In this document: piece by piece, positions 1 to 64,000 of the stretch
How positions within the stretch are numbered: the stretch's first letter is position 1
Layout: each line of letters begins with the position of its first letter
DNA from: Pyrobaculum ferrireducens
GTDB lineage: Archaea > Thermoproteota > Thermoprotei > Thermoproteales > Thermoproteaceae
Reading direction: 5' to 3'
DNA: 64,000 nt
Assembly (NCBI RefSeq): GCF_000234805.1
Contig: NC_016645.1
Location: 1,092,391-1,156,390, forward strand
The notes under the pieces: generated by a model
The model's input: only the letters and a program-made list of their open reading frames with translations
Database searches by the model: none
Told to the model about the DNA's origin: nothing
Translations under genes and position numbers: made by a program

Positions 1-200
1 CGTTGCCCGACCCAGACCCCACGAACAGGTTTAAGATTAGGAAAGTCCCGCCCGGCGAGCCGCCTAGCCTCGTCAACCCCCCCGGCGGCTGCCGCTTCCA
101 CCCAAGATGCCCCCTTGTGATTAAGGGGAAGTGCGAGAGGGAGGAGCCTAGGCTCGTTGAGAAGAAGCCAGGACACTTAGTCTCCTGCTGGTTGTATTAG
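1..200 (+). CDS. oligopeptide/dipeptide ABC transporter ATPase, C-terminal fragment
   Basis: The reading frame is open from the window edge to a TAG at 198-200, so this is the 3' end of a longer gene. The residues match the C-terminal oligopeptide-binding extension of OppD/OppF/DppF-type ATPases, with the hallmark FHPRCP segment followed by a conserved Cys. That extension is specific to peptide importers; the nucleotide-binding domain lies upstream of the window. Whether it is the D or the F type cannot be told from this tail. The next gene starts within 36 nt. Confidence 0.8.
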
Positions 201-208
201 TGTTGACA

Positions 209-216
209 TTTAAAAA
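209..216 (+). promoter_or_regulatory. TATA box deciding the start at 236
   Basis: TTTAAAAA lies about 24 nt upstream of the ATG at 236, the usual archaeal spacing for a leaderless transcript. It argues against the in-frame GTG at 200. Confidence 0.55.
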
Positions 217-235
217 GGGGGGAGTGGTAGAGTCC

Positions 236-664
236 ATGCGTATTGAGAGAACGGGCCAACCTGTTTCAAAACTCCTCCAACTTCTTGAGGAGGACTTGAA
301 ACGCGATGATATTATATACGCCGAGAGAGTCCCAGCCCCAAAGCCAGGTGAAAAGTATAGGGAGGTTGTCTCTAGATTTCTTAAAGAGTTCGGCATAGCC
401 ACCGTCTACATCAAGGTTAGGAGCCCTGTCTTTGAGAGGCGTTATGTAGTGAGTGCGAAATACGACTGGGCGGTGGGTGGGGTCGTGGAGGGCTGGGTTG
501 TCGAGGGTGGCGTTGTGAAAATATACGAGCCGATAGCAATAAGTATTTCAGATATGGAGAAGGCGCTGGATTACTACGGCGATGCCTTCTGGAAGGCTGA
601 GGAGAGGTTGCTGTCTAAGAAGATGGCTGAGGCTTATACCGAGGAGAAGCCGCCTGCCGACTAG
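236..664 (+). CDS. uncharacterised 142-aa protein
   Basis: I do not recognise this family. The frame is also open from a GTG at 200, but a TATA-like box at 209-216 fits leaderless initiation at the ATG 236. The product is a mixed alpha/beta soluble protein, with an acidic helical N-terminus, a valine/glycine-rich central strand region and a charged C-terminal helix. No signal peptide or membrane segment is seen. It ends convergently, overlapping the rps4e stop region by 4 nt. It follows an ABC ATPase gene, but nothing in the sequence links it to transport. Confidence 0.6.
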   Translation: MRIERTGQPVSKLLQLLEEDLKRDDIIYAERVPAPKPGEKYREVVSRFLKEFGIATVYIKVRSPVFERRYVVSAKYDWAVGGVVEGWVVEGGVVKIYEPIAISISDMEKALDYYGDAFWKAEERLLSKKMAEAYTEEKPPAD

Positions 665-1377
665 GGAGATATTTTCACTACCGGCGACTCCGCACCTACC
701 GCCATTACGTATCCGAGAATTGTCCTCCTAACCTCGTCGCCTCTCTTTATGGCAACTACCGACTGCCTCCGTTTTAGTGTCCAGACGATTTCATGTAGTA
801 CGCCGGCGAAGCCTACGTTGCTGCCGTGGATTGCAAGCACATTAACGCCGAGTTTCAGCGGTATATGCATCTTTATACTTTTGTTCTGTAAATCGTACAG
901 CACAGAGTCAAAGGTCTTTATCTGTCTCCCCAGCTCCGGAGTAGTGATGAGGTTTCTCCCGTCGTGGAAGTGTAGCTGTAGCTTGCCGCCTTTTACGGCT
1001 GTTTTGCCCTCTACTCTCAACAATTTCATCGAGGACTCTTCAGAGGGAATGGGGAGGAGGTTGTAGTATTTCTCTGAATCTGGCACCACTCTGTACACCT
1101 CGCCAGTCGGCACAATCTCCACCACGTCCATGAGGCCCACCGGGAATTTGTAGTCTCTCCTCACCACCCCGTCAACTTTTACATAGCCCCGAGATATTAT
1201 ATACCTCGCCTCGCGCATAGTCTTGGCATATTTCAACACGTCTCTAATAACCATCGCCAGGGGCAGTGAATAGGCTAGGCTGTGGGGCCCCGGCGACGGC
1301 CTTATAGCCCACACGCCGCCAGCTTTTCTCGGTATAGGCCACCAGTACGGAGCCAGCGACTTTCTTAGATGTACCAT
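661..1377 (-). CDS. rps4e: 30S ribosomal protein S4e
   Basis: The 238-residue product has the archaeal/eukaryotic S4e layout. A basic N-terminus begins MVHLRKSLAPYWWPI, followed by an S4-type RNA-binding stretch around residues 40-100 (AKTMREARYIISRGYVKVDG), the central S4e domain and a C-terminal KOW-like region. It binds 16S rRNA in the small subunit. It lies 4 nt downstream of rpl24 on the same strand, matching the L24-S4e order of archaeal ribosomal operons. The rest of the S10/spc operon is not adjacent, so the cluster is split in this genome. Confidence 0.95.
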   Translation of the reverse strand: MVHLRKSLAPYWWPIPRKAGGVWAIRPSPGPHSLAYSLPLAMVIRDVLKYAKTMREARYIISRGYVKVDGVVRRDYKFPVGLMDVVEIVPTGEVYRVVPDSEKYYNLLPIPSEESSMKLLRVEGKTAVKGGKLQLHFHDGRNLITTPELGRQIKTFDSVLYDLQNKSIKMHIPLKLGVNVLAIHGSNVGFAGVLHEIVWTLKRRQSVVAIKRGDEVRRTILGYVMAVGAESPVVKISP

Positions 1378-1381
1378 AGCC

Positions 1382-1750
1382 CTACTTCTTTCTCCTCTCT
1401 ATTATTTTTTGCCTAGCCTTGTCGGATGTGTCGACCTCCACTATCATCACCTTGCTTGGGTGTATGGGGTAGTACACAGTCTGCCCCTTGCTGTTGGTTC
1501 TAGTGGCGCCCTCTACATATATACGGATCTTCTTGGTGTCGACTCTGACAACTTTACCTCTCACGCCTTTGAAGTCGCCTCTTAAAATCAACACAGTGTC
1601 CCCGCGCCTCACCGGCAGTCTCTTTACACCTAGCTTCTTAGCCAGCTCGGGCGACAGCTTTGCGTTGAATAACTTACGCCGCAGGTGGGGCGGAGCCTCG
1701 TATAGACTAAGCCGTTGTTTTCTAGGCTGCGCAGATGTGGTGAATGGCAT
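1382..1750 (-). CDS. rpl24: 50S ribosomal protein L24 (L26e family)
   Basis: This 122-residue protein has the archaeal L24 basic N-terminal region followed by the KOW motif ([19 protein letters not shown], about residues 47-65). L24 is an early-assembly 23S rRNA-binding protein. The ATG at 1748-1750 has a TATA box (TTTATATA on the minus strand) at about 1770-1779, giving a leaderless start. It is the first gene of a two-gene unit with rps4e. Confidence 0.95.
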
Positions 1751-1769
1751 GGGCCGCTGTAGGCGCTTG

Positions 1770-1780
1770 GTATATAAATT
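1770..1780 (-). promoter_or_regulatory. TATA box of rpl24-rps4e
   Basis: Plus-strand GGTATATAAAT is the complement of the minus-strand TATA element. It lies about 25 nt ahead of the rpl24 ATG. Strong match to the crenarchaeal box. Confidence 0.7.
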
Positions 1781-1793
1781 TTACCCGTGCCCG

Positions 1794-1916
1794 CTACTTC
1801 TTCTGCCTCTCCGAGAGCAGGCGGTTGATCTCCTCCAGGTGGGTAAGTAGCCGCCGGTTTATTTCAAGCAACCTATTGAGGCGCTTCTCCACCTCCTCCA
1901 TATACTCCTCTTTCAT
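1794..1916 (-). CDS. small 40-aa coiled-coil protein
   Basis: This short gene reads ATG (1914-1916) to TAG (1794-1796) and encodes 40 residues. The whole chain is a charged amphipathic helix beginning MKEEYMEEVEKRLNRLLEIN, with Leu/Ile at heptad-like spacing and a Lys-Lys C-terminus, so it probably dimerises as a coiled coil. No Cys or His is present and no function can be assigned. It shares a short AT-rich divergent promoter region (about 1921-1945) with the RNase gene at 1962. It sits immediately upstream of the rpl24 promoter. Confidence 0.55.
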   Translation of the reverse strand: MKEEYMEEVEKRLNRLLEINRRLLTHLEEINRLLSERQKK

Positions 1917-1961
1917 CTTGATATTAAGGTTTTTATTTGAAAATTATGGCGTCTGCCGGTT

Positions 1962-3239
1962 ATGAAGATGCGGTTTCTTGGCGGGGCTGGTGAGGTTGGA
2001 AGACTTGCCGTGTTAATCAAAGCAGCGTCTAATGGCATTTTATTAGACTACGGCGTTTCTTTTGACGCAAATGATAGACCAGTCTTCCCCCTCCACGTCC
2101 GTCCCAAAGATCTCACGGCTACTTTCCTAAGCCACGCCCATCTTGACCACAGCGGGGGGCTCCCATCTCTTTACGTGTCTACCAAAACACCGCTGTACTC
2201 CACCCCACTCACGATGGAGCTAAGCGACTTGATGTACGCCGACGCCATAAAGCTGTCGGGCTACTACCTCCCCTACACTCTGGATGAGGTTAGGGAGGCC
2301 ATGTCAAGCGCCATACCCCTCACCTATGGAGAGCCAGTGGAGATAGGACGTGACGCCGTTGTCACCGCCTACAACGCTGGACATATCCCGGGTAGCGCCA
2401 TGGCTGTAATTGAGGCCGAGGGGAGGGTTGTGGTGTTTACTGGAGATTTTAACACGGTGGATACTAATATGCTCAGGGGCGCGGATGTATACAACCTGCC
2501 CCGGCGCCCCGACGTTGTTATTATGGAGGCCACGTACGCGTCGACGGACCACCCGCCGCGGGAGAAGCTAGAGGAAGAGTTTACACGTTCTGTTAAGGAG
2601 GTGTTGGAAGGCGGCGGATCTGTGTTAATACCCTCCTTCGCCCTCGGTCGGGCACAGGAGATTTTGCTTACTCTTGTTAAACACGGTGTAGACAGCTATC
2701 CAATTTACGTAGATGGACTGGCTAGGCAGATCAACCAGATTGTGGGTAGGTACCCGCACTTACTAAGAGATCCGGGGCTTTACAAAAAAGCTCTTGAGAT
2801 CTCTATTGAAGTGCCTAACACATACGTGAGAAAGGGAGCCATGGAGGAGCCCTCCGTAATAATTACTCCAGCTGGTATGTTGAAGGGGGGCGCCGCGCTT
2901 TTCTATTTTAAGAAACTCGCCCAGAATAGGAAAAACGGGATATTTCTCCCGTCTTTCCAGGCGCCTAACACGCCGGGCTTCCAGATACTGAGCAAAGGCT
3001 ACGCGGTTGTCGACGGCAGTACTGTAAAGGTAGAGGCGAGGCTTGAGTGGTTTGACTTCAGCGCACACGCCGGCAGGGGGGAGATCGAGGCTTTTATAAA
3101 GCGGTTTGCACCTGAGACAAAAATCATACTGGTGCACACCGATCCCTCGACATCAGCTCCGCTGGTGAGTAAACTAGCGGAGGAGGGCTTCGACAATATA
3201 TACCTCCCCACGGCCCCCGGCGAAGAAATTTCCCTATAG
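1962..3239 (+). CDS. beta-CASP metallo-beta-lactamase RNase (aCPSF2/archaeal RNase J-like)
   Basis: The 425-residue protein is a metallo-beta-lactamase with a beta-CASP insert. The metal motif HAHLDH is at about residues 58-63, the GH strand (AGHIPGSAM) follows, then an FTGD motif and the late His motifs FSAHAG and VHTDP. It lacks N-terminal KH domains, which fits the shorter aCPSF2/RNase J class rather than aCPSF1. Members are zinc-dependent endo- or 5'-3' exoribonucleases acting in RNA maturation and decay. The AT-rich stretch before the ATG provides a leaderless start. Which of aCPSF2 or aRNase J it is was not resolved. Confidence 0.88.
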   Translation: MKMRFLGGAGEVGRLAVLIKAASNGILLDYGVSFDANDRPVFPLHVRPKDLTATFLSHAHLDHSGGLPSLYVSTKTPLYSTPLTMELSDLMYADAIKLSGYYLPYTLDEVREAMSSAIPLTYGEPVEIGRDAVVTAYNAGHIPGSAMAVIEAEGRVVVFTGDFNTVDTNMLRGADVYNLPRRPDVVIMEATYASTDHPPREKLEEEFTRSVKEVLEGGGSVLIPSFALGRAQEILLTLVKHGVDSYPIYVDGLARQINQIVGRYPHLLRDPGLYKKALEISIEVPNTYVRKGAMEEPSVIITPAGMLKGGAALFYFKKLAQNRKNGIFLPSFQAPNTPGFQILSKGYAVVDGSTVKVEARLEWFDFSAHAGRGEIEAFIKRFAPETKIILVHTDPSTSAPLVSKLAEEGFDNIYLPTAPGEEISL

Positions 3240-3270
3240 TAGGTTAAAATCTGGTATTGCTACCGTGAAG

Positions 3271-3417
3271 ATGCTACTTAGGAAGTTGGACGACACGCTT
3301 ATACCTGAATACGTGGAAATCCCCCCAAAGGCACTCAGTAAGGGGAGGATCAATCTAGAGGACGTGGTTATCCTCCTAGACGACGTAGACGATTTAAACC
3401 ATCTAGGTTATCTGTAG
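3271..3417 (+). CDS. small 48-aa acidic protein
   Basis: ATG at 3271 (or an in-frame GTG at 3265) runs to TAG at 3415-3417. A TATA-like TTAAAAT is centred near 3247, at leaderless distance from 3271. The chain starts MLLRKLDDTLIPEYVEIPPK and ends with an Asp-rich segment (LLDDVDDLNHLGYL). No family is recognised. The next gene starts at the very next base (GTG 3418) or at the ATG 3421, so the two are probably co-transcribed and translationally coupled. Confidence 0.55.
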   Translation: MLLRKLDDTLIPEYVEIPPKALSKGRINLEDVVILLDDVDDLNHLGYL

Positions 3418-3735
3418 GTGATGTGCGACTTGTTCTGGAAGATATATGAAATGGGAATCCCTGTGGTTGTGGGGCCCTCCCATTTGGCGAGAGCTCTCGG
3501 CTGCCCGACGACTTGTGACTGCGACGTCGTGATTCACATCGGCGACGCCGCCCACGTCGGCGAGAAAAAATGCGTGTGGCTCAGCGAAGACTCAGCATTT
3601 ATACACAGACACATATGGATTGGGGGCTATCCCCACATATCTATCGAAGACATGAGAAAAATCGTCTCTCCAGAAGTCTTGGAGACGATAGACTGTGTAG
3701 TAAATAGGCTTAGAAGTGAACCTCGTGGACTTTAA
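3418..3735 (+). CDS. uncharacterised 105-aa protein
   Basis: The start is GTG 3418 directly after the previous stop, or ATG 3421. The product has several Cys (CDLFW, GCPTTCDCD, KKCVW, DCVV) and a regular alpha/beta pattern suggesting a small Rossmann-like fold (PVVVGPSHLARAL then DVVIHIGDAAHVG). I do not recognise the family. The Cys cluster CPTTCDC could bind metal, but that is inference. It converges on the His-tract gene and overlaps it by 26 nt at the 3' end. The proximity of a metal-binding-looking gene may be meaningful. Confidence 0.6.
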   Translation: MMCDLFWKIYEMGIPVVVGPSHLARALGCPTTCDCDVVIHIGDAAHVGEKKCVWLSEDSAFIHRHIWIGGYPHISIEDMRKIVSPEVLETIDCVVNRLRSEPRGL

Positions 3736-4216
3736 GCCTTTTTCCATCTTCTGATGGAAGTATTACAGTTATTTTATACGCATCTCCGAAATATATCCCG
3801 CTTAGATCCTCACCGAGATGAAATTCTCCGTCGAGCGAATGGACGACGCACTTCTCGCAGTTAAGCTTTACGTACTCCAAGACATCTTTCAGAGCCTTTA
3901 TAAGCTCTTTAGGTGTTCCTTTCACTGCGAACATCACACTCCCGTGGTTACTGTGGAGGTGCGGATGAACATGTGCATCGTATGTATGTGCTATGTGGTC
4001 AAGTAATTTAGCCACCTCTCGCGTGAATTCATTTTCTTCAAAGTCGTGGACGTGGTGGTGATGGTGGTGGTGCTCTTCCTCCTCTAGGCCATCCTCTCCC
4101 GAGTAGACTAGTGTGAGGTTTATAACCAACTCCATGGGCCCGCCTGAGGAGATCCTGTCCAGATCAGACTCGAGCCTCTTCCACTCCTCTATACCCAGTT
4201 TGATTTTGCCGAACAC
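3710..4216 (-). CDS. His-rich putative metal-binding protein with NikR C-terminal-like domain
   Basis: Translation starts at GTG (4214-4216) and yields 168 residues. Residues 45-57 are EEEE, then seven consecutive His, then VH: a natural polyhistidine tract. Residues 29-115 resemble in order the ACT-like metal-binding domain of NikR: strand LTLVYS, helix EVAKLLDHIAHTY, His-rich strand AHVHPHLHSNHGSVMFAVKG, helix PKELIKALKDVLEYVKL. The usual ribbon-helix-helix DNA-binding N-terminus is missing. A role in Ni, Co or Zn binding or sensing is inferred, not shown. It shares the AT-rich divergent promoter at about 4233-4248 with the Nudix gene. Confidence 0.6.
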   Translation of the reverse strand: MFGKIKLGIEEWKRLESDLDRISSGGPMELVINLTLVYSGEDGLEEEEHHHHHHHVHDFEENEFTREVAKLLDHIAHTYDAHVHPHLHSNHGSVMFAVKGTPKELIKALKDVLEYVKLNCEKCVVHSLDGEFHLGEDLSGIYFGDAYKITVILPSEDGKRLKVHEVHF

Positions 4217-4232
4217 CTCACATGATCCAGCA

Positions 4233-4248
4233 CCTATTTAAAAAATTA
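4233..4248. promoter_or_regulatory. shared divergent TATA region
   Basis: CTATTTAAAAAATTAAG sits about 26 nt from both the GTG start at 4216 (minus) and the ATG at 4263 (plus). One near-symmetric AT tract could therefore serve both leaderless genes. Confidence 0.5.
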
Positions 4249-4262
4249 AGCTATGAAGGTTA

Positions 4263-4700
4263 ATGAAAAGGTGCATGGTCGCAAGTGGGGTTCTGATAGA
4301 GAGAGGAAAAGTGTTAATGATTAGGCATAGACGTTTGGGCGTATATATATACCCAGGGGGTCATGTTGAGCCTCACGAGACGCCTCTAGAGACTCTTAAA
4401 CGAGAGTTTGAGGAGGAGACAGGCCTCGTCGTGGAGCCCGTGGGTCTTCTCCACGGTATAAAAGACGAGAACGTGATAGAGAGACCACTGCCCCTCGTCG
4501 TGCTTGAGGAGGTAGTAAAGTACCCCGAGGAGACTCATATACACTTCGATTTGGTGTATCTAGTTCGCAGAGCCGGCGGCGTATTGAGGGAGGGTATGTG
4601 GATAGACGTGAGTGAGATAGACGAGATAGAGACGTACCCAAACGTGCGCCAAGTCGTTAGACTAGCCTCAGAGGCAATATATAGACTGGGTAATGTTTAA
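4263..4700 (+). CDS. Nudix hydrolase
   Basis: The 145-residue protein carries a full Nudix box (GGHVEPHETPLETLKREF then EEETGLVV, about residues 32-57), the Mg-binding helix that hydrolyses nucleoside diphosphate-X substrates. The single-domain length is normal for the family. Substrate cannot be inferred; housekeeping of damaged nucleotides, ADP-ribose or nucleotide sugars are all possible. The ATG at 4263 is positioned for leaderless transcription from the AT-rich tract at 4233-4248. Its stop codon overlaps the TATA box of ilvB. Confidence 0.9.
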   Translation: MKRCMVASGVLIERGKVLMIRHRRLGVYIYPGGHVEPHETPLETLKREFEEETGLVVEPVGLLHGIKDENVIERPLPLVVLEEVVKYPEETHIHFDLVYLVRRAGGVLREGMWIDVSEIDEIETYPNVRQVVRLASEAIYRLGNV

Positions 4701-4703
4701 ATA
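4696..4703 (+). promoter_or_regulatory. TATA box of the ilv operon
   Basis: TTTAAATA lies about 25 nt before the ATG at 4725. It predicts a leaderless ilv transcript starting at that ATG, which is out of frame with the conserved ilvB reading frame. Confidence 0.65.
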
Positions 4704-4724
4704 GTCTCTCTTTCATCTCTATCA

Positions 4725-6490
4725 ATGTCGGGGGTATCGGGGCTTACAATGGGGGTCAGAAACGCGTCGTAGATAAACTCATCGAAACGTTCAAAACGTA
4801 CAAGATCAAACACGTGCTGGGAATACCAGGAGGTCAAATCATGCCGCTCTACGACGCGCTGTACGGACAAGACATAGATTACGTCCTCTTCCGCCATGAA
4901 CAAGGTGCTATACATGCCGCAGAGGGCTACGCCAGGGTTTCGGGAAAGCCGGCGGTTGTCGCCGTGACAAGCGGGCCTGGGGCCACTAACATAGTAACTG
5001 GGTTAACAGACGCCTATATGGATTCAGTACCTCTAGTCGCCATAACAGGACAGGTCCCCACTGGCATCTTTGGACGAGACGGGTTCCAAGAAACCGACAT
5101 CCTGGGAGTTGTGACGCCTATAACTAAATTTGCATACCAAGTCAAAAAACCGTCCGAGGCGACTCCGGCTTTCAAAACTGCATATGAAATTTCCATAATG
5201 GGGAGGCCCGGCCCCACTCTTATCGACTTGCCGAGAGACGTCCAGTTGGCAGGAGCTACAGACATCGAAGAGAGGATAGTTGTGAATAGGGAGAAGTTCC
5301 TGCCGCCTCCGCTAGACGAGGCTAAGATAAGCCTCGCCGCTAAGTACCTAATGGAGGCTAGGAGGCCTGTGATTTTAGTAGGAGGCGGCGTCTTGTGGTC
5401 CGGGGCAACCGCCGAAGTTGTGGAGCTCTCCAAAATACTGTACGCGCCTATCGTATCAACTCTGCCGGGCAAGGCCGCGGTTCCCCACGACTATCCCCTA
5501 TATATGGGCCCCGCCGGGATGCACGGCCGGGCCGAAGCAGATGCGGCCTTGGCAAATGCAGATGTCATACTAGCCGTGGGGACAAGATTTAGCGACAGGA
5601 CGTGGGGGAGATTCAAGGAGTTGAATGAGTCCATCAAAAGCGGGAGGGTGAGACTTATCCATATAGATATCGACAAGAGCGAAATTGGGAAAAACGTCAA
5701 GCCGACCGTGGGCATAGTAGGCGACGCAAAAGAGGCTCTTCGAAAGCTTATAGATATCATACACGTCGAATCGGTAAGCAATACTAAATATATTTCATGG
5801 CTATTGAATATACGTAAAATGTATGAAGACGCCATGTCGAGAATTGCTGAATCTACCAAGACATTCCACCCGTGGAAAGTCCTAAAGGTGCTCCGAAACG
5901 CGGCCCCCAGAAACACGGTGACGGTTACCGGCGTTGGTTCGCACCAGATGTGGGCTGAGATAGCTTGGGACGTCTACGAGCCCGGGACGTTCATAACGTC
6001 GGCAGGTCTTGGAACTATGGGCTTTGGAATACCTGCGGCTCTCGGAGCCAAGCTGGCCGATCCCACTAGGCCCGTGCTGTGTATAGATGGCGACGGTTCG
6101 TTCCAGATGACTATGAACAACCTAGCCCTTGTACGGGACTACAATCTGCCTATAGTAGTCGCTATATTTGACAATAGAGCTCTCCAGCTGGTCAAACAGT
6201 GGCAGATCTATATCTACCAGAGGAGGATTATCGCCACGGAGTTTAGCCATAGGCCTGACTTCTTGAAGATAGCCGAGGCTTACGAGATCGACGGAGTTAA
6301 GCCCGAGAGCTACGCAGAGTTGGAGCGGCTGGTTGGCAGGGCTTTGCGAAACAACGAGCCGCTGATAGTAGACCTCACTATAGACAGCGATAGCGACATC
6401 GTCCTGCCCTGGGTGAAGCCAGGCGACTGGCTCACCTCGGCTATACTACCAGAGGGCATGGAGGTGAAGTTGGTGTATGATGAGAATTAA
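4725..6490 (+). CDS. ilvB: acetolactate synthase large subunit, with apparent 5' frameshift
   Basis: This TPP-dependent enzyme condenses two pyruvates, or pyruvate and 2-oxobutyrate, in Val/Leu/Ile synthesis. From the GTG at 4814 the frame has the three TPP-enzyme domains, with the catalytic Glu in FRHEQGAIHAAEGYA and the TPP/Mg motif GDGSFQMTMNN. The family's first helix is also encoded upstream in the same frame (VVDKLIETFKTYKIKHV, 4769-4816), but no start codon precedes it. The promoter-matched ATG at 4725 is one frame off: it reads into a TAG after 15 codons. A -1 shift in the five-G run at 4730-4734 would join them. Alternatives are a sequencing error, true mutation, slippage, or initiation at GTG 4814 with a shortened N-terminus. 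Confidence 0.9.
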
Positions 6491-6710
6491 CATAACAGCC
6501 CCCAAGTCCCTAGACGCCCTTGGGCGCATCATAGCAGTTACTAGACGTGCAAAGGTCAGCGTGGTTAATATGCAGATTGCGGCCGACACGACTATATACA
6601 AAATCCACATGTATGTCGATGGAGATCCCGACGAGGTTAACTGGCTCGTGGCGAAGCTGGATAAACTACCCGAAGTTTTGACAATTGAGGAGATACATAT
6701 AAACCGCTGA
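6477..6710 (+). CDS. ilvN: acetolactate synthase small (regulatory) subunit, ACT domain only
   Basis: The 77-residue product is a single ACT domain (MRINITAPKSLDALGRIIAV then VSVVNMQIAADTTIYKIHMYV). Typical IlvH/IlvN proteins have an ACT domain plus a second C-terminal domain, so this is the short form. ACT domains bind the feedback inhibitor (valine in well-studied enzymes) and activate the large subunit. It overlaps the end of ilvB by 14 nt and precedes ilvC by 12 nt, so co-expression is expected. The start could be either of two adjacent ATG codons. Confidence 0.85.
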   Translation: MMRINITAPKSLDALGRIIAVTRRAKVSVVNMQIAADTTIYKIHMYVDGDPDEVNWLVAKLDKLPEVLTIEEIHINR

Positions 6711-6722
6711 AATTCTATAACC

Positions 6723-7709
6723 ATGGCGAAGATCTATACAGAAAGAGACGCTTCTCTCGAACCCCTCAGAGGCAAAACCATAGCTGTAGTGGGCTACGGG
6801 ATACAGGGGAGGGCCCAAGCGCTTAATCTGAGAGATAGCGGGCTTAAGGTAATCATAGGTGTGCGTAGGGGAGGCAAGTCGTGGGAATTGGCGTCGTCAG
6901 AGGGATTCGAGGTTTATGAAGTAGGCGACGCAGTGGCTAGGGCTGACGTCGTCATGGTCCTCATCCCAGATATGGAACAGCCCAAGGTGTGGAGGGAGCA
7001 GATAGCCCCCAACCTCCGGGAGGGCGCCGTGGTGGACTTCGCACATGGCTTCAATGTGCACTACGGCTTAATAAAGCCGCCGAAGAACGTCGACGTGGTG
7101 ATGGTGGCCCCCAAGGGACCTGGCAGAGCCGTTAGGGAGGAGTACTTGGCGGGGCGGGGCGTGCCGGCTTTGGTAGCTGTTTATCAGGACTACAGCGGCT
7201 CTGCTCTGAAGTACGCCCTAGCCATTGCGAAAGGTATAGGGGCGACGCGGGCTGGCGTCATCGAAACTACATTCGCCGAAGAGACCGAGACTGATCTAAT
7301 CGGCGAGCAGACCGTCCTCGTGGGGGGCCTTATGGAGTTGATAAAGAAGGGTTTTGAGGTGCTTGTAGAGATGGGCTACCAGCCTGAGGTGGCGTATTTC
7401 GAAGTGCTAAACGAGGCCAAGTTGATAATGGACTTGATATGGCAGCGGGGTATCTACGGTATGTTAAACGGCGTATCTGACACTGCCAAGTACGGCGGAT
7501 TGACTGTTGGGCCTAAGATAATAAACGAAGATGTGAAGAGGAGGATGAAGGAGGCGGCTATGCGTGTAAAAAACGGAGACTTCGCCAGGGAGTGGGTTGA
7601 GGAGTACAGCCGGGGCGCCCCGACGCTGAAGAGACTTATGGAGGAGGCAAAGGGACATCAGATAGAGAAGGTTGGGGAGGAGATGAGGAGGCTGATTTTT
7701 GCTCTATGA
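6723..7709 (+). CDS. ilvC: ketol-acid reductoisomerase
   Basis: The 328-residue class I enzyme isomerises and reduces acetolactate or acetohydroxybutyrate in branched-chain amino acid synthesis. Visible are the Rossmann motif [17 protein letters not shown] near residue 24, the [12 protein letters not shown] segment, and the conserved C-terminal knotted domain with the metal-binding [16 protein letters not shown] stretch. Residues after the Gly-rich loop ([11 protein letters not shown]) would set cofactor choice, which cannot be decided by eye. It overlaps ilvE by 4 nt. Confidence 0.97.
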
Positions 7710-8617
7710 AGCCCCACGCTAAATACGTCTGGTTTAACGGCAAGATTGTGAGGTGGGAAGACGCCAAGATACACGTAATGACACATGCGCTACACTACGG
7801 AACCTCGATATTTGAGGGAATAAGGGGCTACTGGAACGGCGACAATTTACTAATATTCAGACTGGACGACCACGTAGAGCGCATGTTTAAGTCAGCAAAG
7901 ATACTTGGAGTGACGATACCCTATACGAGAGAGGAGGTGCGCAAAGCGGTTATCGAGACGACACAGGCCAACAACTTCAGAGAAGATGTCTACATCAGGC
8001 CCGTGGCGTTTGTATCCACGGAAACTGTGACACTTGATATTAGAAGCCTTGAGGTATCCCTCGCAGTTATTATCTTCCCGTTTGGCAAATACCTCTCGCC
8101 TAAGGGGATAAGAGCCGCCATTGTGAGCTGGCGCAGAGCCCACAACACTATGTTGCCCGTGATGGCTAAGATCGGCGGTATATATGTAAACTCTGTATTA
8201 GCGCTCACAGAGGCGAAGAGCCGAGGCTATGACGAGGCTCTGCTAATGGATCTAAACGGATACGTGGTTGAGGGATCCGGCGAGAATATATTCGTGGTGA
8301 GAGGTAGAAAGCTCTACACGCCACCTGTACACCAATCAATTCTGGAGGGGATCACGAGAGATACTATTTTGAGGCTTAGCTCAGATCTGGGGATACAAGC
8401 CGAGGAGCGGCCGATCACCCGCGAAGAGATCTACACGGCAGACGAGGTGTTCCTCGTCGGCACCGCCGCCGAGGTAACGCCCGTGGTCGAAGTAGACGGC
8501 AGGCCCATTGGCTCTGGAGAACCCGGCCCTATTACCATGAAAATAGCTGAGTTCTATTCAAACGTTGTGAGGGGCAGAGTGGAGAAGTACCTAAACTGGC
8601 TAACCCCAGTGTACTAG
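7706..8617 (+). CDS. ilvE: branched-chain amino acid aminotransferase
   Basis: This 303-residue fold-type IV PLP enzyme transfers the amino group in the last step of Val, Ile and Leu synthesis. Family features are [17 protein letters not shown] near the N-terminus, the PLP lysine region ([17 protein letters not shown]), and [22 protein letters not shown]. Start ATG 7706 overlaps the ilvC stop (ATGA). It closes the ilvBNCE unit and converges with ribH, the 3' ends overlapping by 4 nt. ilvD and leuABCD are not in the window. Confidence 0.96.
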
Positions 8618-9066
8618 TCTATATACACCATCTCCCCGCTGTACTTCGCCTCTTCCAACCTCTTCTTTCTCCTCGCCAGCTTCACCGCGGCTTCCACCGC
8701 GCGCCTCGCGTATTCCTCCACTCTCTCAAGAGCTTGTATTCTGTTGGCGCCGTGCCCTATGATGCCCAGCGTGATTGGCTTACCAGACTCAACCGAGATG
8801 TCTAGTATCTTCCTCGCCGCCTGCTGTGCAACTATTTCGTCGTGTTTTGTAGCGCCCTGGATAACTGCCCCCAGCGTGGCTACGGCGTCTACCTCCTCTC
8901 TCGCCACTAGATCCCTCAGTACCATAGGTATGTCGTAGACCCCGGGCACGTTCACGACGTAGGTCACCTCGGCCCCGAGGAATTTAGCGTGTTCAAGAGC
9001 TTTTTGCAACATTAGGCGTGTAATGTCGTAGTTAAACTCTGCGACAACTATCGCCAGCCTGACCAT
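8614..9066 (-). CDS. ribH: 6,7-dimethyl-8-ribityllumazine synthase
   Basis: The 150-residue protein matches lumazine synthase, the penultimate riboflavin enzyme, which forms icosahedral or pentameric shells. Motifs are [13 protein letters not shown] near the N-terminus, [11 protein letters not shown], the catalytic His region ([18 protein letters not shown]) and [19 protein letters not shown]. Length is normal. The archaeal riboflavin partners are not adjacent. Transcription starts at the ATG (9064-9066), away from the small HTH gene. Confidence 0.93.
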
Positions 9067-9150
9067 GCGCAGACCGTAAAGCCGCTTTAATAAACTTATC
9101 CGCTCCCACGATGTCTTAAACTTTAAATACCTAGATTTTTATTTACATAC

Positions 9151-9339
9151 ATGCCGTCAGGAGTGAAGACTAAAATATATGAATATCTGGCTCAGAATAA
9201 AGGTAAAGAATTAACCGCTGAGGAGGTTGCAAAAGCGATAGGTGTAGAGAAGGTGGCCGTGGTGAAGGCCCAGTTAACGCGTCTAATTAGAGAGGGGAAG
9301 GTTGAAAAAACCGCTGAGGGGCGCTACAGGGCGAAGTGA
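9151..9339 (+). CDS. small winged-helix DNA-binding protein
   Basis: The 62-residue protein is essentially one winged helix: helix KTKIYEYLAQN, second helix LTAEEVAKAIG, recognition helix VAVVKAQLTRLIREG and a wing (KVEKTAEGRYRAK). It could be a compact transcription regulator or chromatin-associated protein. The TATA box TTTAAATA (9121-9128) lies about 26 nt before the ATG. It is monocistronic, with the next gene having its own promoter. Target genes are unknown. Confidence 0.75.
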   Translation: MPSGVKTKIYEYLAQNKGKELTAEEVAKAIGVEKVAVVKAQLTRLIREGKVEKTAEGRYRAK

Positions 9340-9391
9340 GATTTTGGGCTTGATTTAACAAAGAGATAAAAACACCTTTCTTTTTAATTAT

Positions 9392-10183
9392 GTGTCTCTG
9401 TTGCCGCGCGATGTTTTGGCAGCACTGGAGCACGTGGTGGCAGATCTTCAAAAAGTGGGGGAGGACCTAGAGCCCGCGTCGCTACGCGGCGCGGTGCGGC
9501 ACTACATAGAAACCCCGGGGAAGTTGCTTAGGCCTATTCTGCTACTCACCTTCTCGTACAGCCTAGATAGGAGGTCTTTAATGGATCCCAGAATTATACA
9601 GGCTGCAACTATCGTAGAGCTACTACACGTGGTGTCGCTACTTCAAGATGACGTAATGGATAAACACGACGAGAGGAGAGGCGTAAAGACGCCTCGTATA
9701 CTATACGGCGACGATAGGTCTATCATAGCCAGCGACTGGCTTATTGCCGAGTCTATTAAACGTGCGGTGAGGCTTGGGCCTGAGGTTGTTGAGTACCTAG
9801 CAGACGTGGCCCAGAGGCTCTCCAGAGGCCAGGCCCTCGATCTTGACGGTGAGAGAGAAAAAGCTGCTGAGCTGAAAACTGCGCCTCTGATTGAGGCGAC
9901 ACTTGTCCTCCCCACGATACTTCTGGGTAGGCGGGAGATGATAGAGCTGGCGAGGAGACTCGGCAGATCGCTTGGCGTCTTGTATCAATACTCCGACGAC
10001 ATGAGCGACGAGGGGGTTAAGCGCGGCGCTGTTAACGAATACGCTACAGAGACCAGGAGTATCCTTGCCAAAATGCGGAGTATTGTAGGCGAGGCGCTCG
10101 CGCCTTTCGAGAAGCTTATTGATAGTTTGGTGAAAAAAGCGCTTGAAGGCACTCTCACAATAGCGCGAAACTTTATATCGTAG
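9392..10183 (+). CDS. polyprenyl (geranylgeranyl-type) diphosphate synthase family protein
   Basis: This 263-residue all-helical trans-prenyltransferase has the first aspartate-rich motif DDVMD at about residues 86-90, followed by KHDERRG. A second acidic motif, DDMSD, is at about 202-206. Such enzymes build C15-C20 or longer isoprenoid diphosphates for archaeal membrane lipids. The length is shorter than typical (about 320-330) and the second motif is not the classic DDILD, so chain length and activity are uncertain. Initiation is a GTG; an overlapping ATG at 9390 is out of frame. GATAAAAA at about 9365-9372 is the likely TATA box. Confidence 0.82.
   Translation: MSLLPRDVLAALEHVVADLQKVGEDLEPASLRGAVRHYIETPGKLLRPILLLTFSYSLDRRSLMDPRIIQAATIVELLHVVSLLQDDVMDKHDERRGVKTPRILYGDDRSIIASDWLIAESIKRAVRLGPEVVEYLADVAQRLSRGQALDLDGEREKAAELKTAPLIEATLVLPTILLGRREMIELARRLGRSLGVLYQYSDDMSDEGVKRGAVNEYATETRSILAKMRSIVGEALAPFEKLIDSLVKKALEGTLTIARNFIS
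10171..10180 (+). promoter_or_regulatory. TATA box for C/D sRNA at 10199
   Basis: CTTTATATCG is centred about 24 nt before the C box at 10199, inside the end of the prenyl synthase gene. No protein start codon lies at the expected transcription start, but the C box does. Confidence 0.55.
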
Positions 10184-10195
10184 TGATCTGCGAAA

Positions 10196-10251
10196 AACGT
10201 GATGAGGCTAGACTAAGCCGAGTTTATGACGTGGCGTGAAAGGGCTGAGGG
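10196..10251 (+). ncRNA. C/D box sRNA overlapping the THEP1 gene start
   Basis: The layout is canonical for archaeal C/D guide RNAs: C box GTGATGA (10199-10205), exactly 12 nt, D' box CCGA (10218-10221), 4-nt spacer, C' box ATGACGT (10226-10232), exactly 12 nt, D box CTGA (10245-10248). A TATA box sits 24 nt upstream of the C box. Ten consecutive bases of the D' guide (10206-10215) are complementary to nucleotides 8-17 of the tRNA-Gly at 23723. The D'+5 rule would put the 2'-O-methyl on G10. The C' box is also the ATG region of the downstream gene. C' and D' are variant boxes, so this rests mainly on spacing. Confidence 0.62.
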
Positions 10252-10744
10252 CAGAATCGGCATCTCCGGATTGCCTGGCGTCGGCAAAACCACGCTAGCT
10301 CTAAAAGTAGCAGAGCTAGCTAAGCAGAAGCTGAGCGTGTGCGGATTCGTCACTATAGAGGTAAGGGAGGGGGGTTCGCGCATAGGCTTCGACGTAGTTG
10401 AGCTCGTCGGCGGCAACCGCATGCCGCTTGCAAGAGTGGGGAGAGGGGAGCCCTCAGTGGGTAAGTACGCAGTTAGGCTAGAGGCTTGCCAGGCAATTAG
10501 AAGTGCGTTAAGCCAGCGGTGCGAGTTAAAGATTATTGACGAGATCGGCGCCATGGAGTTCAAATGCCCCAGCTTCGGCGAGTATTTACAAAACGCTCTA
10601 TACAACACGCCGAGGGTATTGGCAACAATACACAGAAATTACATAGACGTAGCTAAGAGATTTGGATTCGAGGTTTTTTGGCTAACGAGAGAGAACTGGA
10701 ACTACGTTTTTCAACAGGTGGTTGCCCGCCTAGGACTTTCCTAG
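10226..10744 (+). CDS. nucleoside-triphosphatase THEP1 family
   Basis: The 172-residue P-loop NTPase has Walker A (GLPGVGKTT, about residues 15-23) and the THEP1 signature segments ([22 protein letters not shown] and a Walker [11 protein letters not shown]). THEP1 proteins hydrolyse NTPs promiscuously and their cellular role is unclear. No TATA box stands at leaderless distance from this ATG; the nearest promoter fits the overlapping C/D sRNA that begins about 27 nt earlier. The mRNA start is therefore unusual. The 3' end overlaps the small GTPase gene by 15 nt (convergent). Confidence 0.88.
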
Positions 10745-11218
10745 CAGAATCTCCTGAAACACCCGAGGAGGATCTTTTACTGCCGATATATAGTAAATCT
10801 CGGAGGCGCCTATTGAAGAGGCTATCTCATCAGCCTCTATAAATACGCCAATTTCCTCGGCGATGTCTCTTTTATTACCAACAACCACGTACTCCTTCGC
10901 CACCCGCGAGCCTCTTTCTACGAAAATCGTGTGTAGCTCGGAAATGGCATACAAAGTGTCGTAATTAGTCAAGTCATACATGTACACTAGCCTATCAACA
11001 ATTGGAATTTTAAAAGAGGTAAACTTCATCGCTACCTCAAATACCCTCTGTCCCGGCACGTCTACCAAATCTATCTCTAGATCTCCTATGTAGAATCTGT
11101 AGTAGCTAGGTCTTAGAGTCAGTACAGGGGTATCGGAAACTCCCAAGACTCTGTACGCGAAGGTGGTCTTCCCGACCCCTCCCACGCCTAGAAGAGCTAC
11201 TACTCTCCTATATGCCAT
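10730..11218 (-). CDS. Ras/Arf-like small GTPase
   Basis: The 162-residue protein has an eukaryote-like small GTPase motif set: G1 GVGGVGKTT (about 11-19), G3 DVPGQ (53-57, Gln as in Ras/Arf), G4 NKRD (115-118) and G5 SA (145-146). It has no lipidation motif or membrane segment. Archaeal relatives group near Arf/Rag/MglA proteins and their function is largely unknown. A TATA-like TTTAAA at about 11241-11248 gives a leaderless start. The 3' end meets the THEP1 gene. Confidence 0.82.
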
Positions 11219-11471
11219 ATATCTAACTAAAGCAAATACCGAGTTTAAAGCATTAGAAACGGCGATATTTTTAGTGCGGTTTATTACCTCAATGGGCCTA
11301 GTCTAGAAAGATCAAGAAGAGCATAGAATATACAAAAAAGGAAAAATAATATAAATTATGAAAAGTACAATCAGCACCACCTCAATAGTGATTTTATCAA
11401 TAGAGCTCTTTAATTATATACAGTAATTAAATTAAACAAAAACTTTATAAACCACGGTGTACCCTACACCT
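11219..11471. other. AT-rich intergenic region
   Basis: About 250 nt hold the divergent promoters of the small GTPase (TATA near 11245) and of CC1 copy 1 (CTTTATAAACC near 11444-11454). The rest is strongly AT-rich with many A and T tracts. I see no ORF or convincing RNA gene in it. Confidence 0.5.
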
Positions 11472-11645
11472 ATGTCGAAGAAGCAGAAGTTGAAGTTCTA
11501 TGACATTAAGGCGAAGCAGGCGTTTGAGACGGATAACTACGAGGTTGTGGAGAAGCAGACTGCCCGCGGGCCGATGATGTTTGCAGTAGCCAAATCCCCA
11601 TACACCGGCATCAAAGTATACAGACTGCTAGGCAAGAAGAAATAA
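11472..11645 (+). CDS. crenarchaeal chromatin protein CC1, copy 1
   Basis: The 57-residue basic protein starting MSKKQKLKFYDIKAKQAFET matches CC1, a small DNA-binding protein described from Thermoproteus tenax and found in Thermoproteales and Aeropyrum. It binds single- and double-stranded DNA and contributes to chromatin. Leaderless ATG 11472 is chosen because CTTTATAAACC lies about 25 nt upstream; an in-frame GTG at 11457 would sit inside the promoter. An identical protein is encoded at 62477-62650 on the other strand. A T6 run about 20 nt after the stop may end transcription. Confidence 0.88.
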   Translation: MSKKQKLKFYDIKAKQAFETDNYEVVEKQTARGPMMFAVAKSPYTGIKVYRLLGKKK

Positions 11646-11661
11646 CCGCGTTAAATCCACA

Positions 11662-11692
11662 TTTTTTCCCCACTCCCGTTTCTTACCATCTC
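11662..11692 (+). terminator. pyrimidine-rich terminator after CC1
   Basis: TTTTTTCCCC followed by CTCCCGTTTC forms a pyrimidine-rich run just downstream of the CC1 stop. This resembles the U-rich archaeal termination signal. No hairpin is needed or seen. Confidence 0.35.
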
Positions 11693-12681
11693 AAGATAGA
11701 CGCTATACCTCCCAGCGCCCTCAGCCCAGCGCCTATTTCAGTATCCTCCCTTACGATGTATATTCTCCCACGGCTCTTATATACTTCATACAAGACACTC
11801 CAAACCTCACCCGGCCTCTCTTTCAGATACGAGTCTAACACCAATAGAATGTCGACGCGGCCAGAGGCGGCGGCCTCCTTAACTTCCTCAAGCCCAAGAG
11901 CCGCCAGCTCTCTCTCCGTCGCTAATAAACGCATGAGTCTTTCATAAGCTACGACGCCCATCTCCTTTTTAAACTCGTCGTAAAGCCCCCTCCTCACAAA
12001 TTCATAAACACCTGCAAGCCCACCCGAGCTTTGAGACACGCGATCTCCCTTTATGTACACACTCGCCTGCTCCACGACGATGTGGGGGCCAGCTACCACC
12101 ACCTTATCTGGGTCGAGTCGACGTTTCAACTCCTCCACTACTTTACCAACATACACAAGATAGTTGTGTAAAAGGCTATTTCCCCCACCCCTCTCGGCGT
12201 TGTTATATACAGTGTGAAGTACCTCTACGCCCAGAGCAGTTATGTATGCAAAGGCGGCCTCCTCGTCGTCGATAGATACTAAAAGTATCCGAGGAAGGGA
12301 GTTCCTAGCCATGTTTAACACCTCCTCGACCACCTCCAGAGGCCTTTCCTCGGCCTTCTCGATCTCCACCTCCCTACCCACAGCAAGCTCAAATGTATGC
12401 CTCCGCCCCTTAACGCCCTCTATGCCCTCCTGAGCCTCGACAACGGTCCCCCTCACCCTCAGACTGCCACGGAATTTGTGATACTCAAGAGCCTCCACCC
12501 TAATCCCTAGGTACATTTTCATCCTCTCCCCCTCCTTTGCTCCAAGAGGCTTGTATTCTCTGACAGTCCACCCACGCACCACGTCGCCCATGTCGATAAG
12601 CAGGTAGATGAAGTACAGATCCTCCTCCCTCTCCGGGACCACCTTTATGACACGCCTCTTCCTGTCTACCTCGTACTTCAC
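11683..12681 (-). CDS. pelA: Pelota (Dom34) ribosome-rescue factor
   Basis: The 332-residue protein has the three Pelota domains: an Sm-like N-terminal domain (MKYEVDRKRRVIKVVPEREED), a central domain with the IDDEEAAFA segment and VVVAGPHIVVEQ, and a C-terminal L7Ae-like domain ending IGAGLRALGGIASILRW. Pelota enters the A site of stalled ribosomes and, with ABCE1/aEF1A, splits them. Translation starts at GTG (12679-12681), with a TATA-like TAATATTA near 12703-12709. Another ribosome-rescue gene (NFACT) is at 26861 but in a different transcription unit. Confidence 0.95.
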   Translation of the reverse strand: MKYEVDRKRRVIKVVPEREEDLYFIYLLIDMGDVVRGWTVREYKPLGAKEGERMKMYLGIRVEALEYHKFRGSLRVRGTVVEAQEGIEGVKGRRHTFELAVGREVEIEKAEERPLEVVEEVLNMARNSLPRILLVSIDDEEAAFAYITALGVEVLHTVYNNAERGGGNSLLHNYLVYVGKVVEELKRRLDPDKVVVAGPHIVVEQASVYIKGDRVSQSSGGLAGVYEFVRRGLYDEFKKEMGVVAYERLMRLLATERELAALGLEEVKEAAASGRVDILLVLDSYLKERPGEVWSVLYEVYKSRGRIYIVREDTEIGAGLRALGGIASILRW

Positions 12682-12689
12682 TTTATAGC
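12679..12689 (+). promoter_or_regulatory. TATA box for C/D sRNA at 12711
   Basis: ACTTTATAGCC is centred about 26 nt before the C box of the downstream sRNA candidate. It overlaps the first codon of pelota on the other strand. Confidence 0.5.
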
Positions 12690-12707
12690 CTCAACTCATC
12701 GCTAATA

Positions 12708-12762
12708 TTAGTGATGAGCCCGACCAATTACGAGAGGTGAAGTCGCGGCAGCTGTCTGATTT
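12708..12762 (+). ncRNA. C/D box sRNA candidate
   Basis: C box GTGATGA (12711-12717), 12 nt, D'-like ACGA (12730-12733), 3-nt spacer, C'-like GTGAAGT (12737-12743), 12 nt, D box CTGA (12756-12759). Both guide regions are exactly 12 nt, and a TATA box precedes at the right distance. The D guide (CGCGGCAGCTGT) is complementary to ACAGCTGCCGCG, one base away from the universal CAGCNGCCGCGG core of the 16S rRNA 530 loop. A role in 16S methylation is inferred. It fills the gap between pelota and a 51-codon gene. Confidence 0.6.
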
Positions 12763-12829
12763 CTATAATTAACGAAAATTACATAGTCAGTAGGCAAAAC
12801 ATTTATATATCCATCACATTTGCCTATCT

Positions 12830-12985
12830 ATGAAGCCAAACTCATCACTAGTCGAAGAATTAACAAGGCTGATAGACCAGTTCTATGAGCATGGGTATAT
12901 AGAGGTCGCGAGGATGTTAGAACACGCGAGGACGGTAGCCCTGTTTAGGGAAAGAGAGGAATTGATACCCCCAGCTACTGACTAA
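12830..12985 (+). CDS. small 51-aa protein
   Basis: ATG at 12830 to TAA at 12983-12985, preceded by a very clear TATA box (ATTTATATATCC, 12801-12812) at leaderless spacing. The chain begins MKPNSSLVEELTRLIDQFYE and is predicted to form two charged helices (LVEELTRLIDQFYEHG and YIEVARMLEHARTVALFREREE). No family is recognised and there is no Cys or membrane segment. The 3' end overlaps the convergent DsbA-like gene by 11 nt. Confidence 0.6.
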   Translation: MKPNSSLVEELTRLIDQFYEHGYIEVARMLEHARTVALFREREELIPPATD

Positions 12986-13610
12986 TTAGAGAGATCACGC
13001 GCGCCACGTCTGCGCCAACCACTACGTTAATGGTACCGTTTTTTATAATTATGAACGTCGGCGTGCCTAGCTGTCTAATAGCCACGCCTTTTTGCACCAA
13101 GGCACCTAGAAGTTCTTTTACAGCACTGTCAAAATCTGACTTGCTTGGCGTATTCGTACACCTATAGCCCTGCAATATCTCGAGCTGTTTCTGTGCGCCG
13201 TCGCTGAGGAAGATCTTGTAGAGCTGCGTTATCAAGTCGTACGTCTTGTTACCAAGTTGGTTATAGGCGCAGTGGAGATATTGATGCGCCGGCGCGGCTT
13301 CTGGGTGCACTATAAGGTCTAGGAATACCAACCTCAATTTCCCCGTTTTTAGCAACTCTCTATATAAAGGATCTAGCTGTTCATGCGCCATCGCGCAGTA
13401 GGGGCAGTGTAGATCGAATAGCTCTATCAACGTAATAGGCGCCTTGGGGTCGCCGAACGTTATAGCCCAGTTGGGCAACGGCAAACCACCCGCCGACGTT
13501 GTAGAAAACGCTTGTGGCTGAGATCGAGAGATTAAGTTGCTATATACGATAACCGCGGCCAAGACCGCGAATACCAGAACGGCTATGGCTAGAATAGTAA
13601 CTGGCTTCAT
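12975..13610 (-). CDS. membrane-anchored DsbA-like thiol-disulfide oxidoreductase
   Basis: This 211-residue protein has an N-terminal hydrophobic anchor or signal (about residues 3-24), then a thioredoxin/DsbA fold with the active site CPYC (69-72) in LIELFDLHCPYC and a cis-Pro region GTPTFIII. Two more Cys (HCAYN, YRCTN) lie in the helical insert. It most likely acts on the outside of the membrane in disulfide formation or transfer. The gene has its own TATA-like box (GTTAAAAAC near 13630-13640). A second, cytosolic-looking CPFC relative is at 39316. Confidence 0.87.
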   Translation of the reverse strand: MKPVTILAIAVLVFAVLAAVIVYSNLISRSQPQAFSTTSAGGLPLPNWAITFGDPKAPITLIELFDLHCPYCAMAHEQLDPLYRELLKTGKLRLVFLDLIVHPEAAPAHQYLHCAYNQLGNKTYDLITQLYKIFLSDGAQKQLEILQGYRCTNTPSKSDFDSAVKELLGALVQKGVAIRQLGTPTFIIIKNGTINVVVGADVARVISLISQ

Positions 13611-13632
13611 GCCTCTTTTTTAAGTGGCGTTT

Positions 13633-14139
13633 TTAACACTTTTCGAGGTAGTCAAACAGCTTTAAGATATAGCTCCTATACCAGTCCACTGGCACTGCTA
13701 TGAGAGCCCCCATGTAGTGGCCATAGGCCACGATAGATCTCGGCGGGGCCAGCTTAATAAACGCCAGCGACAACATGTCCTCCTCGCCCTCTACTTTAAT
13801 AACCACCCCGCCCCCCACGGCCTCCTCCACGGCGGCCCAGGCCTCTTCTGTAATATACCCGGGGGGATTGACGACTCTAATCACCCTCTTAAAGAGGTTT
13901 AGTTGCTCCACCTTGACACCTCTCCTCGTCTTCTCATCAATGGCCACCGAGGTGGGCACGAGGCCTTGGCTGAGGAAATTACGAGTCACCACATCGCCCA
14001 CTGTGTATATATGCACAGCCCCGTAGCTCTCCGCGAGATTTTTCACAAACTCCACAGACGACGGCGGGTCCCTCCATATTGCTATGGGGTAGGGGAAGGC
14101 GAAGAGGTCCCGGCGACCCGCCAGCCGGTAACAGATCAT
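13633..14139 (-). CDS. GTP-dependent dephospho-CoA kinase (DUF359)
   Basis: The 168-residue protein fits archaeal DUF359, shown in Thermococcus to phosphorylate dephospho-CoA with GTP, the last step of CoA synthesis. Visible are the family segments IYTVGDVVTRNFL, PTSVAIDEKTRRG, VVNPPGYITEEAW and the acidic GEEDMLSLAFIKLAPP. No P-loop is present, as expected for this family. Its ATG overlaps the stop of the upstream MBL hydrolase gene by 4 nt (ATGA), so the two are co-transcribed. Confidence 0.85.
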   Translation of the reverse strand: MICYRLAGRRDLFAFPYPIAIWRDPPSSVEFVKNLAESYGAVHIYTVGDVVTRNFLSQGLVPTSVAIDEKTRRGVKVEQLNLFKRVIRVVNPPGYITEEAWAAVEEAVGGGVVIKVEGEEDMLSLAFIKLAPPRSIVAYGHYMGALIAVPVDWYRSYILKLFDYLEKC

Positions 14140-14843
14140 ATCGTAAATCTGCCGCAGGGCGCCGGGATTACCACAGTAACGCCGGGGGGCACGACCGGCG
14201 GCTCTAGGTAGAAGTGTATGGGCATTAACATCTTGACCCCGGCCCTCCGCGCCAGCTCAACGGCGTCGGCCGTCGTGCTGTGGCCAACTCTATGGGCCTC
14301 CTCTTCCTGCCCCGGGTTCCCTGAGACTTCGTGTATTAACAAGTCGCAACCACGCGCAAGCTCAACCACGCCCTCAGACGGCGCCGTATCTGAGCTGTAC
14401 ACAACACACCTGCCCCCGTGTTCGATCCTCACCGCCAGAGTCTCCACAGGGTGCGACGTCGGGGCGAAGGCCAGCTGGGTATCTCCAATCTTCAAGACCC
14501 CCCTCGCCTCGACAAACTCGACATGTTGCAAAGCGTTCTCGATGCCGGATGCCAACGCCAGGGCCCGGGCGGCCTCAGCCGCGTCTCTATTTGCAACTAC
14601 CCTCAGCCTCTTGCCGAGCCTCCTCGCCATGAGCATGAAGGTGGGCAGGCCGAGTATGTGGTCGCCATGTCTATGGCTTATAAACACCGCGTCGGGCCAC
14701 GGCAGGCCGCACGCGGCCATTTTTGCATAGGTGCACTCCCCCGCATCTATGAGAATACCAACGTCGGTCTTGACATATAGAGAAGTGTAGCCTAGATGGG
14801 GGTTTGATATCCAGCCGCCGTACCCAATGACGTAGATCTCCAC
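14136..14843 (-). CDS. metallo-beta-lactamase fold hydrolase (RNase Z/AtsA-like)
   Basis: This 235-residue protein has the MBL metal site SHRHGDHILG and a second His motif APTSHPVETLAVRI, then VYSSDTAPS and IHEVSG as in the RNase Z/arylsulfatase-like branch. It is shorter than canonical tRNase Z and lacks an evident flexible arm, so a hydrolase of unknown substrate is equally likely. It is first in a unit with dephospho-CoA kinase. The promoter is the symmetric TATA palindrome at 14856-14874. Confidence 0.8.
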   Translation of the reverse strand: MEIYVIGYGGWISNPHLGYTSLYVKTDVGILIDAGECTYAKMAACGLPWPDAVFISHRHGDHILGLPTFMLMARRLGKRLRVVANRDAAEAARALALASGIENALQHVEFVEARGVLKIGDTQLAFAPTSHPVETLAVRIEHGGRCVVYSSDTAPSEGVVELARGCDLLIHEVSGNPGQEEEAHRVGHSTTADAVELARRAGVKMLMPIHFYLEPPVVPPGVTVVIPAPCGRFTI

Positions 14844-14855
14844 CAGGGGCGGTGG

Positions 14856-14874
14856 TAACCTTTTTAAAAAAGGT
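14856..14874. promoter_or_regulatory. palindromic divergent TATA element
   Basis: AACCTTTTT, one A, then AAAAAGGTT: a perfect 9-bp inverted repeat centred at 14865. It lies about 22-26 nt from the minus-strand ATG (14843) and from a plus-strand GTG at 14888. It can act as a two-way promoter and could also bind a dimeric regulator. Confidence 0.55.
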
Positions 14875-14887
14875 TATCTCCACCCCC

Positions 14888-16237
14888 GTGCTGGCCGACC
14901 TCTTAAGACGCGGCGAGCTCGTAGTAGCCGTGTATGGACTGGGCTACGTGGGGATGGCCCTCTCGGCGGCGTGGGCCTTGGCAGGCGCCAGGGTGATAGG
15001 CGTAGATATAAACTCCGGGAAGGTGGAGAAGCTGAACAGCGGCGTCGTGGAGTATGTGGAGAAAGACGTAGTTGATGTACTTACCCACGCCATTAGAAGC
15101 GGCAAGTTCACAGCTACTACAGACGGCGTGGTGGCTTCGATAAGAAGCCACGTGAAGATAGTGGCCGTGCCGGTATTCCTAAAAAAGTCCGCCACGGCGA
15201 TAGACGTGGACTTCTCCGCCTTGACATCCGCGGCGAAGTCCATAGGGGCCGGGCTTAAAAAAGGCGACCTCGTAATTGTTGAGTCGAGCGTGCCCCCCGG
15301 CACCACTGAGGAGGTGGTGAGGTCCGTGCTGGAGGGCGCCTCGGGCCTAGTCGCCGAGGAGGACTTCTACCTCGCGTACAGCCCGGAGCGGGTAATGGTG
15401 GGCCACGCCTTGAAAGACATAGTGGAGAACTACCCCAAAGTCGTGGCGGGGGTGGGGCCGAGGAGCGCAGAGGAGGCCGCGGAGCTGTATAGACAAGTTG
15501 CGAAGAGGGGCGTCCTGGTTTTGGAGAGCACTAGGGAGGCGGAGTTTGAGAAGTTACTGGAGGGGGTGTACCGCGACGTGAACATAGCAGTGGCAAATGA
15601 AATGGCCAAACTCGCAAACACCCTAGGAATTTCGTTCAGAAGAGCAAGAGAGGCGGCTAATAGCCAGCCCTACAGCCACGTCCACAAGCCCGGCTCCGGC
15701 GTGGGCGGCAACTGCATACCTGTCTACCCCTACTTCCTCATGTGGACCGCCGCTAAGTACGGCGTGGATCTGCCGCTGACACGTACAGCCCGGTTCATAA
15801 ACGAGAAGCAACCGGAGGAAGTGGCCTTCGCGGCGTTACGCGCCATGTTAAAACACGGCGTCAACCCAGCGGCGGCCAAAATCGTGATCCTGGGCTTGGC
15901 GTTTAGAGGCGATGTAGATGATACAAGAGGTAGCCCCACATACGACATCATCGCCACCTTGTTGAAAGTGGGGATAAAGTCAGAACAGATAACAGTACAT
16001 GACCCCTATGTTAAACAAGATATGTTATTAGCTAGGTGGGGTATCGCGCTTACTCAAGACCTCGAATCTGCAGTAAAGGGCGCCGACGTCGTGATCATAT
16101 CCACCGACCATTCGGCGTACAAAATTAAGGCAAGTGTGTTGTTAAGCTTAATGAACTCGCAGGTCGTTGTAGATGCCAGAGGCGTGTTGACGCCCGACGC
16201 CGATATTTATTCAATTGACAGCGGCCGCTGGCCTTAG
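14888..16237 (+). CDS. nucleotide-sugar dehydrogenase (UDP-glucose/ManNAc 6-dehydrogenase family)
   Basis: The enzyme oxidises the C6 hydroxyl of a UDP-sugar to a carboxylate with two NAD+. It shows the N-terminal Rossmann motif YGLGYVGMALS, the ESSVPPGTTEEVV segment, the catalytic cysteine in GSGVGGNCIPVYPYF and a C-terminal Rossmann-like UDP-binding domain with VILGLAFRGDVDDTRGSP. I prefer GTG 14888 over GTG 14852 because the TATA palindrome lies at 14856-14874, giving about 449 residues. The pattern is nearer the WecC/UDP-ManNAc type; the substrate is not determined. A likely role is surface glycan or S-layer glycosylation. Confidence 0.9.
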   Translation: MLADLLRRGELVVAVYGLGYVGMALSAAWALAGARVIGVDINSGKVEKLNSGVVEYVEKDVVDVLTHAIRSGKFTATTDGVVASIRSHVKIVAVPVFLKKSATAIDVDFSALTSAAKSIGAGLKKGDLVIVESSVPPGTTEEVVRSVLEGASGLVAEEDFYLAYSPERVMVGHALKDIVENYPKVVAGVGPRSAEEAAELYRQVAKRGVLVLESTREAEFEKLLEGVYRDVNIAVANEMAKLANTLGISFRRAREAANSQPYSHVHKPGSGVGGNCIPVYPYFLMWTAAKYGVDLPLTRTARFINEKQPEEVAFAALRAMLKHGVNPAAAKIVILGLAFRGDVDDTRGSPTYDIIATLLKVGIKSEQITVHDPYVKQDMLLARWGIALTQDLESAVKGADVVIISTDHSAYKIKASVLLSLMNSQVVVDARGVLTPDADIYSIDSGRWP

Positions 16238-16770
16238 CGAGCTTCTACTAATCTCTTCGCTAATTCATATCCCTCAACCACGGCTTTTATATTAGCCTCT
16301 ACGTACCTCCTCGGCACGTATTCAGGCACCGCTTTTACGATGCTTTCCAGCGTCACCAACCCGCTAACTGCCGCAAACGCGGCCGCCATTATGAGGTTGA
16401 CCACGGGCCACCCCGCTACTACAAGGCCGTGTTTAAGCGCGATCGACGTCGCGTCGATAGATATATACCAATCCGACGGCGACTTGATGTTTACTATATA
16501 CACAGCGCCGGGCTTGCCGTACTGCCTAACATCTACCTGCTCAATAATACGGCCGTCTAACACCACGACGTAGTCCGCCTTCTTCACTGAAGAGTGGAGA
16601 AGAGCCTCTCCTATCCTTAGGTAAGCCCTCACGATGGCCCCCCTCCTCTCGGCTCCAAACTCGGGCAAGGCCTGCGCCTTTTTACCCTCTAGAGAGGCGG
16701 CGTAAGCCAAGAGCTGGGCGGCAGTGACGGCGCCCTGCCCCCCGCGGCCGAGAAAAATTACCTCACGCAT
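16234..16770 (-). CDS. porG: 2-oxoacid:ferredoxin oxidoreductase, gamma subunit
   Basis: The 178-residue protein has the gamma-subunit signature GRGGQGAVTAAQLLAYAA and LPEFGAERRGAIVRAYLRI. With alpha, beta and delta subunits it forms the heterooctameric enzyme that converts 2-oxoacids, CoA and ferredoxin to acyl-CoA and CO2. It is transcribed divergently from the porD-porA-porB genes, with a separate TATA box (TTATTAATTTTAT near 16790). Its 3' end overlaps the dehydrogenase gene by 4 nt. Confidence 0.92.
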   Translation of the reverse strand: MREVIFLGRGGQGAVTAAQLLAYAASLEGKKAQALPEFGAERRGAIVRAYLRIGEALLHSSVKKADYVVVLDGRIIEQVDVRQYGKPGAVYIVNIKSPSDWYISIDATSIALKHGLVVAGWPVVNLIMAAAFAAVSGLVTLESIVKAVPEYVPRRYVEANIKAVVEGYELAKRLVEAR

Positions 16771-16909
16771 GATGGGGTTAACTTCATTTACTTATTAATT
16801 TTATCTAAACTTTAGATGTATGAATTAGGTAGCTGTATTCTCGTCTCTCGTATTTTATACAAATCGCCTCTAACTTTTATGGTTCTATAAACCACTATAA
16901 AATATATAA

Positions 16910-17182
16910 ATGGAATGCGTTAAGTCTATTGTGTTGCCTATCTCAAAACCCGCGCCGGCGTCCGCCGGCGTCACCGGCACGTGGCGCACCTATAGACCAG
17001 TGGTGAATCTTGAGAAGTGTATAGACTGCGGACTATGTTGGCTCTACTGTCCAGAGTCTGTAATCGACTGGGAAAAGGGCGAGAAGGTGAAAATTGACTA
17101 CACCTACTGCAAGGGCTGTGGCATCTGTGCAGAGGTCTGCCCAGTAAAGGCTATAGATATGGAGCCAGAGGAGGGGGTATGA
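16910..17182 (+). CDS. porD: 2-oxoacid:ferredoxin oxidoreductase, delta subunit (2x4Fe-4S)
   Basis: The 90-residue ferredoxin-like subunit has two CxxCxxCxxxC clusters: [12 protein letters not shown] and [12 protein letters not shown]. They wire electrons from the TPP site to free ferredoxin. The upstream AT-rich stretch contains TTCTATAAACC (16883-16893) at leaderless spacing from ATG 16910. The stop overlaps the porA start by 4 nt. Confidence 0.95.
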
Positions 17183-18333
17183 AGGCGCTGGTAGCGCAGA
17201 AAACAGCTCTTACCGGTAACTACGCCGTGGCTTACGCCGTCAAGATGGCGAAGCCCCATGTAATAGCGGCATACCCCATCACCCCGCAAACGTCCATCGT
17301 AGAGAAGCTCTCCGAGTTCGTGGAGAGGGGGGAGTTAAACGCCAGATTTGTCAACGTGGAGTCGGAATTCGCGGCGATGTCAGTCGTCTACGGCGCGGCG
17401 ATGGCTGGCGCGCGGGCGTTTACAGCCACGTCCTCTCACGGGTTGCTGTACATGTATGAGGCGACTTGGTGGACCGCCCTCAGCAGGGCGCCGGTTGTCA
17501 TGGCCGTCGTCACCCGCACCATCGGCCCGCCATGGAATATCCACGTGGAGCACAACGACATACTAGTCCTTAGAGACACGGGGTGGTTGATAGCTATGGC
17601 GGAGACGGTGCAGGAGGTGCTCGACTTGACAATACAGGCATTTAGAATTGCGGAGACTGCGGTTCTCCCCACCGCGGTGGGGCTTGACGGCTTTATCCTC
17701 AGCCATTCAACGGAACCCGTCGAGTTGCCGCCTCAGGAATTGGTTGATAAATTCCTGCCGCCCCGCAGGCCGGACGTGCCGTTGTTGCTACGTCCGGGCG
17801 AGGCTGTTACATTCGGCAACCTGCCTTCAGACAATAGAGATCACGCGAGGCACAAGATAGCAACCGTGTACACGGCGCAGAGGGAGGCGAAGAAGATAGT
17901 AAGCCAGGTCGACGAGGAGTATGGAAGGCTGACTGGGAGGCGCTACGGGGGGCTTGTCGAGTGGTATAAGGCGGGCGATGCTAAGAACGTCGTTGTGTGT
18001 ATGGGGGCTTGGTGTAGCGACGCGAAGCAGGCCGTGGAGAGCCTCAGGAGGCGGGGCATCTCCATTGGGTTAATGAGGGTGAGATTCATAAGGCCGTTCC
18101 CCGAGGAGGAGGTGGCCAAGCTAGATCAGTACGAAAGAGTTGTTGTATACGATAGAGACATAACCCCGCTGGGGGGAGTACTGGGGACTGAGATCAAGGC
18201 GCTTCTCTCAAGGGCCAGGGTGGTGAATATAGTAGCTGGCATAGCTGGCGTCGACTTCGACGCCCAGAACTTCTACGAAACTATACAAAAAGCCCTAGAC
18301 GGAAGTTACAGAGAAGTGGAGTTTGTAGTATGA
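17179..18333 (+). CDS. porA: 2-oxoacid:ferredoxin oxidoreductase, alpha subunit
   Basis: This 384-residue alpha chain contains the TPP-enzyme pyrimidine domain: [17 protein letters not shown], then [32 protein letters not shown]-terminal transketolase-like domain follows ([19 protein letters not shown]). The family includes pyruvate, 2-ketoisovalerate and indolepyruvate types; the four-subunit arrangement fits pyruvate or 2-ketoisovalerate oxidoreductase, and I cannot decide between them. Start ATG 17179 overlaps the porD stop, and its own stop overlaps porB. Confidence 0.93.
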
Positions 18334-19235
18334 GCTTCCGCATAGATCAGCTTCCGAAGAAGAAATACGTGGTTCCCGGCAACGCCGCGTGCGCCGGCTG
18401 CGGCATGATGATTGGCTGGAAAATCTTGGGAATGGCGCTGGGCGAGGAAGCTGTGTTGACGATACCGGCTAGTTGCGCCGCGGTGGTGCAGGGCCTGTCG
18501 CCTAAGTCTGGCGTCGCCATGCCTATTTTAAACGTGCCCTTTGCCTCAGCCGCCGCCGTGGCCACCGGCATAGCTGAGGCGTACAGATCCCTCGGCGTTA
18601 AGGGCCACGCGGTCGTCTGGGCAGGCGACGGCGGGACTTCAGACATCGGCTTCGCGACTCTAAGCGGCGCCGCTGAGAGGAACAGCAACATCATCTACAT
18701 TATGTACGACAACGAGGCCTACATGAACACGGGCATACAGCGCAGTAGCTCAACGCCGCTAGCCGCGTGGACCACCACCACCCCCATGGGCAAGCGCGAG
18801 AGAAAGAAAGACGTGGCTCTCCTAATGGCCATGCACGGCGTTCCCTACGTAGCAACCGCCAGCATAGCCTATCCACAAGACTTCTACAGAAAACTAAAAA
18901 GAGCCGCCGAGGTTGAGGGGTTCAAGTTCATACACCTACATACGCCGTGCCCGCCGGGGTGGAGGTTCGACCCTGCCAAGACCGTGGAGGTGGCGAGACT
19001 CGCCGTCGAGACAGGTGTCTGGATTCTCTGGGAGTACGACCACGGCCACTTTAGGTTAAACCCGCCCAGCACGACATACGCGGATAAGGCCAAGAGGAGG
19101 CCTTTGATAGAGTACCTAAAGCTACAAGGCAGATTTGCCCACGTGACTGAGGAGCAGGTCAAGGCGCTGGAGGAAGATGTCGAGGCGAGGTGGCGGTCTA
19201 TCCTCGCCTTGGCCAAGGCGTTTCCACAGAGCTAG
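18330..19235 (+). CDS. porB: 2-oxoacid:ferredoxin oxidoreductase, beta subunit
   Basis: The 301-residue beta chain binds TPP through GDGGTSDIGFATLSGAAERN and carries Cys ligands for a 4Fe-4S cluster (NAACAGCGMM near residues 18-24, plus later Cys such as PCPPGW). It is the catalytic core with porA in oxidative decarboxylation feeding the TCA cycle or amino acid catabolism. It is translationally coupled to porA (ATGA). The next gene, the thermosome, has its own promoter. Confidence 0.94.
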   Translation: MSFRIDQLPKKKYVVPGNAACAGCGMMIGWKILGMALGEEAVLTIPASCAAVVQGLSPKSGVAMPILNVPFASAAAVATGIAEAYRSLGVKGHAVVWAGDGGTSDIGFATLSGAAERNSNIIYIMYDNEAYMNTGIQRSSSTPLAAWTTTTPMGKRERKKDVALLMAMHGVPYVATASIAYPQDFYRKLKRAAEVEGFKFIHLHTPCPPGWRFDPAKTVEVARLAVETGVWILWEYDHGHFRLNPPSTTYADKAKRRPLIEYLKLQGRFAHVTEEQVKALEEDVEARWRSILALAKAFPQS

Positions 19236-19263
19236 GAGGAGCCGGCTTGTCCTCCATATGATG

Positions 19264-19279
19264 GAAAAGTTTTTATATG
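19264..19279 (+). promoter_or_regulatory. TATA box of the thermosome gene
   Basis: AAAGTTTTTATATGCA is centred about 24 nt before the ATG at 19298. This fixes the start downstream of an in-frame ATG at 19277 that lies within the promoter. Confidence 0.6.
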
Positions 19280-19297
19280 CACAATTTATGTCAAGCC

Positions 19298-20953
19298 ATG
19301 TCACAGCAAGCTCCTAGAACAGGCGTTCCCGTAATGATATTAAAAGAAGGCAGTCAGAGAACCACCGGAGTAGACGCGCGCCGTTCTAACATACAGGCGG
19401 CTAAGGTAATCGCCGAAATCCTGGCGACGTCTCTAGGGCCCAGAGGCATGGACAAGATGCTAATCGACGCCTTTGGCGACGTCACGATCACAGGCGACGG
19501 CGCGACGATACTAAAAGAAATGGAGGTCCAGCACCCGGCGGCTAAGCTGTTGATTGAGGTGGCCAAGGCGCAAGACGCGGAGGTAGGCGACGGCACCACC
19601 ACGGTGGTGGTCCTCGCCGGTAAATTACTAGAGCTGGGCGAGGAGCTACTGGAGGAGGGTATACACCCAACTATCGTCATAGACGGATACAAGAAAGCCG
19701 CAGACTACGCGCTGAAGGTAGCCGACGAAATTGCCAAGCCCATCGAGCTAACTAAAGAGCAGTTGCTTAAGGTTGTCTCCAGCGCCCTCTCCTCGAAGGT
19801 AGTCGCCGAGACTAGGGACTACCTCGCCGGCCTGGTGGTGGAGGCCGCCATGCAGGCCATGGAGATGAGAGACGGCAAGCCCTATCTAGACCTCGACTGG
19901 GTAAAGATAGAGAAGAAGAAGGGCAAGTCTATATACGAGACGCAGTTAGTGCGAGGCATCGTCCTAGACAAGGAGGTGGTGCACCCAGGCATGCCGAAGC
20001 GCGTCACCAACGCCAAGATAGCAATACTAGACGCGCCTCTAGAGATAGAGAAGCCCGAGTGGACCACGAAGATCTCAGTAACGAGCCCAGATCAGATCAA
20101 GGCCTTCCTAGATCAGGAGGCCGAGATCTTGAAGTCCTATGTTGACCACCTTGCGTCGATAGGCGCCAACGTCGTGATTACGCAGAAGGGCATCGACGAG
20201 GTGGCGCAGCACTTCCTAGCCAAGAAGGGCATCCTCGCGGTGAGGAGAGTAAAGCGTAGCGACATCGAGAAGCTGGCGAGGGCCACCGGCGCCAAGATAA
20301 TCACGTCAATCAAAGACGCGAGGCCTGAGGACCTCGGCACGGCGGGCCTCGTAGAGGAGAGGAAAGTCGGCGAGGAGAAGATGGTATTCGTGGAGGACAT
20401 CCCCAACCCGAGGGCCGTGACTATATTAGTGAGAGGCGGTAGCGACAGGATACTAGACGAGGTGGAGAGGTCGCTACAAGACGCGTTACACGTGGCGCGC
20501 GACTTGTTCAGAGAGCCGAAGATAGTGCCCGGAGGCGGCGCCTTCGAGGTAGAGGTGGCGAGGAGGGTGAGGGAGTACGCCAGAAAGCTACCGGGCAAGG
20601 AACAGCTAGCGGCCCTGAAGTTCGCAGACGCCGTTGAGCACATACCGACGATCCTGGCGCTGACGGCCGGTCTTGATCCCGTAGATGCCATTGCCGAGCT
20701 CAGAAGAAGACACGACAACGGCGAGGTCACAGCCGGCGTAGACGTGCACGGCAGCAAGATCACCGACATGGCGGCGATGAACGTGTGGGATCCGTTAATA
20801 GTCAAGAAGCAGGTAATTAAGTCGGCGGTGGAGGCCGCGATAATGATACTACGCATCGACGACATAATCGCCGCCGGCGCCCCGAAGAAGGAGGAGAAGA
20901 AGGGTAAGAAGGGCGAGGAGGGGGAGGAGAAGGAAGAGACTAAATTCGACTAA
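19298..20953 (+). CDS. thermosome subunit (group II chaperonin)
   Basis: The 551-residue product is a CCT/thermosome subunit that folds proteins in an ATP-driven double ring. Signatures include [29 protein letters not shown], the ATP-site [12 protein letters not shown], and [19 protein letters not shown]. The C-terminus is a Lys/Glu-rich tail ([19 protein letters not shown]), not the Gly/Met-rich tail common in the family. Only one subunit gene is in this window; a second type usually exists elsewhere. Heat-shock expression is likely but no specific regulator site was recognised. Confidence 0.96.
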
Positions 20954-20981
20954 TTTTCCCCCCCTCTGGTTTTTCTAGTTA
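20954..20981 (+). terminator. pyrimidine-rich terminator after the thermosome gene
   Basis: Immediately after the TAA, TTTTCCCCCCCTCTGGTTTTTCT forms a long pyrimidine run with two U-rich tracts. This is typical of archaeal intrinsic termination after a highly expressed gene. Confidence 0.5.
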
Positions 20982-21037
20982 CCACCCACGTCGCGACGGT
21001 TGAAAATGTTATAAACCAACTCTATTGCCCACATGTC

Positions 21038-21367
21038 GTGGAGACGCTATCCACCACAGAATTAGTAGACCGCATCAACAAACTTGTTGAACTCCTGGAG
21101 AAGTCTCTCAACAAAAGGGAGTTCTACCCCCCACGCCTTACTAAATACGAAGTGGCGCGTATAATCGGCGCCCGGGCTATACAGCTCGCCATGGGGGCCC
21201 AGCCGCTTGTAGACGTGCAGGAAGTCGGCACGACGGATCCCGTGCTCATAGCCATGGAAGAGCTTAGACGCGGCCTCCTCGACTTCGTAATTGTAAGAGA
21301 GACCCCCGACGGCAAAACCACGCGGATTAGGCTGAAGGAGCTTCTTGAACTTGAGAAGACTCTTTAA
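21038..21367 (+). CDS. rpoK: DNA-directed RNA polymerase subunit K (Rpo6)
   Basis: The 109-residue protein has the Rpb6/omega core LTKYEVARIIGARAIQLAMGAQPL, then DPVLIAMEELRRGLLDFVIVRETPDG. An N-terminal extension of about 35 residues (helical, charged) precedes the core, as in some Thermoproteales. The subunit clamps the C-terminus of the largest polymerase subunit and aids assembly. GTG 21038 is used, with a TATA box (TTATAAACC near 21009-21017). The 3' end overlaps the small gene on the other strand by 41 nt. Confidence 0.92.
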   Translation: METLSTTELVDRINKLVELLEKSLNKREFYPPRLTKYEVARIIGARAIQLAMGAQPLVDVQEVGTTDPVLIAMEELRRGLLDFVIVRETPDGKTTRIRLKELLELEKTL

Positions 21368-21530
21368 CAGGCTTAATCACCACAGCACCCCCAAAGAAGT
21401 AAAACATGTGCCCCCCACGCACAAACTTCTTTTCCGGCTCCCCCCTCACCTCCACGTCGTCTAGCAGATAGTAGATCGCGTACTTCTTTGTCTTAAACAT
21501 CTTATACCTCGCGGTAGGCGGCAACTCCAT
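21327..21530 (-). CDS. uncharacterised 67-aa protein
   Basis: I chose ATG (21528-21530) because the minus-strand TATA-like box GCTATATTAA near 21551-21560 is 25 nt upstream; an in-frame TTG lies at 21545. The product is basic and aromatic (TARYKMFKTKKYAIYYLLDDVEV), with a glycine/aromatic segment (GGHMFYFFGGAVVI) that could be a short beta sheet. No function is recognised. It overlaps the end of rpoK by 41 nt, unusually long for convergent genes here. Confidence 0.55.
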   Translation of the reverse strand: MELPPTARYKMFKTKKYAIYYLLDDVEVRGEPEKKFVRGGHMFYFFGGAVVIKPVKESSQVQEAPSA

Positions 21531-21559
21531 TGCCAGCTTCAACAACTGTGTTAATATAG

Positions 21560-22288
21560 CTACCCTCCAAGAAATAGCTCTGCCAGCTTTGCCTCGTCCA
21601 GCGACTTAGCCCCACCGCTGTACCTAACCCTGCCGGTCACTAAGACATACGCCCTGTCGCCAATCTCAAGAGCCTTCCTGGCGTTCTGCTCCACCAGTAA
21701 GATAGAGATACCCAGCTTATCCCTGATGTCTCTAATAGCTATGAAGAAGTCGCTGACAAGCTTAGGAGCCAGCCCCGCCGTCGGCTCGTCAAGCATTAAC
21801 AACTTCGGCTTCTTCATAAGCCCCAGCCCAATAGCCAACATCTGCCTCTCCCCGCCCGAGAGAAACTTCGCCTTTCTGTCCCTTAAGTCCCTCAGCTTCG
21901 GGAAGATGCTGTACACCTCCTCAATCCTCCTCCCAACCTCCTCCCTAGGCACCCCGGCTGACGCCGCCACGAGATTCTCGTACACGGTAAGCTCGCCGAA
22001 GATGTTCGGAGTGCCGAAGTTGTTAGGAGACTGCATGACGTAAGCCACGCCCATCTTCATAACCTCGTGAGGCGGATCGCCAGTAATGTCGCGTCCCAGC
22101 AAAACGACGCGCCCAGAATAGACGTCCGCCATCCCCACTATGCTGTTCAACAAAGTCGACTTCCCAGCGCCGTTGGGGCCAAGCAACACTACTATCTCAC
22201 CCGAATTAACCGTCAAGTCAACTCCAAAAAGCACATGAAACTTGCCATACCCCGCCTCCAGCTTCTCAACTCTCAAAACCTCAGACAC
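21560..22288 (-). CDS. livF: branched-chain amino acid ABC transporter ATPase (LivF type)
   Basis: The 242-residue ATPase has Walker A GPNGAGKSTLLNSI, signature LSGGERQMLAIGL, Walker B LLMLDEPTAGLAP and the switch His region SILLVEQNARKALEI, all in LivF order. LivF pairs with LivG to energise import by LivH/LivM. It is divergent from the binding protein at 22353, with paired TATA-like boxes in the 64-nt gap. livG, livH and livM are not in the window, so the system is split. Confidence 0.9.
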   Translation of the reverse strand: MSEVLRVEKLEAGYGKFHVLFGVDLTVNSGEIVVLLGPNGAGKSTLLNSIVGMADVYSGRVVLLGRDITGDPPHEVMKMGVAYVMQSPNNFGTPNIFGELTVYENLVAASAGVPREEVGRRIEEVYSIFPKLRDLRDRKAKFLSGGERQMLAIGLGLMKKPKLLMLDEPTAGLAPKLVSDFFIAIRDIRDKLGISILLVEQNARKALEIGDRAYVLVTGRVRYSGGAKSLDEAKLAELFLGG

Positions 22289-22352
22289 ATGCCCCCCAAA
22301 AAACCAAGTTAATAAACCTTAAAACGTTAAATACCAGTCCAATACAGCCTAT

Positions 22353-23690
22353 ATGGCTTCAAAAACTCTATACATAATAATAGGGGTACTTGTGGTAATA
22401 CTCGCGGCCGTTGGAATTTTACTAACAACAGGAGGACAACAACAGCCAACACAAACCCCTCCCCCTACACCCACAGCCACAACACCTACACAGACACCCA
22501 CCACGCCCACGGCCACCACCGCCCAGAAGGTGTTTAAACTCGGCGCACTACTCCCACTCACTGGAGGCTTCAGTAGCTACGCAAAACTAGCCCAATGCGC
22601 CTCGCAACTAGCCATAGACGAGCTAAACGCCGAGTACGCAAGCAAGGGATATAGATTTGAGCTATATGTAGAGGACACCCAGCTAGATCCCAACGTGGCG
22701 CTCCAGAAGCTACAAGCCCTCTACGCCCGGGGTGTGAGGGCCGTGCACGCGGGGCTCACCAGCAGAGAGGCGTCTGGAGAAAAGCCCTTCGCCGACCAGA
22801 ACAAAATAATTCTATTCAGCGCCTGGTCCACCTCGTCGCTATTAGCCATACCCAACGACTGGCTGTATAGAATTGTGGGGACAGACGCCAAGCAGATAAG
22901 AGCAATAGGCGCCATCCTAAAAGAGCTAGGCGTCAAAAACGTGGCGCTTATATACAGGAAGGACCCCTACGGCGAGGGCCTCTACCTAGAGCTCCAGAAA
23001 GAGGCGGCTAAGCGGGGCTTCAAGCTGGTTTCCGTAGCCGCCTACGACCCAGACCCCAAGGCCTTCCCACAAGCCGCCCCCGAGGCTGTGAGAAAAATCT
23101 CCACAGAAGTTAAGGACTTGGTAGGCCCCGACTTCGCCTTGGTCATCGTGTCTTTTGAAGACGACGGCTCCGTAGTCCTCAAGGCAATAGGCCAAGACCC
23201 CGTGCTGTCAAAAGCCAGGCTAATCGGCACGGAGGGAATGGCCTTCTCACCAATTCTACTACAGGAAGGCGGAGACGTGATGGCCAGGGGTAGAATAGTC
23301 GGCACGGCCAACTGGGCCCTCCCCACCACACCCGAGTACAAACAGTTCTACCAGAAATTCAAAGAGAAGTGCGGGGCAGAGCCCATAACCCCAGCCCCCC
23401 AGTCCTACGACATCATCAAGATGCTTGGTGAGATAATAGCAACCATAGGCACAGACGACCCCGACAAGGTGAGGGCCACCCTTGAGCAGTGGGGCAAACA
23501 AGGCACCTACAAAGGCGCCACCGGCGTGGTGCTCCTTGACGAAAACGGAGACAGGGCAAACCCCAACTTCTTGCTATGGGGCGTCGCCATGAAAGACGGC
23601 AAACCCACATACATTGAAGTGGGCTACTACAACTACGACAAAGACACCATCGAGTTCACCCCAGAAGGCAAGCAATACTTCTACGGATAA
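22353..23690 (+). CDS. branched-chain amino acid-type ABC transporter substrate-binding protein
   Basis: This 445-residue periplasmic-binding-protein type I fold begins with a membrane anchor or signal (about residues 4-27) and a Thr/Pro/Gln-rich linker (about 30-57), a typical tether for archaeal surface lipid-less binding proteins. The binding domain starts VFKLGALLPLTGGFSSYAK and includes the AVHAGLTSREASGE and LYRIVGTDAKQIRAIGAIL segments of LivJ/LivK proteins. Ligand may be a branched-chain amino acid, amide or urea. The O-glycosylatable Thr linker is notable. The TATA box of the following tRNA overlaps its stop codon. Confidence 0.87.
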   Translation: MASKTLYIIIGVLVVILAAVGILLTTGGQQQPTQTPPPTPTATTPTQTPTTPTATTAQKVFKLGALLPLTGGFSSYAKLAQCASQLAIDELNAEYASKGYRFELYVEDTQLDPNVALQKLQALYARGVRAVHAGLTSREASGEKPFADQNKIILFSAWSTSSLLAIPNDWLYRIVGTDAKQIRAIGAILKELGVKNVALIYRKDPYGEGLYLELQKEAAKRGFKLVSVAAYDPDPKAFPQAAPEAVRKISTEVKDLVGPDFALVIVSFEDDGSVVLKAIGQDPVLSKARLIGTEGMAFSPILLQEGGDVMARGRIVGTANWALPTTPEYKQFYQKFKEKCGAEPITPAPQSYDIIKMLGEIIATIGTDDPDKVRATLEQWGKQGTYKGATGVVLLDENGDRANPNFLLWGVAMKDGKPTYIEVGYYNYDKDTIEFTPEGKQYFYG

Positions 23691-23691
23691 A

Positions 23692-23701
23692 CTTTATAAC
23701 C
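23692..23701 (+). promoter_or_regulatory. TATA box of tRNA-Gly
   Basis: CTTTATAACC lies about 26 nt before the first tRNA nucleotide and just after the stop of the binding-protein gene. Confidence 0.6.
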
Positions 23702-23722
23702 AACTTTTTCTATACAGTCTCG

Positions 23723-23816
23723 GCGGCGGTAGTCTAGCCTGGTTTAGGATGGCGGCCTCCCACGGGAAGCCGTGGAAAGCCGTTGATCCCGGGTTCGAAT
23801 CCCGGCCGCCGCACCA
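23723..23816 (+). tRNA. tRNA-Gly (CCC) with 15-nt intron, CCA encoded
   Basis: Acceptor GCGGCGG pairs with CCGCCGC before discriminator A (23813), followed by genomic CCA (23814-23816). The T arm is CCGGG-TTCGAAT-CCCGG. The anticodon stem GCGGC/GCCGT brackets a 22-nt loop; removing 15 nt (23763-23777) at the canonical 37/38 site leaves CTCCCAA, anticodon CCC. Nucleotides 8-17 (TAGTCTAGCC) are complementary to the D' guide of the sRNA at 10196. Intron excision would use the splicing endonuclease on a bulge-helix-bulge. Confidence 0.9.
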
Positions 23817-24104
23817 GTGAGTTTTATTTCGGAAGGGGGTTGGATTGGGTGGTTTGCACCCCCTCCCCGGCGTGCCTCTAGGCAAATCTCTACGCCTCCC
23901 CTCACCTCTGTACCTAACTCTAGGAGTCGGCGTGGACTAGCGACAGGTCTTTGGCGGCTGTCGTCGCTTGCCCTCTACCCTATCTGAAGCGCCTACTCTA
24001 TTCACCAGGCCGTACATGGTTTCTTTATGCCAGTTTGTTGTGTCTCCTAATTCATTAAATCTCGATCACGGCAAGTCTCTTAGTGACGAGAATTGACGTA
24101 GAGG
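23817..24104. other. 288-nt intergenic region between two tRNA genes
   Basis: No ORF with coding character was found. A hairpin can form from CGACAG (23941-23946) and CTGTCG (23958-23963). I found no C/D boxes in proper spacing and no RNase P or SRP RNA core motif on inspection. It may be spacer, or an unrecognised RNA. Confidence 0.35.
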
Positions 24105-24189
24105 TGCGGGGGGTGGGATTTGAACCCACGCAGGCCTACGCCACAGGGACCTAAACCCTGCCCCTTTGACCTGGCTCGGGCACCCCCGC
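24105..24189 (-). tRNA. tRNA-Leu (TAG)
   Basis: Read on the minus strand: acceptor GCGGGGG with CCCCCGC and discriminator A, anticodon stem CAGGG/CCCTG around loop TTTAGGT (anticodon TAG), a long type II variable arm (TGGCGTAGGCCTGC) and T arm GTGGG-TTCAAAT-CCCAC. Length is 85 nt, no intron. CCA is not encoded. A TATA-like AACTTAAAA (minus) sits near 24211-24220, about 26 nt upstream. Confidence 0.93.
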
Positions 24190-24399
24190 CTACGTCTGAT
24201 TTCGCACGGGGTTTTAAGTTTTCTCTGGTAATTACCACCGGGTGTGTTGCGGCTTTTAGTATGGTGGTAGTGGCAGGTGCAGACCTCGCCCTCCAGGTCG
24301 GGGAGGGGGTGATCTGTAGCGCCTAATGAGTCCAGTGTGTATTTGCTCCGTCTCGCGGCGCTGGGCTTAATCTTTTTAATTGTTTTTCTTCTGTGTTCG
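24190..24399. other. intergenic region upstream of pyrI
   Basis: Holds the tRNA-Leu promoter (near 24215) and the pyrI TATA box (TCTTTTTAATT near 24371-24380). Between them are inverted repeats, e.g. ACCACC (24235-24240) with GGTGGT (24263-24268), of unknown meaning. No ORF is supported. Confidence 0.35.
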
Positions 24400-24855
24400 A
24401 TGTCTAAGGAGCTTATTGTGAGTAAGATTGAGAGTGGGACTGTGATTGACCACATCCCGGCGGGGAGGGCGTTGGCGGTGCTTCGTGTGCTGGGGATTAC
24501 TGGGAGGGAGGGGTTGCGTGTGGCTCTTGTGATGAACGTGGAGTCCAGGAAGCTGGGGAGAAAGGATATTGTGAAGATCGAGGGTAGGGAGTTGACAGCT
24601 GACGAGGTGAATATTATCTCCGCCGTGGCGCCGACGGCCACTATAAACATTGTCCGTAACTACGAGGTTGTGAAGAAGTTTAAAGTGACGCCGCCGGAGG
24701 TGATAAGGGGGAGGTTTAGGTGCAAGAACCCGACCTGTATTACCAACGCGCCGAGGGAGCCTGCAGAGCCTACCTTCCTCCTCGTCAGGCGGGAGCCGCC
24801 TCTCTTCGTCTGCGCGTACTGCGGCCGGTACCACGAGCTGGGCGACTTGTTATGA
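24400..24855 (+). CDS. pyrI: aspartate carbamoyltransferase regulatory subunit
   Basis: The 151-residue protein has the allosteric nucleotide-binding domain ([24 protein letters not shown]) and the C-terminal zinc domain with four Cys (RCKNPTC and CAYCGRYH). It transmits ATP/CTP control to the catalytic trimers of PyrB. The ATG at 24400 is 24 nt after a TATA-like TTTTTAAT. An in-frame upstream ORF is non-conserved and ignored. It overlaps pyrE by 4 nt. pyrB is not in the window. Confidence 0.95.
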
Positions 24856-25433
24856 TACAGAGGCTGGTCGAGAGGGGGGTTGTCAGGTTTGGCAAGTTTC
24901 GCCTCTCCAGCGGGCTGGAGAGTCCCTTCTACGTCGACTTAAGGGGTGTCTTGGGGGATCCCGACCTGTTGCGGTGGGTGGTGGAGAGGTACCTCGCTGT
25001 GCTTTCCAGGCTGGAGTTCGACGCGGTTTTGGGAGTCGCCACCGGGGGGATTCCCTACGCCTCTATCCTCGGCTATCTGCTCGGCAGGCCTGTGGGGTAT
25101 GTGAGGGTTGAGGAGAAGGGCTACGGCACCGGGCGCCGGGTGGAGGGCGTCGACGTGGCTGGCATGAGGGCCGTCGTCGTCGACGACGTGTTGACCACGG
25201 GAAGAAGCGTGCTGTCCGCCGTCAACGCGGTCCGGGCCGCCGGCGGGGCTGTGGTGGGCGTCGTGGTTTTTTTAGATAGGGAGCAGTGCGGCGCCGACGC
25301 CGTGAGGAGGGGGGCTGGTGTGGATGTGTACAGCGTGTACAGGATGAGGGAGCTTCTGGAGGAGCTCAGGCCTTATATAGGCGAGGAGCGAAGCCGCTCT
25401 GTTCTGGAGTACCTATCGCAATGGCGCTGTTAG
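24852..25433 (+). CDS. pyrE: orotate phosphoribosyltransferase
   Basis: This 193-residue type I PRTase attaches PRPP to orotate, giving OMP. It shows [16 protein letters not shown] near the N-terminus and the PRPP motif [17 protein letters not shown]. Length is normal for archaeal PyrE. Start ATG overlaps the pyrI stop (ATGA) and its end overlaps the pyrD start by 13 nt, so pyrI-pyrE-pyrD form one unit. Confidence 0.95.
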
Positions 25434-26314
25434 CGGCGTTTGGCAGGCTTATGCACTACGTACATCCAGAGATTAGCCACAGACTGGGGTCCCTCCTCTT
25501 CTCAATTCCGTTGCCCAGTTGCCGATGCGAGAGGTGGTGGAGCATCGGCGGGGTTAGGGTATGCGGCCCCGTGGGCGTGGCGGCTGGTCTAGACAAGTCG
25601 GGTCTATACGCCAGGTTCCTCTCGTCGTTCTGCCCGGGCTTTCTGGTGGTGGGCTCTACACTGCCGCGGGCGCGGAGGGGGAACAAGCCGCCTAGGGTTG
25701 CCCGGGTTTGGCCCTACTCCATGGTGAACGCCATGGGGCTCAACAGCCCGGGGATTGCTAGGGTGGTGTCGAGGCTCTCCGGGCTGGACTACCCCATTTT
25801 CATAAGCGTGGCCGGCTTCAGCGCCTCGGACTTCGCGGCCCAGCTGGCCTATTTGGAGAGGTACTTCAGGCCAGACGCCGTGGAGCTTAACATATCCAGC
25901 CCCACGTATAGGGGCTTTTGGCGGGACGTGCCTACGCTCGGGGGGACCCGCCTCCCCGTGTTCGTCAAGGTCGGCCCCTCGGTCGACTTGAGGCTTGTGG
26001 TTAGGCACGTGAGGGAGGTGGGGTGGGGGCTCGTGGTGACCAACACACTACCCGTGGACGACAGGCGCCTCAGCACCGGCCGCGGGGGGCTCAGCGGGCT
26101 CCTCCTGTATAGATACGGCGTCAAGCTCTTGGAAAGGGCGAGGCGCCTCGCGGGGGGAGAGGTGCCTATAATCTACAGCGGCGGCCTGTACACCTGTGCC
26201 CAGTTGCGCGAGGTTTTGAAACTAGCTGACGCGGCCGAGGTGCTCACCTCGGTACTCTACTACACGCCCTACATCCTCACACTCCTCAACCGTTGCGGCG
26301 GCACTCTACGCTGA
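25421..26314 (+). CDS. pyrD: dihydroorotate dehydrogenase (class 2-like)
   Basis: The 297-residue flavoprotein oxidises dihydroorotate to orotate. ATG 25421 is chosen inside the pyrE end; it gives the N-terminal [17 protein letters not shown] typical of quinone-linked class 2 enzymes. FMN-barrel motifs include [46 protein letters not shown] and [12 protein letters not shown]. Several family positions are substituted (e.g. a shortened C-terminus), so electron acceptor assignment is tentative. Its end overlaps the convergent Mut7-C gene by 29 nt. Confidence 0.88.
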
Positions 26315-26783
26315 CGGCCCCCGCCTCCTCGACTAGGCGCCTCAGCCTGCGCCAATGCGAGCCGACCCAGTAGTAGCGGCCGCAGACGGCGCACCGCCAG
26401 CACCTCTCGCTTCTAATTTCGTGGCCCACCGCCGTCTCGGCCTCTCTGCAGTCCACCTCAGCTAAATCGCCGCCGCATACGGGGCACCTTGACCTCTCAA
26501 AGGGCCTCATGCCGAGGGCGATAAAGACGGCGACCCACTCCACGTGGCTGTCTGTCTTCAGGAGGATGGCGGGCCCCCTCCTCCTCTTGAACAACTCCTC
26601 GTCTCGCGTAACTACGAGGCACTCCGTCTCCGCGAGCTCCGAGTCGCCTATAGAGGGGCTGTAGACTACCCTCACGCCGAAGAGAATGCGCAACAGCCTG
26701 GCCAGCCAGCCCAGCATGGCGTCTACATAGATACAATCCGGGACGCCGCTGTCGAGCCCCTTGCACTCCACGTACACCCCCAT
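26286..26783 (-). CDS. Mut7-C RNase domain protein
   Basis: This 165-residue protein matches the Mut7-C family (PIN-like nuclease with zinc ribbon): the N-terminal IYVDAMLGWLARLLRILFGVRVVYSP and VVTRDEELFKRR carry the PIN-like acidic residues, and the C-terminus has a four-Cys ribbon (CPVCGGD and CWRCAVCGRYYWVGSHWRR). It probably cleaves RNA, though archaeal members are not well characterised. The TATA-like TTAAATAATG near 26803-26812 precedes the ATG. Confidence 0.85.
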   Translation of the reverse strand: MGVYVECKGLDSGVPDCIYVDAMLGWLARLLRILFGVRVVYSPSIGDSELAETECLVVTRDEELFKRRRGPAILLKTDSHVEWVAVFIALGMRPFERSRCPVCGGDLAEVDCREAETAVGHEIRSERCWRCAVCGRYYWVGSHWRRLRRLVEEAGAVSVECRRNG

Positions 26784-26860
26784 CGCGATTTCTATGTAGT
26801 GGCATTATTTAATTTCGCTAACCTCTCACTAAGACTAGTTGGAAGACGTCAAGGACAGGG

Positions 26861-28726
26861 CTACCAGGTGGCGAATATTTGCTCAATTTCGTCCCACGGC
26901 AGGGGTGTTCCGCGTCCCTCTTCCGAGATTCTGGAGGGGCCGGGGAGGGCGGCCACCACCTCCTCAGGCTGGCACCCTCCCCACTGTTGCGCCAGCTCCT
27001 TGCCCAGCTTCCCCTTCTCCTTGTTGCCCGGGGTCACCACGACGTATCTCTCGGCGAGTAGGGGGGCGGCTTTCGGCGGCGCGGCGACCACTCTATAAAC
27101 CTCGCCGTCCCTCCTACAGCCTACAGCCAGCTCCATGCGGACGTTTCTCACGTATTCCCTCTTCCCGTAGATCATAAAGGAGCCCTTTGCCAGATACTGG
27201 CCGGAGGGGGGCTGTTTCGACACTTGCTCGCCCCGCACGTAGTAGACGTCCACGGCGTGTATCCCTATTTTCCACGCCTTGCTGTACGCCGCGGCGAACT
27301 GGGCCACCTGCAACAGCTCAAGGGGATCCTCCATCGGCGGGGCGGCGACCGCCGATGCCCCAGGTATATCTGCGTGGAAGAAGAGGTAGTGGTCCTTGAG
27401 GTATTTCCTAACCACAGACTCGTTCTGCGAGGCGTCTCTCCCCCCGATCACAGGCCTCTTGCCGGTGGTGACGGTCCAGTGAAATTTCTCAAACCAGCTC
27501 TTCTTGGCAACGGCTCTGGCAGACGCCTTCAGCCTCTCCTCCTCCCGGCGCTGCTCCTCCTCCAGCTTAGAGAGATCTCTCCTGAGCTTCTCGAGCACCT
27601 GCGCCGCCTTCTGCGCCTTCTCCTCCAGCTCCTTGGCCTCCTCGAATAGTTGCGATATGTACCTCCCCAGGGGAACGCCCCTCACAAGCTCCACGGACTC
27701 CCCCTCTGGCAACTCTATTTTTACTCTCCTGCCGTCTACGTCTACTATACGTATACTAGACTCGCCGCCTCTAAGCGCCTCCTCGATCTCGATTTTGTAC
27801 ATGAGCAATCTGTGGGCCAGGGTCTTCAGCCTAGAGGCCTCGTCTCTGTATTCAGGAATTTTCCCCTCCAGCTCCTTAATAGAGGCCTCGAGTCTCCTGC
27901 GCCTCTGGACGATCGCCTGTGTCGCGTCTGCGGCGGCGGACTCGAGCTCCATCGGCGTGAAGTAGAAGTCAAGAGCCGACCAGAAGCTGTCGAAGTGTCT
28001 ATACTCGTCGCACTGCAGAGACACCGGCTTGATGGGCAAGACGGTGACCGCGGCCCCGCCTCTGATGCAGACTGTGGGCTCCAGCCTTCCTGAACGCACG
28101 GCCTCTACAAGCCTCTTGAACTCCTCGGCGATTGACCTGGGCGAGGAGCCGGCCCGCGCGATTAGCTCATCCGCGAGCTCGGGGCCGGTGCCGAGCCGCC
28201 TTATTAAACTCCGCCGCAGATCGCCGGGGTCTACGGCCTTTTCGAGCTCATCCACGCCTGCCCTCAGCACGTCTATAAACGCCGCCGGGGGGTAGGCGTA
28301 GGCCGCGCCCGGCGCGAGGACTCTGTCCCTGGCTCTGTAGCTGTGCATCAGCCACACCACCCTTCCGTCCCGAACAGCCACCATGTTGAAAGGTTCAAGA
28401 AGCTCAACCACAATCTTGCCCGTGGTGAATACAAGCTCGACCAGCCTGTCGAAGCGGGGCATCGCCACCTCCACCAGCCTCTCGTCGCGGAAAAGCCCCC
28501 TAAGCGTCTCCGCCCCCTCATGAGTCTTCTCAGGTACAACCCCCGTGAGAGACGTCCTGAACCTCGTGGCGGCGACGAAGCCGCCGGCGAATTTAAAGAG
28601 AAACCCAGCCCCCGTCCTGTAGATATTTTCAAGCCTGCTCCCAGCCAGCCTCGACATCTCTGCCACGGAGGCCAGCAGGTCAAAGGCTGTGAGCACCTTC
28701 TTCACGTCTATGTAGACAGTCAACAT
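26861..28726 (-). CDS. NFACT family protein (Rqc2/NEMF homolog)
   Basis: The 621-residue protein has the full NFACT order: N-terminal FbpA/NFACT-N domain, helix-hairpin-helix region, a long coiled coil (about residues 265-420, including KAQKAAQVLEKLRRDLSKLEEEQ) and the NFACT-R domain (WFEKFHWTV, VIGGRDASQNE, YLFFHADIPGA). Homologs bind obstructed 50S subunits carrying peptidyl-tRNA and extend C-terminal tails in ribosome quality control. It is monocistronic and divergent from the ATP-cone gene with only 24 nt between the starts. Confidence 0.92.
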   Translation of the reverse strand: MLTVYIDVKKVLTAFDLLASVAEMSRLAGSRLENIYRTGAGFLFKFAGGFVAATRFRTSLTGVVPEKTHEGAETLRGLFRDERLVEVAMPRFDRLVELVFTTGKIVVELLEPFNMVAVRDGRVVWLMHSYRARDRVLAPGAAYAYPPAAFIDVLRAGVDELEKAVDPGDLRRSLIRRLGTGPELADELIARAGSSPRSIAEEFKRLVEAVRSGRLEPTVCIRGGAAVTVLPIKPVSLQCDEYRHFDSFWSALDFYFTPMELESAAADATQAIVQRRRRLEASIKELEGKIPEYRDEASRLKTLAHRLLMYKIEIEEALRGGESSIRIVDVDGRRVKIELPEGESVELVRGVPLGRYISQLFEEAKELEEKAQKAAQVLEKLRRDLSKLEEEQRREEERLKASARAVAKKSWFEKFHWTVTTGKRPVIGGRDASQNESVVRKYLKDHYLFFHADIPGASAVAAPPMEDPLELLQVAQFAAAYSKAWKIGIHAVDVYYVRGEQVSKQPPSGQYLAKGSFMIYGKREYVRNVRMELAVGCRRDGEVYRVVAAPPKAAPLLAERYVVVTPGNKEKGKLGKELAQQWGGCQPEEVVAALPGPSRISEEGRGTPLPWDEIEQIFATW

Positions 28727-28750
28727 TTAAAACTAGTAGGTGGATGAGCC

Positions 28751-29314
28751 GTGGCTAGGGTGGTGAAGAGGTCTGGGAGGGAGGAGGAGTACCTCAGCGA
28801 GAAGGTGTACAACGCCCTGAGAGACGCCGGCGCCTCCGACGAGGTGGCGCGGGAGATTGTCAAGGAGCTGGACGAGTGGGTGAAGAAGAGGGGGAGGATA
28901 TCCACAGACGAGATTAGGAGATTTGTCCTTACCAGGTTGAGGAAGCTCGAGCCCGAGGCGGCGGAGGCGTGGCAGTTCTATGACAGGGTGTTCAAGGGGC
29001 GTATAACTTTTGAAGACGGAAAGGCCGTGGTGGTGGAGAGGGGGCGCCTCTACCTCGGCAGGAAGGTTAAAGATATCGGAGGCAAGGGGCTCTCAAATGC
29101 CGAGGAGGTAAGGGAGATACTGGAGGAGCTTAGGGAAGATATGGAGTACGGACTGTCGCCCAAGGTCATAAACGCGAGGCTGTACGCCCTATTCATGGGC
29201 GTGCTGAAGAAAAAAGACATGCCAAGAGAGGAGAAGCTGAAGTCCATAGAGCTGATAAACAAATTCAGAGAGGAGCTGGGCTGGAAGCCCTACGAGTTGA
29301 AGAAGCCTCTCTAG
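28751..29314 (+). CDS. stand-alone ATP-cone domain protein
   Basis: The 187-residue protein begins with an ATP-cone (VVKRSGREEEYLSEKVYNALRDAGASDEVAREIV), the nucleotide-sensing domain seen in ribonucleotide reductases and NrdR. A charged helical C-terminal half of unknown fold follows, without the NrdR zinc finger or a reductase domain. It may sense ATP/dATP. A TATA-like ATTTAAAAC at 28725-28733 would suit GTG 28751 or the GTGs at 28760/28763. It overlaps the endonuclease IV-like gene by 4 nt at the 3' end. Confidence 0.75.
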   Translation: MARVVKRSGREEEYLSEKVYNALRDAGASDEVAREIVKELDEWVKKRGRISTDEIRRFVLTRLRKLEPEAAEAWQFYDRVFKGRITFEDGKAVVVERGRLYLGRKVKDIGGKGLSNAEEVREILEELREDMEYGLSPKVINARLYALFMGVLKKKDMPREEKLKSIELINKFREELGWKPYELKKPL

Positions 29315-30138
29315 GCTAGAGAGACGCCGACCTCCTCCAGCACCTCTTTCATCAAGAGGGCGTCTTTTTCCAGGAGGGGGGACTCGCATATCAACGTAAT
29401 CGTCACGTCCCTCTCCTTTAGCTCCCTGGCGAGGGGCTCGAAAGGCGGCATGTTGCGCTCAATAGGCTCGTGCTCATCTACAAACTTGCCGTTTCTATAC
29501 CGCACCGAGGTGAAGTGGGTGTGCATGTGCGCCCCTCCGAACTCCCTCGTCCAGAGATCCAGCACCTCTCCGTAGTTTATAACCCCGCCGTTTCTCGCAT
29601 ACAGGTGGCCCCAGTCGACGACGGGGGTGACGAAGGGGAGCTCCTTCGAGAGTCTAAACGCCTCCTCGACGCTTCCAAACTGGTTTGTCCTCGCCGTCAC
29701 CTCCACTCCTATATACACCCCAGAGCCGATGCCGGACTCCCTATACGCCCTTTCCAACTCCTCGCGGACTTTCTCAAAACACCTCTCGGGGCCCAGCCTG
29801 CCGTAGTACGCGGCGTGCACCACCACCACCCAGGCCCCCATGTAGTACGCCCGGTCCAGCGAATCCACCAACCTCTGGCGCGACTTCTCCACCTTGTCAA
29901 CCTCTTCTGAGCAGAGGTTTATAAAGTAGGGGGCGTGTACGGAGAGCTTCACGTCGAAATCCCGAGCCGCCTTGCCCACCTGCTTGGCGAGATCCCTCGA
30001 CATCCTAACGCCCTGCACAAACTCCACCTCCATGGCGTTCAGCCCAAGCTCCCGCACGACGCGGACTGCCTCAAGCGTGGACTTAGCCTTCACAACAAAC
30101 TGGGGAATGCCGGCGGGGCCGAGGTAGACCTTGGCCAT
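29311..30138 (-). CDS. endonuclease IV-like TIM barrel protein
   Basis: This 275-residue protein shows features of AP endonuclease family 2: VYLGPAGIP at the N-terminus, LSVHAPYFINLCS, a VVVHAAYYG metal-binding strand, IGVEVTARTNQFGSVEEA, DWGHLYARNG and the late HMHTHFTS and ICESPLL strands. These supply the tri-zinc ligands. It probably nicks abasic sites in base-excision repair, though some members act elsewhere. It shares the TATA region near 30154-30164 with truD. Confidence 0.83.
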   Translation of the reverse strand: MAKVYLGPAGIPQFVVKAKSTLEAVRVVRELGLNAMEVEFVQGVRMSRDLAKQVGKAARDFDVKLSVHAPYFINLCSEEVDKVEKSRQRLVDSLDRAYYMGAWVVVVHAAYYGRLGPERCFEKVREELERAYRESGIGSGVYIGVEVTARTNQFGSVEEAFRLSKELPFVTPVVDWGHLYARNGGVINYGEVLDLWTREFGGAHMHTHFTSVRYRNGKFVDEHEPIERNMPPFEPLARELKERDVTITLICESPLLEKDALLMKEVLEEVGVSLA

Positions 30139-30182
30139 GTGGAGTTTACGACACGTATTTATAACGAAAGGCGGTGTCCCCC

Positions 30183-31424
30183 GTGCTGGAGGCCCCGCCC
30201 TTTGACAAATCCCTCGGTATGTATTACTACGCCACAGACACGTGCCCGTCGGGGGGTGTGATTAAGCAGAGCGCGGAGGACTTCGTGGTGGAGGAGGTCT
30301 TGGCGGACGGCACGGTGGTGGCCCTCGGGGGCGTCGAGCTGAGGCCTAGGGTGGGGGGGTGGACCTGGATACACGTCGTCAAGCGCAACGTCGACACTAT
30401 ACGCCTCGTGCTGAGGCTGGCTAAGGCGCTGGGCCTAGGCCCCCGCGACGTGTCTGTGGGGGGGATTAAAGACACGAGGGCGGTGGCGTCGCAGATTGTG
30501 TCTGTCCGCGGCTCCGTCGCCGATCTGCCGAAGATACCCGGCGTGGAGTATCTAGGGGCCTGGCCCATGGATAGGCCGATTTCGCCGGCTGAGATCTACG
30601 GCAACCGCTTCACGATAGTGATACGGGGCGTCGAGAGGGTGGACTGCGCCAGAGAGACGCTTGAGCTGTTGAAAAGCGTGGCGGTTCCCAACTACTACGG
30701 CTACCAGCGCTTCGGCACCATCCGGCCGGTCACCCACCTCCTTGGCATGGCTCTGCTGAGGAAGGATCCCCAAGCCTTCTTCGAGATCATGTTCTGCCGG
30801 GTGTTTCCCCACGAGTCGGAGGCGGCTAAGAGGGCGAGGGAGCTTGCCTGTAGGGGGGAGTACCAGAGGGCGCTGGAGTCTTTCCCTAAGAAGCTCGTCG
30901 AGGAGAGGGCTCTCTTGAGGAGGCTGGCGGCTGGGTACGATATGTGGAACTCCATCATGGCCATTCCGTTGCAGATACTAAGGATCTACGTCGAGGCCGC
31001 CCAGTCCTATCTCTATAACCGCCTCCTCTCGGCTAGAATGGAGCTAGGCCCCCTCGACAAGCCGGTGGAAGGGGACTTGGTGGAGGTGAACGGCCAAGTT
31101 GTCTACTACACGGTGGGTCTCGGCGGCGAGGTGGTTGTGCCGGTGCCCGGCGCCGGCGTCAGAATGCCCAGGGGGAGGGTGGGCGATGCCATGTTGAGAG
31201 TCTTAAAGAGTGAGGGCGTCGACGCTGGTATGTTTCTAAAAATGCCGCGTGGGCTAAAGGCGTATGGGAGCTATAGACGCGCCAGGCTCCGCCCCGGCGG
31301 CTACGCCTACAGCGTCGAGGGGGGCGACGTAACTGTGCGCCTAGTCTTGCCGCGGGGTAGCTACGCCACGGTCTTTTTAAGAGAGGTGGTGAAGCCCTCA
31401 GAGCCCCACAGACACGGCTTCTAG
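30183..31424 (+). CDS. truD: tRNA pseudouridine(13) synthase TruD
   Basis: The 413-residue enzyme isomerises U13 in tRNA (archaeal members can also act at other sites). It has the TruD motifs DFVVEEVLADG, GGIKDTRAVASQ with the catalytic Asp, and FTIVIRGVERV, NYYGYQRFGTIRPVTH. I choose GTG 30183 over GTG 30174 because the TATA-like CGTATTTATAAC centres about 25 nt upstream. The catalytic and insertion (TRUD) domains are both present. Strand and promoter make it divergent from the endonuclease gene. Confidence 0.95.
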   Translation: MLEAPPFDKSLGMYYYATDTCPSGGVIKQSAEDFVVEEVLADGTVVALGGVELRPRVGGWTWIHVVKRNVDTIRLVLRLAKALGLGPRDVSVGGIKDTRAVASQIVSVRGSVADLPKIPGVEYLGAWPMDRPISPAEIYGNRFTIVIRGVERVDCARETLELLKSVAVPNYYGYQRFGTIRPVTHLLGMALLRKDPQAFFEIMFCRVFPHESEAAKRARELACRGEYQRALESFPKKLVEERALLRRLAAGYDMWNSIMAIPLQILRIYVEAAQSYLYNRLLSARMELGPLDKPVEGDLVEVNGQVVYYTVGLGGEVVVPVPGAGVRMPRGRVGDAMLRVLKSEGVDAGMFLKMPRGLKAYGSYRRARLRPGGYAYSVEGGDVTVRLVLPRGSYATVFLREVVKPSEPHRHGF

Positions 31425-31442
31425 GGGCTAACGTATTTATTT

Positions 31443-32258
31443 ATGTGCGGTACTTTCGTCGTGGTCGAGGCATACGCCGCGGACAGCGCGCTTCCAATAC
31501 CGAAGAAAGACGCGATGATTGTCCTGGCGGTGCACAGCTACATACCATCCCAAGCCAATCCCCGGCCCGAGTTCGTCGAGGCGATTCTCCAAGCCCTCCA
31601 GGGGAGGGACGTCTCCATAACCTTCTCAATGCCTAAGTCGTATTTCGAAAAGGCGGTTAAGATCATGGGCCTCGAAAAAATGGCTGGGAAGTATGGGGCG
31701 AAGATAGTGCAGCCCCACCAAAGCGCCAGCTACAGGCTGGAGCTGGAGTCCCCCCGCGGCTCGAAAATCAAGGTCAGGGCGCTGGAGGCCGCTTTCGACG
31801 AGTCGCTTCTTAAAATCGTCGTGGCTATACCCGTCAGCCACCCGCAGACAATTCTCTACCTAACCACGCCCACCGCCGCGCTTCACGTGCTGGAGCCTAA
31901 AGACGCCCAGAATCTCTACGAGGGGTTTAGGCCGCTGTATAAATACATAGCAGACATATACAGACTTGAGAAGAACACGCTCTGCATCGCCGAGGGGAAG
32001 TTTATAATTGAGGGAGACGGCCCAATAAAGGGGTTCCAGCGCTACTGGGGGGTGGTTGTGATGGGCGACAACTGCGCCGAGGTGGACAACGCGACGGCGC
32101 AAGCGCTCGGCGTCAACCCAGAGGATCTCGGCTACCTCTACTTCTACTACGGCGGCCAGCCGCCGAAGACGCCGTTGCCCCCCCTCCTGGAGAAGAACAA
32201 GCTGTCTATCAAGCTGACCAGCAACGTGGGGATTCTTCTCACCTGGAAAAAGGGATAA
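31443..32258 (+). CDS. DUF362-like protein without Fe-S cluster
   Basis: The 271-residue product resembles DUF362: an early strand-helix with IPSQANPRPEFVEAILQAL, a basic centre, the IIEGDGPIKGFQRYWGVVVMGDN segment (compare the family's GxGP) and VDNATAQALGVNPEDLGYL. Unlike many members it has no CxxCxxC ferredoxin clusters. Function is unknown. ATG 31443 lies only 5-10 nt after the TATA-like CGTATTTATTT; leaderless spacing would point to GTG 31461, so the first six codons are uncertain. Confidence 0.6.
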   Translation: MCGTFVVVEAYAADSALPIPKKDAMIVLAVHSYIPSQANPRPEFVEAILQALQGRDVSITFSMPKSYFEKAVKIMGLEKMAGKYGAKIVQPHQSASYRLELESPRGSKIKVRALEAAFDESLLKIVVAIPVSHPQTILYLTTPTAALHVLEPKDAQNLYEGFRPLYKYIADIYRLEKNTLCIAEGKFIIEGDGPIKGFQRYWGVVVMGDNCAEVDNATAQALGVNPEDLGYLYFYYGGQPPKTPLPPLLEKNKLSIKLTSNVGILLTWKKG

Positions 32259-32277
32259 GTAGTGGTGTGTACCTGGC

Positions 32278-32336
32278 CTTGGGTGATGAGTGCGTTGGTG
32301 GCCGAGCGGTGAGCGCCGACGGACGGGCTGAGCCGG
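32278..32336 (+). ncRNA. C/D box sRNA upstream of rpl14
   Basis: C box GTGATGA (32283-32289), 12-nt guide GTGCGTTGGTGG, D' box CCGA (32302-32305), 3-nt spacer, C' box GTGAGCG (32309-32315), 12-nt guide CCGACGGACGGG, D box CTGA (32328-32331). This is the exact archaeal spacing. A weak TATA-like GGATAAG lies near 32248-32254. The sRNA fits between the DUF362-like gene and the rpl14 TATA box (TATATAAAC near 32344). Targets were not identified; they should be complementary to the guides, probably in rRNA or tRNA. Confidence 0.72.
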
Positions 32337-32371
32337 TGGAAAGTATATAAACACCGGTGAGTTGAGGGGCT

Positions 32372-32806
32372 ATGGCAAAACGCGGCGGCAAGAGAACAGT
32401 CGGCGTGCCGTACAGATTCCACGTAACGCCGGGCATATTCATGAACAGCCTAGTGCCCGTGGCCGACAACTCGGGGGCTAAGCTAGTGCGCGTAATTGGA
32501 GTAGTGGGGCACTACTCCAAGACTGTCCACAGGAGGATCCCCGGCGCCGGGGTGGGGGATATGGTGGTCGTCGTGGTGAGGGAGGGCAAGCCCGAGCTTA
32601 GGAAGCAGATATTCAGAGCCATCGTGGTGAGGCAGAGGAGGCCCTACAGAAGGCCCGACGGGACGTGGGTCGCGTTTGAGGACAACGCCGTCGTGATAGT
32701 GACGCCCGAGGGGGATCCCAAGGGGTCTGAGATCCACGGCCCCGTGGCGATGGAGGCCACCCTGAGGTGGCCCACAATCGCCAACCTAGCCTCTATAGTG
32801 GTGTAG
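32372..32806 (+). CDS. rpl14: 50S ribosomal protein L14
   Basis: The 144-residue protein has the L14 five-stranded barrel signature: [38 protein letters not shown] and [28 protein letters not shown]. It sits at the subunit interface on 23S rRNA. It stands alone, away from the spc operon genes, with its own TATA box. The N-terminus is slightly longer ([11 protein letters not shown]) than bacterial L14, as usual in archaea. Confidence 0.96.
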
Positions 32807-32873
32807 TTTCGGTCCACACCCCCCAGGCCATATTGTAACTACAGCACTTATATCAACAGCTTCACGTAACTAC

Positions 32874-33188
32874 GTGGCGGTGGCAGAGCTCGAGGTACTG
32901 CTCCCCAGACTGACGCGGATGCCCCCCCTGAAGAAAATGATGTTGTTGTACAAGCTAAGGGGTTCTCTAGACGACGAGAGTTTTAGACACCTCGCGGCCC
33001 TCCTCGCGATAGATCTAAGCCGCGGCGAGAACCCCAGGAGGTGGGCCCGGGTAGACGAGGTCGAGGAGGTGCCGGCGGAGCCCACGGCGCCCGTGGAAGA
33101 ACTCGTCGAGAAAGATGTGGATGAGGAGGAGATAGTGGAGGACCCAGAGTACGTTGGGAAGAGGATAGTGGAGAGGCTATGGAGGTAG
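32874..33188 (+). CDS. uncharacterised 104-aa protein, acidic C-terminus
   Basis: GTG 32874 is 25 nt downstream of a TATA-like ACTTATATC. The first 55 residues look like a helical domain (LPRLTRMPPLKKMMLLYKLRG then DDESFRHLAALLAIDL). The C-terminal 45 are highly acidic and Pro/Val-rich (VEEVPAEPTAPVEELVEKDVDEEE). I do not recognise it. It overlaps the next gene by 10 nt, so the two are co-translated. The low-complexity acidic tail could be a binding arm. Confidence 0.6.
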   Translation: MAVAELEVLLPRLTRMPPLKKMMLLYKLRGSLDDESFRHLAALLAIDLSRGENPRRWARVDEVEEVPAEPTAPVEELVEKDVDEEEIVEDPEYVGKRIVERLWR

Positions 33189-33550
33189 AATATCTAATCG
33201 AGAGGCTGGGGCCTTACCTGGGGGGTATAGATGTGGAAAAGGTGAGGAGCCTGCTGGGGATCACGCAGAGAGGCGTCGAGAGGCTACTCGGCATAGAGAC
33301 GCAGACTGACGACAACCTGGAGGAGCTGGAGTGCGCGAGGATTAGGAGCTTCGCCGAGCGATATCTCCAAGAAGGTGAAAGGCTCAGGGCGCTGTATAGG
33401 GAGCTTAAAGCGGCGGGTTTGGCGCCGAGCGACATGGCGGGGCTTAAGAAGAAGATTAGAGAGGCTAGGCGCAGGGCCGGCCTCTATAGAGAAATGTTGA
33501 AGAGGTGTCAGAGCAGGTCAGTGGCATCACATATCAGACCCCAGAGTTGA
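33179..33550 (+). CDS. uncharacterised 123-aa helical protein
   Basis: ATG 33179 overlaps the upstream gene. The product has a possible helix-hairpin region (VEKVRSLLGITQRGVERLLGIE) and a long charged helical C-terminus (FAERYLQEGERLRALYREL, KKKIREARRRAGLYREMLKR). It could be a nucleic-acid-binding or scaffold partner of its neighbour, but no family was recognised. The last dozen residues are atypical. It is convergent with ahcY, 35 nt apart. Confidence 0.55.
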   Translation: MEVEYLIERLGPYLGGIDVEKVRSLLGITQRGVERLLGIETQTDDNLEELECARIRSFAERYLQEGERLRALYRELKAAGLAPSDMAGLKKKIREARRRAGLYREMLKRCQSRSVASHIRPQS

Positions 33551-33585
33551 CATCACGCCATGGATATAGGCCGGGAAATAAAATC

Positions 33586-34902
33586 TTACGTCCCCAACTC
33601 CCAGCTCGATATGTAGCGCCTCTGCTCCTCTGTGAGCTCCTCCAGCTCCACGCCCATGGTCTTAAGCTTGAGCCTGGCCACCTCTCTATCTATCTCGTCG
33701 GGTAGCTTGTAGACATCCACAGCCAGCTTGTTCTTAGCTATGTACTCTGCGGCTAGGGCCTGGTTGGCGAAGGAGAGGTCCATCACCTCCGAGGGGTGTC
33801 CCTCGGCGGCGACTAGGTTCACCAAGCGGCCTTCGCCGATGAGATAGACCCTCCTGCCGTTTGGGAGGGTGTACTCCTCTAGATACGGCCTAATCGTCTT
33901 CTTAGCCACGGCCACGCGTTCAAGCCCCGCGACGTCTATCTCTACGTTGAAGTGGCCCGCGTTTGCGAGAACCGCGCCGTCTTTCATCTTGAATATGTGG
34001 CCGAGGCTGACGGCCCTGATGTTGCCAGTGGCCGTTATGAATATGTCGCCTACCTCAGCCGCCTTGTCCATCGGCATAACCTCAAAGCCGTCGAACACCG
34101 CCTCCAGCGCCCTCACGGGGTCCACCTCGACGAGTATCACCCTCCTGGCGCCCAGCCCCCTGGCCCTAATGGCAATACCCCTGCCCACCCAGCCGTAGCC
34201 AGCCACCACCACGTTCTTCCCAGCCACCAGCAGGTTTGTGGCCCTCATGACGCCGTCCCACGTCGATTGGCCTGTGCCGTAGCGGTTGTCGAATAGGTAC
34301 TTGGTGTAGGACTCGTTCACGGCGATTATGGGGTAGACGAGCTTCCCCGCGTTTTTCAAAGCGCGGAGCCTAATGACGCCGGTCGTCGTCTCCTCAGTCC
34401 CGCCTCTAAGGCCGGACACCAGCCTCTCCCCGTCGAGGGGCCCCGCCACCTCGTAGACGTATTCAATAGACTGGTCTCTCACTCCGTACCTGATTTTGTG
34501 TATCGTAGCCGTGAGGTCCGCGCCGTCGTCGAGAGTTATGGCCGGGTTGAAAGAAAGCGCGAAGCCAATGGCGTTGTAGTACTCCCTCTCCGACATGCCC
34601 CTCCAGGCGTAGACGTAGACGCCCTCCTGGGCCAGCGCCGCGGCGACTTCGTCCTGCGTCGACAGGGGGTTAGACGGTATGAGCACCACCCGGGCTCCGC
34701 CCGCCGCGAGCGTGCGCACGAGGACCCCCGTCTCCTTAGTCACGTGGAGACACGCCGCGACTGTCAGCCCGGAGAGCGGCTTCTCCCTCTCAAACCTCTT
34801 CCTTATCTCCATCAACACAGGCATATTGCGCTCAGCCCAGTACAACTGCTCCCTGCCCCGCCCCGCCAGCGAGAGATCTTTAACCCGCGACTCCTTTGAC
34901 AT
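33586..34902 (-). CDS. ahcY: adenosylhomocysteinase (SAH hydrolase)
   Basis: The 438-residue NAD-dependent enzyme reversibly splits S-adenosylhomocysteine into adenosine and homocysteine, relieving methyltransferase inhibition. Motifs include [20 protein letters not shown], the Rossmann loop [19 protein letters not shown], the [15 protein letters not shown] segment, and GHFNVEID. The C-terminus is the archaeal type without the K-x-x-x-Y tail extension found in eukaryotes. Its ATG (34900-34902) faces the KaiC-like gene across a 55-nt divergent gap. Confidence 0.97.
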
Positions 34903-34957
34903 TTGTGTAGAGAGCGCCTAGGTATTAAAATTTTAGAATTGGGTCTCCGGACTCCAC

Positions 34958-35803
34958 ATGGCTGTACCCAGAGTTAGGACCCACGTGCCGGGGCTCGACG
35001 AGGTTCTCTACGGCGGGGTCCCTGAGAGGGCCGTGGTGTTGCTGAGCGGGGGTCCCGGCACGGGGAAGTCCATCCTGGGGAAGCAGTTTCTATTCAACGG
35101 CTTGAAGAGGGGGGAAGCCGGCGTGTTCGTCGCTCTCGAAGAGCATCCAGTCGCCGTACGCCGCTCCTTCAAGCACTTCGGCTGGGACATCTCTCAGTAC
35201 GAGCGGGAGGGGAGGTTCGCCGTGATAGACGCCTTCACAGGCGGCGTGGGGGCCGCGGCGCAGAGGGAGAGGTACGTGGTGAAGCAGGTAGACGACGTGT
35301 ACGAGCTCAGCGACGCGCTCCGCCAAGCGATTAGAGACACGGGGGCGCGGCGCGTGGTGGTGGACTCCGTCTCCACGCTCTACTTAACAAAGCCAGCCAC
35401 GGCGCGTGGCACCATCATGACTCTGAAACGGGTAATAGCGGGGCTCGGTTGCACGGCGTTCTTCGTGTCGCAGGTTTCAGTCGGCGAGCGCGGCTTCGGC
35501 GGCCCCGGCGTCGAGCACGCGGTGGACGGCATCATAAGGCTCGACCTAGACGAAGTCGACGGGAGGCTGTACCGCTCGGTAATTATCTGGAAGATGCGGG
35601 ACACCAAACACTCCATGGTGCGGCACCCCATGGAGATAAGAGACAACGGCATCGAGATACTCTGGGACAGATACATCAAATTCGCTGGAAGCGCCGTGAG
35701 ATTCGAACCTCTCCCCAAGGAAGAGGTGGAGGCGATGAAGAAAGCCGTCGAGGAGGCCGAGAGGCAGCCAGCCCCCAGAAAAATTGAAGTAGAGGAGGAG
35801 TAG
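34958..35803 (+). CDS. single-domain KaiC-like RecA ATPase
   Basis: The 281-residue RecA-fold ATPase has Walker [11 protein letters not shown] (about 30-39), the catalytic Glu pair in VALEEHP (61-62), and Walker [11 protein letters not shown], as in KaiC domains. It has one domain where cyanobacterial KaiC has two. Archaeal KaiC homologs form hexamers and act in signalling, motility or gas-vesicle regulation; no clock is implied. TATA-like ATTTTAGAATT is near 34929-34940. It heads an operon with the HTH protein 8 nt downstream. Confidence 0.88.
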
Positions 35804-35811
35804 AACCGCCT

Positions 35812-36237
35812 ATGGCCGAGATCCCCCTAAAGCCGGCCAGCCGCGAGGATATTAGAAGACTGGAGTCCGCCCTGTTGGTAATGTCGCTCTACGACAGAGA
35901 AACTGTGGAGGCCGTCAAGGATCCCGCGCAGAGAGTTACGTGGGTCGACTCCCTCTACGTGGCGGCGGCCGCCCTCGCCAGGGAGAGGGCGGGGATGCCC
36001 CCCTCTAGGATAGCTGAGGAGCTGGGAGTCTCCGAGGCCACAGTAAGGCGCCATCTCAAAGGTGAGACGAAGGCAGGTCAGCTGGTGGCGAAGGTGTATG
36101 AAAAGCTGTTGAAAGAAGGCTTTAGAGTGGAGCTACCGCCTGAGCTCGCCGAGCAGTGCAGAAGGGAGGTGGCGGAGCTGAGAGAGAAGCTTGAAAAAGT
36201 GAAGAAAGCCCTCGCCGAGATACAGAGCTGGCTCTAG
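35812..36237 (+). CDS. HTH DNA-binding protein with coiled-coil tail
   Basis: This 141-residue protein has a helix-turn-helix at about residues 62-85 (PPSRIAEELGVSEATVRRHLKG) similar to sigma-70 region 4 or LuxR-type HTH, preceded by a helical domain and followed by a C-terminal coiled coil (CRREVAELREKLEKVKKALAEIQSWL). It likely dimerises through the tail and regulates transcription. It sits 8 nt after the KaiC-like gene and 3 nt before a B3/4-domain gene, all one unit. Confidence 0.75.
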   Translation: MAEIPLKPASREDIRRLESALLVMSLYDRETVEAVKDPAQRVTWVDSLYVAAAALARERAGMPPSRIAEELGVSEATVRRHLKGETKAGQLVAKVYEKLLKEGFRVELPPELAEQCRREVAELREKLEKVKKALAEIQSWL

Positions 36238-36240
36238 GAT

Positions 36241-36903
36241 ATGGAAATTGTGAACGAGGTTAGAAACCTCGGCGTCTATGTGGCCTACGATGTTGTCGCG
36301 GGCGTTGACAACACGAGATACGTCCCCCAGCTAGAGGAGGAGGTCAGGCGGGTGGTCGAGGAGGTTAGGCGCACGCTGTCCCTCGACACGTTGAAAGATC
36401 ACCTAATAATTAGGGCGTACCGCGACTTCTACTGGAGAGTCCTCGGAATAGACCCCACTAAGCAACGGCCGGCCCAGGAGGCCCTCCTTAGGAGGGTGCT
36501 ACGGGGCGAGCCGCTACCGAGGATAAACCCAGCGGTTGACGCGGGAAACGCGGCGTCGATAAAATACATGGTCCCCATCGGCCTCTACGACATAGCTAAG
36601 ATAAGGGGCGGGGTTTTGAGAATAAGATTCTCACGGAAGGGGGAGGTCTTCCGCCCAATCGGCGGCTCTCCAATAGAGCTAGACAACCAGATAGTCCTCG
36701 CCTCAGACAGCCAGATCCTCCACATCTACCCCTATAGAGACAGCGTAGAGACGAAAATTGAGGAGTCCACTAGAGATATACTAGTGGTCGTCGCGGGGGT
36801 CGCCGGGGTCGGGGAAGAGAGGCTAGTCGAGACAGCCCGCTACCTCAGGAACCTCTTCTCCCTCCTTGGAGGCGCCCCGGTGGGCGAAATACGGCTAGCG
36901 TAG
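36241..36903 (+). CDS. B3/4 tRNA-binding domain protein
   Basis: The 220-residue product matches the stand-alone B3/4 domain found in PheRS beta: VLGIDPTKQRPAQEALLRRVLRGEPLPRINPAVDAGNAASIKYMVPIGLYDIAKI, then FRPIGG and LASDSQILHIYPYRD. In PheRS this region belongs to the editing module; free copies may trim or bind misacylated tRNA or modify other substrates, but this is unproven. It closes the KaiC/HTH unit and overlaps the convergent cDPGS-like gene by 9 nt. Confidence 0.8.
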   Translation: MEIVNEVRNLGVYVAYDVVAGVDNTRYVPQLEEEVRRVVEEVRRTLSLDTLKDHLIIRAYRDFYWRVLGIDPTKQRPAQEALLRRVLRGEPLPRINPAVDAGNAASIKYMVPIGLYDIAKIRGGVLRIRFSRKGEVFRPIGGSPIELDNQIVLASDSQILHIYPYRDSVETKIEESTRDILVVVAGVAGVGEERLVETARYLRNLFSLLGGAPVGEIRLA

Positions 36904-38202
36904 AGAAGCCCTTTCGAGAAACACATCCACCAACTCCTTGACCGTGGGCCCCTCCACCACCTTTAAACTCCAGTAAACCCTGGCGGTGGGCTTGTCGATC
37001 TTCACAACTCTCTCCACTCTGGCGGGCGTGGCCAGTAGCACAACATCCGCCGGCACCCTCCTGATAGTCTCCTCGAGATCCCTCCTCTGCTCCGGGGTGT
37101 AGCCCAGGCTGGGCAACACAGGCCCCGTGCTGTAGCTCTCATATATCTTCTTAACCACGCCGACGGCATACGGCCGGGGGTCCACCACCTCGGCGCCGTA
37201 CTTAACCGCGGCGATGTAGCCAGCGGCGTATGGCAACCCGCCGTGCGTCACCGTGGGGGCGTCCTCCACGACTAGAACCCTCTTGCCCGATATGTCTCTA
37301 TCCACCGAGACCTCTAAATCGGCCTTTGTAATCGACGCCCTAGGATTCGCCCTCCTCACGTTGGCCACCACCCTCTCGACGTTTTCCCTCCCGGCGTCGC
37401 TGACCTTGGTTATTATCACCGCGTCTGCGATACGTAGGTTGACCTCCCCCGGGAAGGACCCCACCTCGTGTCCAGGCCGGCGGGCGTCTGTAACAACAAC
37501 CATGAAGCTGGGTCTGAAGAAGGGAAAGTCGTTGTTGCCGCCGTCCCACAACACCACGTCGCCGCGGCGCTCGGCCTCCCTCAACACCTGGCCGTAGTCA
37601 ACCCCCGCCAGCACGGGGACGCCCATCTCCACATACTGCTCGTACTCCTCCCTCTCCTCAAAAGTCAGCTTGTCTAAATCCTCGGGCTTGGTGAAGACCT
37701 CCACGACCCCCTCCTCCAAGTCTCTATACGGCATGGGGTGTCTAACCACAGCCGCCTTGAGGCCGCGTGCCGCGAGCTCCCTCACAACCTCCCTAGACAC
37801 GGTGGACTTCCCGGCGCCAGTCCTAGTCGCGGTGACTGCGAACACCGGTTTTATAGAGTCGAGATAGGTGTCGCCCGGCCCGTGTATTTTAAACGTGGCC
37901 CCGCTGGCGAGAACGGCCGAGATTATGTGCCCCACCTCTCCGTACAGGAGGTCGCTGTAGGCCAGCACGGCTTCGTCCACCCTGAGCTCTCTGAGGTAGC
38001 GCGTCAGCTCCTCGTACGAACTCCACGTGTATATGGGAATGCCCTCGGGCACCCCAGAGAGGGACGGGGGGTACCTCCTGTTTGGGATGGGTATCTGGGT
38101 CATTAAAAAAGCCACCACTCTGTAATCCCGCGAGCCTCGGTAGACTGTGTTGTAGACGTGGAAGTCCCTCCCGGCGGCCCCTATGATGGCCACTCTACGC
38201 AT
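36895..38202 (-). CDS. cyclic 2,3-diphosphoglycerate synthetase-like P-loop protein (COG2403)
   Basis: The 435-residue protein begins MRRVAIIGAAGRDFHVYN, has a P-loop ATRTGAGKST, a DGGNNDFPF segment and VVVTDARRPGHE, as in archaeal COG2403 proteins related to cyclic 2,3-DPG synthetase. The Methanothermus enzyme makes the thermoprotectant cDPG with ATP; whether this protein does the same is not shown. I choose ATG 38202 rather than the upstream open frame because a strong TATA (TATATATAACT, minus) lies near 38222-38231. It could instead be a GTPase of other function. Confidence 0.72.
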   Translation of the reverse strand: MRRVAIIGAAGRDFHVYNTVYRGSRDYRVVAFLMTQIPIPNRRYPPSLSGVPEGIPIYTWSSYEELTRYLRELRVDEAVLAYSDLLYGEVGHIISAVLASGATFKIHGPGDTYLDSIKPVFAVTATRTGAGKSTVSREVVRELAARGLKAAVVRHPMPYRDLEEGVVEVFTKPEDLDKLTFEEREEYEQYVEMGVPVLAGVDYGQVLREAERRGDVVLWDGGNNDFPFFRPSFMVVVTDARRPGHEVGSFPGEVNLRIADAVIITKVSDAGRENVERVVANVRRANPRASITKADLEVSVDRDISGKRVLVVEDAPTVTHGGLPYAAGYIAAVKYGAEVVDPRPYAVGVVKKIYESYSTGPVLPSLGYTPEQRRDLEETIRRVPADVVLLATPARVERVVKIDKPTARVYWSLKVVEGPTVKELVDVFLERASLR

Positions 38203-38260
38203 GGAGTATAGAAGTGATGCAGTTATATATATTACTAAATAGGTTTTATTTTTAAAGCCG

Positions 38261-38896
38261 TTGCCTTCGTCAGGCGTGATTGTATTCGGCGACGTACACA
38301 TAGGATCGCGGCGCTCCAAGATACAGGACCTCAGAAGGTGCCTAAAATCTATAAACCCAGATGAAGTCGCCATAACCGGGGACCTCTTCGACGACCAGCA
38401 TAGAAGAGTGAGCCGAGACGAGGCCATTAGGCTGATACGCAAGGCCATGGACATCCTAGGCCTCAGACCGAGATCCCTCTATATAGCTCTGAGCTCCTCC
38501 TCCCACGACCCCATACTGCCAAGCCCCCTCGTGGCCGATATAGACGGCGTCGAGGTGACGGCGCACAACGGAGAGGTCTATATAGAGGGCGCCGCCAAGG
38601 CCGTCCTCAGCCACGGCGACAAGGTAGTGAGAAGCGGCGTCGTTGCCTACTTCCTAGATCTCGCCAAGAGAGGCTACGTGGGGAGGGCTCTGAAGAAGAG
38701 GCTCGGCCTCGGCGGCGACGTGTGGCTAGCCTACGGCCACAGCCACGTGCCTTATGTAGACCCGGAGAATAAGATAATTAACCCAGGGAGCTGGAAGATA
38801 TACGGCGTGAGGAGGATAACAGGCGGCGTCTACGAGCTACCTTCTGCCAAACCTCTCTGCAAGCCAGACCTCCAGCCTCCCCAAAGCCTCGGGTAG
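38261..38896 (+). CDS. metallophosphoesterase (calcineurin-like)
   Basis: This protein has the phosphoesterase metal motifs GDVHIG, GDLFDD, a late HG (SHGDKV) and GHSHVPYV, for a two-metal active site. The length (about 206-211) fits small YfcE-like or Mre11-unrelated phosphodiesterases. Start is ambiguous: TTG 38261 or GTG 38276 (starting at VIVFGDVHIG), the latter better placed relative to the TATA-like TTTTATTTTTAAA (38244-38256). Substrate unknown. Its 3' end overlaps the convergent gene by 60 nt. Confidence 0.82.
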   Translation: MPSSGVIVFGDVHIGSRRSKIQDLRRCLKSINPDEVAITGDLFDDQHRRVSRDEAIRLIRKAMDILGLRPRSLYIALSSSSHDPILPSPLVADIDGVEVTAHNGEVYIEGAAKAVLSHGDKVVRSGVVAYFLDLAKRGYVGRALKKRLGLGGDVWLAYGHSHVPYVDPENKIINPGSWKIYGVRRITGGVYELPSAKPLCKPDLQPPQSLG

Positions 38897-39319
38897 GCGG
38901 CCAAGCACCACCACCTCCCTCGGCTGGACGTCGACGCCTAGACACCCCTCCCACATAACCCGGAACTGGGCATTCCCCCTGGCCACGCGCCGTATGTTCT
39001 CGATGGCGGGCTCCTCTGGATTCACCACAGCCCCGGGCCCCACGTAGGCGAGCCTGTGGGCGTAGCCGACATATATCACCTCCCCAACCGCGTTGGACAA
39101 AACTCTTGATATCGTGGCGCGCCGGCAGGTGGGGAGGTTCAACACCCTGGCCCTGTACCCCATCTTAGCCACCACCGCGCCGAACACGGCGAATTGGTAC
39201 GAGGAGCCGGGAGGCGGCGGGATGATAGTCACATCGCCAAGTGGATTGGACACGTCGAAGAGGAGGTAGGTGTAGAAATCACGCAGGACGTAGCTCCCCG
39301 CGACCTCCCCCAGAATCAT
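38837..39319 (-). CDS. uncharacterised 160-aa protein
   Basis: I start it at ATG 39319, overlapping the stop of the upstream thioredoxin-fold gene by 4 nt (ATGA). The chain begins MILGEVAGSYVLRDFYTYLL, with a VTIIPPPPGSSYQF segment and a possible Rossmann-like core (FAVFGAVVAKMGYRARVLNLPTCRR). No family is recognised. Co-translation with a CPFC protein hints at a redox-linked role. A 60-nt convergent overlap with the phosphoesterase is unusually long. Confidence 0.6.
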   Translation of the reverse strand: MILGEVAGSYVLRDFYTYLLFDVSNPLGDVTIIPPPPGSSYQFAVFGAVVAKMGYRARVLNLPTCRRATISRVLSNAVGEVIYVGYAHRLAYVGPGAVVNPEEPAIENIRRVARGNAQFRVMWEGCLGVDVQPREVVVLGRLPEALGRLEVWLAERFGRR

Positions 39320-39816
39320 AGAGAGGAAATGGCGTCGAGCACGTCGCTGGGGGACATGTAGCCGAAGTGTATATAGCCTCTCCCCTTGGAGAAGTCGTAA
39401 AACAAGAGGGAGGGCGTCCCGTAGACCCCCACCTCTTCCGCCAGCCTTTCGCACTCCCTTAAGTTGCCCTCGGGGCACTCCCCAGCCTCCACCCTCTTCC
39501 CGTTGTACACGTCGCTGATGAGCTTAAGCCTCTCCTCCTCGCGGAGGCACCTCAGCTTCCTATGCAGAGGCTCCGCATCTCTGTGCACCACGTAGTCGCA
39601 CATGGCGAAGGTTATCAAACCCCTCCTAGCCATGTCGAGGAGAATCTCCTCAGTCTCTTTGTAAAGCCTCGCGCAGAAGGGACACCTCAAGTCGAAAAAG
39701 ACCAACACAGCCTTGTCGCCGTTCCCAGCCTTAACCACGGCGAGGTCTAGGAGCTTCCTAACCACCTCCGTCTTCGTAACCGGGGTGAGCCTCGGCTTCT
39801 GCCTCCTAAATATCAC
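39316..39816 (-). CDS. cytosolic DsbA/thioredoxin-fold protein (CPFC)
   Basis: The 166-residue protein has a thioredoxin-fold active site CPFC (about 45-48, in VFFDLRCPFCARLY), a helical insert with extra Cys (MCDYVV, LRCLREE, GECPEG, ECERLA) and the cis-Pro strand VYGTPSLLFYDF. No signal or anchor is seen, so it is probably intracellular, unlike the relative at 12975. It may oxidise or isomerise disulfides, which are frequent in this lineage's cytoplasm. Starts at GTG (39814-39816). It is followed in operon by the unknown 160-aa gene. Confidence 0.8.
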   Translation of the reverse strand: MIFRRQKPRLTPVTKTEVVRKLLDLAVVKAGNGDKAVLVFFDLRCPFCARLYKETEEILLDMARRGLITFAMCDYVVHRDAEPLHRKLRCLREEERLKLISDVYNGKRVEAGECPEGNLRECERLAEEVGVYGTPSLLFYDFSKGRGYIHFGYMSPSDVLDAISSL

Positions 39817-39929
39817 AGCGACAAGAACATATACCCATTAAAAAACTTAAGCCGGTGACGAGATTGGTCTTAGCCGAGAGGTGACGTGGGGAACGATTAC
39901 TGATTTAAACCAGGGCAAATCCCCCCTCC

Positions 39930-40664
39930 ATGATCCGCATAGTGTTGCACCACACATGCAAGTCGTCATACACCCTCTACAAGGCGCTTAAGGGCACGCC
40001 AGGGCTGAAGTTCGAAATGGCGACACTGCCCTACTTCCCCTATCTAAGGCAGTACGTGCTAAGCGTACCCGCCGTCTTTGTAAATGAGAGGCTCTTGTTG
40101 CTCGACCCCGTGGAGCCAGGCGACGTCCAAGCCCTCCTAAACGGCAAGACCGAGAAGGAGCTGGACGTAGACGAGGCGGTGGAAAACGCCGTGAGGGGCG
40201 TAATGGCCAGCCAAGCCCTGCTCTCCGCCGTCATGCTGTACAAATCACTAAAGCCGATTCTAGATCCGGAACTCGCCGCCGTGATTTCGCGGGCCAGATT
40301 CCACAGACAGGAGCACAAGACGCCGCAGATAATCCAGAGGATTAGGGAGAGAGAAGAGGAGATACTTACAGAGCACTGGGAACACCTCGTGAAGCTACTC
40401 ACCTTCGGCCTCGTGAGGGAGATGTACTGGTTAGGCATCGACGTGGAGGAGGTCGAGAAGAGCCACATCAAGATGTGGCTACTGGCAAAAGCCACAGTAG
40501 GCAGACTCGGCCTCCCCCACCCAGTCCCCAAGACACGTGAAGAAGTAGTTGACTCAGTATACGCAGTGCTGAGAGAGGCGGGGCGTAGATACATGGACAG
40601 AGTCGCCGAGGAGCAGCAGATAATCCAAAGCGACGCAGAATTCACCTCCTTAATACAGGCATAA
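39930..40664 (+). CDS. protein with glutaredoxin-like N-terminus and helical C-terminal domain
   Basis: This 244-residue protein starts MIRIVLHHTCKSSYTLYKAL, a strand-Cys-helix arrangement as in thioredoxin folds but with a single Cys (C10), then PAVFVNERLLLLDPVEPGDV resembling a cis-Pro strand. The remaining 170 residues are helical and charged (RIREREEEILTEHWEHLVKLL). It is of a type seen in Thermoproteales but not functionally known. TATA-like GATTTAAACC (39902-39911) supports ATG 39930. The adjacent thioredoxin-fold gene is divergent. Confidence 0.6.
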   Translation: MIRIVLHHTCKSSYTLYKALKGTPGLKFEMATLPYFPYLRQYVLSVPAVFVNERLLLLDPVEPGDVQALLNGKTEKELDVDEAVENAVRGVMASQALLSAVMLYKSLKPILDPELAAVISRARFHRQEHKTPQIIQRIREREEEILTEHWEHLVKLLTFGLVREMYWLGIDVEEVEKSHIKMWLLAKATVGRLGLPHPVPKTREEVVDSVYAVLREAGRRYMDRVAEEQQIIQSDAEFTSLIQA

Positions 40665-40736
40665 TAAATTTCAGCCAGCTCCCCTCGCTACATTTTCTAA
40701 CTGCCGCGAATAAATAGAAAAAATGAGGAATATACC

Positions 40737-43286
40737 ATGCCTTTAGTCGCTAAGCTCGACGGCAGGTTGGAGCCTTTATCCCTCGACAAGCTCAAGCTCT
40801 CGGTGCAGAGAGCCGCCTCCGACGTGGGGGTGGAGGTAAACGGCGAAGTCAGCATAGCGGTGAGCCGCGACGTAGGCTCGTGGGAGCTTGCCGACATGGT
40901 TCAGCTGGAGTTGCTGAAGAAGGCGATTGACAAGCCGGAGCTCGCGCTGGTGGCCAAGTCCCACCTCATGGGGAGGGTGTACAAGGAGGCGCTGGGCAGG
41001 GACTACCTAAAGACCAAGTCAGGCTACGGCGAGAGGGCCGTGGCGAGGTTCAGAGGGCTTGTAGAGGCAGGCATCTTGAAGCGGGAGTCCCTTGAGCTCC
41101 TCTCCGCCTTCGAGCCCAGGCCCGACTTCGACAAGGCCCTCAGCTACAACGCGGTGAGGCTCTTCACCAACGGCAACTACGCCCTCCGCGACGGGTCGTT
41201 TAAAATTGCGGAGACCCCCTCAATGGCGGCGTGGCGCGTCGCCACCGCGGTGGCCAGGGAGCTGGGGCGGGCGAGGCTCTACTACGACTACATAACCTCC
41301 CAGAGGCTGGTGCCCGCCTCGCCCTTCTGGTTCAACGCCTGGACCCACAAGGAGATGTTCGCCTCCTGCTTCACCCTGGAGGTGGAGGACTGCCTCTCCT
41401 CCCTCACCCACCCCGGGAGGTACTGCATATACGACGCCCTGGCCTACTCCGGCATAATACAGCAACTGGGCGGCGGCGTCGGCTACGACTTCTCCCTACT
41501 CCGCCCAGAGGGAGACGTGGTCAGGGGTAGCGTAGGCGTCGCGTCGGGCCCCATCAGCTTCATGAAGCTCTTCGACGCAAACGTCGACGTGATCAAGCAG
41601 GGGGGCAAGCGCCGCGGAGCGCAGATGGGCACCCTCCACGTCTGGCACCCAGACGTCCGCAAATTCATCAAGGCCAAGACAGGGGAGTTGAAAGACGCCC
41701 ACCTCCAGAACTTCAACATATCGGTCTTCGTAGACGACAGCTTCATGGAGAAGGCGCTGGGCATCGACAAAGATACGAGGTACCCGCTGATAAACCCACG
41801 GGTCTACCAAGACAAGACGGGGAGGAAGGCGGTGGAGTATGTAGACATACACAGAGAGGCGGAGGCGCCCAGAGAAGCCACATGGGGCGAGGTGGACGCG
41901 AGGCAGCTTTTCCGCGAGATAGCAGAAGGCGCGTGGGACTCCGGCGACCCCGGGCTCATATTCAAGTCAAATCTCAACGCCTCCAACCCGCTACTCGGCG
42001 AGGAGATAGAAGTATCAAGCTACCGCTTTACATACATCTGGAGATCCGTTAACCCTTGCGCCGAGACTGTTCAAAATCCATTTGAAGTATGTAATCTTAC
42101 CCACATAAATCTTGTAAAGTTTGTAAAAGATGGTTGCGGCGGGGGGACTTTTGAAGAGAAGCTGGGCTGTATCGACTGGGAGGGGCTGGCGCAGGCGGCT
42201 AGGGTGGGCACCAAGTTTCTGGAAGACGCCATAGAGAGGAGCAGAACTGGCATAAAGGTGATTGACGAGATGAACGCCGCCACTAGGAAGAACGGGCTGG
42301 GCATCATGGGATTCGCCGAGGTCCTCATAAAGCTGGGGATACCCTACGCCTCCTGGGAGGCGGTGGAGCTGATAAACAGGATCATGGGCTGGATATATGT
42401 AAACGCTCTGGACGAGTCCGCGGAGCTGGCCAGGGAGAGGGGGCCCTTCAAATACTTCGAAAAGTCGGCGTACGCCAGGGGGGAGATACCGGTGCTCAAG
42501 TTCCAAGACTTCGTCTGGTCTCGGTGGGAGCGGGTGAAGCACGTCTACCCGCCCGAGCTTAGGGAGGCCGGGGACCGCCTCCGCGACATAACCATGAGGA
42601 CGAGGCGGTGGCTGGCCCCCTACCTAGAGAGGCTGAGGGAGAGGGTGAGGGGCGGCGTGAGGAACTCGGTGGTGCTCTCCATAGCCCCCACAGGCAGGAC
42701 GAGCATACTGGCGGGAACCACAAGCGGCGTGGAGCCCGTCTTCGCCCTGGCGTTCCTCAGAAACGTCACGGTGGGCACCCTGGTGGAGTACTACGAGCCC
42801 GGCATCGAGTGGCTGAGGGCCAGGGGCCTATGGACGCCCCAGGTGAGGAAGGCCGTCGAGGAGACCGGCATGCTGAGGGACGCCCCCGTGCCCGAGGAGG
42901 CTAAGCACCTACTCGCCACGGCTATGGAGATCGGGTGGCTGTGGCACGTCCTTATGCAAGCCAGCGCCCAGCAGTGGGTCGACCAAGGCATCTCCAAGAC
43001 TATAAACATGCCTGCCAACGCCCCCAAGGAGGACGTCTACTGGGCCTTCGCCCTGGCGTGGGCCCTCGGCGTCAAGGGCATAACCGTGTACAGAGACAAG
43101 TCGAAGTCCGTCCAGGTGATATACACCGGCTTGAAGCAGGAGATAAAAAAGAAGCTCGCCGAGACCAAGGTGGTGCTGAGGCCCGTCGCCCTGGAGGCCT
43201 CCATAGAGGAGGCCGCCGAGGCGGTTAAGCTCAAGGCGCTGGAGGAGGGGAAGGACCCCTACTGCAAGACGGGCGACTGTGGATAG
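40737..43286 (+). CDS. nrdJ: adenosylcobalamin-dependent ribonucleotide reductase (class II)
   Basis: The 849-residue enzyme reduces ribonucleotides to deoxyribonucleotides using a B12-derived thiyl radical. An N-terminal ATP-cone (LDGRLEPLSLDKLKLSVQRA) is followed by the barrel with a first redox Cys (FASCFTLEVEDC), GGVGYDFS, the radical-Cys motif NPCAE and the C-terminal redox pair (CKTGDCG). The absence of an NrdB gene fits class II. No intein is seen. TATA-like GAATAAATAG precedes by about 26 nt. B12 and thioredoxin supply come from elsewhere. Confidence 0.95.
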   Translation: MPLVAKLDGRLEPLSLDKLKLSVQRAASDVGVEVNGEVSIAVSRDVGSWELADMVQLELLKKAIDKPELALVAKSHLMGRVYKEALGRDYLKTKSGYGERAVARFRGLVEAGILKRESLELLSAFEPRPDFDKALSYNAVRLFTNGNYALRDGSFKIAETPSMAAWRVATAVARELGRARLYYDYITSQRLVPASPFWFNAWTHKEMFASCFTLEVEDCLSSLTHPGRYCIYDALAYSGIIQQLGGGVGYDFSLLRPEGDVVRGSVGVASGPISFMKLFDANVDVIKQGGKRRGAQMGTLHVWHPDVRKFIKAKTGELKDAHLQNFNISVFVDDSFMEKALGIDKDTRYPLINPRVYQDKTGRKAVEYVDIHREAEAPREATWGEVDARQLFREIAEGAWDSGDPGLIFKSNLNASNPLLGEEIEVSSYRFTYIWRSVNPCAETVQNPFEVCNLTHINLVKFVKDGCGGGTFEEKLGCIDWEGLAQAARVGTKFLEDAIERSRTGIKVIDEMNAATRKNGLGIMGFAEVLIKLGIPYASWEAVELINRIMGWIYVNALDESAELARERGPFKYFEKSAYARGEIPVLKFQDFVWSRWERVKHVYPPELREAGDRLRDITMRTRRWLAPYLERLRERVRGGVRNSVVLSIAPTGRTSILAGTTSGVEPVFALAFLRNVTVGTLVEYYEPGIEWLRARGLWTPQVRKAVEETGMLRDAPVPEEAKHLLATAMEIGWLWHVLMQASAQQWVDQGISKTINMPANAPKEDVYWAFALAWALGVKGITVYRDKSKSVQVIYTGLKQEIKKKLAETKVVLRPVALEASIEEAAEAVKLKALEEGKDPYCKTGDCG

Positions 43287-43355
43287 CGGCGTCAACGTAG
43301 GCCGCCTTTCCCGGGTTTGTATATTGGTGTTATAAGCCGCCGCCATTAGACATAT

Positions 43356-43832
43356 ATGCTTGATATAATTACACGCTCTGTCAGAGTAGGCCTTGTCTTC
43401 GTTATTTTTAGTGTGTTGTATACACTGTTCAACGTCTGGTGGGGCGGGTTGCTGGACGTCTACCCGCTCCTCGTGGGGGTCTACGTCATGACCTTCACCT
43501 CGACGGTCCCCTACATAGTTGTAAATGTTTCAAACGCCTTGAGGAATAGAAGCGACGGGAGGTGGATAATAACCGTGGGCCTCTCGCTGGCGTTGCTCTC
43601 CTCGCTGGTGGCCGCCATGGTCAAGCTAGGCCACCTGAGGGCCGTGCTCACCCCCTTTGTGCTGAGCCAGCTGAGGTTCGACAGCACGCTGGCCCTCTCC
43701 CTGGCCCTGCTGGGACTCGCCGCGTTGGTGTATCTCGGTAGCGTGGTGCCAGAGGGGAGAAGGCTGGCCCGCGCCGTGTATCTAAGCATAGTTGAGGAGG
43801 GCGACGGCGAGGACGGGGTGGAGACTATCTGA
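43356..43832 (+). CDS. uncharacterised four-TM membrane protein
   Basis: The 158-residue product has four hydrophobic segments (about residues 10-30, 35-58, 72-92 and 110-130) with an acidic C-terminal tail (VEEGDGEDGVETI) that probably faces the cytoplasm. No motif points to a transport or enzyme family. It lies between nrdJ and serS with its own AT-rich upstream region. The following small gene begins 21 nt later and has a separate TATA box. Confidence 0.6.
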   Translation: MLDIITRSVRVGLVFVIFSVLYTLFNVWWGGLLDVYPLLVGVYVMTFTSTVPYIVVNVSNALRNRSDGRWIITVGLSLALLSSLVAAMVKLGHLRAVLTPFVLSQLRFDSTLALSLALLGLAALVYLGSVVPEGRRLARAVYLSIVEEGDGEDGVETI

Positions 43833-43865
43833 GTTTAAGATATAAAGCAGTGCGTGCGTACATCC

Positions 43866-44132
43866 GTGGAGGCTGTTCTGCTGATTAGAGAATTCGAGAG
43901 GGAGCCGTACGAACTGGTAGACGTACTGCGCTTCGAGAGGGGGCGGCGCTACATCTATAGACTCGCGGCGGGGGATAGGGAGTATTTTATACACGTGGTG
44001 GCTTTCACAGACGTCACCTATGTGGAGTTCTGGCACCCCAACTACGCGGTGCCCCTTCTGGTCTTCCGCGTCTTAGGCGGCGAGGAGCTCTCCAGGGTTT
44101 TGATACTTCTCAGATCTCTAGTCGGTAGGTGA
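43866..44132 (+). CDS. uncharacterised 88-aa protein
   Basis: I choose GTG 43866 because the TATA-like AGATATAAAGC is centred 25 nt upstream; an in-frame GTG at 43854 lies too close. The product is alpha/beta (VLLIREFEREPYELVDVLRF, YIYRLAAGDREYFIHVVAFTD, EFWHPNYAVPLLVFRVL). No family recognised; the mixed strand-rich pattern suggests a small ligand or protein-binding domain. It ends 31 nt before serS, which has its own promoter. Confidence 0.55.
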   Translation: MEAVLLIREFEREPYELVDVLRFERGRRYIYRLAAGDREYFIHVVAFTDVTYVEFWHPNYAVPLLVFRVLGGEELSRVLILLRSLVGR

Positions 44133-44163
44133 AAAATTTAATAGATAGGGTAGCCACAGGTCC

Positions 44164-45519
44164 ATGTCCTACAGCGTACTGGAGGCACTTAGGTCGAGCC
44201 CCGACGTGGTGCGGAGAGTCTTAACAGCCCGCAGGTTGGACCCCTCCCTGGTGGATAAGTTTCTCCACCTAGACGAGAAGTGGAGGCGGCTGAAGAAAGA
44301 GGTAGACGAGGCCCGGCACGAGTACAACAAGCTGTCGAGGGAAGGCGCCAAGGCCCCACCTGAGAAGAGGAAGGAAATAGTAGAGAAGGCCAGGGAGCTG
44401 GCGGCCAAGCTCGAAAAGATGGAAAAGGAGCTTGAAGAGGCCGAGCGGGAGAGGGAGGAGCTGCTGTGGAGCTTCCCCAACCTAATACACGAGTCCGTGC
44501 CGGTCTGCCCCGAGGGCGTAGACTCCGTGCCGGTGAGGCACTGGGGTGTGGTGAAGTTGGTTAAAGACGCGTCGACTCCGCTCGACAAGGGCGTTGACTA
44601 CGTGGTGGTGGAAAGAGCCCCAGTGGGCCACGCCGACATGGCCGAGGCCGTTTTGAAGATGGCCGACACGTTGAAGGCAGGTGAGGTGGCTGGCAGCCGC
44701 TTCTACTACCTCTTCGACGACTTGGTGTGGCTCGACTTCGCCCTGGCCATGTACGCCATGGATTACCTAACCCAGAAGGGGTTTAGGCCGGTGATCCCGC
44801 CGTACATGCTGAAGCTAGACCTAATCAGAAGAGTACTGGATTTCGACACCTTCAAAGACGCCATATACAAGATAGAGGGGGAGGACCTCTACCTAATAGC
44901 GACGGCGGAGCACGGAATTGCTGCCTACCTCTACAAACGCGACCTCGTGGAGGAGGAGCTACCCCAGCTCTACGTCGGGTGGTCGCCGTGCTTTAGGAAG
45001 GAGGCAGGAGCCGGGAGTAGGGACATAAAGGGCATATTTAGAGTCCACATATTCCACAAAGTGGAGCAGTTCGTATTCTCCCTGCCAGAGGACTCGTGGA
45101 AGTGGCACGAGGAAATTACAAAAAACACAGAGGAGCTCATAAGAGGTCTTGGACTGCCCTACAGAGTGGTGAACATATGCGCCCACGACCTAGGATCCCC
45201 CGCCGCGAAGAAATACGACATAGAGGTGTGGTACCCCGCCCAGGGGATGTACAGAGAGCTGGCCAGCTGTTCAAACGTGACGGACTGGCAGTCCTACCGC
45301 CTCGGTATTAGAGTCACCAGGAAGGGAATGAGGCGGGAGTACGTGCACACGCTTAACTGCACGGGGCTTGCCACCACCAGGACCATCACGGCTATATTGG
45401 AGAACTTCCAGCGGGAGGACGGCGCGGTGGAGATACCAAAGGCGCTGAGGCCCTACCTAGAGCCCATAAAGACGGCCCCCAAGGACTTCATTCTCCCGAA
45501 GGGGGCAAGGAGCTCTTGA
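44164..45519 (+). CDS. serS: seryl-tRNA synthetase
   Basis: This 451-residue class II synthetase has the N-terminal tRNA-binding coiled coil (about residues 25-110), motif 2 (CFRKEAGAGSRDIKGIFRVHIFHKVEQF), and motif 3 (HTLNCTGLATTRTITAILENFQ). It charges tRNA-Ser and is of the standard, not the methanogen-type, class. ATG 44164 follows AAATTTAATAG by about 25 nt. The stop region overlaps the convergent CPBP gene by 32 nt. Confidence 0.97.
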   Translation: MSYSVLEALRSSPDVVRRVLTARRLDPSLVDKFLHLDEKWRRLKKEVDEARHEYNKLSREGAKAPPEKRKEIVEKARELAAKLEKMEKELEEAEREREELLWSFPNLIHESVPVCPEGVDSVPVRHWGVVKLVKDASTPLDKGVDYVVVERAPVGHADMAEAVLKMADTLKAGEVAGSRFYYLFDDLVWLDFALAMYAMDYLTQKGFRPVIPPYMLKLDLIRRVLDFDTFKDAIYKIEGEDLYLIATAEHGIAAYLYKRDLVEEELPQLYVGWSPCFRKEAGAGSRDIKGIFRVHIFHKVEQFVFSLPEDSWKWHEEITKNTEELIRGLGLPYRVVNICAHDLGSPAAKKYDIEVWYPAQGMYRELASCSNVTDWQSYRLGIRVTRKGMRREYVHTLNCTGLATTRTITAILENFQREDGAVEIPKALRPYLEPIKTAPKDFILPKGARSS

Positions 45520-46282
45520 GATCTATCCAGAAGACGGCGGCGACTATCGACAGAGTAGCGGCGCCGTAGATCCCCGCTAGGCCCCACAGCAAATCGCCGA
45601 TGGTCTGGGAGTAGAGCAGTACGTAGATGCCAGCCCAGCCGTTTACCGCGCCGTGGAGAAATGCGGCGCCCCACACGCCGTATTTGAGGTAGGCCCAGGT
45701 GTGTATGAAGCTCATGGGTATGGTCAAGAGGACGAAGAGGGCTAGGCACGGGAGGCACCACGTCTTGCCGTAGTTATGGCCTAGTAGCAAAATGGCGGGG
45801 GTGTGCCACAGCCCCCAGACGAGGCCTACGACGACCGAGGCCCCTCCCCATCCGTACCTAGAGGCGAGCCTCGGCAGTAGGTAGCCTCTCCACCCCAGCT
45901 CCTCCCCGAAGGTGGCAAGAAAGGCGTTTATTACAGGCGCTAGGGGGGCCATAAACGCCGTGGTGGCTAGATACAACCACAGCGGGATCCGCCCCTGGAG
46001 CGCCTTTTCCAAGTCGAGCGGCTGGAGGCCGATGAGGAAGTAGGCAACTCCACACATTAAGAGTAGCCACGCCGCCGCGGGGGCTGTGGCGCGGTAGATC
46101 CTTACGAGGCTACCTAACTCAGAGCGTAGAGGCCTCGGCCTTAGAGAGCCTTTTTTCTTCATCTCCAGGATGGCCCCCAGCGCGGGCGTCCACATGGCTG
46201 CGACGAGCCAGAGGGGGTTGTACAGGGCTAGGTACTGGAAGAGCCAGCCCAGCGCAAAGACCGCGGCGAGGAACAGCCTCAT
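45488..46282 (-). CDS. CPBP-family intramembrane protease
   Basis: The 264-residue product, from ATG 46282 (MRLFLAAVFALGW), has about eight TM segments and the CPBP (Abi/Rce1-like) motifs EELGWRGYLLPRL, WGLWHTPAILLLG and a late HGAVN. These provide the glutamate and histidines of the active site. Family roles range from prenyl-protein processing to bacteriocin immunity; the archaeal role is unknown. Translation is coupled to the upstream 160-aa membrane protein through a 4-nt overlap. An upstream in-frame extension is basic and not conserved-looking, so I excluded it. Confidence 0.82.
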   Translation of the reverse strand: MRLFLAAVFALGWLFQYLALYNPLWLVAAMWTPALGAILEMKKKGSLRPRPLRSELGSLVRIYRATAPAAAWLLLMCGVAYFLIGLQPLDLEKALQGRIPLWLYLATTAFMAPLAPVINAFLATFGEELGWRGYLLPRLASRYGWGGASVVVGLVWGLWHTPAILLLGHNYGKTWCLPCLALFVLLTIPMSFIHTWAYLKYGVWGAAFLHGAVNGWAGIYVLLYSQTIGDLLWGLAGIYGAATLSIVAAVFWIDLKSSLPPSGE

Positions 46283-46761
46283 GTCTTGTCTACACAGACA
46301 AGGAGGTATTTCTCCCTCCCCTTTATCTTCACTAGGAGCCACCTGTCGCCGCAGTTGCGGCCGGCGAAGACGTCGACGCCTACCCACTCGCCGTTGCGCC
46401 TCTGGAAGCTACCAGCTACCCCCCAGAAGAAGCAACGGAGGGACGCCCTGTTCCCTATGGGCACGAAGCTGAGATATCTCACCACCTCGTCGTGTGTGTA
46501 CGTCTCTACCACGTCGCCCTCCACCACCTTACGCCTCAGGGCGCCTCTAAGCACAACGGCGTTGTTTAATACAGCCGCCTCTACTGGAATCCAGTAAACT
46601 ACTAGAGATAAAGCGGCTATTAGTATCATTACTACCACTGGCTTAAGGGGGTTTTCAGGCCCCGTGATGTACATAATTACTATGGCGGTTGTAGCAACTA
46701 CTATAATAGCTGTTAATAGTGTGAGATTAAGTAAGTAGCAACGTCTCCTGTCCTTATACAT
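46279..46761 (-). CDS. uncharacterised two-TM protein paired with the CPBP protease
   Basis: The 160-residue product has two TM helices near residues 10-32 and 38-58, then a soluble strand-rich domain (AAVLNNAVVLRGALRRKVVEGDVVETYTHDEVVRYLSF) ending in KIKGREKYLLVCVDKT. The pattern recalls small membrane-proximal PH-like domains, an inference only. It is co-translated with the CPBP gene (ATGA), so a partner or substrate role is plausible. Start is ATG (46759-46761). Confidence 0.6.
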   Translation of the reverse strand: MYKDRRRCYLLNLTLLTAIIVVATTAIVIMYITGPENPLKPVVVMILIAALSLVVYWIPVEAAVLNNAVVLRGALRRKVVEGDVVETYTHDEVVRYLSFVPIGNRASLRCFFWGVAGSFQRRNGEWVGVDVFAGRNCGDRWLLVKIKGREKYLLVCVDKT

Positions 46762-46855
46762 ACGTATTTAATGAGTTATATTATATATAAGCCTTGAGAA
46801 TATGCGAAGTGGGGAGAGGGCCGGAATTATTATAAGTTGATGGAGGTAAAGGTGT

Positions 46856-47032
46856 GTGGAGTGGCTAGGTGTTGTAATGGGGGTGGTGGCTGGCGTCGTC
46901 TGGACGTTTTTGATGTTAACTGTGTATAAGCATCTCTACATGCCTACGCTCGGTATGAGGTACATTGCTTTGATGGCGGTTTTGATGGGCACTGTTATGG
47001 GCCTTGGATTTGCAGTGGCGCGATGGGGATAG
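46856..47032 (+). CDS. small 58-aa two-TM membrane protein
   Basis: GTG 46856 to TAG 47030-47032, with a TATA-like AATTATTATAAG near 46825-46836 at leaderless distance. The peptide starts MEWLGVVMGVVAGVVWTFLM (first TM), then a short basic/aromatic loop (YKHLYMPTLGMRY) and a second TM (IALMAVLMGTVMGLGFAV) ending RWG. No homology is recognised. It is divergent from the CPBP unit. Confidence 0.55.
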   Translation: MEWLGVVMGVVAGVVWTFLMLTVYKHLYMPTLGMRYIALMAVLMGTVMGLGFAVARWG

Positions 47033-47143
47033 TCGGCGTTTAGATCCCTCGTCACGGCTCGGCTAGCCTGGAGTCGTCACCGCCCATTCGGGGGCCGTTT
47101 TTTATAAGGTTTAATGTATATAACTGGGTGGCGTCTTGGGGCT

Positions 47144-47665
47144 GTGTCGGCTCAGGACGTAGTTGTGGGTATAATCGCCGAGGCGTTTGTGGACTTCGTG
47201 AGGCGGCTCTGCGAGTGTGAAAGGTTAAGGGAGGCGCATTCGCGAGATTTGGAGCTGGCGAAGGTCGCAGACGAGGTGACGCGGGCGGTCTCCGAGGGCC
47301 GTGAGGGGGAGTTCGGCCCGGTGGTGGTGAAGGTGCAAAAGAAGTTTCTGGGGAGGAGGGAGGTGAGGGCGTCACTGTACGGCAGGGAGGTGGACGTGGA
47401 CACGTTGCTTGCGGAGCTTTCCAAGGCTAGGTCTAGGGCCGCCTGGCTGAACAGCGACTGTTCAGAGGGGGCTTTGATAGAGGCTCTCTATAAGTACGAG
47501 GATAGGTACCTTATAGAGGTGGCGCAGAGGAATTTCGACAAGTTTAAGAAGCTGTGTAGCGGCGAGGTGCCGCAGGTGGATTTCGGCGAGGCTCCCGGCC
47601 ACGTGGTAGAGGGGGTGGTGAGGGGCGTCAAGACATATCTCTCGGGGCATGGCGCTGGTAATTAA
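47144..47665 (+). CDS. uncharacterised 173-aa protein
   Basis: Start is ambiguous: ATG 47114 or GTG 47144; GTATATAAC at 47116-47124 fits the GTG at 25 nt. The product is helical and charged (DVVVGIIAEAFVDFVRRLCECERLREA, EVTRAVSEGREGEFG, FDKFKKLCSGEVPQVDFGEAPGHVVEG). I do not recognise it confidently. It overlaps pyrH by 17 nt, so it is co-transcribed with UMP kinase, but no nucleotide-metabolism motif is visible. Confidence 0.6.
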   Translation: MSAQDVVVGIIAEAFVDFVRRLCECERLREAHSRDLELAKVADEVTRAVSEGREGEFGPVVVKVQKKFLGRREVRASLYGREVDVDTLLAELSKARSRAAWLNSDCSEGALIEALYKYEDRYLIEVAQRNFDKFKKLCSGEVPQVDFGEAPGHVVEGVVRGVKTYLSGHGAGN

Positions 47666-48302
47666 GCTGTCCGGCCGGATTTTCGACGACGAGGAGCTCG
47701 TGCTGAGATACGCCTCTGTTATAAATAAGCTACCTGGCAAAATAGGGGTGGTGGCCGGGGGCGGGGAGCTGGCGAGGAGGTACATCGCCGTGGCGAGGAG
47801 AGGCGGCGCCTCTAACACTTTCCAAGACCTGCTGGGCATCTACGCCAGCAGACTCAACGCCCTTCTCCTGATCTCGTTGCTGAGAGACGCGTACCCCCGC
47901 GTCCCGGCTACCCTCGAGGAGTTTCTCGCGGCGTGGGGCGGCCACAAGGTGGTGGTGGCGGGAGGCTTCCAGCCGGGGCAGTCCACGGCCACGGTGGCGG
48001 CGCTGGTGGCCGAGGCCGTGGGCTCGCCTGTGTTGCTAAACGCCGCCAACATCGACGCGGTTTACAGCGACGATCCCCGGAGGAATCCAAACGCCAGGAG
48101 GATACCCGAGATGAGGTACGACGAGTTTGAAAAAATACTGCACTCCTCCGCCCTCCCCGGCGGCTACGAGCTTATGGACGTGTGGAGCCTCTCGATACTG
48201 CGGCGCAACTGCATAACCACCTACGTCTTCGACGGGCGGCGGCCTGACCACATAGAGGCGATAGCCAGGGGCGAAAACCCCGGAAGTAGAATTACTTGCT
48301 GA
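47649..48302 (+). CDS. pyrH: UMP kinase
   Basis: The 217-residue amino-acid-kinase-fold enzyme phosphorylates UMP to UDP. Features are VIKLSGRIFDDEE, VVAGGGELARRYI, GGFQPGQSTATVAAL and NIDAVYSDDPRRNPNA, ALPGGYELMDVWSL. The length is typical of archaeal PyrH. It follows the unknown gene at 47144 with overlap and complements the pyrI-pyrE-pyrD unit 22 kb away. The region after it carries GC-rich hairpins before the HIT gene. Confidence 0.94.
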   Translation: MALVIKLSGRIFDDEELVLRYASVINKLPGKIGVVAGGGELARRYIAVARRGGASNTFQDLLGIYASRLNALLLISLLRDAYPRVPATLEEFLAAWGGHKVVVAGGFQPGQSTATVAALVAEAVGSPVLLNAANIDAVYSDDPRRNPNARRIPEMRYDEFEKILHSSALPGGYELMDVWSLSILRRNCITTYVFDGRRPDHIEAIARGENPGSRITC

Positions 48303-48310
48303 TTACGGAA

Positions 48311-48366
48311 ATAGTGGCTGTGCAACCCCGCGGCAGGGGGTTGGTTCACAGAGGCCCTTATGGGCC
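48311..48366 (+). other. GC-rich hairpin pair downstream of pyrH
   Basis: CTGTG (48318-48322) pairs with CACAG (48347-48351) and AACCCC (48324-48329) with GGGGTT (48337-48342). The next bases form GGCCC (48353-48357), loop TTAT, GGGCC (48362-48366). This is a compact two-hairpin structure between genes. It could be a short structured RNA (an H/ACA-like guide is one option) or mRNA 3' end. The strand was set by assuming a transcript reading through from pyrH. Confidence 0.3.
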
Positions 48367-48430
48367 GCTCCAAGCCCCCCACCCGTTATGTAGGTAGTCA
48401 TAGATATAAATGCTTTGCTACCGACCGTCA

Positions 48431-48847
48431 ATGGACTGCATATTTTGTAAGATAGTTAGAGGCGAGGCGCCTGCCTGGAGGGTGTATGAAGACGAGGATT
48501 TTGTTGTAATTCTCGACAAGTACCCGGCGTCCTACGGCCACCTCCTCGTGGTTTCCAAGAGGCACTTTACCAACATCATAGACGCCCCAGCTGAACTGTC
48601 GGCGCGTGGTTTTGAAATAGCCACGAGGCTTGCCAAGGCCTGGGCCGGGCTTGGGGCGCAGGGGGTCAACGTGGTGACCAACGCGGGGCGTAGCGCGGGG
48701 CAGATGGTGTTCCACCTCCACATACATGTGATACCTAGGTGGGGCGGCCAGTTGCTCTGGCATGGGAAGGAGGAGATAAGAGAGGAGACGGCTAGGGAGG
48801 TCGTGGAGAAGCTTAAAGGCGTATTACCAGAATATTTCAAGAGGTAG
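48431..48847 (+). CDS. HIT family hydrolase
   Basis: The 138-residue protein has the histidine-triad motif HLHIHVIPRW and the N-terminal CIFCKIVRGE zinc-like pair, as in Hint/HinT. These hydrolyse AMP- or GMP-linked substrates such as aminoacyl adenylates or phosphoramidates. I choose ATG 48431; the in-frame upstream segment lies within the TATA element TAGATATAAATG (48401-48412), about 25 nt upstream. Monocistronic. Confidence 0.92.
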   Translation: MDCIFCKIVRGEAPAWRVYEDEDFVVILDKYPASYGHLLVVSKRHFTNIIDAPAELSARGFEIATRLAKAWAGLGAQGVNVVTNAGRSAGQMVFHLHIHVIPRWGGQLLWHGKEEIREETAREVVEKLKGVLPEYFKR

Positions 48848-48868
48848 TTAATAGAGGCGGCGCTGGTT

Positions 48869-49351
48869 ATGTCGGTGAGGCTCACAGAGACCGAGAGGAG
48901 AGTGGCTGAGCTCTACTCGAGGGGTATGAGGCCGAGGGAGATAGCTGAGAGCCTCGGCATTTCGATAAACACGGTGTATAAAGCCCTGTCAAGGGCTAGG
49001 AAGGCGATGGAGCTGGCCGAGGCGCAGGTGGAGGCGGAGCCTCGGTACGCGCCCCAGTACTACACATTCAACACGCTTGTATATGTCTACCCGAGCGCCC
49101 AGCCTCAGCTACAGATCTCCCTGTCGGCGAACAGAGCCGTTGTTGTGCACGACTCTTACGACGCCGTGCTGAGGAAGCTAGATGAGATAATATCACTCCT
49201 CAAGGGGGCGCGTGTGGAGAGGCGCGCCGCGGCGGAGCCCGCGCCGCCCAACAGATCCGAGGCGGACGGGCACGGGGGAAACGGGCACCTCCCCGACGCG
49301 TTGAAAAGAAACGTTTGGATATCGCTCCTCCGCAACAAGACGGCTACCTAG
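48869..49351 (+). CDS. HTH protein (LuxR/sigma-70 region 4-like)
   Basis: The 160-residue protein has an N-terminal helix-turn-helix (LTETERRVAELYSRGMRPREIAESLGISINTVYKALSRARKAM, about residues 5-47) similar to sigma-70 region 4 or LuxR domains. The central part is strand-rich (YAPQYYTFNTLVYVYPSAQ), followed by a helix (LRKLDEIISLLKG) and a Gly/Pro-rich linker with HGGNGH. It is probably a transcription regulator; the target is unknown. It overlaps the end of the GTPase gene by 8 nt. Confidence 0.75.
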   Translation: MSVRLTETERRVAELYSRGMRPREIAESLGISINTVYKALSRARKAMELAEAQVEAEPRYAPQYYTFNTLVYVYPSAQPQLQISLSANRAVVVHDSYDAVLRKLDEIISLLKGARVERRAAAEPAPPNRSEADGHGGNGHLPDALKRNVWISLLRNKTAT

Positions 49352-50549
49352 CCACTATCTTTACGATAAGCCCGTGGGTGACTGGCTCATCTGAGGCGAG
49401 TCTGCGCCCACTTCTGGCGTCGAGCGCCGCGACGAACCTCTCTCCTAGCTCTGTGTGGATCGCGTAGGCCACATCCCTGGCGGTATAGGTGCGGGGCACC
49501 AGTAGCAGGTCGGGCAGGACGTTGCCTTCCCTATCGCTAAGCCGCTTCTCGTCCTCTACCGGGTAGACGGCGACGTACTGAAGGGCGTTGAAGACGGCGG
49601 CGTTCACCGCCTGCACGACGCCGGTGCCTCCCCACTTCTTGAGGACATCCGCGATCCTCTCCAACACGGCTTTTTGCTGAGGCGTGACCTGTCCCGTGAT
49701 CTCGAACTGCCCGTCGCCGGGCTTGTACCTAACTAATCCCTTGGTAGCCGCCCTCCGCAACGCCAGCTCCGCCTCCGCCGACGTGGGGATTATCACTCTG
49801 TTGGGGTACGCCTCTCTCAGCTTCTTGTATCCCTCCTCCCCCTCGGGTAGGTCTACCTTGTTAGCCGCTATGACTATGGGCTTGCTGAAAGATCTGGCTA
49901 GGTGGGCAAATTTGTAGAAATCGGCATCCTCCCACCTGCTGGGGGGCTTCTTAGCCAGCCCGGACTCCTCAAGCGCCTTCTCTACGCCTCCCCGGCTCAT
50001 GCCCAGGCCCGCCAGCTTCTCCAGCAGGACCTCCGCGATATTCCGCTTGCTGAACTCCACGAGCCTAACCACCTTGTCCCAGTCCCTCCTCACTATCGAC
50101 GCCATCCACATATCCACCTCCCTTTCCAAAAACTCCACGTCTCTAACCGGGTCGTGCGTGCCGGGCTTCACCAGGCGGCCCTCCTCGTCGGTGGATCCCG
50201 AGGCGTCTACCACGTGTATAAGCGCCGGGGCCCTCCGTAGGTGGTCTAGAAACTGGTTGCCGAGGCCCCTGCCCTGCCAGGCGCCGGGGACGAGCCCGGC
50301 GACGTCTATAAGCTCCACAGGCGCGTAGCACACGCCCTCCGCCACCGTGTAGCTACGGGGGTTGCACTTCACGTTTCTACAGGGGCAGTCGTCTATCCTC
50401 ACGTAGCCGACGCCCACGTTGGGGTCGATGGTGGTGAAGGGGGTGGGGGAGATCTTCACGTCTTTCATAGTCGCCGCGGCGAAGAACGTCGACTTGCCGG
50501 CGTTGGGCTTCCCCACGATACCTATTTGTACCCTCGTCTGTGTGACCAC
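49344..50549 (-). CDS. YchF-like (OLA1-type) GTP-binding protein with TGS domain
   Basis: The 401-residue TRAFAC GTPase has G1 GKPNAGKST, G3 DVAGLVPGA, G4 NKVD and a central helical insert, with a C-terminal TGS domain ending VTHGLIVKIVAR. The four Cys segment CPCRNVKCN near residues 60-70 is a feature of the archaeal Obg/YchF-like branch. Members bind ribosomes or translation factors and hydrolyse ATP or GTP. The start is GTG (50547-50549), adjacent to the divergent unknown membrane protein. Confidence 0.88.
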   Translation of the reverse strand: MVTQTRVQIGIVGKPNAGKSTFFAAATMKDVKISPTPFTTIDPNVGVGYVRIDDCPCRNVKCNPRSYTVAEGVCYAPVELIDVAGLVPGAWQGRGLGNQFLDHLRRAPALIHVVDASGSTDEEGRLVKPGTHDPVRDVEFLEREVDMWMASIVRRDWDKVVRLVEFSKRNIAEVLLEKLAGLGMSRGGVEKALEESGLAKKPPSRWEDADFYKFAHLARSFSKPIVIAANKVDLPEGEEGYKKLREAYPNRVIIPTSAEAELALRRAATKGLVRYKPGDGQFEITGQVTPQQKAVLERIADVLKKWGGTGVVQAVNAAVFNALQYVAVYPVEDEKRLSDREGNVLPDLLLVPRTYTARDVAYAIHTELGERFVAALDARSGRRLASDEPVTHGLIVKIVAR

Positions 50550-51785
50550 GTGTATGTAACAGGTGCCTTATTAATACGCATCGCCGCGGCGGCGGCGCTC
50601 CTCCTCCTGCTTCTGGTAAGTCCGGCGCTCGGCTTGGCGGTCCTCTTCGTCTGGCTGGCGAGGAGGCACCTGGCGGTGTACGTGGCGCTGTGGAGGAGGT
50701 TGCTGGGTTGCGAGGTGTATACGCCGGCGATCTCGGCTCTGGGTCTGGCGGCCGCCGTCGCCTCGCCCTACACGGGGGCCGCGAAGGCGGTGCTTCTGGC
50801 GCTGGGGGGCCTGGCCCTCTACGCGGCGCCGCTGACGCCGCGCCTCGCAAGATTCGTAGCTGTTTTGACGGTGGGTCTCTCGGCGGAGGCCCCCCTGAAG
50901 CCTCTGGTAGTCGTTGCGGCCGCGGCCGCGGCTTACTACGCCTATAGAGCCGAGGCTTGTGGGTACATATGCGTCAAGGCGGCGGCAGCGCCGACGGGGG
51001 ATTTGGCCTACTCCCCCCGGCTCGGCGCCGTCTGTGGATACGCCAGGGGCGGATCAGATTTAGCCGACGTGTGGCTTAGGATAGGCGGGAGATACGCCAG
51101 GTGTCTCCCCCTGGCGTGCTTCGCCGTGGCGGAGTCCGCCTTTAAGAGCGGGGTGGGCCCCGTCGACTCCTACCTCCCCGAGCCGTCTCGGGAGGATTTT
51201 AAGAACGTTGTGCATGTGGCGGCCCCTCTTGACGCCGTTTTAAAAATCGCGGCTAGATACTTCGAGGCCGTGGTAGTGCTCGCCAGCGGCGTAGAGGCCA
51301 GGAGGACCCGCCTAATCTCTGTGTCAAAAGTTGACCCCGAAGTTGCGGCCGAGCTGTACTGTTCCGTGTTTAGACTGGGCGGCGAGGAGCGGGAGTTTTT
51401 GAAAGAGTTACTGAGGCGGGGGTCTATAGACGATGTGGTTATGTGGTCCCAGCGTTATCCGTGGCTCAAGCCGCTGGCGGAGCTCTGGGATGGCGGAGAG
51501 GAGCCGTCGGGCGTTGTGAAGAGCAGTTTAGACGGCAGGGCGGGGGTGTTTGAGTCGTTGCTGTATGCATATGTTAAGAAGGTGCCTGTGTTGACCGACA
51601 GCGAGGAGGTGGCGAGGCTCGCGGAGGGGCTGGGCGTCGTTACACTACTGACGTCAAGCAGGCCCGTGAATAGGTTTCTGGTGGCGGGCCCTGCCTCGGT
51701 GAAGCTACCGGAGGGGGAGGTGGAGGTGGGGGCTGGGAGGTTCATACTGTACATAGAGGGCCGCCTCTATGGTGGCGAGATATAA
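50550..51785 (+). CDS. uncharacterised protein with N-terminal membrane domain
   Basis: Start is uncertain; GTG 50550 is the best conventional codon, giving about 411 residues, and no clear TATA box matches it. Residues up to about 140 contain several TM helices with Ala/Leu/Val-rich stretches. The C-terminal 260 residues are soluble, beginning AAAAPTGDLAYSPRLGAV, with GGRYARCLPLACFAVAESAF, VVVLASGVEARRTRLI and VPVLTDSEEVARLAEGLGV. I see no Walker motif or recognised fold. It could be a membrane-tethered sensor or secretion accessory; this is speculation. It is divergent from the YchF-like gene. Confidence 0.55.
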   Translation: MYVTGALLIRIAAAAALLLLLLVSPALGLAVLFVWLARRHLAVYVALWRRLLGCEVYTPAISALGLAAAVASPYTGAAKAVLLALGGLALYAAPLTPRLARFVAVLTVGLSAEAPLKPLVVVAAAAAAYYAYRAEACGYICVKAAAAPTGDLAYSPRLGAVCGYARGGSDLADVWLRIGGRYARCLPLACFAVAESAFKSGVGPVDSYLPEPSREDFKNVVHVAAPLDAVLKIAARYFEAVVVLASGVEARRTRLISVSKVDPEVAAELYCSVFRLGGEEREFLKELLRRGSIDDVVMWSQRYPWLKPLAELWDGGEEPSGVVKSSLDGRAGVFESLLYAYVKKVPVLTDSEEVARLAEGLGVVTLLTSSRPVNRFLVAGPASVKLPEGEVEVGAGRFILYIEGRLYGGEI

Positions 51786-51814
51786 TTTTTATAAATCGCT
51801 ACATACTTATATAT

Positions 51815-53785
51815 GTGCTGAGGAAGGAGGAGTTGGAAAAACTGGTGGAGAAGCCGTCGCCTCAGTTTGTTAGAGATGTGCTGGAGCACCCCCCATTTAG
51901 AGTGACCGTAAACACCACGCTTGAAACTCTGGTGTCGCATCTCAGGAAGTTCCCCGTGGACGTAGTCCCCGTGTTTAAGTCCGTATTCTCTGAAGAGGTG
52001 GCTGGCGTCGTCTACCCCCACACAGGTCTGTTGATTAAGAGTAGGAAGCTGGATGCGAAAATAGGCGAGTTTGTAAACCCACCTATCTTTGTCAAGGAGA
52101 GCTGGAGAATAGACAACGTATTGGAGATTTTGACAAGCGAGGCGAAGTGGGGAGCCGTGGTGGTGGATGAAGAGGGGAGGTACGTGGGGGTGGTCACGCT
52201 CAGAGGCCTACTCTCAGCGCTGTTGCTGAGGGAGCCTAAGGCCAAGTCCGTGGCCGCCGTGTACACCCCGGCGAGGGAGGAGAAGTCCCGGGTGGGCTTT
52301 GTCAAAGCCATTGAGAGGTTATCTAGGGTATTTAAGAAGCTGGTGGGCGGCGAGGTGGACGGCTACGTCGTCCTTAACAGAGAGGGGGGCGTCGCCGGGG
52401 TTCTCACAGTGTGGGATTTAATAAAGTCGCGTAGGTGGTTCAAGGGGGCTGGGGAGCCGCGCCCCCTCTTCGGCACCAGGGTTGCGAGGGGCGAGAGCAG
52501 ACATGTAGGCGTCGCCAGGGTGTGGAGGCTGATGTTTAGAGGCGTCGCGGTGGCGACTCCCGACACCCCTGTGGAGGAGGTGGCTAGGTACATGGCCACC
52601 ACTGGGCTCTACTTCGTGCCTGTGGTGGATAGAGAGGGCAGGGCGATAGGCTCGGTGTCTGTGTGGGACGTCATCCACGCATACCTATACGGACCTAAGG
52701 AGGGGCGGGAGGATTTGGGGGTGAGGAAGGCGGTGGAGGTGGCTGTGGCGAAGCCGCCTGTGGAGGAGGTGATTAGGCTAAGGCCTTCTAAACACGTGAC
52801 CGGCCTCAGGGCGCGGGACGTCATGCTCACAGACGTCCCGTCGATCAACCTGAGAGACACCCTCTCCAGCATACGTAAGATGTTTCTACGCACGGGGACC
52901 GGTATTCTAGCTGTGGTGGACGACGACGGCAGGGTGGTTGGGTTCGTCACGAGGAGGGACTTCGTAGCGTACATAGCGGAGAAATCCATGGGGTACTGGA
53001 GGAGGCAGAAGGGCAAGGTGTTGATGTTGAAGGAGCAGGTTATGCCGGGGGAGCGGGCTAAGATCGTGGTCGAGGAGGGCACAGCTGGCGACGTGATGAA
53101 GACAGAGTACCCGACGGCGGGTCCCGACGCCACGGTGGAGGAGATAGCCTACAAAATGTTGGCCGCCGGCACCGACTACGTAGTTATAACCGATGCGACT
53201 AACGCGCCGGTGGGGGTTGTCACGAAGGACGAGTTGTTAAAGGCCTTTAAAGAGAGGGGGAGGAGCGTAAAGGTGGGTGAGCTGATGACGCCCGCTGATA
53301 TAGCTTCGGTGGAGCTGTTTAGTAGCCTCTCCTCTGTGGTGAAGAGGATAAACGCTTACGAGCTCGACGGGGTGGTGGTGAAGGAAGGCGGCGAGATAAA
53401 AGGCGTCGTCACGGTAGATGATCTCACGCTGAGGCCTATAGAGGAGAGCTTCAGAGGAGAGAAACTCGTCTTCTTCACAAAGTCGGGAGTTTTAAGAAAG
53501 GTGAAGACGGGGCTTAGTAGGCTTAGGTATTCTAAGGTAGGTACGTTAACTGCGTTTGACGTCATGAGGCCGGTCAACTATGTAGTCGGTGCGGACGTCG
53601 ACGCTAGGGAGGTGGTGGATAAACTACTTGAACAAGACGTAGTTCCGGTTGTGGGCGAAGATGGGAGACTCGTCGGCGTGCTTAACAAAATGGATGTTGT
53701 GAAGGAGCTGGCGAGGGTCTACGTCACCTACGCCATGCCCGAGAAGGTGAAAGAAGTCGAAAAGGCAGAAAGCCGGGTTAAGTAG
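51815..53785 (+). CDS. eight-CBS-domain protein
   Basis: The 656-residue protein consists of about eight CBS motifs, i.e. four Bateman modules, with no catalytic or transport domain. Repeats can be followed at VVPVFKS...VVYPHTG, AVVVDEEGRYVGVVTLRGL, YVVLNREGGVAGVLTVWDL, YFVPVVDREGRAIGSVSVWDV, ILAVVDDDGRVVGFVTRRD, YVVITDATNAPVGVVTKDE, GVVVKEGGEIKGVVTVDD and VVPVVGEDGRLVGVLNKMD. CBS pairs bind adenosine nucleotides such as AMP or SAM. GTG 51815 follows ATTTTTATAAATC at leaderless spacing. It precedes the Cdc48 gene by 41 nt. Confidence 0.85.
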   Translation: MLRKEELEKLVEKPSPQFVRDVLEHPPFRVTVNTTLETLVSHLRKFPVDVVPVFKSVFSEEVAGVVYPHTGLLIKSRKLDAKIGEFVNPPIFVKESWRIDNVLEILTSEAKWGAVVVDEEGRYVGVVTLRGLLSALLLREPKAKSVAAVYTPAREEKSRVGFVKAIERLSRVFKKLVGGEVDGYVVLNREGGVAGVLTVWDLIKSRRWFKGAGEPRPLFGTRVARGESRHVGVARVWRLMFRGVAVATPDTPVEEVARYMATTGLYFVPVVDREGRAIGSVSVWDVIHAYLYGPKEGREDLGVRKAVEVAVAKPPVEEVIRLRPSKHVTGLRARDVMLTDVPSINLRDTLSSIRKMFLRTGTGILAVVDDDGRVVGFVTRRDFVAYIAEKSMGYWRRQKGKVLMLKEQVMPGERAKIVVEEGTAGDVMKTEYPTAGPDATVEEIAYKMLAAGTDYVVITDATNAPVGVVTKDELLKAFKERGRSVKVGELMTPADIASVELFSSLSSVVKRINAYELDGVVVKEGGEIKGVVTVDDLTLRPIEESFRGEKLVFFTKSGVLRKVKTGLSRLRYSKVGTLTAFDVMRPVNYVVGADVDAREVVDKLLEQDVVPVVGEDGRLVGVLNKMDVVKELARVYVTYAMPEKVKEVEKAESRVK

Positions 53786-53826
53786 GCTGATTACAAATTT
53801 TTATATTCCGACCTCTCTATCAGAAC

Positions 53827-56043
53827 ATGTCGAGCGATGTTATTCTAAAAGTCGCCGAGGCTAGGTCGCGGGACGTTGGCCGCTCTATTGTGAGGGTTCC
53901 TGTTAGGGTGATGAAGAAGTTGGGGATTGAGCCTGGGGATTACGTGGAGATTATTGGGAGGAAGTCTGCCTACGCCCAGGTGTGGCCAGCCTACCCCGAA
54001 GACGAGGACAAGGAAGTTATTAGAATGGACGGTATTATTAGACAAAACGCGGGGGTGGGGATAGGCGACACAGTCAAGGTGAGGAAGGCTGTGCTTAAAG
54101 CCGCCCAGAGAGTGGTGCTAGCCCCCACAGAGCCGGTCCGGGTAGACCCCGAATATCTCAAAAAACAGATACTACTAGGCAAGCCCGTAGCCAGAGGACA
54201 AGCCATAGACGTACCCTTCTACGGAGGCGCCATTAGATTCGTAGTAGTCCAGGTGCAGCCGGGGCCCGCGGCGTACGTCTCCATAGACACAGAGGTGACT
54301 GTGCGCGAGGAGCCGGTGAAGGAGGCCGAGCTCACCATCCCCAGAGTCACCTGGGAGGATATTGGTGATTTGGAGGATGCTAAGCAGAAGATTCGTGAGC
54401 TTGTGGAGCTTCCTCTTAGACATCCCGAGTTGTTTAAACATTTGGGTATTGAGCCGCCTAAGGGCATCCTTCTGATCGGCCCTCCGGGTACTGGGAAGAC
54501 TCTCTTGGCTAAGGCTGTGGCTAACGAGGCCAACGCCTACTTCGTGGCGATTAACGGGCCGGAGATTATGTCTAAATACTACGGCGAGTCTGAGGCTAGG
54601 CTGAGGGAGATATTTGAAGAGGCTAAGAAAAACGCCCCGGCGATAATCTTCATCGACGAGATAGACGCCATAGCCCCAAAGCGGGAGGAGGTGACGGGGG
54701 AGGTGGAGAAGAGAGTAGTAGCCCAACTCCTAACACTAATGGACGGACTACAAGAGAGAGGACAGGTGGTGGTAATAGGCGCCACCAACAGACCAGACGC
54801 AGTAGACCCAGCCCTAAGAAGACCAGGAAGATTCGACAGAGAGATTCACATACCTATGCCCGACAAGAGGGCTAGGCGTGAGATACTCGCCGTTCACACT
54901 AGAAATATGCCGCTTTGTACAAAAGCAGATGTTGAGGCTAAGGTGTGCAACCCAGGAGACGAGGTGGATCTGGATAAAATCGCCGAGATGACGCATGGCT
55001 ACACCGGCGCCGACATAGCCGCCTTGGCCAAGGAGGCGGCTATGGCGTCTCTACGCAAGGCCATGAATAAGGGCATGATAAATATAGAGCAGGACACTAT
55101 ACCTCCCGAGGTTCTCAGCAAGTTGAAGGTGGGCATGTCCGACTTCATGGATGCCATGAAGTTTGTCCACCCGACTGTGCTCCGTGAGGTGATTATCGAG
55201 GTGCCGGAGGTGCACTGGGATGACATCGGCGGCTATGATGCGATAAAACAGGAGCTGAGGGAGATAGTGGAGTGGCCTATGAAGTACAAGCACTACTTCG
55301 ACGAGCTGGGCGTGGAGCCTCCCAAGGGCATCCTCCTCTTCGGGCCGCCGGGGGTGGGCAAGACCTTGTTCGCCAAAGCCGTGGCCACGGAGTCTGGCGC
55401 CAACTTCATAGCAGTTAGGGGGCCTGAGCTGTTGTCTAAGTGGGTTGGCGAGAGCGAGAAGGCGATTAGAGAGGTGTTCAAGAAGGCGCGTATGGCCGCT
55501 CCCTGCGTAGTGTTTTTCGACGAGATCGACTCCATAGCGCCGGCCCGGGGCTCTAGGCTTGGGGACTCCGGCGTGACTGATAGAATGGTTAACCAGCTAC
55601 TCGCCGAGATGGACGGCATCGGCACGCTGAAGAACGTGGTGGTGATGGCGGCCACCAACAGGCCGGACATCCTAGACCCAGCCCTCCTGAGGCCCGGGCG
55701 CTTCGACCGCGTTATCTACGTCCCGCCTCCCGACGCAAAGGCTAGGGTGGAGATATTTAAGGTGCACACGAAAAAAGTAAAGCTGGCTGATGACGTCAAT
55801 CTAGAGGAGCTTGCCAAGAGGACTGAGGGCTACACAGGCGCCGACATCGCCGCCTTGGTGAGAGAGGCGGCTATGCTGGCACTGAGGGAGACCATAAAGG
55901 AAAAGGCGCTGAGAGCAAAGCCGGTGTCTATGAAGCATTTTGAAGAGGCGTTGAAGAGAATACCCCCATCGCTCACGCCGGCAGATATCCGCCGCTACGA
56001 AGAGATGTCCAAGACTCTGCGGCGCGTCATAGCTGGCTTATAA
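53827..56043 (+). CDS. Cdc48/VAT AAA+ ATPase
   Basis: The 738-residue protein has the VAT architecture: N domain (about 1-185, double-psi barrel starting [18 protein letters not shown]), D1 with Walker [14 protein letters not shown] (about 218) and Walker [12 protein letters not shown]2 with [13 protein letters not shown] (about 505) and [10 protein letters not shown], plus the linker [14 protein letters not shown] unfolds substrates for the proteasome. The TATA-like AATTTTTATATTCC precedes ATG 53827. A small Hsp gene follows by 30 nt, so a proteostasis cluster is likely. Confidence 0.97.
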
Positions 56044-56073
56044 AACTTAAATAGTGGAGTAGAGATTCAGTAC

Positions 56074-56601
56074 ATGTCTATATTTGACGAATTTGAGAGA
56101 TTTATGAAGAGGTGGCAGAGATTCTTCGAGGAGATTGAGAGACAGATAGAGGAGGACTTCAGGAGGTTCTCAGCCCAGCCGCCGCCGGGCGGCGGGAGGC
56201 CTAGGTACTACTACTACGGATTTGAAATCACCATGGGGCCGGACGGCAGACCCGTGGTGCGGGAGTTCGGCAACGTCAGAAGGAGGTCCGACGTAGAGAA
56301 AATTGAAGTAGTCGACGAGATAGACCCGCTGACGGACGTCGTGGAGGAGGACGACAAGATTAAAGTCGTGGTGGATATGCCAGGCGTCGAGAAGGATGAC
56401 ATAAAGCTGTACATAAGCGAGGACGGGAGGACCCTCACAATAGACGCCAGGAGCAAAGACCGGAAGTACCACAAAGAGATTAGACTGCCGGCGGCTGTCG
56501 ACCCCAACAAGGCCAAGGCCACGTATAAAAACGGAGTCCTCTCCGTAGAGCTCGAGAAAACCGAGAAGAGAAAAAGGGGGTTTGAGATAAAGGTCGACTA
56601 G
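56074..56601 (+). CDS. small heat-shock protein (Hsp20/alpha-crystallin)
   Basis: The 175-residue protein has an alpha-crystallin domain (about 80-165: DPLTDVVEEDDKIKVVVDMPGVEKDD, then TYKNGVLSVELEK) and a charged N-terminal arm with a Gly/Pro/Tyr segment. It holds unfolding proteins. ATG 56074 is preceded by AACTTAAATAG. The C-terminus lacks a clear I-x-I motif, ending FEIKVD. Located right after Cdc48. Its 3' end overlaps the convergent unknown gene by 4 nt. Confidence 0.92.
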   Translation: MSIFDEFERFMKRWQRFFEEIERQIEEDFRRFSAQPPPGGGRPRYYYYGFEITMGPDGRPVVREFGNVRRRSDVEKIEVVDEIDPLTDVVEEDDKIKVVVDMPGVEKDDIKLYISEDGRTLTIDARSKDRKYHKEIRLPAAVDPNKAKATYKNGVLSVELEKTEKRKRGFEIKVD

Positions 56602-57047
56602 GGTATCTCCTTCAGCAAACTCTCTATTCTTTTCCTAATTTCGGCAAACCTCTTCTCGCACTCCTCCAGCCTCTTCTGCATCTCGCTGTGGGGTACAAAC
56701 CACTCGATCTTCGGCTCGCCGAATATCAGCCTCCCGCCCTCCACCGCCGCCTCCACAGTTATCCTCACGATGTCGAGCTTACCAACGCCCATTGAGATCA
56801 GCGCCTCGTATATCTTCTTGTTGAGCTCAGAGGTGGCTCTTACAATCTCCTCCCTCGGCACAATGCCGCCGAACACCGCAAAGGCCGTCCGCCTAAGCTT
56901 GTCGGCGAATCTAGCCGCCACGACGACCCCCGTCCTGATTTCGTACTTGTTAGGTGCCTTCAATACGTGGCCCCCGTAGAGCTCTATACTTTCCTGAGCC
57001 TTCTCCATGTCACGTTGAATATTCTCCTCCAGCTTCCACGCCGCCAT
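56598..57047 (-). CDS. uncharacterised 149-aa archaeal protein
   Basis: The protein has a helix-strand pattern (NIQRDMEKAQESIELYGGHVLKA, YEIRTGVVVAARFADKLRRTAFA, KLDIVRITVEAAVEGGRLIF) and a C-terminal charged coiled coil (EMQKRLEECEKRFAEIRKRIESLLKEIP). It looks like a conserved crenarchaeal DUF protein, but I cannot assign a family. ATG (57045-57047) has a TATA-like GATTTAAATAC at about 57064-57074. It is divergent from the THUMP gene. Confidence 0.6.
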   Translation of the reverse strand: MAAWKLEENIQRDMEKAQESIELYGGHVLKAPNKYEIRTGVVVAARFADKLRRTAFAVFGGIVPREEIVRATSELNKKIYEALISMGVGKLDIVRITVEAAVEGGRLIFGEPKIEWFVPHSEMQKRLEECEKRFAEIRKRIESLLKEIP

Positions 57048-57082
57048 ATATATTTATGGGCCTGTATTTAAATCATTACGTT

Positions 57083-58207
57083 ATGCCTCTCGCCGCAACC
57101 AGCCCGGGGGGCGTGGACATAATTGTAAAGACGAGGAGGGAGTTCGAGAGGATAGCGGCGTCTCACATAAAGGAGCTCCTGCCGGCGGCCGAAGTCACGC
57201 CGGCCCCCATGGGCTACCTAGGGGTGGTGTTCGTAGGCGGGCTGGGGGCCGAGAGGTGGAGGGCGGCGGAGTTGATAGCCCAGAAAATACCAGAGGCAGA
57301 CAGAGTGCTCGTCGTAGAGGAGGCTGTGAGGGCCGAGCCGGGGGATATCGAACGGGCGGCTGTGGAGGTGGCCAGGCGCTACATCTCGCCTGGCGACACC
57401 TTCGCCATTAGGACAACCAGAAGAGGGACCCACAGCTTCACCTCTATAGACATCAACGTGAGAGTGGGGGCAGCGGTTAAAGAAGCCACGGGGGCCGAGG
57501 TAGATCTCGAAGAACCCACGAAGCCCATATACGTGGAGATATTCCAAGACACAGCCGCCATCTGCACCCCTGCGACTGGGGAGTACAGGAAAATGCGCCG
57601 CGATAAGCCGCTGTCGCTACAAAACCTCAGGAAGGTGGCCCTCGGCCAGTTTGTATACGAGGGAGACGAGGAGGCGGTGAGGAAAATGGGCGAGAGAATC
57701 GGACGTGCGGCGCAGACGTTTGAGGTGGGGGAGCTGACAGTGCTCCTCCACAAGCCCGTGCCGGCGAAGACACTGAGGGTCTTCCTAGACGCCGTGGAGG
57801 AGGGGATTGAGAGCAGGTACCAGATACAGATCAAAAGCTACGGCAGATCCGTGTGGAGGGTGCCAGTCTACGTCTACGAGCTGTATCAATACGTAAGGGA
57901 CAGGTCCGGCGAGCCCATAGTCGTGACGGACCCCAAGGGCGACTACATAACACATGTAAAGGAGAGGCTCGCAGAGCTGTTTAGAAGCAAGAGGGTAAAC
58001 ATACTCATAGGGGCGAGGGAGGGGGTGCCCCCTGGGGTGTTCCGATTCGCCTCCCTCGTCGTGGACCTAGTCCCAGAGGTTACCATAGCCACAGATTTCG
58101 TAATACCGTCAATAGCCATCGCCATTGTGGCGGCGCTGGAGGAGGCCGGGGCCCTGCCCAAATACGCCGGCAAGCGGAGGAGAGCCCCCATGCAAGACAA
58201 AGAGTAG
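57083..58207 (+). CDS. THUMP-domain RNA-binding protein (COG1818-like)
   Basis: The 374-residue protein has an N-terminal ferredoxin-like/THUMP region (EVARRYISPGDTFAIRTTRRGTHSFTSIDINVRVGAAVKEATGAEVDLEEPTKPIYVEI), a middle helical part and a C-terminal Rossmann-like domain (EPIVVTDPKGDYITHVKERLAELF, RVNILIGAREGVPPGVFRFASLVVDLVPEVTIATDFVIPSIAIAIVAALE) reminiscent of SPOUT methyltransferases. It probably binds or modifies tRNA. I choose ATG 57083; ATATATATTTATG upstream (57046-57058) is at leaderless distance. An upstream open frame to 56954 is ignored. Confidence 0.8.
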   Translation: MPLAATSPGGVDIIVKTRREFERIAASHIKELLPAAEVTPAPMGYLGVVFVGGLGAERWRAAELIAQKIPEADRVLVVEEAVRAEPGDIERAAVEVARRYISPGDTFAIRTTRRGTHSFTSIDINVRVGAAVKEATGAEVDLEEPTKPIYVEIFQDTAAICTPATGEYRKMRRDKPLSLQNLRKVALGQFVYEGDEEAVRKMGERIGRAAQTFEVGELTVLLHKPVPAKTLRVFLDAVEEGIESRYQIQIKSYGRSVWRVPVYVYELYQYVRDRSGEPIVVTDPKGDYITHVKERLAELFRSKRVNILIGAREGVPPGVFRFASLVVDLVPEVTIATDFVIPSIAIAIVAALEEAGALPKYAGKRRRAPMQDKE

Positions 58208-58263
58208 CGCTAGGCGGCGGCGCCGGAGGAAAACATAAATAGCCCCCATTTGCCTATGAAGCG

Positions 58264-58689
58264 ATGTCGACGCAAGAACAGCCACAGCAACAACAACAGC
58301 CGCAGAAGCTGAGGTGGGGGATCGCGTGGATATACTCATCTTCAAACAACACCATTATCACAATAACCGACTTGACGGGGGCAGAGACCGTGGCTCGCGT
58401 AAGCGGCGGGATGGTTGTGAGAGCCGACAAAGACAAGCCCTCTCCATGGGCCGCCATGCAGGCGGCATACAAAGCCGCGCAGCTAGCACTCGCCAGGGGG
58501 ATAAACGCCGTCCATATAAAAGTGAGGGGGCCAGGGGGATACGGGATGAAGGTCCCAGGCCCCGGCGCCTCCGCGGCGATAAGAGCCCTGGCGAGGTCGG
58601 GCTTAGTAATCGGCCGGATCGAGGACGTGACGCCGATTCCACACGACATCATTAGGCCGCCCAGCGGCCGCAAAGGCAGGAGAGTCTAA
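58264..58689 (+). CDS. rps11: 30S ribosomal protein S11
   Basis: The 141-residue protein has the S11 core: [31 protein letters not shown], then [32 protein letters not shown] and [18 protein letters not shown]. It binds 16S rRNA on the platform. The N-terminus is Gln-rich ([15 protein letters not shown]), unlike most relatives. It stands alone rather than in the alpha operon. ATG 58264 follows AACATAAATAG. The next gene starts immediately after its stop. Confidence 0.96.
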
Positions 58690-58953
58690 ATGGAGAAGAA
58701 GGACTGCCTAGTGGCTATCTTCGGTTGCAGAGAGCCGCAGGCCCAGCCCCGGGACGTTCTGAGACAGGCCAGGATAAAGAGCAGGAAACTTCTCCTAGTA
58801 AGCACATGCGGCGAGGTTGCGCAAGCGCTTCCACTAGTTAGGCAAATCACCAGCGACAACATGGATTTCCCAGTGAGGCACTACCACAGGGTGGATCCCA
58901 TGGAGGCGATCGCGCTGGAGAACTGCACCACCTACGAAATTTTAAACCTGTAA
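58690..58953 (+). CDS. uncharacterised 87-aa protein coupled to rps11
   Basis: The ATG at 58690 directly follows the rps11 TAA, so it is translated from the same message. The product is basic with several Cys (KKDCLVAIFGCREP, VSTCGEVAQAL, LENCTTYEIL) and an alpha/beta pattern. No family is recognised. The linkage to a ribosomal gene suggests a translation-associated role. It is followed by a sRNA promoter (TTTTAAAC near 58939-58946) inside its 3' end. Confidence 0.6.
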   Translation: MEKKDCLVAIFGCREPQAQPRDVLRQARIKSRKLLLVSTCGEVAQALPLVRQITSDNMDFPVRHYHRVDPMEAIALENCTTYEILNL

Positions 58954-58963
58954 GTAACATATA

Positions 58964-59019
58964 CACGTGATGAGGAGGCATTTACGGCCGTAGATGGCCG
59001 GCGCTGGAACAGCTGATAT
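58964..59019 (+). ncRNA. C/D box sRNA candidate (first of tandem pair)
   Basis: C box GTGATGA (58967-58973) and D box CTGA (59013-59016) are 50 nt apart end to end, the usual archaeal size. A TATA-like ATTTTAAACC near 58937-58946 is about 25 nt upstream of the C box. Internal boxes are poor: GATGGC near 58993 may be C', and no good D' is seen. The D-guide GCGCTGGAACAG (12 nt) precedes the D box. Weaker than the other candidates. Confidence 0.42.
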
Positions 59020-59025
59020 ATAAAC
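59015..59025 (+). promoter_or_regulatory. TATA box of second tandem sRNA
   Basis: GATATATAAAC is centred about 26 nt before the C box at 59047 and overlaps the D box of the preceding sRNA candidate. Confidence 0.5.
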
Positions 59026-59043
59026 TCCCATCTCCCCACATCC

Positions 59044-59096
59044 ACATTGATGAGAAAACACCGGCGAGCGGTGAGCGCGCTGAGCTACGCTGACCC
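59044..59096 (+). ncRNA. C/D box sRNA candidate (second of tandem pair)
   Basis: C box TTGATGA (59047-59053), D'-like GCGA (59064-59067), 3-nt spacer, C' GTGAGCG (59071-59077), 12-nt guide CGCTGAGCTACG, D box CTGA (59090-59093). The block GAGCGGTGAGCG (59066-59077) is identical to that in the sRNA at 32278. The C to D' guide is 10 nt, shorter than the usual 12. A strong TATA box ends about 20 nt upstream. I give this over a 77-codon ORF in the same place. Confidence 0.5.
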
Positions 59097-59240
59097 ACGA
59101 CTAGACCGTCCAGCGAAACCTCAGCGAAACAGCCGCACGGAATACGTGACCGCTACCACGGCGGCGGTGGCTGAGGCACCTCCGGCGTCGGCGCCAGCCG
59201 GAGACTGCCCACGGCTCCCAGCCCCGCGGTTTAAAGTCTT
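59097..59240. other. GC-rich intergenic region with inverted repeats
   Basis: No supported gene. CCAC/GGTGG (about 59156-59171) and CTCCGGC/GCCGGAG (about 59179-59203) can form hairpins. It leads into the TATA box of the radical-SAM gene (CTTATATAGG near 59238-59247). Function unknown. Confidence 0.3.
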
Positions 59241-59264
59241 ATATAGGGAGGCCGGGGTAGATTC

Positions 59265-60356
59265 GTGGAGGCTTTACTGAGTAGGGCACTGCCAGACGGC
59301 AGGTTGGAGTGCCTGGCCTGCGCCAGGAGGTGCAAGTTGAGGGAGGGCCAGACGGGGTTCTGCGGCGTCAGGTCTGTGAGAGGCGGCAGGCTGATGCTAG
59401 ACGTCTACGGCTTAATATCGGCAATAGCGGTGGACCCCATCGAGAAGAAGCCGCTGACCCACTTCTACCCAGGCGCCATGGTACTCTCCTTCTCCACCTT
59501 CGGGTGCAACTGGGCATGTCAATACTGCCAAAACTATGAGATAAGCCAGAGGAGGAGGGCGGAGGGCTTCGAGGTGACTCCGGAGCTGTTGGTCAAGCTG
59601 GCCGAGAGCTACGGCGCGCACGGCATCACGTATACATACAACGAGCCCACCATATTTATGGAGTTCGCCCACGACGTGGGGACCCTCGCCAGGTCCCGTG
59701 GTCTCTTCAACACCTTCGTCACAAACGGCTACATGACCCCCGAGGCGGTGAAGTACGCCAGCGAGTTTCTAGACGCCGCCACGGTGGACTTCAAGGGAAA
59801 CGCAGACGAAAAGTTCCTCCGGAAGTACGTATTCATCCAAGACGCAGAGCCCATCTTCGAGACCCTAGCCGAGATGAAGAAACACGGGATATGGGTAGAG
59901 GTGACAGACCTCGTGGTGCCCCGCGTCGGCGACGACTTGGAGAAGGCCAGGGCCCTCGTGAGGCGCGTCATAGACATACTGGGGCCCGACGTCCCCATAC
60001 ACTTCCTCCGCTTCCACCCCGACTACAAGATGATGGACCTACCCCCCACCCCCGTGGAGACCCTGGAGAGACACGTAGAAATGGCGAAGAGGGAGGGGGC
60101 GAGGTTCGCCTACGTGGGCAACGTCCCGGGCCACCGCTATGAACACACCTACTGCCCCGAGTGCGGCCGCGTCGTGATTAAGAGAAGGGGGTTCGACATA
60201 CTTGAAATAAACCTAGAGGAGAAAGGAGGCGAGTACAGGTGTAAATTCTGCGGAGCCAAGATACCAATTAAGGGAAAGATTATGCCCACATGGCGCGAAG
60301 AGTTTCGCTTCGTTTATGTACCAATACACACCTTCGCCAGGTGGGCAAAGCGATAG
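59265..60356 (+). CDS. AmmeMemoRadiSam-type radical SAM enzyme
   Basis: The 363-residue protein is a PflA-like radical SAM enzyme with the [10 protein letters not shown] motif (Cys 81, 85, 88) for the SAM-bound 4Fe-4S cluster, an upstream Cys pair ([15 protein letters not shown]) and a C-terminal CPECG/CKFCG zinc-like region. It resembles the AmmeMemoRadiSam system enzyme, usually found with Memo-like and AMMECR1 proteins, neither of which is adjacent here. Substrate unknown. GTG 59265 follows the TATA-like CTTATATAGG at about 24 nt. Confidence 0.87.
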
Positions 60357-60386
60357 TTTAAAATACAGTTTTTGAATAAACTACAA

Positions 60387-61043
60387 GTGCACAGGCTAAA
60401 ACGGGTATTTTCAAGCGGTCTAGAGGAGATTAAAGAGAAGCTCGGGGAGCATGTCACTCTGTCCCAAGAGTCGCTCCGCATACTGCAGGAGGTGGCGTCC
60501 AGCCGCGGCCACGACAAGCCCCACGTAGACGAGGCGGTAAGGAAGATAACGGCGCTTGAGAGGGAGGGGGACGAAATCGTCAGGGAGCTGGTGGACAGAG
60601 TTGCCCAAGGCGCTGTGGTGCCCACAGTCACAAACGTGACCCTCGTCCTCCTCGACAACGTCGACAACATCCTCGACATGATATACTTCGCCATGAAGGA
60701 GGTAAAGAGGGGCTACCACCTCTGGAAAAACGACGCCATCTTCTCAATAGTCTCCACAGAGCTGAAGGAGATGCTAGACCTCGTGAAATCGATGCTAGAG
60801 TACCTACACAACATGCTGAGGACCAGCGACGCCGAGGAGCTTAGACGCCACGCGCGGATCATAAGCTCCCTCGAGGAGGAAATCGACGAGATAAAAGAGG
60901 CGATCCTCGACAAGATATACAACCTGGAGCTAAACGCCGTGGAGTTCAACCACGTGGTATCCCTAATATACACCGCCGACAAAATAGCCGACAACGTGCA
61001 AGACGCCGCCTACCACCTGGCCACAGTCATCACCTCGGTCTAA
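60387..61043 (+). CDS. DUF47/PhoU-like protein
   Basis: The 218-residue helical protein belongs to the DUF47 family, with metal-binding helices (KITALEREGDEIVRELVDRV and ISSLEEEIDEIKEAILDKIYN carrying E/D-x-x-x-D patterns). Such proteins pair with PiT phosphate transporters and are thought to modulate them. I choose GTG 60387 over TTG 60372 because AGTTTAAAATAC lies about 26 nt upstream. Its stop overlaps the transporter start by one base. Confidence 0.85.
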   Translation: MHRLKRVFSSGLEEIKEKLGEHVTLSQESLRILQEVASSRGHDKPHVDEAVRKITALEREGDEIVRELVDRVAQGAVVPTVTNVTLVLLDNVDNILDMIYFAMKEVKRGYHLWKNDAIFSIVSTELKEMLDLVKSMLEYLHNMLRTSDAEELRRHARIISSLEEEIDEIKEAILDKIYNLELNAVEFNHVVSLIYTADKIADNVQDAAYHLATVITSV

Positions 61044-61807
61044 TGGAGCTCTACGGCTTCGTCCTAGCCACCCTCCTAGTCTACAACAACTCCCTAGTGT
61101 TGCTGGGGCCAACTGCGTGGGGAAGCGGCGTCGGGGCGAGAAAGGCCTTCGCCATAGCCGTAGCCGCCCAGCTACTCGGCGCGGCCACCAGCACAATGCC
61201 CAAGCTCAGCGTAGGGACAGCCGAGTTTATATACATAGCGTCGCTCTACGCCGGCCTCTCCCTGGCGAAGATAAGCGTCCCCATCTCCATCCTAAGCTAC
61301 TCAATCCACTTCCCCAAGCTGGAAGCTGCCGCCTTGTGGTTGCTCTCCCCCCTCCTCGCGGCGCTGACCTACATCCTCTGCAAAGCAGTGAGGATAGGCG
61401 GCGCCGCCGCGGCGCCGTCGCTATTCGCAGTGATGTACGTCTTCGGCTACAACAACGTCTCGCTCCTCGTCCACAGCCCCCTCGCGGCGGCCGCCGCGGT
61501 GGCCCTGGGGACCTACCTAGGGCTCGGCTACTCCAGATGGGTCATGGAGCTGGCGGCCCTGAGGCCCAGAACCACTGCAACCGTCAACATCACAGTGGCC
61601 CTAGCCGCGCTCTTGGGAATCCTCTTCTCCATACCCATATCCTTCACCCTAGTCGCCTACTCCTCCATGCTAGCCGCCTCATACAGCCAGAAGATGAGAG
61701 TGATAAAAATAGAGAAGTTCCTCAAGGCGTACATAGGCGTGCTGGCCGCGCTAGGGGCCTCCGCTATATTTCCCTATCTAAAACCACTACTTGCACCTCT
61801 GGCCTAA
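61043..61807 (+). CDS. divergent PiT-family phosphate permease
   Basis: The 254-residue polytopic protein follows a DUF47 gene, the usual partner of PiT transporters, and has repeated motifs LVYNNSLVLLGP (near residue 12) and FGYNNVSLLV (near 132) at the two places where PiT proteins carry GANDVANA and GSNDVQ. The Asn are retained but the Asp is replaced by Asn. It has about eight TM segments and is much shorter than typical PiT (over 330 residues). It may carry phosphate or a different anion. Confidence 0.68.
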   Translation: MELYGFVLATLLVYNNSLVLLGPTAWGSGVGARKAFAIAVAAQLLGAATSTMPKLSVGTAEFIYIASLYAGLSLAKISVPISILSYSIHFPKLEAAALWLLSPLLAALTYILCKAVRIGGAAAAPSLFAVMYVFGYNNVSLLVHSPLAAAAAVALGTYLGLGYSRWVMELAALRPRTTATVNITVALAALLGILFSIPISFTLVAYSSMLAASYSQKMRVIKIEKFLKAYIGVLAALGASAIFPYLKPLLAPLA

Positions 61808-62435
61808 CAAGCCTCTTAAACTCCTCAGCCTCCCTCCTTGACGCCACGATAGAGCCGTAGTGCATCGGAATAGCCACCTTGGGCACAACAGTGTTTACGA
61901 ACTCCGCCGCCTCCTGCGGAGTCATGACGTAAACCCCCGACACAGGCACAAACACCACGTCGGCCACGACCTGGCGGAACTCCGGCACGAAGTCGCTGTC
62001 ACCCGCGTGGAAAAGCCTCACCCCACCCCACTCCACGAGATAGGCAACCCTCCCGTCCTCCTTCGGGTGGAAAACCACCCCCCGCGCCGGGTCTCTAAAC
62101 TTGTTGAGGTTGTAGGCAGGAAAGGCGGTGATCCTCACAGGACCCACCTCCCTCGACTCCCCCGGCGAAATCTCTAAAATATTCTTCGCCGCCTTTGAGA
62201 CACAAGGCTTGGCAATTCTAGGCGCCACCACCACGGTAGACGGCTTGAGAACCCTCTGGATAGACGGCGGGTCGCAGTGGTCAAAATGTTCGTGCGTCAC
62301 CAGGATAACATCAGCCCTGGGCTCCCCCACCTGGAGCTGGTAGGGATCGATATACAACACCGCCCCCTCACCCACCACCCTAAAGGAGTCGTGACCAAGC
62401 CAAGATATGGAGAGGCCACGGTAGGTAAAAGGCAT
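61764..62435 (-). CDS. metallo-beta-lactamase fold hydrolase (UlaG/UPF0173-like)
   Basis: The 223-residue protein starts with ISWLGHDSFRV, has the metal motif THEHFDHCD, then FHAGDSDF and a late PMHYGS histidine, as in UPF0173/UlaG-like hydrolases. Substrate is not known. The TATA-like AAAATAACTCAA near 62445-62456 (minus) precedes the ATG. The 3' end overlaps the permease gene by 44 nt, a long convergent overlap. Confidence 0.83.
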   Translation of the reverse strand: MPFTYRGLSISWLGHDSFRVVGEGAVLYIDPYQLQVGEPRADVILVTHEHFDHCDPPSIQRVLKPSTVVVAPRIAKPCVSKAAKNILEISPGESREVGPVRITAFPAYNLNKFRDPARGVVFHPKEDGRVAYLVEWGGVRLFHAGDSDFVPEFRQVVADVVFVPVSGVYVMTPQEAAEFVNTVVPKVAIPMHYGSIVASRREAEEFKRLVRPEVQVVVLDREI

Positions 62436-62476
62436 GAAAAAAATTTTGAGTTATTTTATATAGTTTACCCCTCGCC

Positions 62477-62650
62477 CTACTTCTTCTTGCCTAGTAGTCT
62501 GTATACTTTGATGCCGGTGTATGGGGATTTGGCTACTGCAAACATCATCGGCCCCCTCGCTGTCTGCTTCTCCACAACCTCGTAGTTATCCGTCTCAAAC
62601 GCCTGCTTCGCCTTAATGTCATAGAACTTCAACTTCTGCTTCTTGCTCAT
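62477..62650 (-). CDS. crenarchaeal chromatin protein CC1, copy 2
   Basis: The 57-residue protein is identical to that encoded at 11472-11645. Start is ATG (62648-62650), 25 nt after a TATA-like GTTTAAATATG (near 62670-62680); an in-frame upstream start would enter the promoter. By eye the two coding sequences differ at about ten positions, all synonymous, clustered at codon 2, codons 32-34 and the end. The flanks and promoters are different, so the genes are separately expressed copies of the same DNA-binding protein. Confidence 0.88.
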   Translation of the reverse strand: MSKKQKLKFYDIKAKQAFETDNYEVVEKQTARGPMMFAVAKSPYTGIKVYRLLGKKK

Positions 62651-62745
62651 GAAACGGGGAAACGCCCACATATTTAAACGGAACGATTAAAATAACCGCC
62701 ACCCAGCCGGGGAAAACATATATATATAACTAATACAATTATGAC

Positions 62746-63762
62746 ATGGAGCTGTGGCTGTTGGCGGCGCTGTATATAGCGTCGCTGGCGGCCTCTATAT
62801 ACCTTGTCCCCCGCTTCGCCGGATCGCCCAGGTGGAGACACGTCTTCTACGGCTCCATGGCCTTGATAGTGGCCGCCATAGCGCTCGCCGGCTTAGCAGT
62901 CGTGGCGCCTCTCTTGTTCCCAGTGGTGTGGCTCACGCAAGCGCTCCTCGGGATTAGGGACTACCTAGTGGCCTTCGCCGTGCTGGCGGTCGCCTCGGCC
63001 TTCGTCATGTACATGGCCTCCCCCCACCTCATCAACATGTTCTTCTCCCCACGCCCAGATCCAGAGCTCCAGAGAATAGTCGACGCGGTCTCCGCGAGGC
63101 TCGGCGGCAAGGTGAAGGCCAAGGCCGTGGTCGTCGAGGGGCCGCCCAACGCCTTCGCCTACGGCAACTTCCACACCAGCAGATACGTGGCGGTCACAAC
63201 CGGCCTCCTGGAGACAGCCAGCCGCGACGAGCTCGAGGCCGTGGTAGGCCACGAACTCGGCCACCACATAAACAAAGACACCCCCATAATGTCGGCAGTT
63301 GGAATACTGCCCTCCCTAGCCTACTACACCGGCATAGCCTCCATAATACTGGGCCTCGCCTACAGAGGAAGACACACGCCCTTAGCCCTAGCCTATGGCG
63401 TCGTCATGATAGTGGTGTCCTTCGTAGTGCAGCTACTAGTCCTCTCCTTCAGCAGGCTGAGGGAGTACTACGCAGACATGCACGGAGCCAAAGCCGCCGG
63501 CAAGGAGGCCATGATGCGCGCCCTAGCCAAGATACACAAATACTACAGCCAAAACCCAGACGCCCTCAAAAAATCCCTAAAAACCACCGGCTTCAAAGCA
63601 CTCTTCATATACGCCCTCGTAAACGCCGCCGCAAACCCACTAATAGACATAACCCCCGACGAGGTGAAACATCTAATGAAACAGCCAACCTCACTCCTAG
63701 AGGAAATACTATCGTCACACCCACCAATACCCAAGAGACTGAACGTACTCGAAAAAATCTAG
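62746..63762 (+). CDS. htpX: HtpX-like zinc metalloprotease (M48)
   Basis: The 338-residue membrane protease has HELGHH (about residue 169) as the zinc motif in VVGHELGHHINKD, with the third ligand in a later glutamate segment (YYADMHGAKAAG). It has four or so TM segments: two at the N-terminus and two after the active site. It degrades misfolded membrane proteins. A TATA-like CATATATATATAA lies about 26 nt before the ATG. Confidence 0.92.
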   Translation: MELWLLAALYIASLAASIYLVPRFAGSPRWRHVFYGSMALIVAAIALAGLAVVAPLLFPVVWLTQALLGIRDYLVAFAVLAVASAFVMYMASPHLINMFFSPRPDPELQRIVDAVSARLGGKVKAKAVVVEGPPNAFAYGNFHTSRYVAVTTGLLETASRDELEAVVGHELGHHINKDTPIMSAVGILPSLAYYTGIASIILGLAYRGRHTPLALAYGVVMIVVSFVVQLLVLSFSRLREYYADMHGAKAAGKEAMMRALAKIHKYYSQNPDALKKSLKTTGFKALFIYALVNAAANPLIDITPDEVKHLMKQPTSLLEEILSSHPPIPKRLNVLEKI

Positions 63763-63821
63763 CCCCCCCCCGCGTCCCTCCCCCCGGCCCAACGTTTATT
63801 AAGAAGTGGGGGAGGAGGGAT

Positions 63822-64000
63822 GTGTCTAAGAGGAGAGACGACCTCTCCGCGCTGGAGGGGGTCGGGCCCAAAACTCTGGAGAAGCTGAGGGAGCTGGGGG
63901 TGACGTCGGTGGAGCACCTCGCCGAGTTCACCGTAGAGGAGCTGGTGGAGGCTGGGATAGAGTACGACAGAGCCGTCAAAATACTGCAGCAAGCCCTCCA
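63822..64000 (+). CDS. N-terminal fragment of RadA-like helix-hairpin-helix protein
   Basis: GTG 63822, about 25 nt after a TATA-like GTTTATTAAG, opens a frame that leaves the window. The 59 residues read MSKRRDDLSALEGVGPKTLE and then an HhH-type pattern (KLRELGVTSVEHLAEFTVEELVEAG). This is the N-terminal domain of archaeal RadA/Rad51 recombinases, but the ATPase core is outside the window, so another HhH protein is possible. An overlapping ATG at 63820 is in a different frame. Confidence 0.7.
   Translation, partial: MSKRRDDLSALEGVGPKTLEKLRELGVTSVEHLAEFTVEELVEAGIEYDRAVKILQQAL

Follow-up and report, generated by a model that had tools for sequence, protein, structure and literature searches.

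What does it mean that the second half of a guide RNA is also the beginning of a protein gene, and which of the two roles has fixed the bases that they share? This question is raised by a locus in a 64-kb window (the whole stretch of DNA analysed here, part of a Pyrobaculum chromosome that is a single contig of 2,467,972 bp). Read directly on the strand, the locus runs from 5' to 3' as GTGATGA, GGCTAGACTAAG, CCGA, GTTT, ATGACGT, GGCGTGAAAGGG and CTGA, that is, as a C/D box sRNA gene in the order C-D'-C'-D with two guides of exactly 12 nt. The C box follows RTGATGA and the D box is CTGA. The D' and C' boxes are degenerate, yet their TGA and GA cores are invariant in the orthologue alignment. 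The ATG of a THEP1 gene, identified as NTPase_1 (E 8.5e-44), sits inside the C' box (Table 1).

Table 1. Features of the window discussed in the text (positions are those of the window).
Feature	Position	Strand	Remark
TATA-like element TTTATAT	10172-10178	+	within last codons of upstream polyprenyl synthetase gene
C/D box sRNA gene	10199-10248	+	two 12-nt guides
C box GTGATGA	10199-10205	+	sequence read and orthologue alignment
D' guide GGCTAGACTAAG	10206-10217	+	first ten nt complementary to tRNA nt 8-17, N+5 = G10
D' box CCGA	10218-10221	+	CTGA in orthologue G016
Spacer GTTT (4 nt), D' box to C' box			sequence read
C' box ATGACGT	10226-10232	+	holds THEP1 start codon; GTGARGA in sister genus
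D guide GGCGTGAAAGGG	10233-10244	+	final 11 nt the same in 16 genomes; without convincing target
D box CTGA	10245-10248	+	sequence read and orthologue alignment
THEP1 family NTPase gene	10226-10744	+	first 8 codons within sRNA
tRNA-Gly(CCC), intron-containing	23723-23816	+	one of eight tRNAs with TAGTCTAGCC at nt 8-17
Second C/D box sRNA: GTGACGA, GATTGGTCTTAG, CCGA, GAG, GTGACGT, GGGGAACGATTA, CTGA	39855-39903	+	C/D pattern match
PyrR207	48319-48384	-	Rfam, 64.5 bits

Such an arrangement of boxes is rare by chance. A C/D pattern (C RTGANGA, D' CYGA, spacer of 2-8 nt, C' RTGANG[AT], D CTGA, guides of 10-13 nt) finds two matches in the window and none in 200 first-order Markov simulated windows, a count that serves as a guide to rarity and is no clean test, the pattern having been composed after the sRNA was seen. 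The other match, at 39855-39903, can be taken as a positive control, for it has the features predicted of an ordinary double guide: both of its guides match the 23S rRNA of the same genome over 10 bp, in the geometry that the D' guide of the first sRNA shows with tRNAs, at sites 876 and 906, 30 nt apart. Its D' duplex leaves the two box-proximal bases unpaired, just as the D' guide of the THEP1-linked sRNA does with tRNA-Gly and tRNA-Glu. No Rfam family matches the latter at gathering or at permissive thresholds; the best score, to sR2, is 15.9 bits against a cut-off of 42, and this similarity is one of generic boxes only. The window also holds a match to Rfam PyrR207, a Pyrobaculum H/ACA-like sRNA.

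The firmest evidence for an RNA gene comes from relatives, among them P. oguniense TE7 and Pyrobaculum sp. WP30. A sequence model built from 15 aligned copies returned one strong match (52-62 bits) per genome in 11/11 Pyrobaculum genomes and in five of the six genomes of a sister genus (g3), every copy lying just upstream of THEP1. The remaining g3 genome (G017, 73% complete) has no sRNA orthologue and is missing THEP1 too, and the same search gave no clear orthologue in the g2 genomes or in other orders. Guides measure 11-12 nt in the orthologues. The alignment is invariant in the box cores, in the GCTRGAC core of the D' guide and in the final 11 nt of the D guide. These 11 nt, fixed in 16 genomes whether coding or not, make the D guide the best-conserved element of the molecule. 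Where boxes drift they drift towards the consensus, with GTGAAGA or GTGAGGA as C' box in g3 and CTGA as D' box in G016. Conservation in 16 genomes, together with constraint at synonymous sites (see below), thus bears out what a sequence-only reading of this DNA had proposed: the C/D identity and register of the boxes, the two exact guides and a THEP1 start within the C' box. The box order beside THEP1, which that reading suggested looking for in relatives, recurs there. WP30 carries in addition a second, decayed copy (locus L199, G008:C1:339295-339343), which resembles the g3 sRNA and also the adjoining THEP1 leader of G018; it is perhaps a remnant of horizontal transfer.

Since the reading frame is closed by a TAA (10214-10216) ahead of the ATG and offers no other start before the Walker A strand, ATG 10226 is the sole plausible THEP1 start. 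The start lies inside the sRNA in eight of the genomes examined (our own, G003, P. aerophilum, P. oguniense, G007, P. islandicum, P. calidifontis and P. neutrophilum), where THEP1 opens with ATGACGTNGCGTGAAAGGGCTGA, i.e. MT(W/L/S)RERAE; in our genome the eight residues encoded within the sRNA are MTWRERAE. In G001 the sole plausible start is a GTG within the D guide. In WP30, in the metagenome-assembled genome G005 and in g3 the sRNA ends 25-263 nt upstream of the conserved THEP1 region, and the protein begins at or near its first strand. Since these non-overlapping genomes keep the sRNA without the N-terminal extension, the extension is a by-product of the sRNA.

Codon usage points the same way. 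Among the eight overlapping THEP1 proteins, invariant residues written with a single codon make up 5/5 of those wholly inside the sRNA versus 1/58 elsewhere (Fisher 8.5e-7, to be read with caution, as adjacent codons do not count as independent and the eight genomes include a closely related pair). Because the codons are fixed inside the overlap, and the same bases are equally invariant in genomes where they are non-coding, the constraint acts on the RNA. It is the sRNA, and not the protein, that dictates the first THEP1 codons. Most likely the overlap arose in Pyrobaculum, when THEP1 recruited the C'-box ATG of a pre-existing upstream sRNA; within the genus, the THEP1 tree lacks the resolution needed to count gains and losses of the overlap.

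Which molecule might this RNA guide? Bases 1-10 of the D' guide are complementary to TAGTCTAGCC at 23730-23739, nt 8-17 of a tRNA in the window. ARAGORN called this tRNA Trp(CCA), misled by the intron, and we rejected the call: with the intron removed, the anticodon loop reads CTCCCAC, so that the anticodon is CCC and the earlier assignment to glycine holds. Of 3000 shuffled D' guides, only 3 match the tRNA set over a run of 10 nt. TAGTCTAGCC occurs 14 times in the genome, namely in eight tRNA D-arms, in the sRNA itself and at five other sites that are probably coding. The eight D-arms belong to Gly (CCC, GCC and TCC), Glu (TTC and CTC) and three tRNAs reading as Pro, all matched at the same position with G10 at N+5; Val, Ala, His and further tRNAs have 9 nt in common with the complement of the guide. 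The D' guide is the only one of the two with such an N+5 target. The sequence-only reading had named G10 of tRNA-Gly as the target, on the strength of the complement to nt 8-17: both the complement and the G10 geometry stand, while the restriction to glycine was too narrow, the D-arm being shared by two Glu and three Pro tRNAs. A candidate D-arm Gm10 guide common to several tRNAs fits better than a tRNA-Gly guide.

The sister genus offers suggestive covariation between guide and tRNA-Glu. There, tRNA-Glu has changed from A9 to C9 and guide nt 9 from T to G in 4/5 genomes, restoring the pair. As the tRNA-Gly and the Pro-like tRNA of G015 retain A9, the guide would follow tRNA-Glu, not Gly, in g3. 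The exception is G018, which breaks the nt-9 pair. The other guide change in g3, of nt 5 from A to G, yields only a G-U; pairing in g3 is altogether weaker, with 6-9 Watson-Crick pairs plus G-U. Across the genus, tRNA-Glu genes (L091, L107 and others) have an interruption within the D-arm or close to its junction with the acceptor, which leaves the D' guide target contiguous in only some tRNA-Glu precursors.

Alternatively, the sRNA could be real and its D' guide act on 23S rRNA near LSU nt 423 (CTTAGTTTTGCC), the strongest rRNA candidate, the tRNA match being secondary. This site pairs over 12 nt with one mismatch and one G-U, includes the box-proximal bases that the tRNA duplex leaves unpaired, and is found in 7/9 Pyrobaculum 23S sequences. 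However, the mismatch is internal, a further one appears in P. oguniense and P. aerophilum while the guide is unchanged, the site is absent from the best matches in the sister genus, and about half of shuffled guides attain an rRNA run of this length, all of which makes an rRNA target distinctly improbable. Somewhat less improbable, but still unlikely in our judgement, is that the sRNA works mainly through its D guide, on another, perhaps imperfect, target, and that the D' match leads to little or no methylation. The invariance of its last 11 nt speaks for it, as would U34 of tRNA-Glu(UUC), which lies at N+5 of a duplex with nine Watson-Crick pairs and one G-U. That match is no better than expected by chance: it is mismatched in the middle, and 2706/3000 shuffles give an equal run. 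A search of the 16S and 23S rRNA of the same genome, of 13 other rRNA loci and of tRNAs, together with a scan of five genomes for exact 10-mers, returned no conserved target for the D guide, rRNA included; the exact sites in the five genomes have no homologous context in common, and in G015 the only perfect 10-nt match is the sRNA itself.

A more radical alternative dispenses with the guide RNA and sees a C/D-like shape only: a conserved mRNA leader with k-turns, on which L7Ae would repress THEP1 translation. Indeed, in Sulfolobus L7Ae represses the translation of mRNAs in whose leader or coding sequence it binds a k-turn (PMC5539422), and the start codon is covered by the element. Yet the element is separated from the gene, by as much as 263 nt, in WP30, G005 and every sister-genus genome, and there too its guides are conserved; nor does a k-turn require two exact 12-nt guides. 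We consider this reading highly improbable.

How the two genes are transcribed bears on how they could share an RNA. A TATA box had been noted 24 nt before the C box; the element is present, although 24 nt is roughly the distance to its centre, and TTTATA begins 27 nt before the C box. A TATA-like motif lies 25-29 nt before the C box in our genome, G003, P. aerophilum, P. oguniense, G007, P. islandicum and P. neutrophilum. It keeps this position although the sequence between it and the C box varies, as would fit a putative promoter for transcription from the 5' end of the sRNA. In P. calidifontis and G001 no TATA was found before the C box, which abuts or overlaps the upstream stop codon, so that the sRNA is there probably released from a longer transcript. 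Transcription of the sRNA is thereby predicted to differ among Pyrobaculum species. For THEP1 itself, the invariant C box occupies the place 25-30 nt before the ATG where the TATA of a leaderless promoter would have to be. With that promoter excluded, the layout makes it most likely that the leader of the THEP1 mRNA is the 5' half of the sRNA, and a choice between guide and message for one transcript is plausible on the same grounds.

We therefore favour, as the probable explanation, a C/D 2'-O-methylation guide whose 3' half doubles as the first eight THEP1 codons, whose D' guide would address G10 of tRNA-Gly, -Glu and -Pro, and which would share its transcript with THEP1. Box anatomy, conservation, linkage to THEP1, the start codon in C' and the RNA-level constraint on codons can be read from the genomes; the working of the system is predicted from them. 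A guide RNA of about 50-55 nt and the THEP1 mRNA would derive from one transcript, and L7Ae, Nop5 and fibrillarin would assemble on the C/D and C'/D' motifs of the guide RNA. The D' guide would then, through 10 bp, place a 2'-O-methyl on G10 of the shared D-arm. A single molecule might become either an sRNP, with the start codon buried in C'/D', or a message. One may go further and imagine that sRNP formation on the nascent RNA masks the THEP1 start codon in the C'/D' motif and withdraws the message. THEP1 output would then depend on the demand for the Gm10 guide, which would also write the N-terminus; such a bifunctional transcript is a tentative idea, and we would doubt it rather than expect it.

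The locus is of interest as a well-documented case of one DNA stretch serving as both guide RNA and protein N-terminus across most of Pyrobaculum. Its before and after are recoverable, with the sister genus retaining the sRNA just upstream of THEP1. It also predicts a specific ribose methyl at G10 in several tRNAs of hyperthermophiles. Archaeal Trm11 N2-methylates tRNA G10 (PMC6313347); if the prediction is true, Gm10 and this modification would together give an N2-methylated Gm, a kind of nucleoside whose sites are mostly unassigned.

Compared with known systems, the sRNA has the box order, 12-nt spacings, N+5 geometry, dual guides and size of archaeal C/D box sRNAs that assemble with L7Ae, Nop5 and fibrillarin; it differs from the canonical form in its degenerate D' (CCGA) and C' (ATGACGT) boxes and in a D guide without a recognised target. 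The latter has parallels, given that tRNA-targeting C/D sRNAs of Pyrobaculum typically have one tRNA guide and another without target (PMC7994747). As far as they are described there, the tRNA sRNAs of Lui et al. (2018) show the same combination of one D-arm guide common to several tRNAs and one targetless guide, and the present family may already be among the 110 listed by these authors. Overlap at the 5' end of a downstream gene concerns 7% of archaeal C/D genes, and 5'-overlapping C/D genes lowered expression of a downstream reporter (PMC7994747). In the account that the same source gives of Tripp et al. (2017), such genes likewise overlap the start of the downstream ORF, with the start codon as a rule either within a guide or beyond the D box; here, by contrast, the C' box holds it, and at least eight genomes retain the overlap. 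The sRNA/THEP1 arrangement clearly exemplifies a known, if uncommon, kind, and the placement of its start codon in the C' box is unusual.
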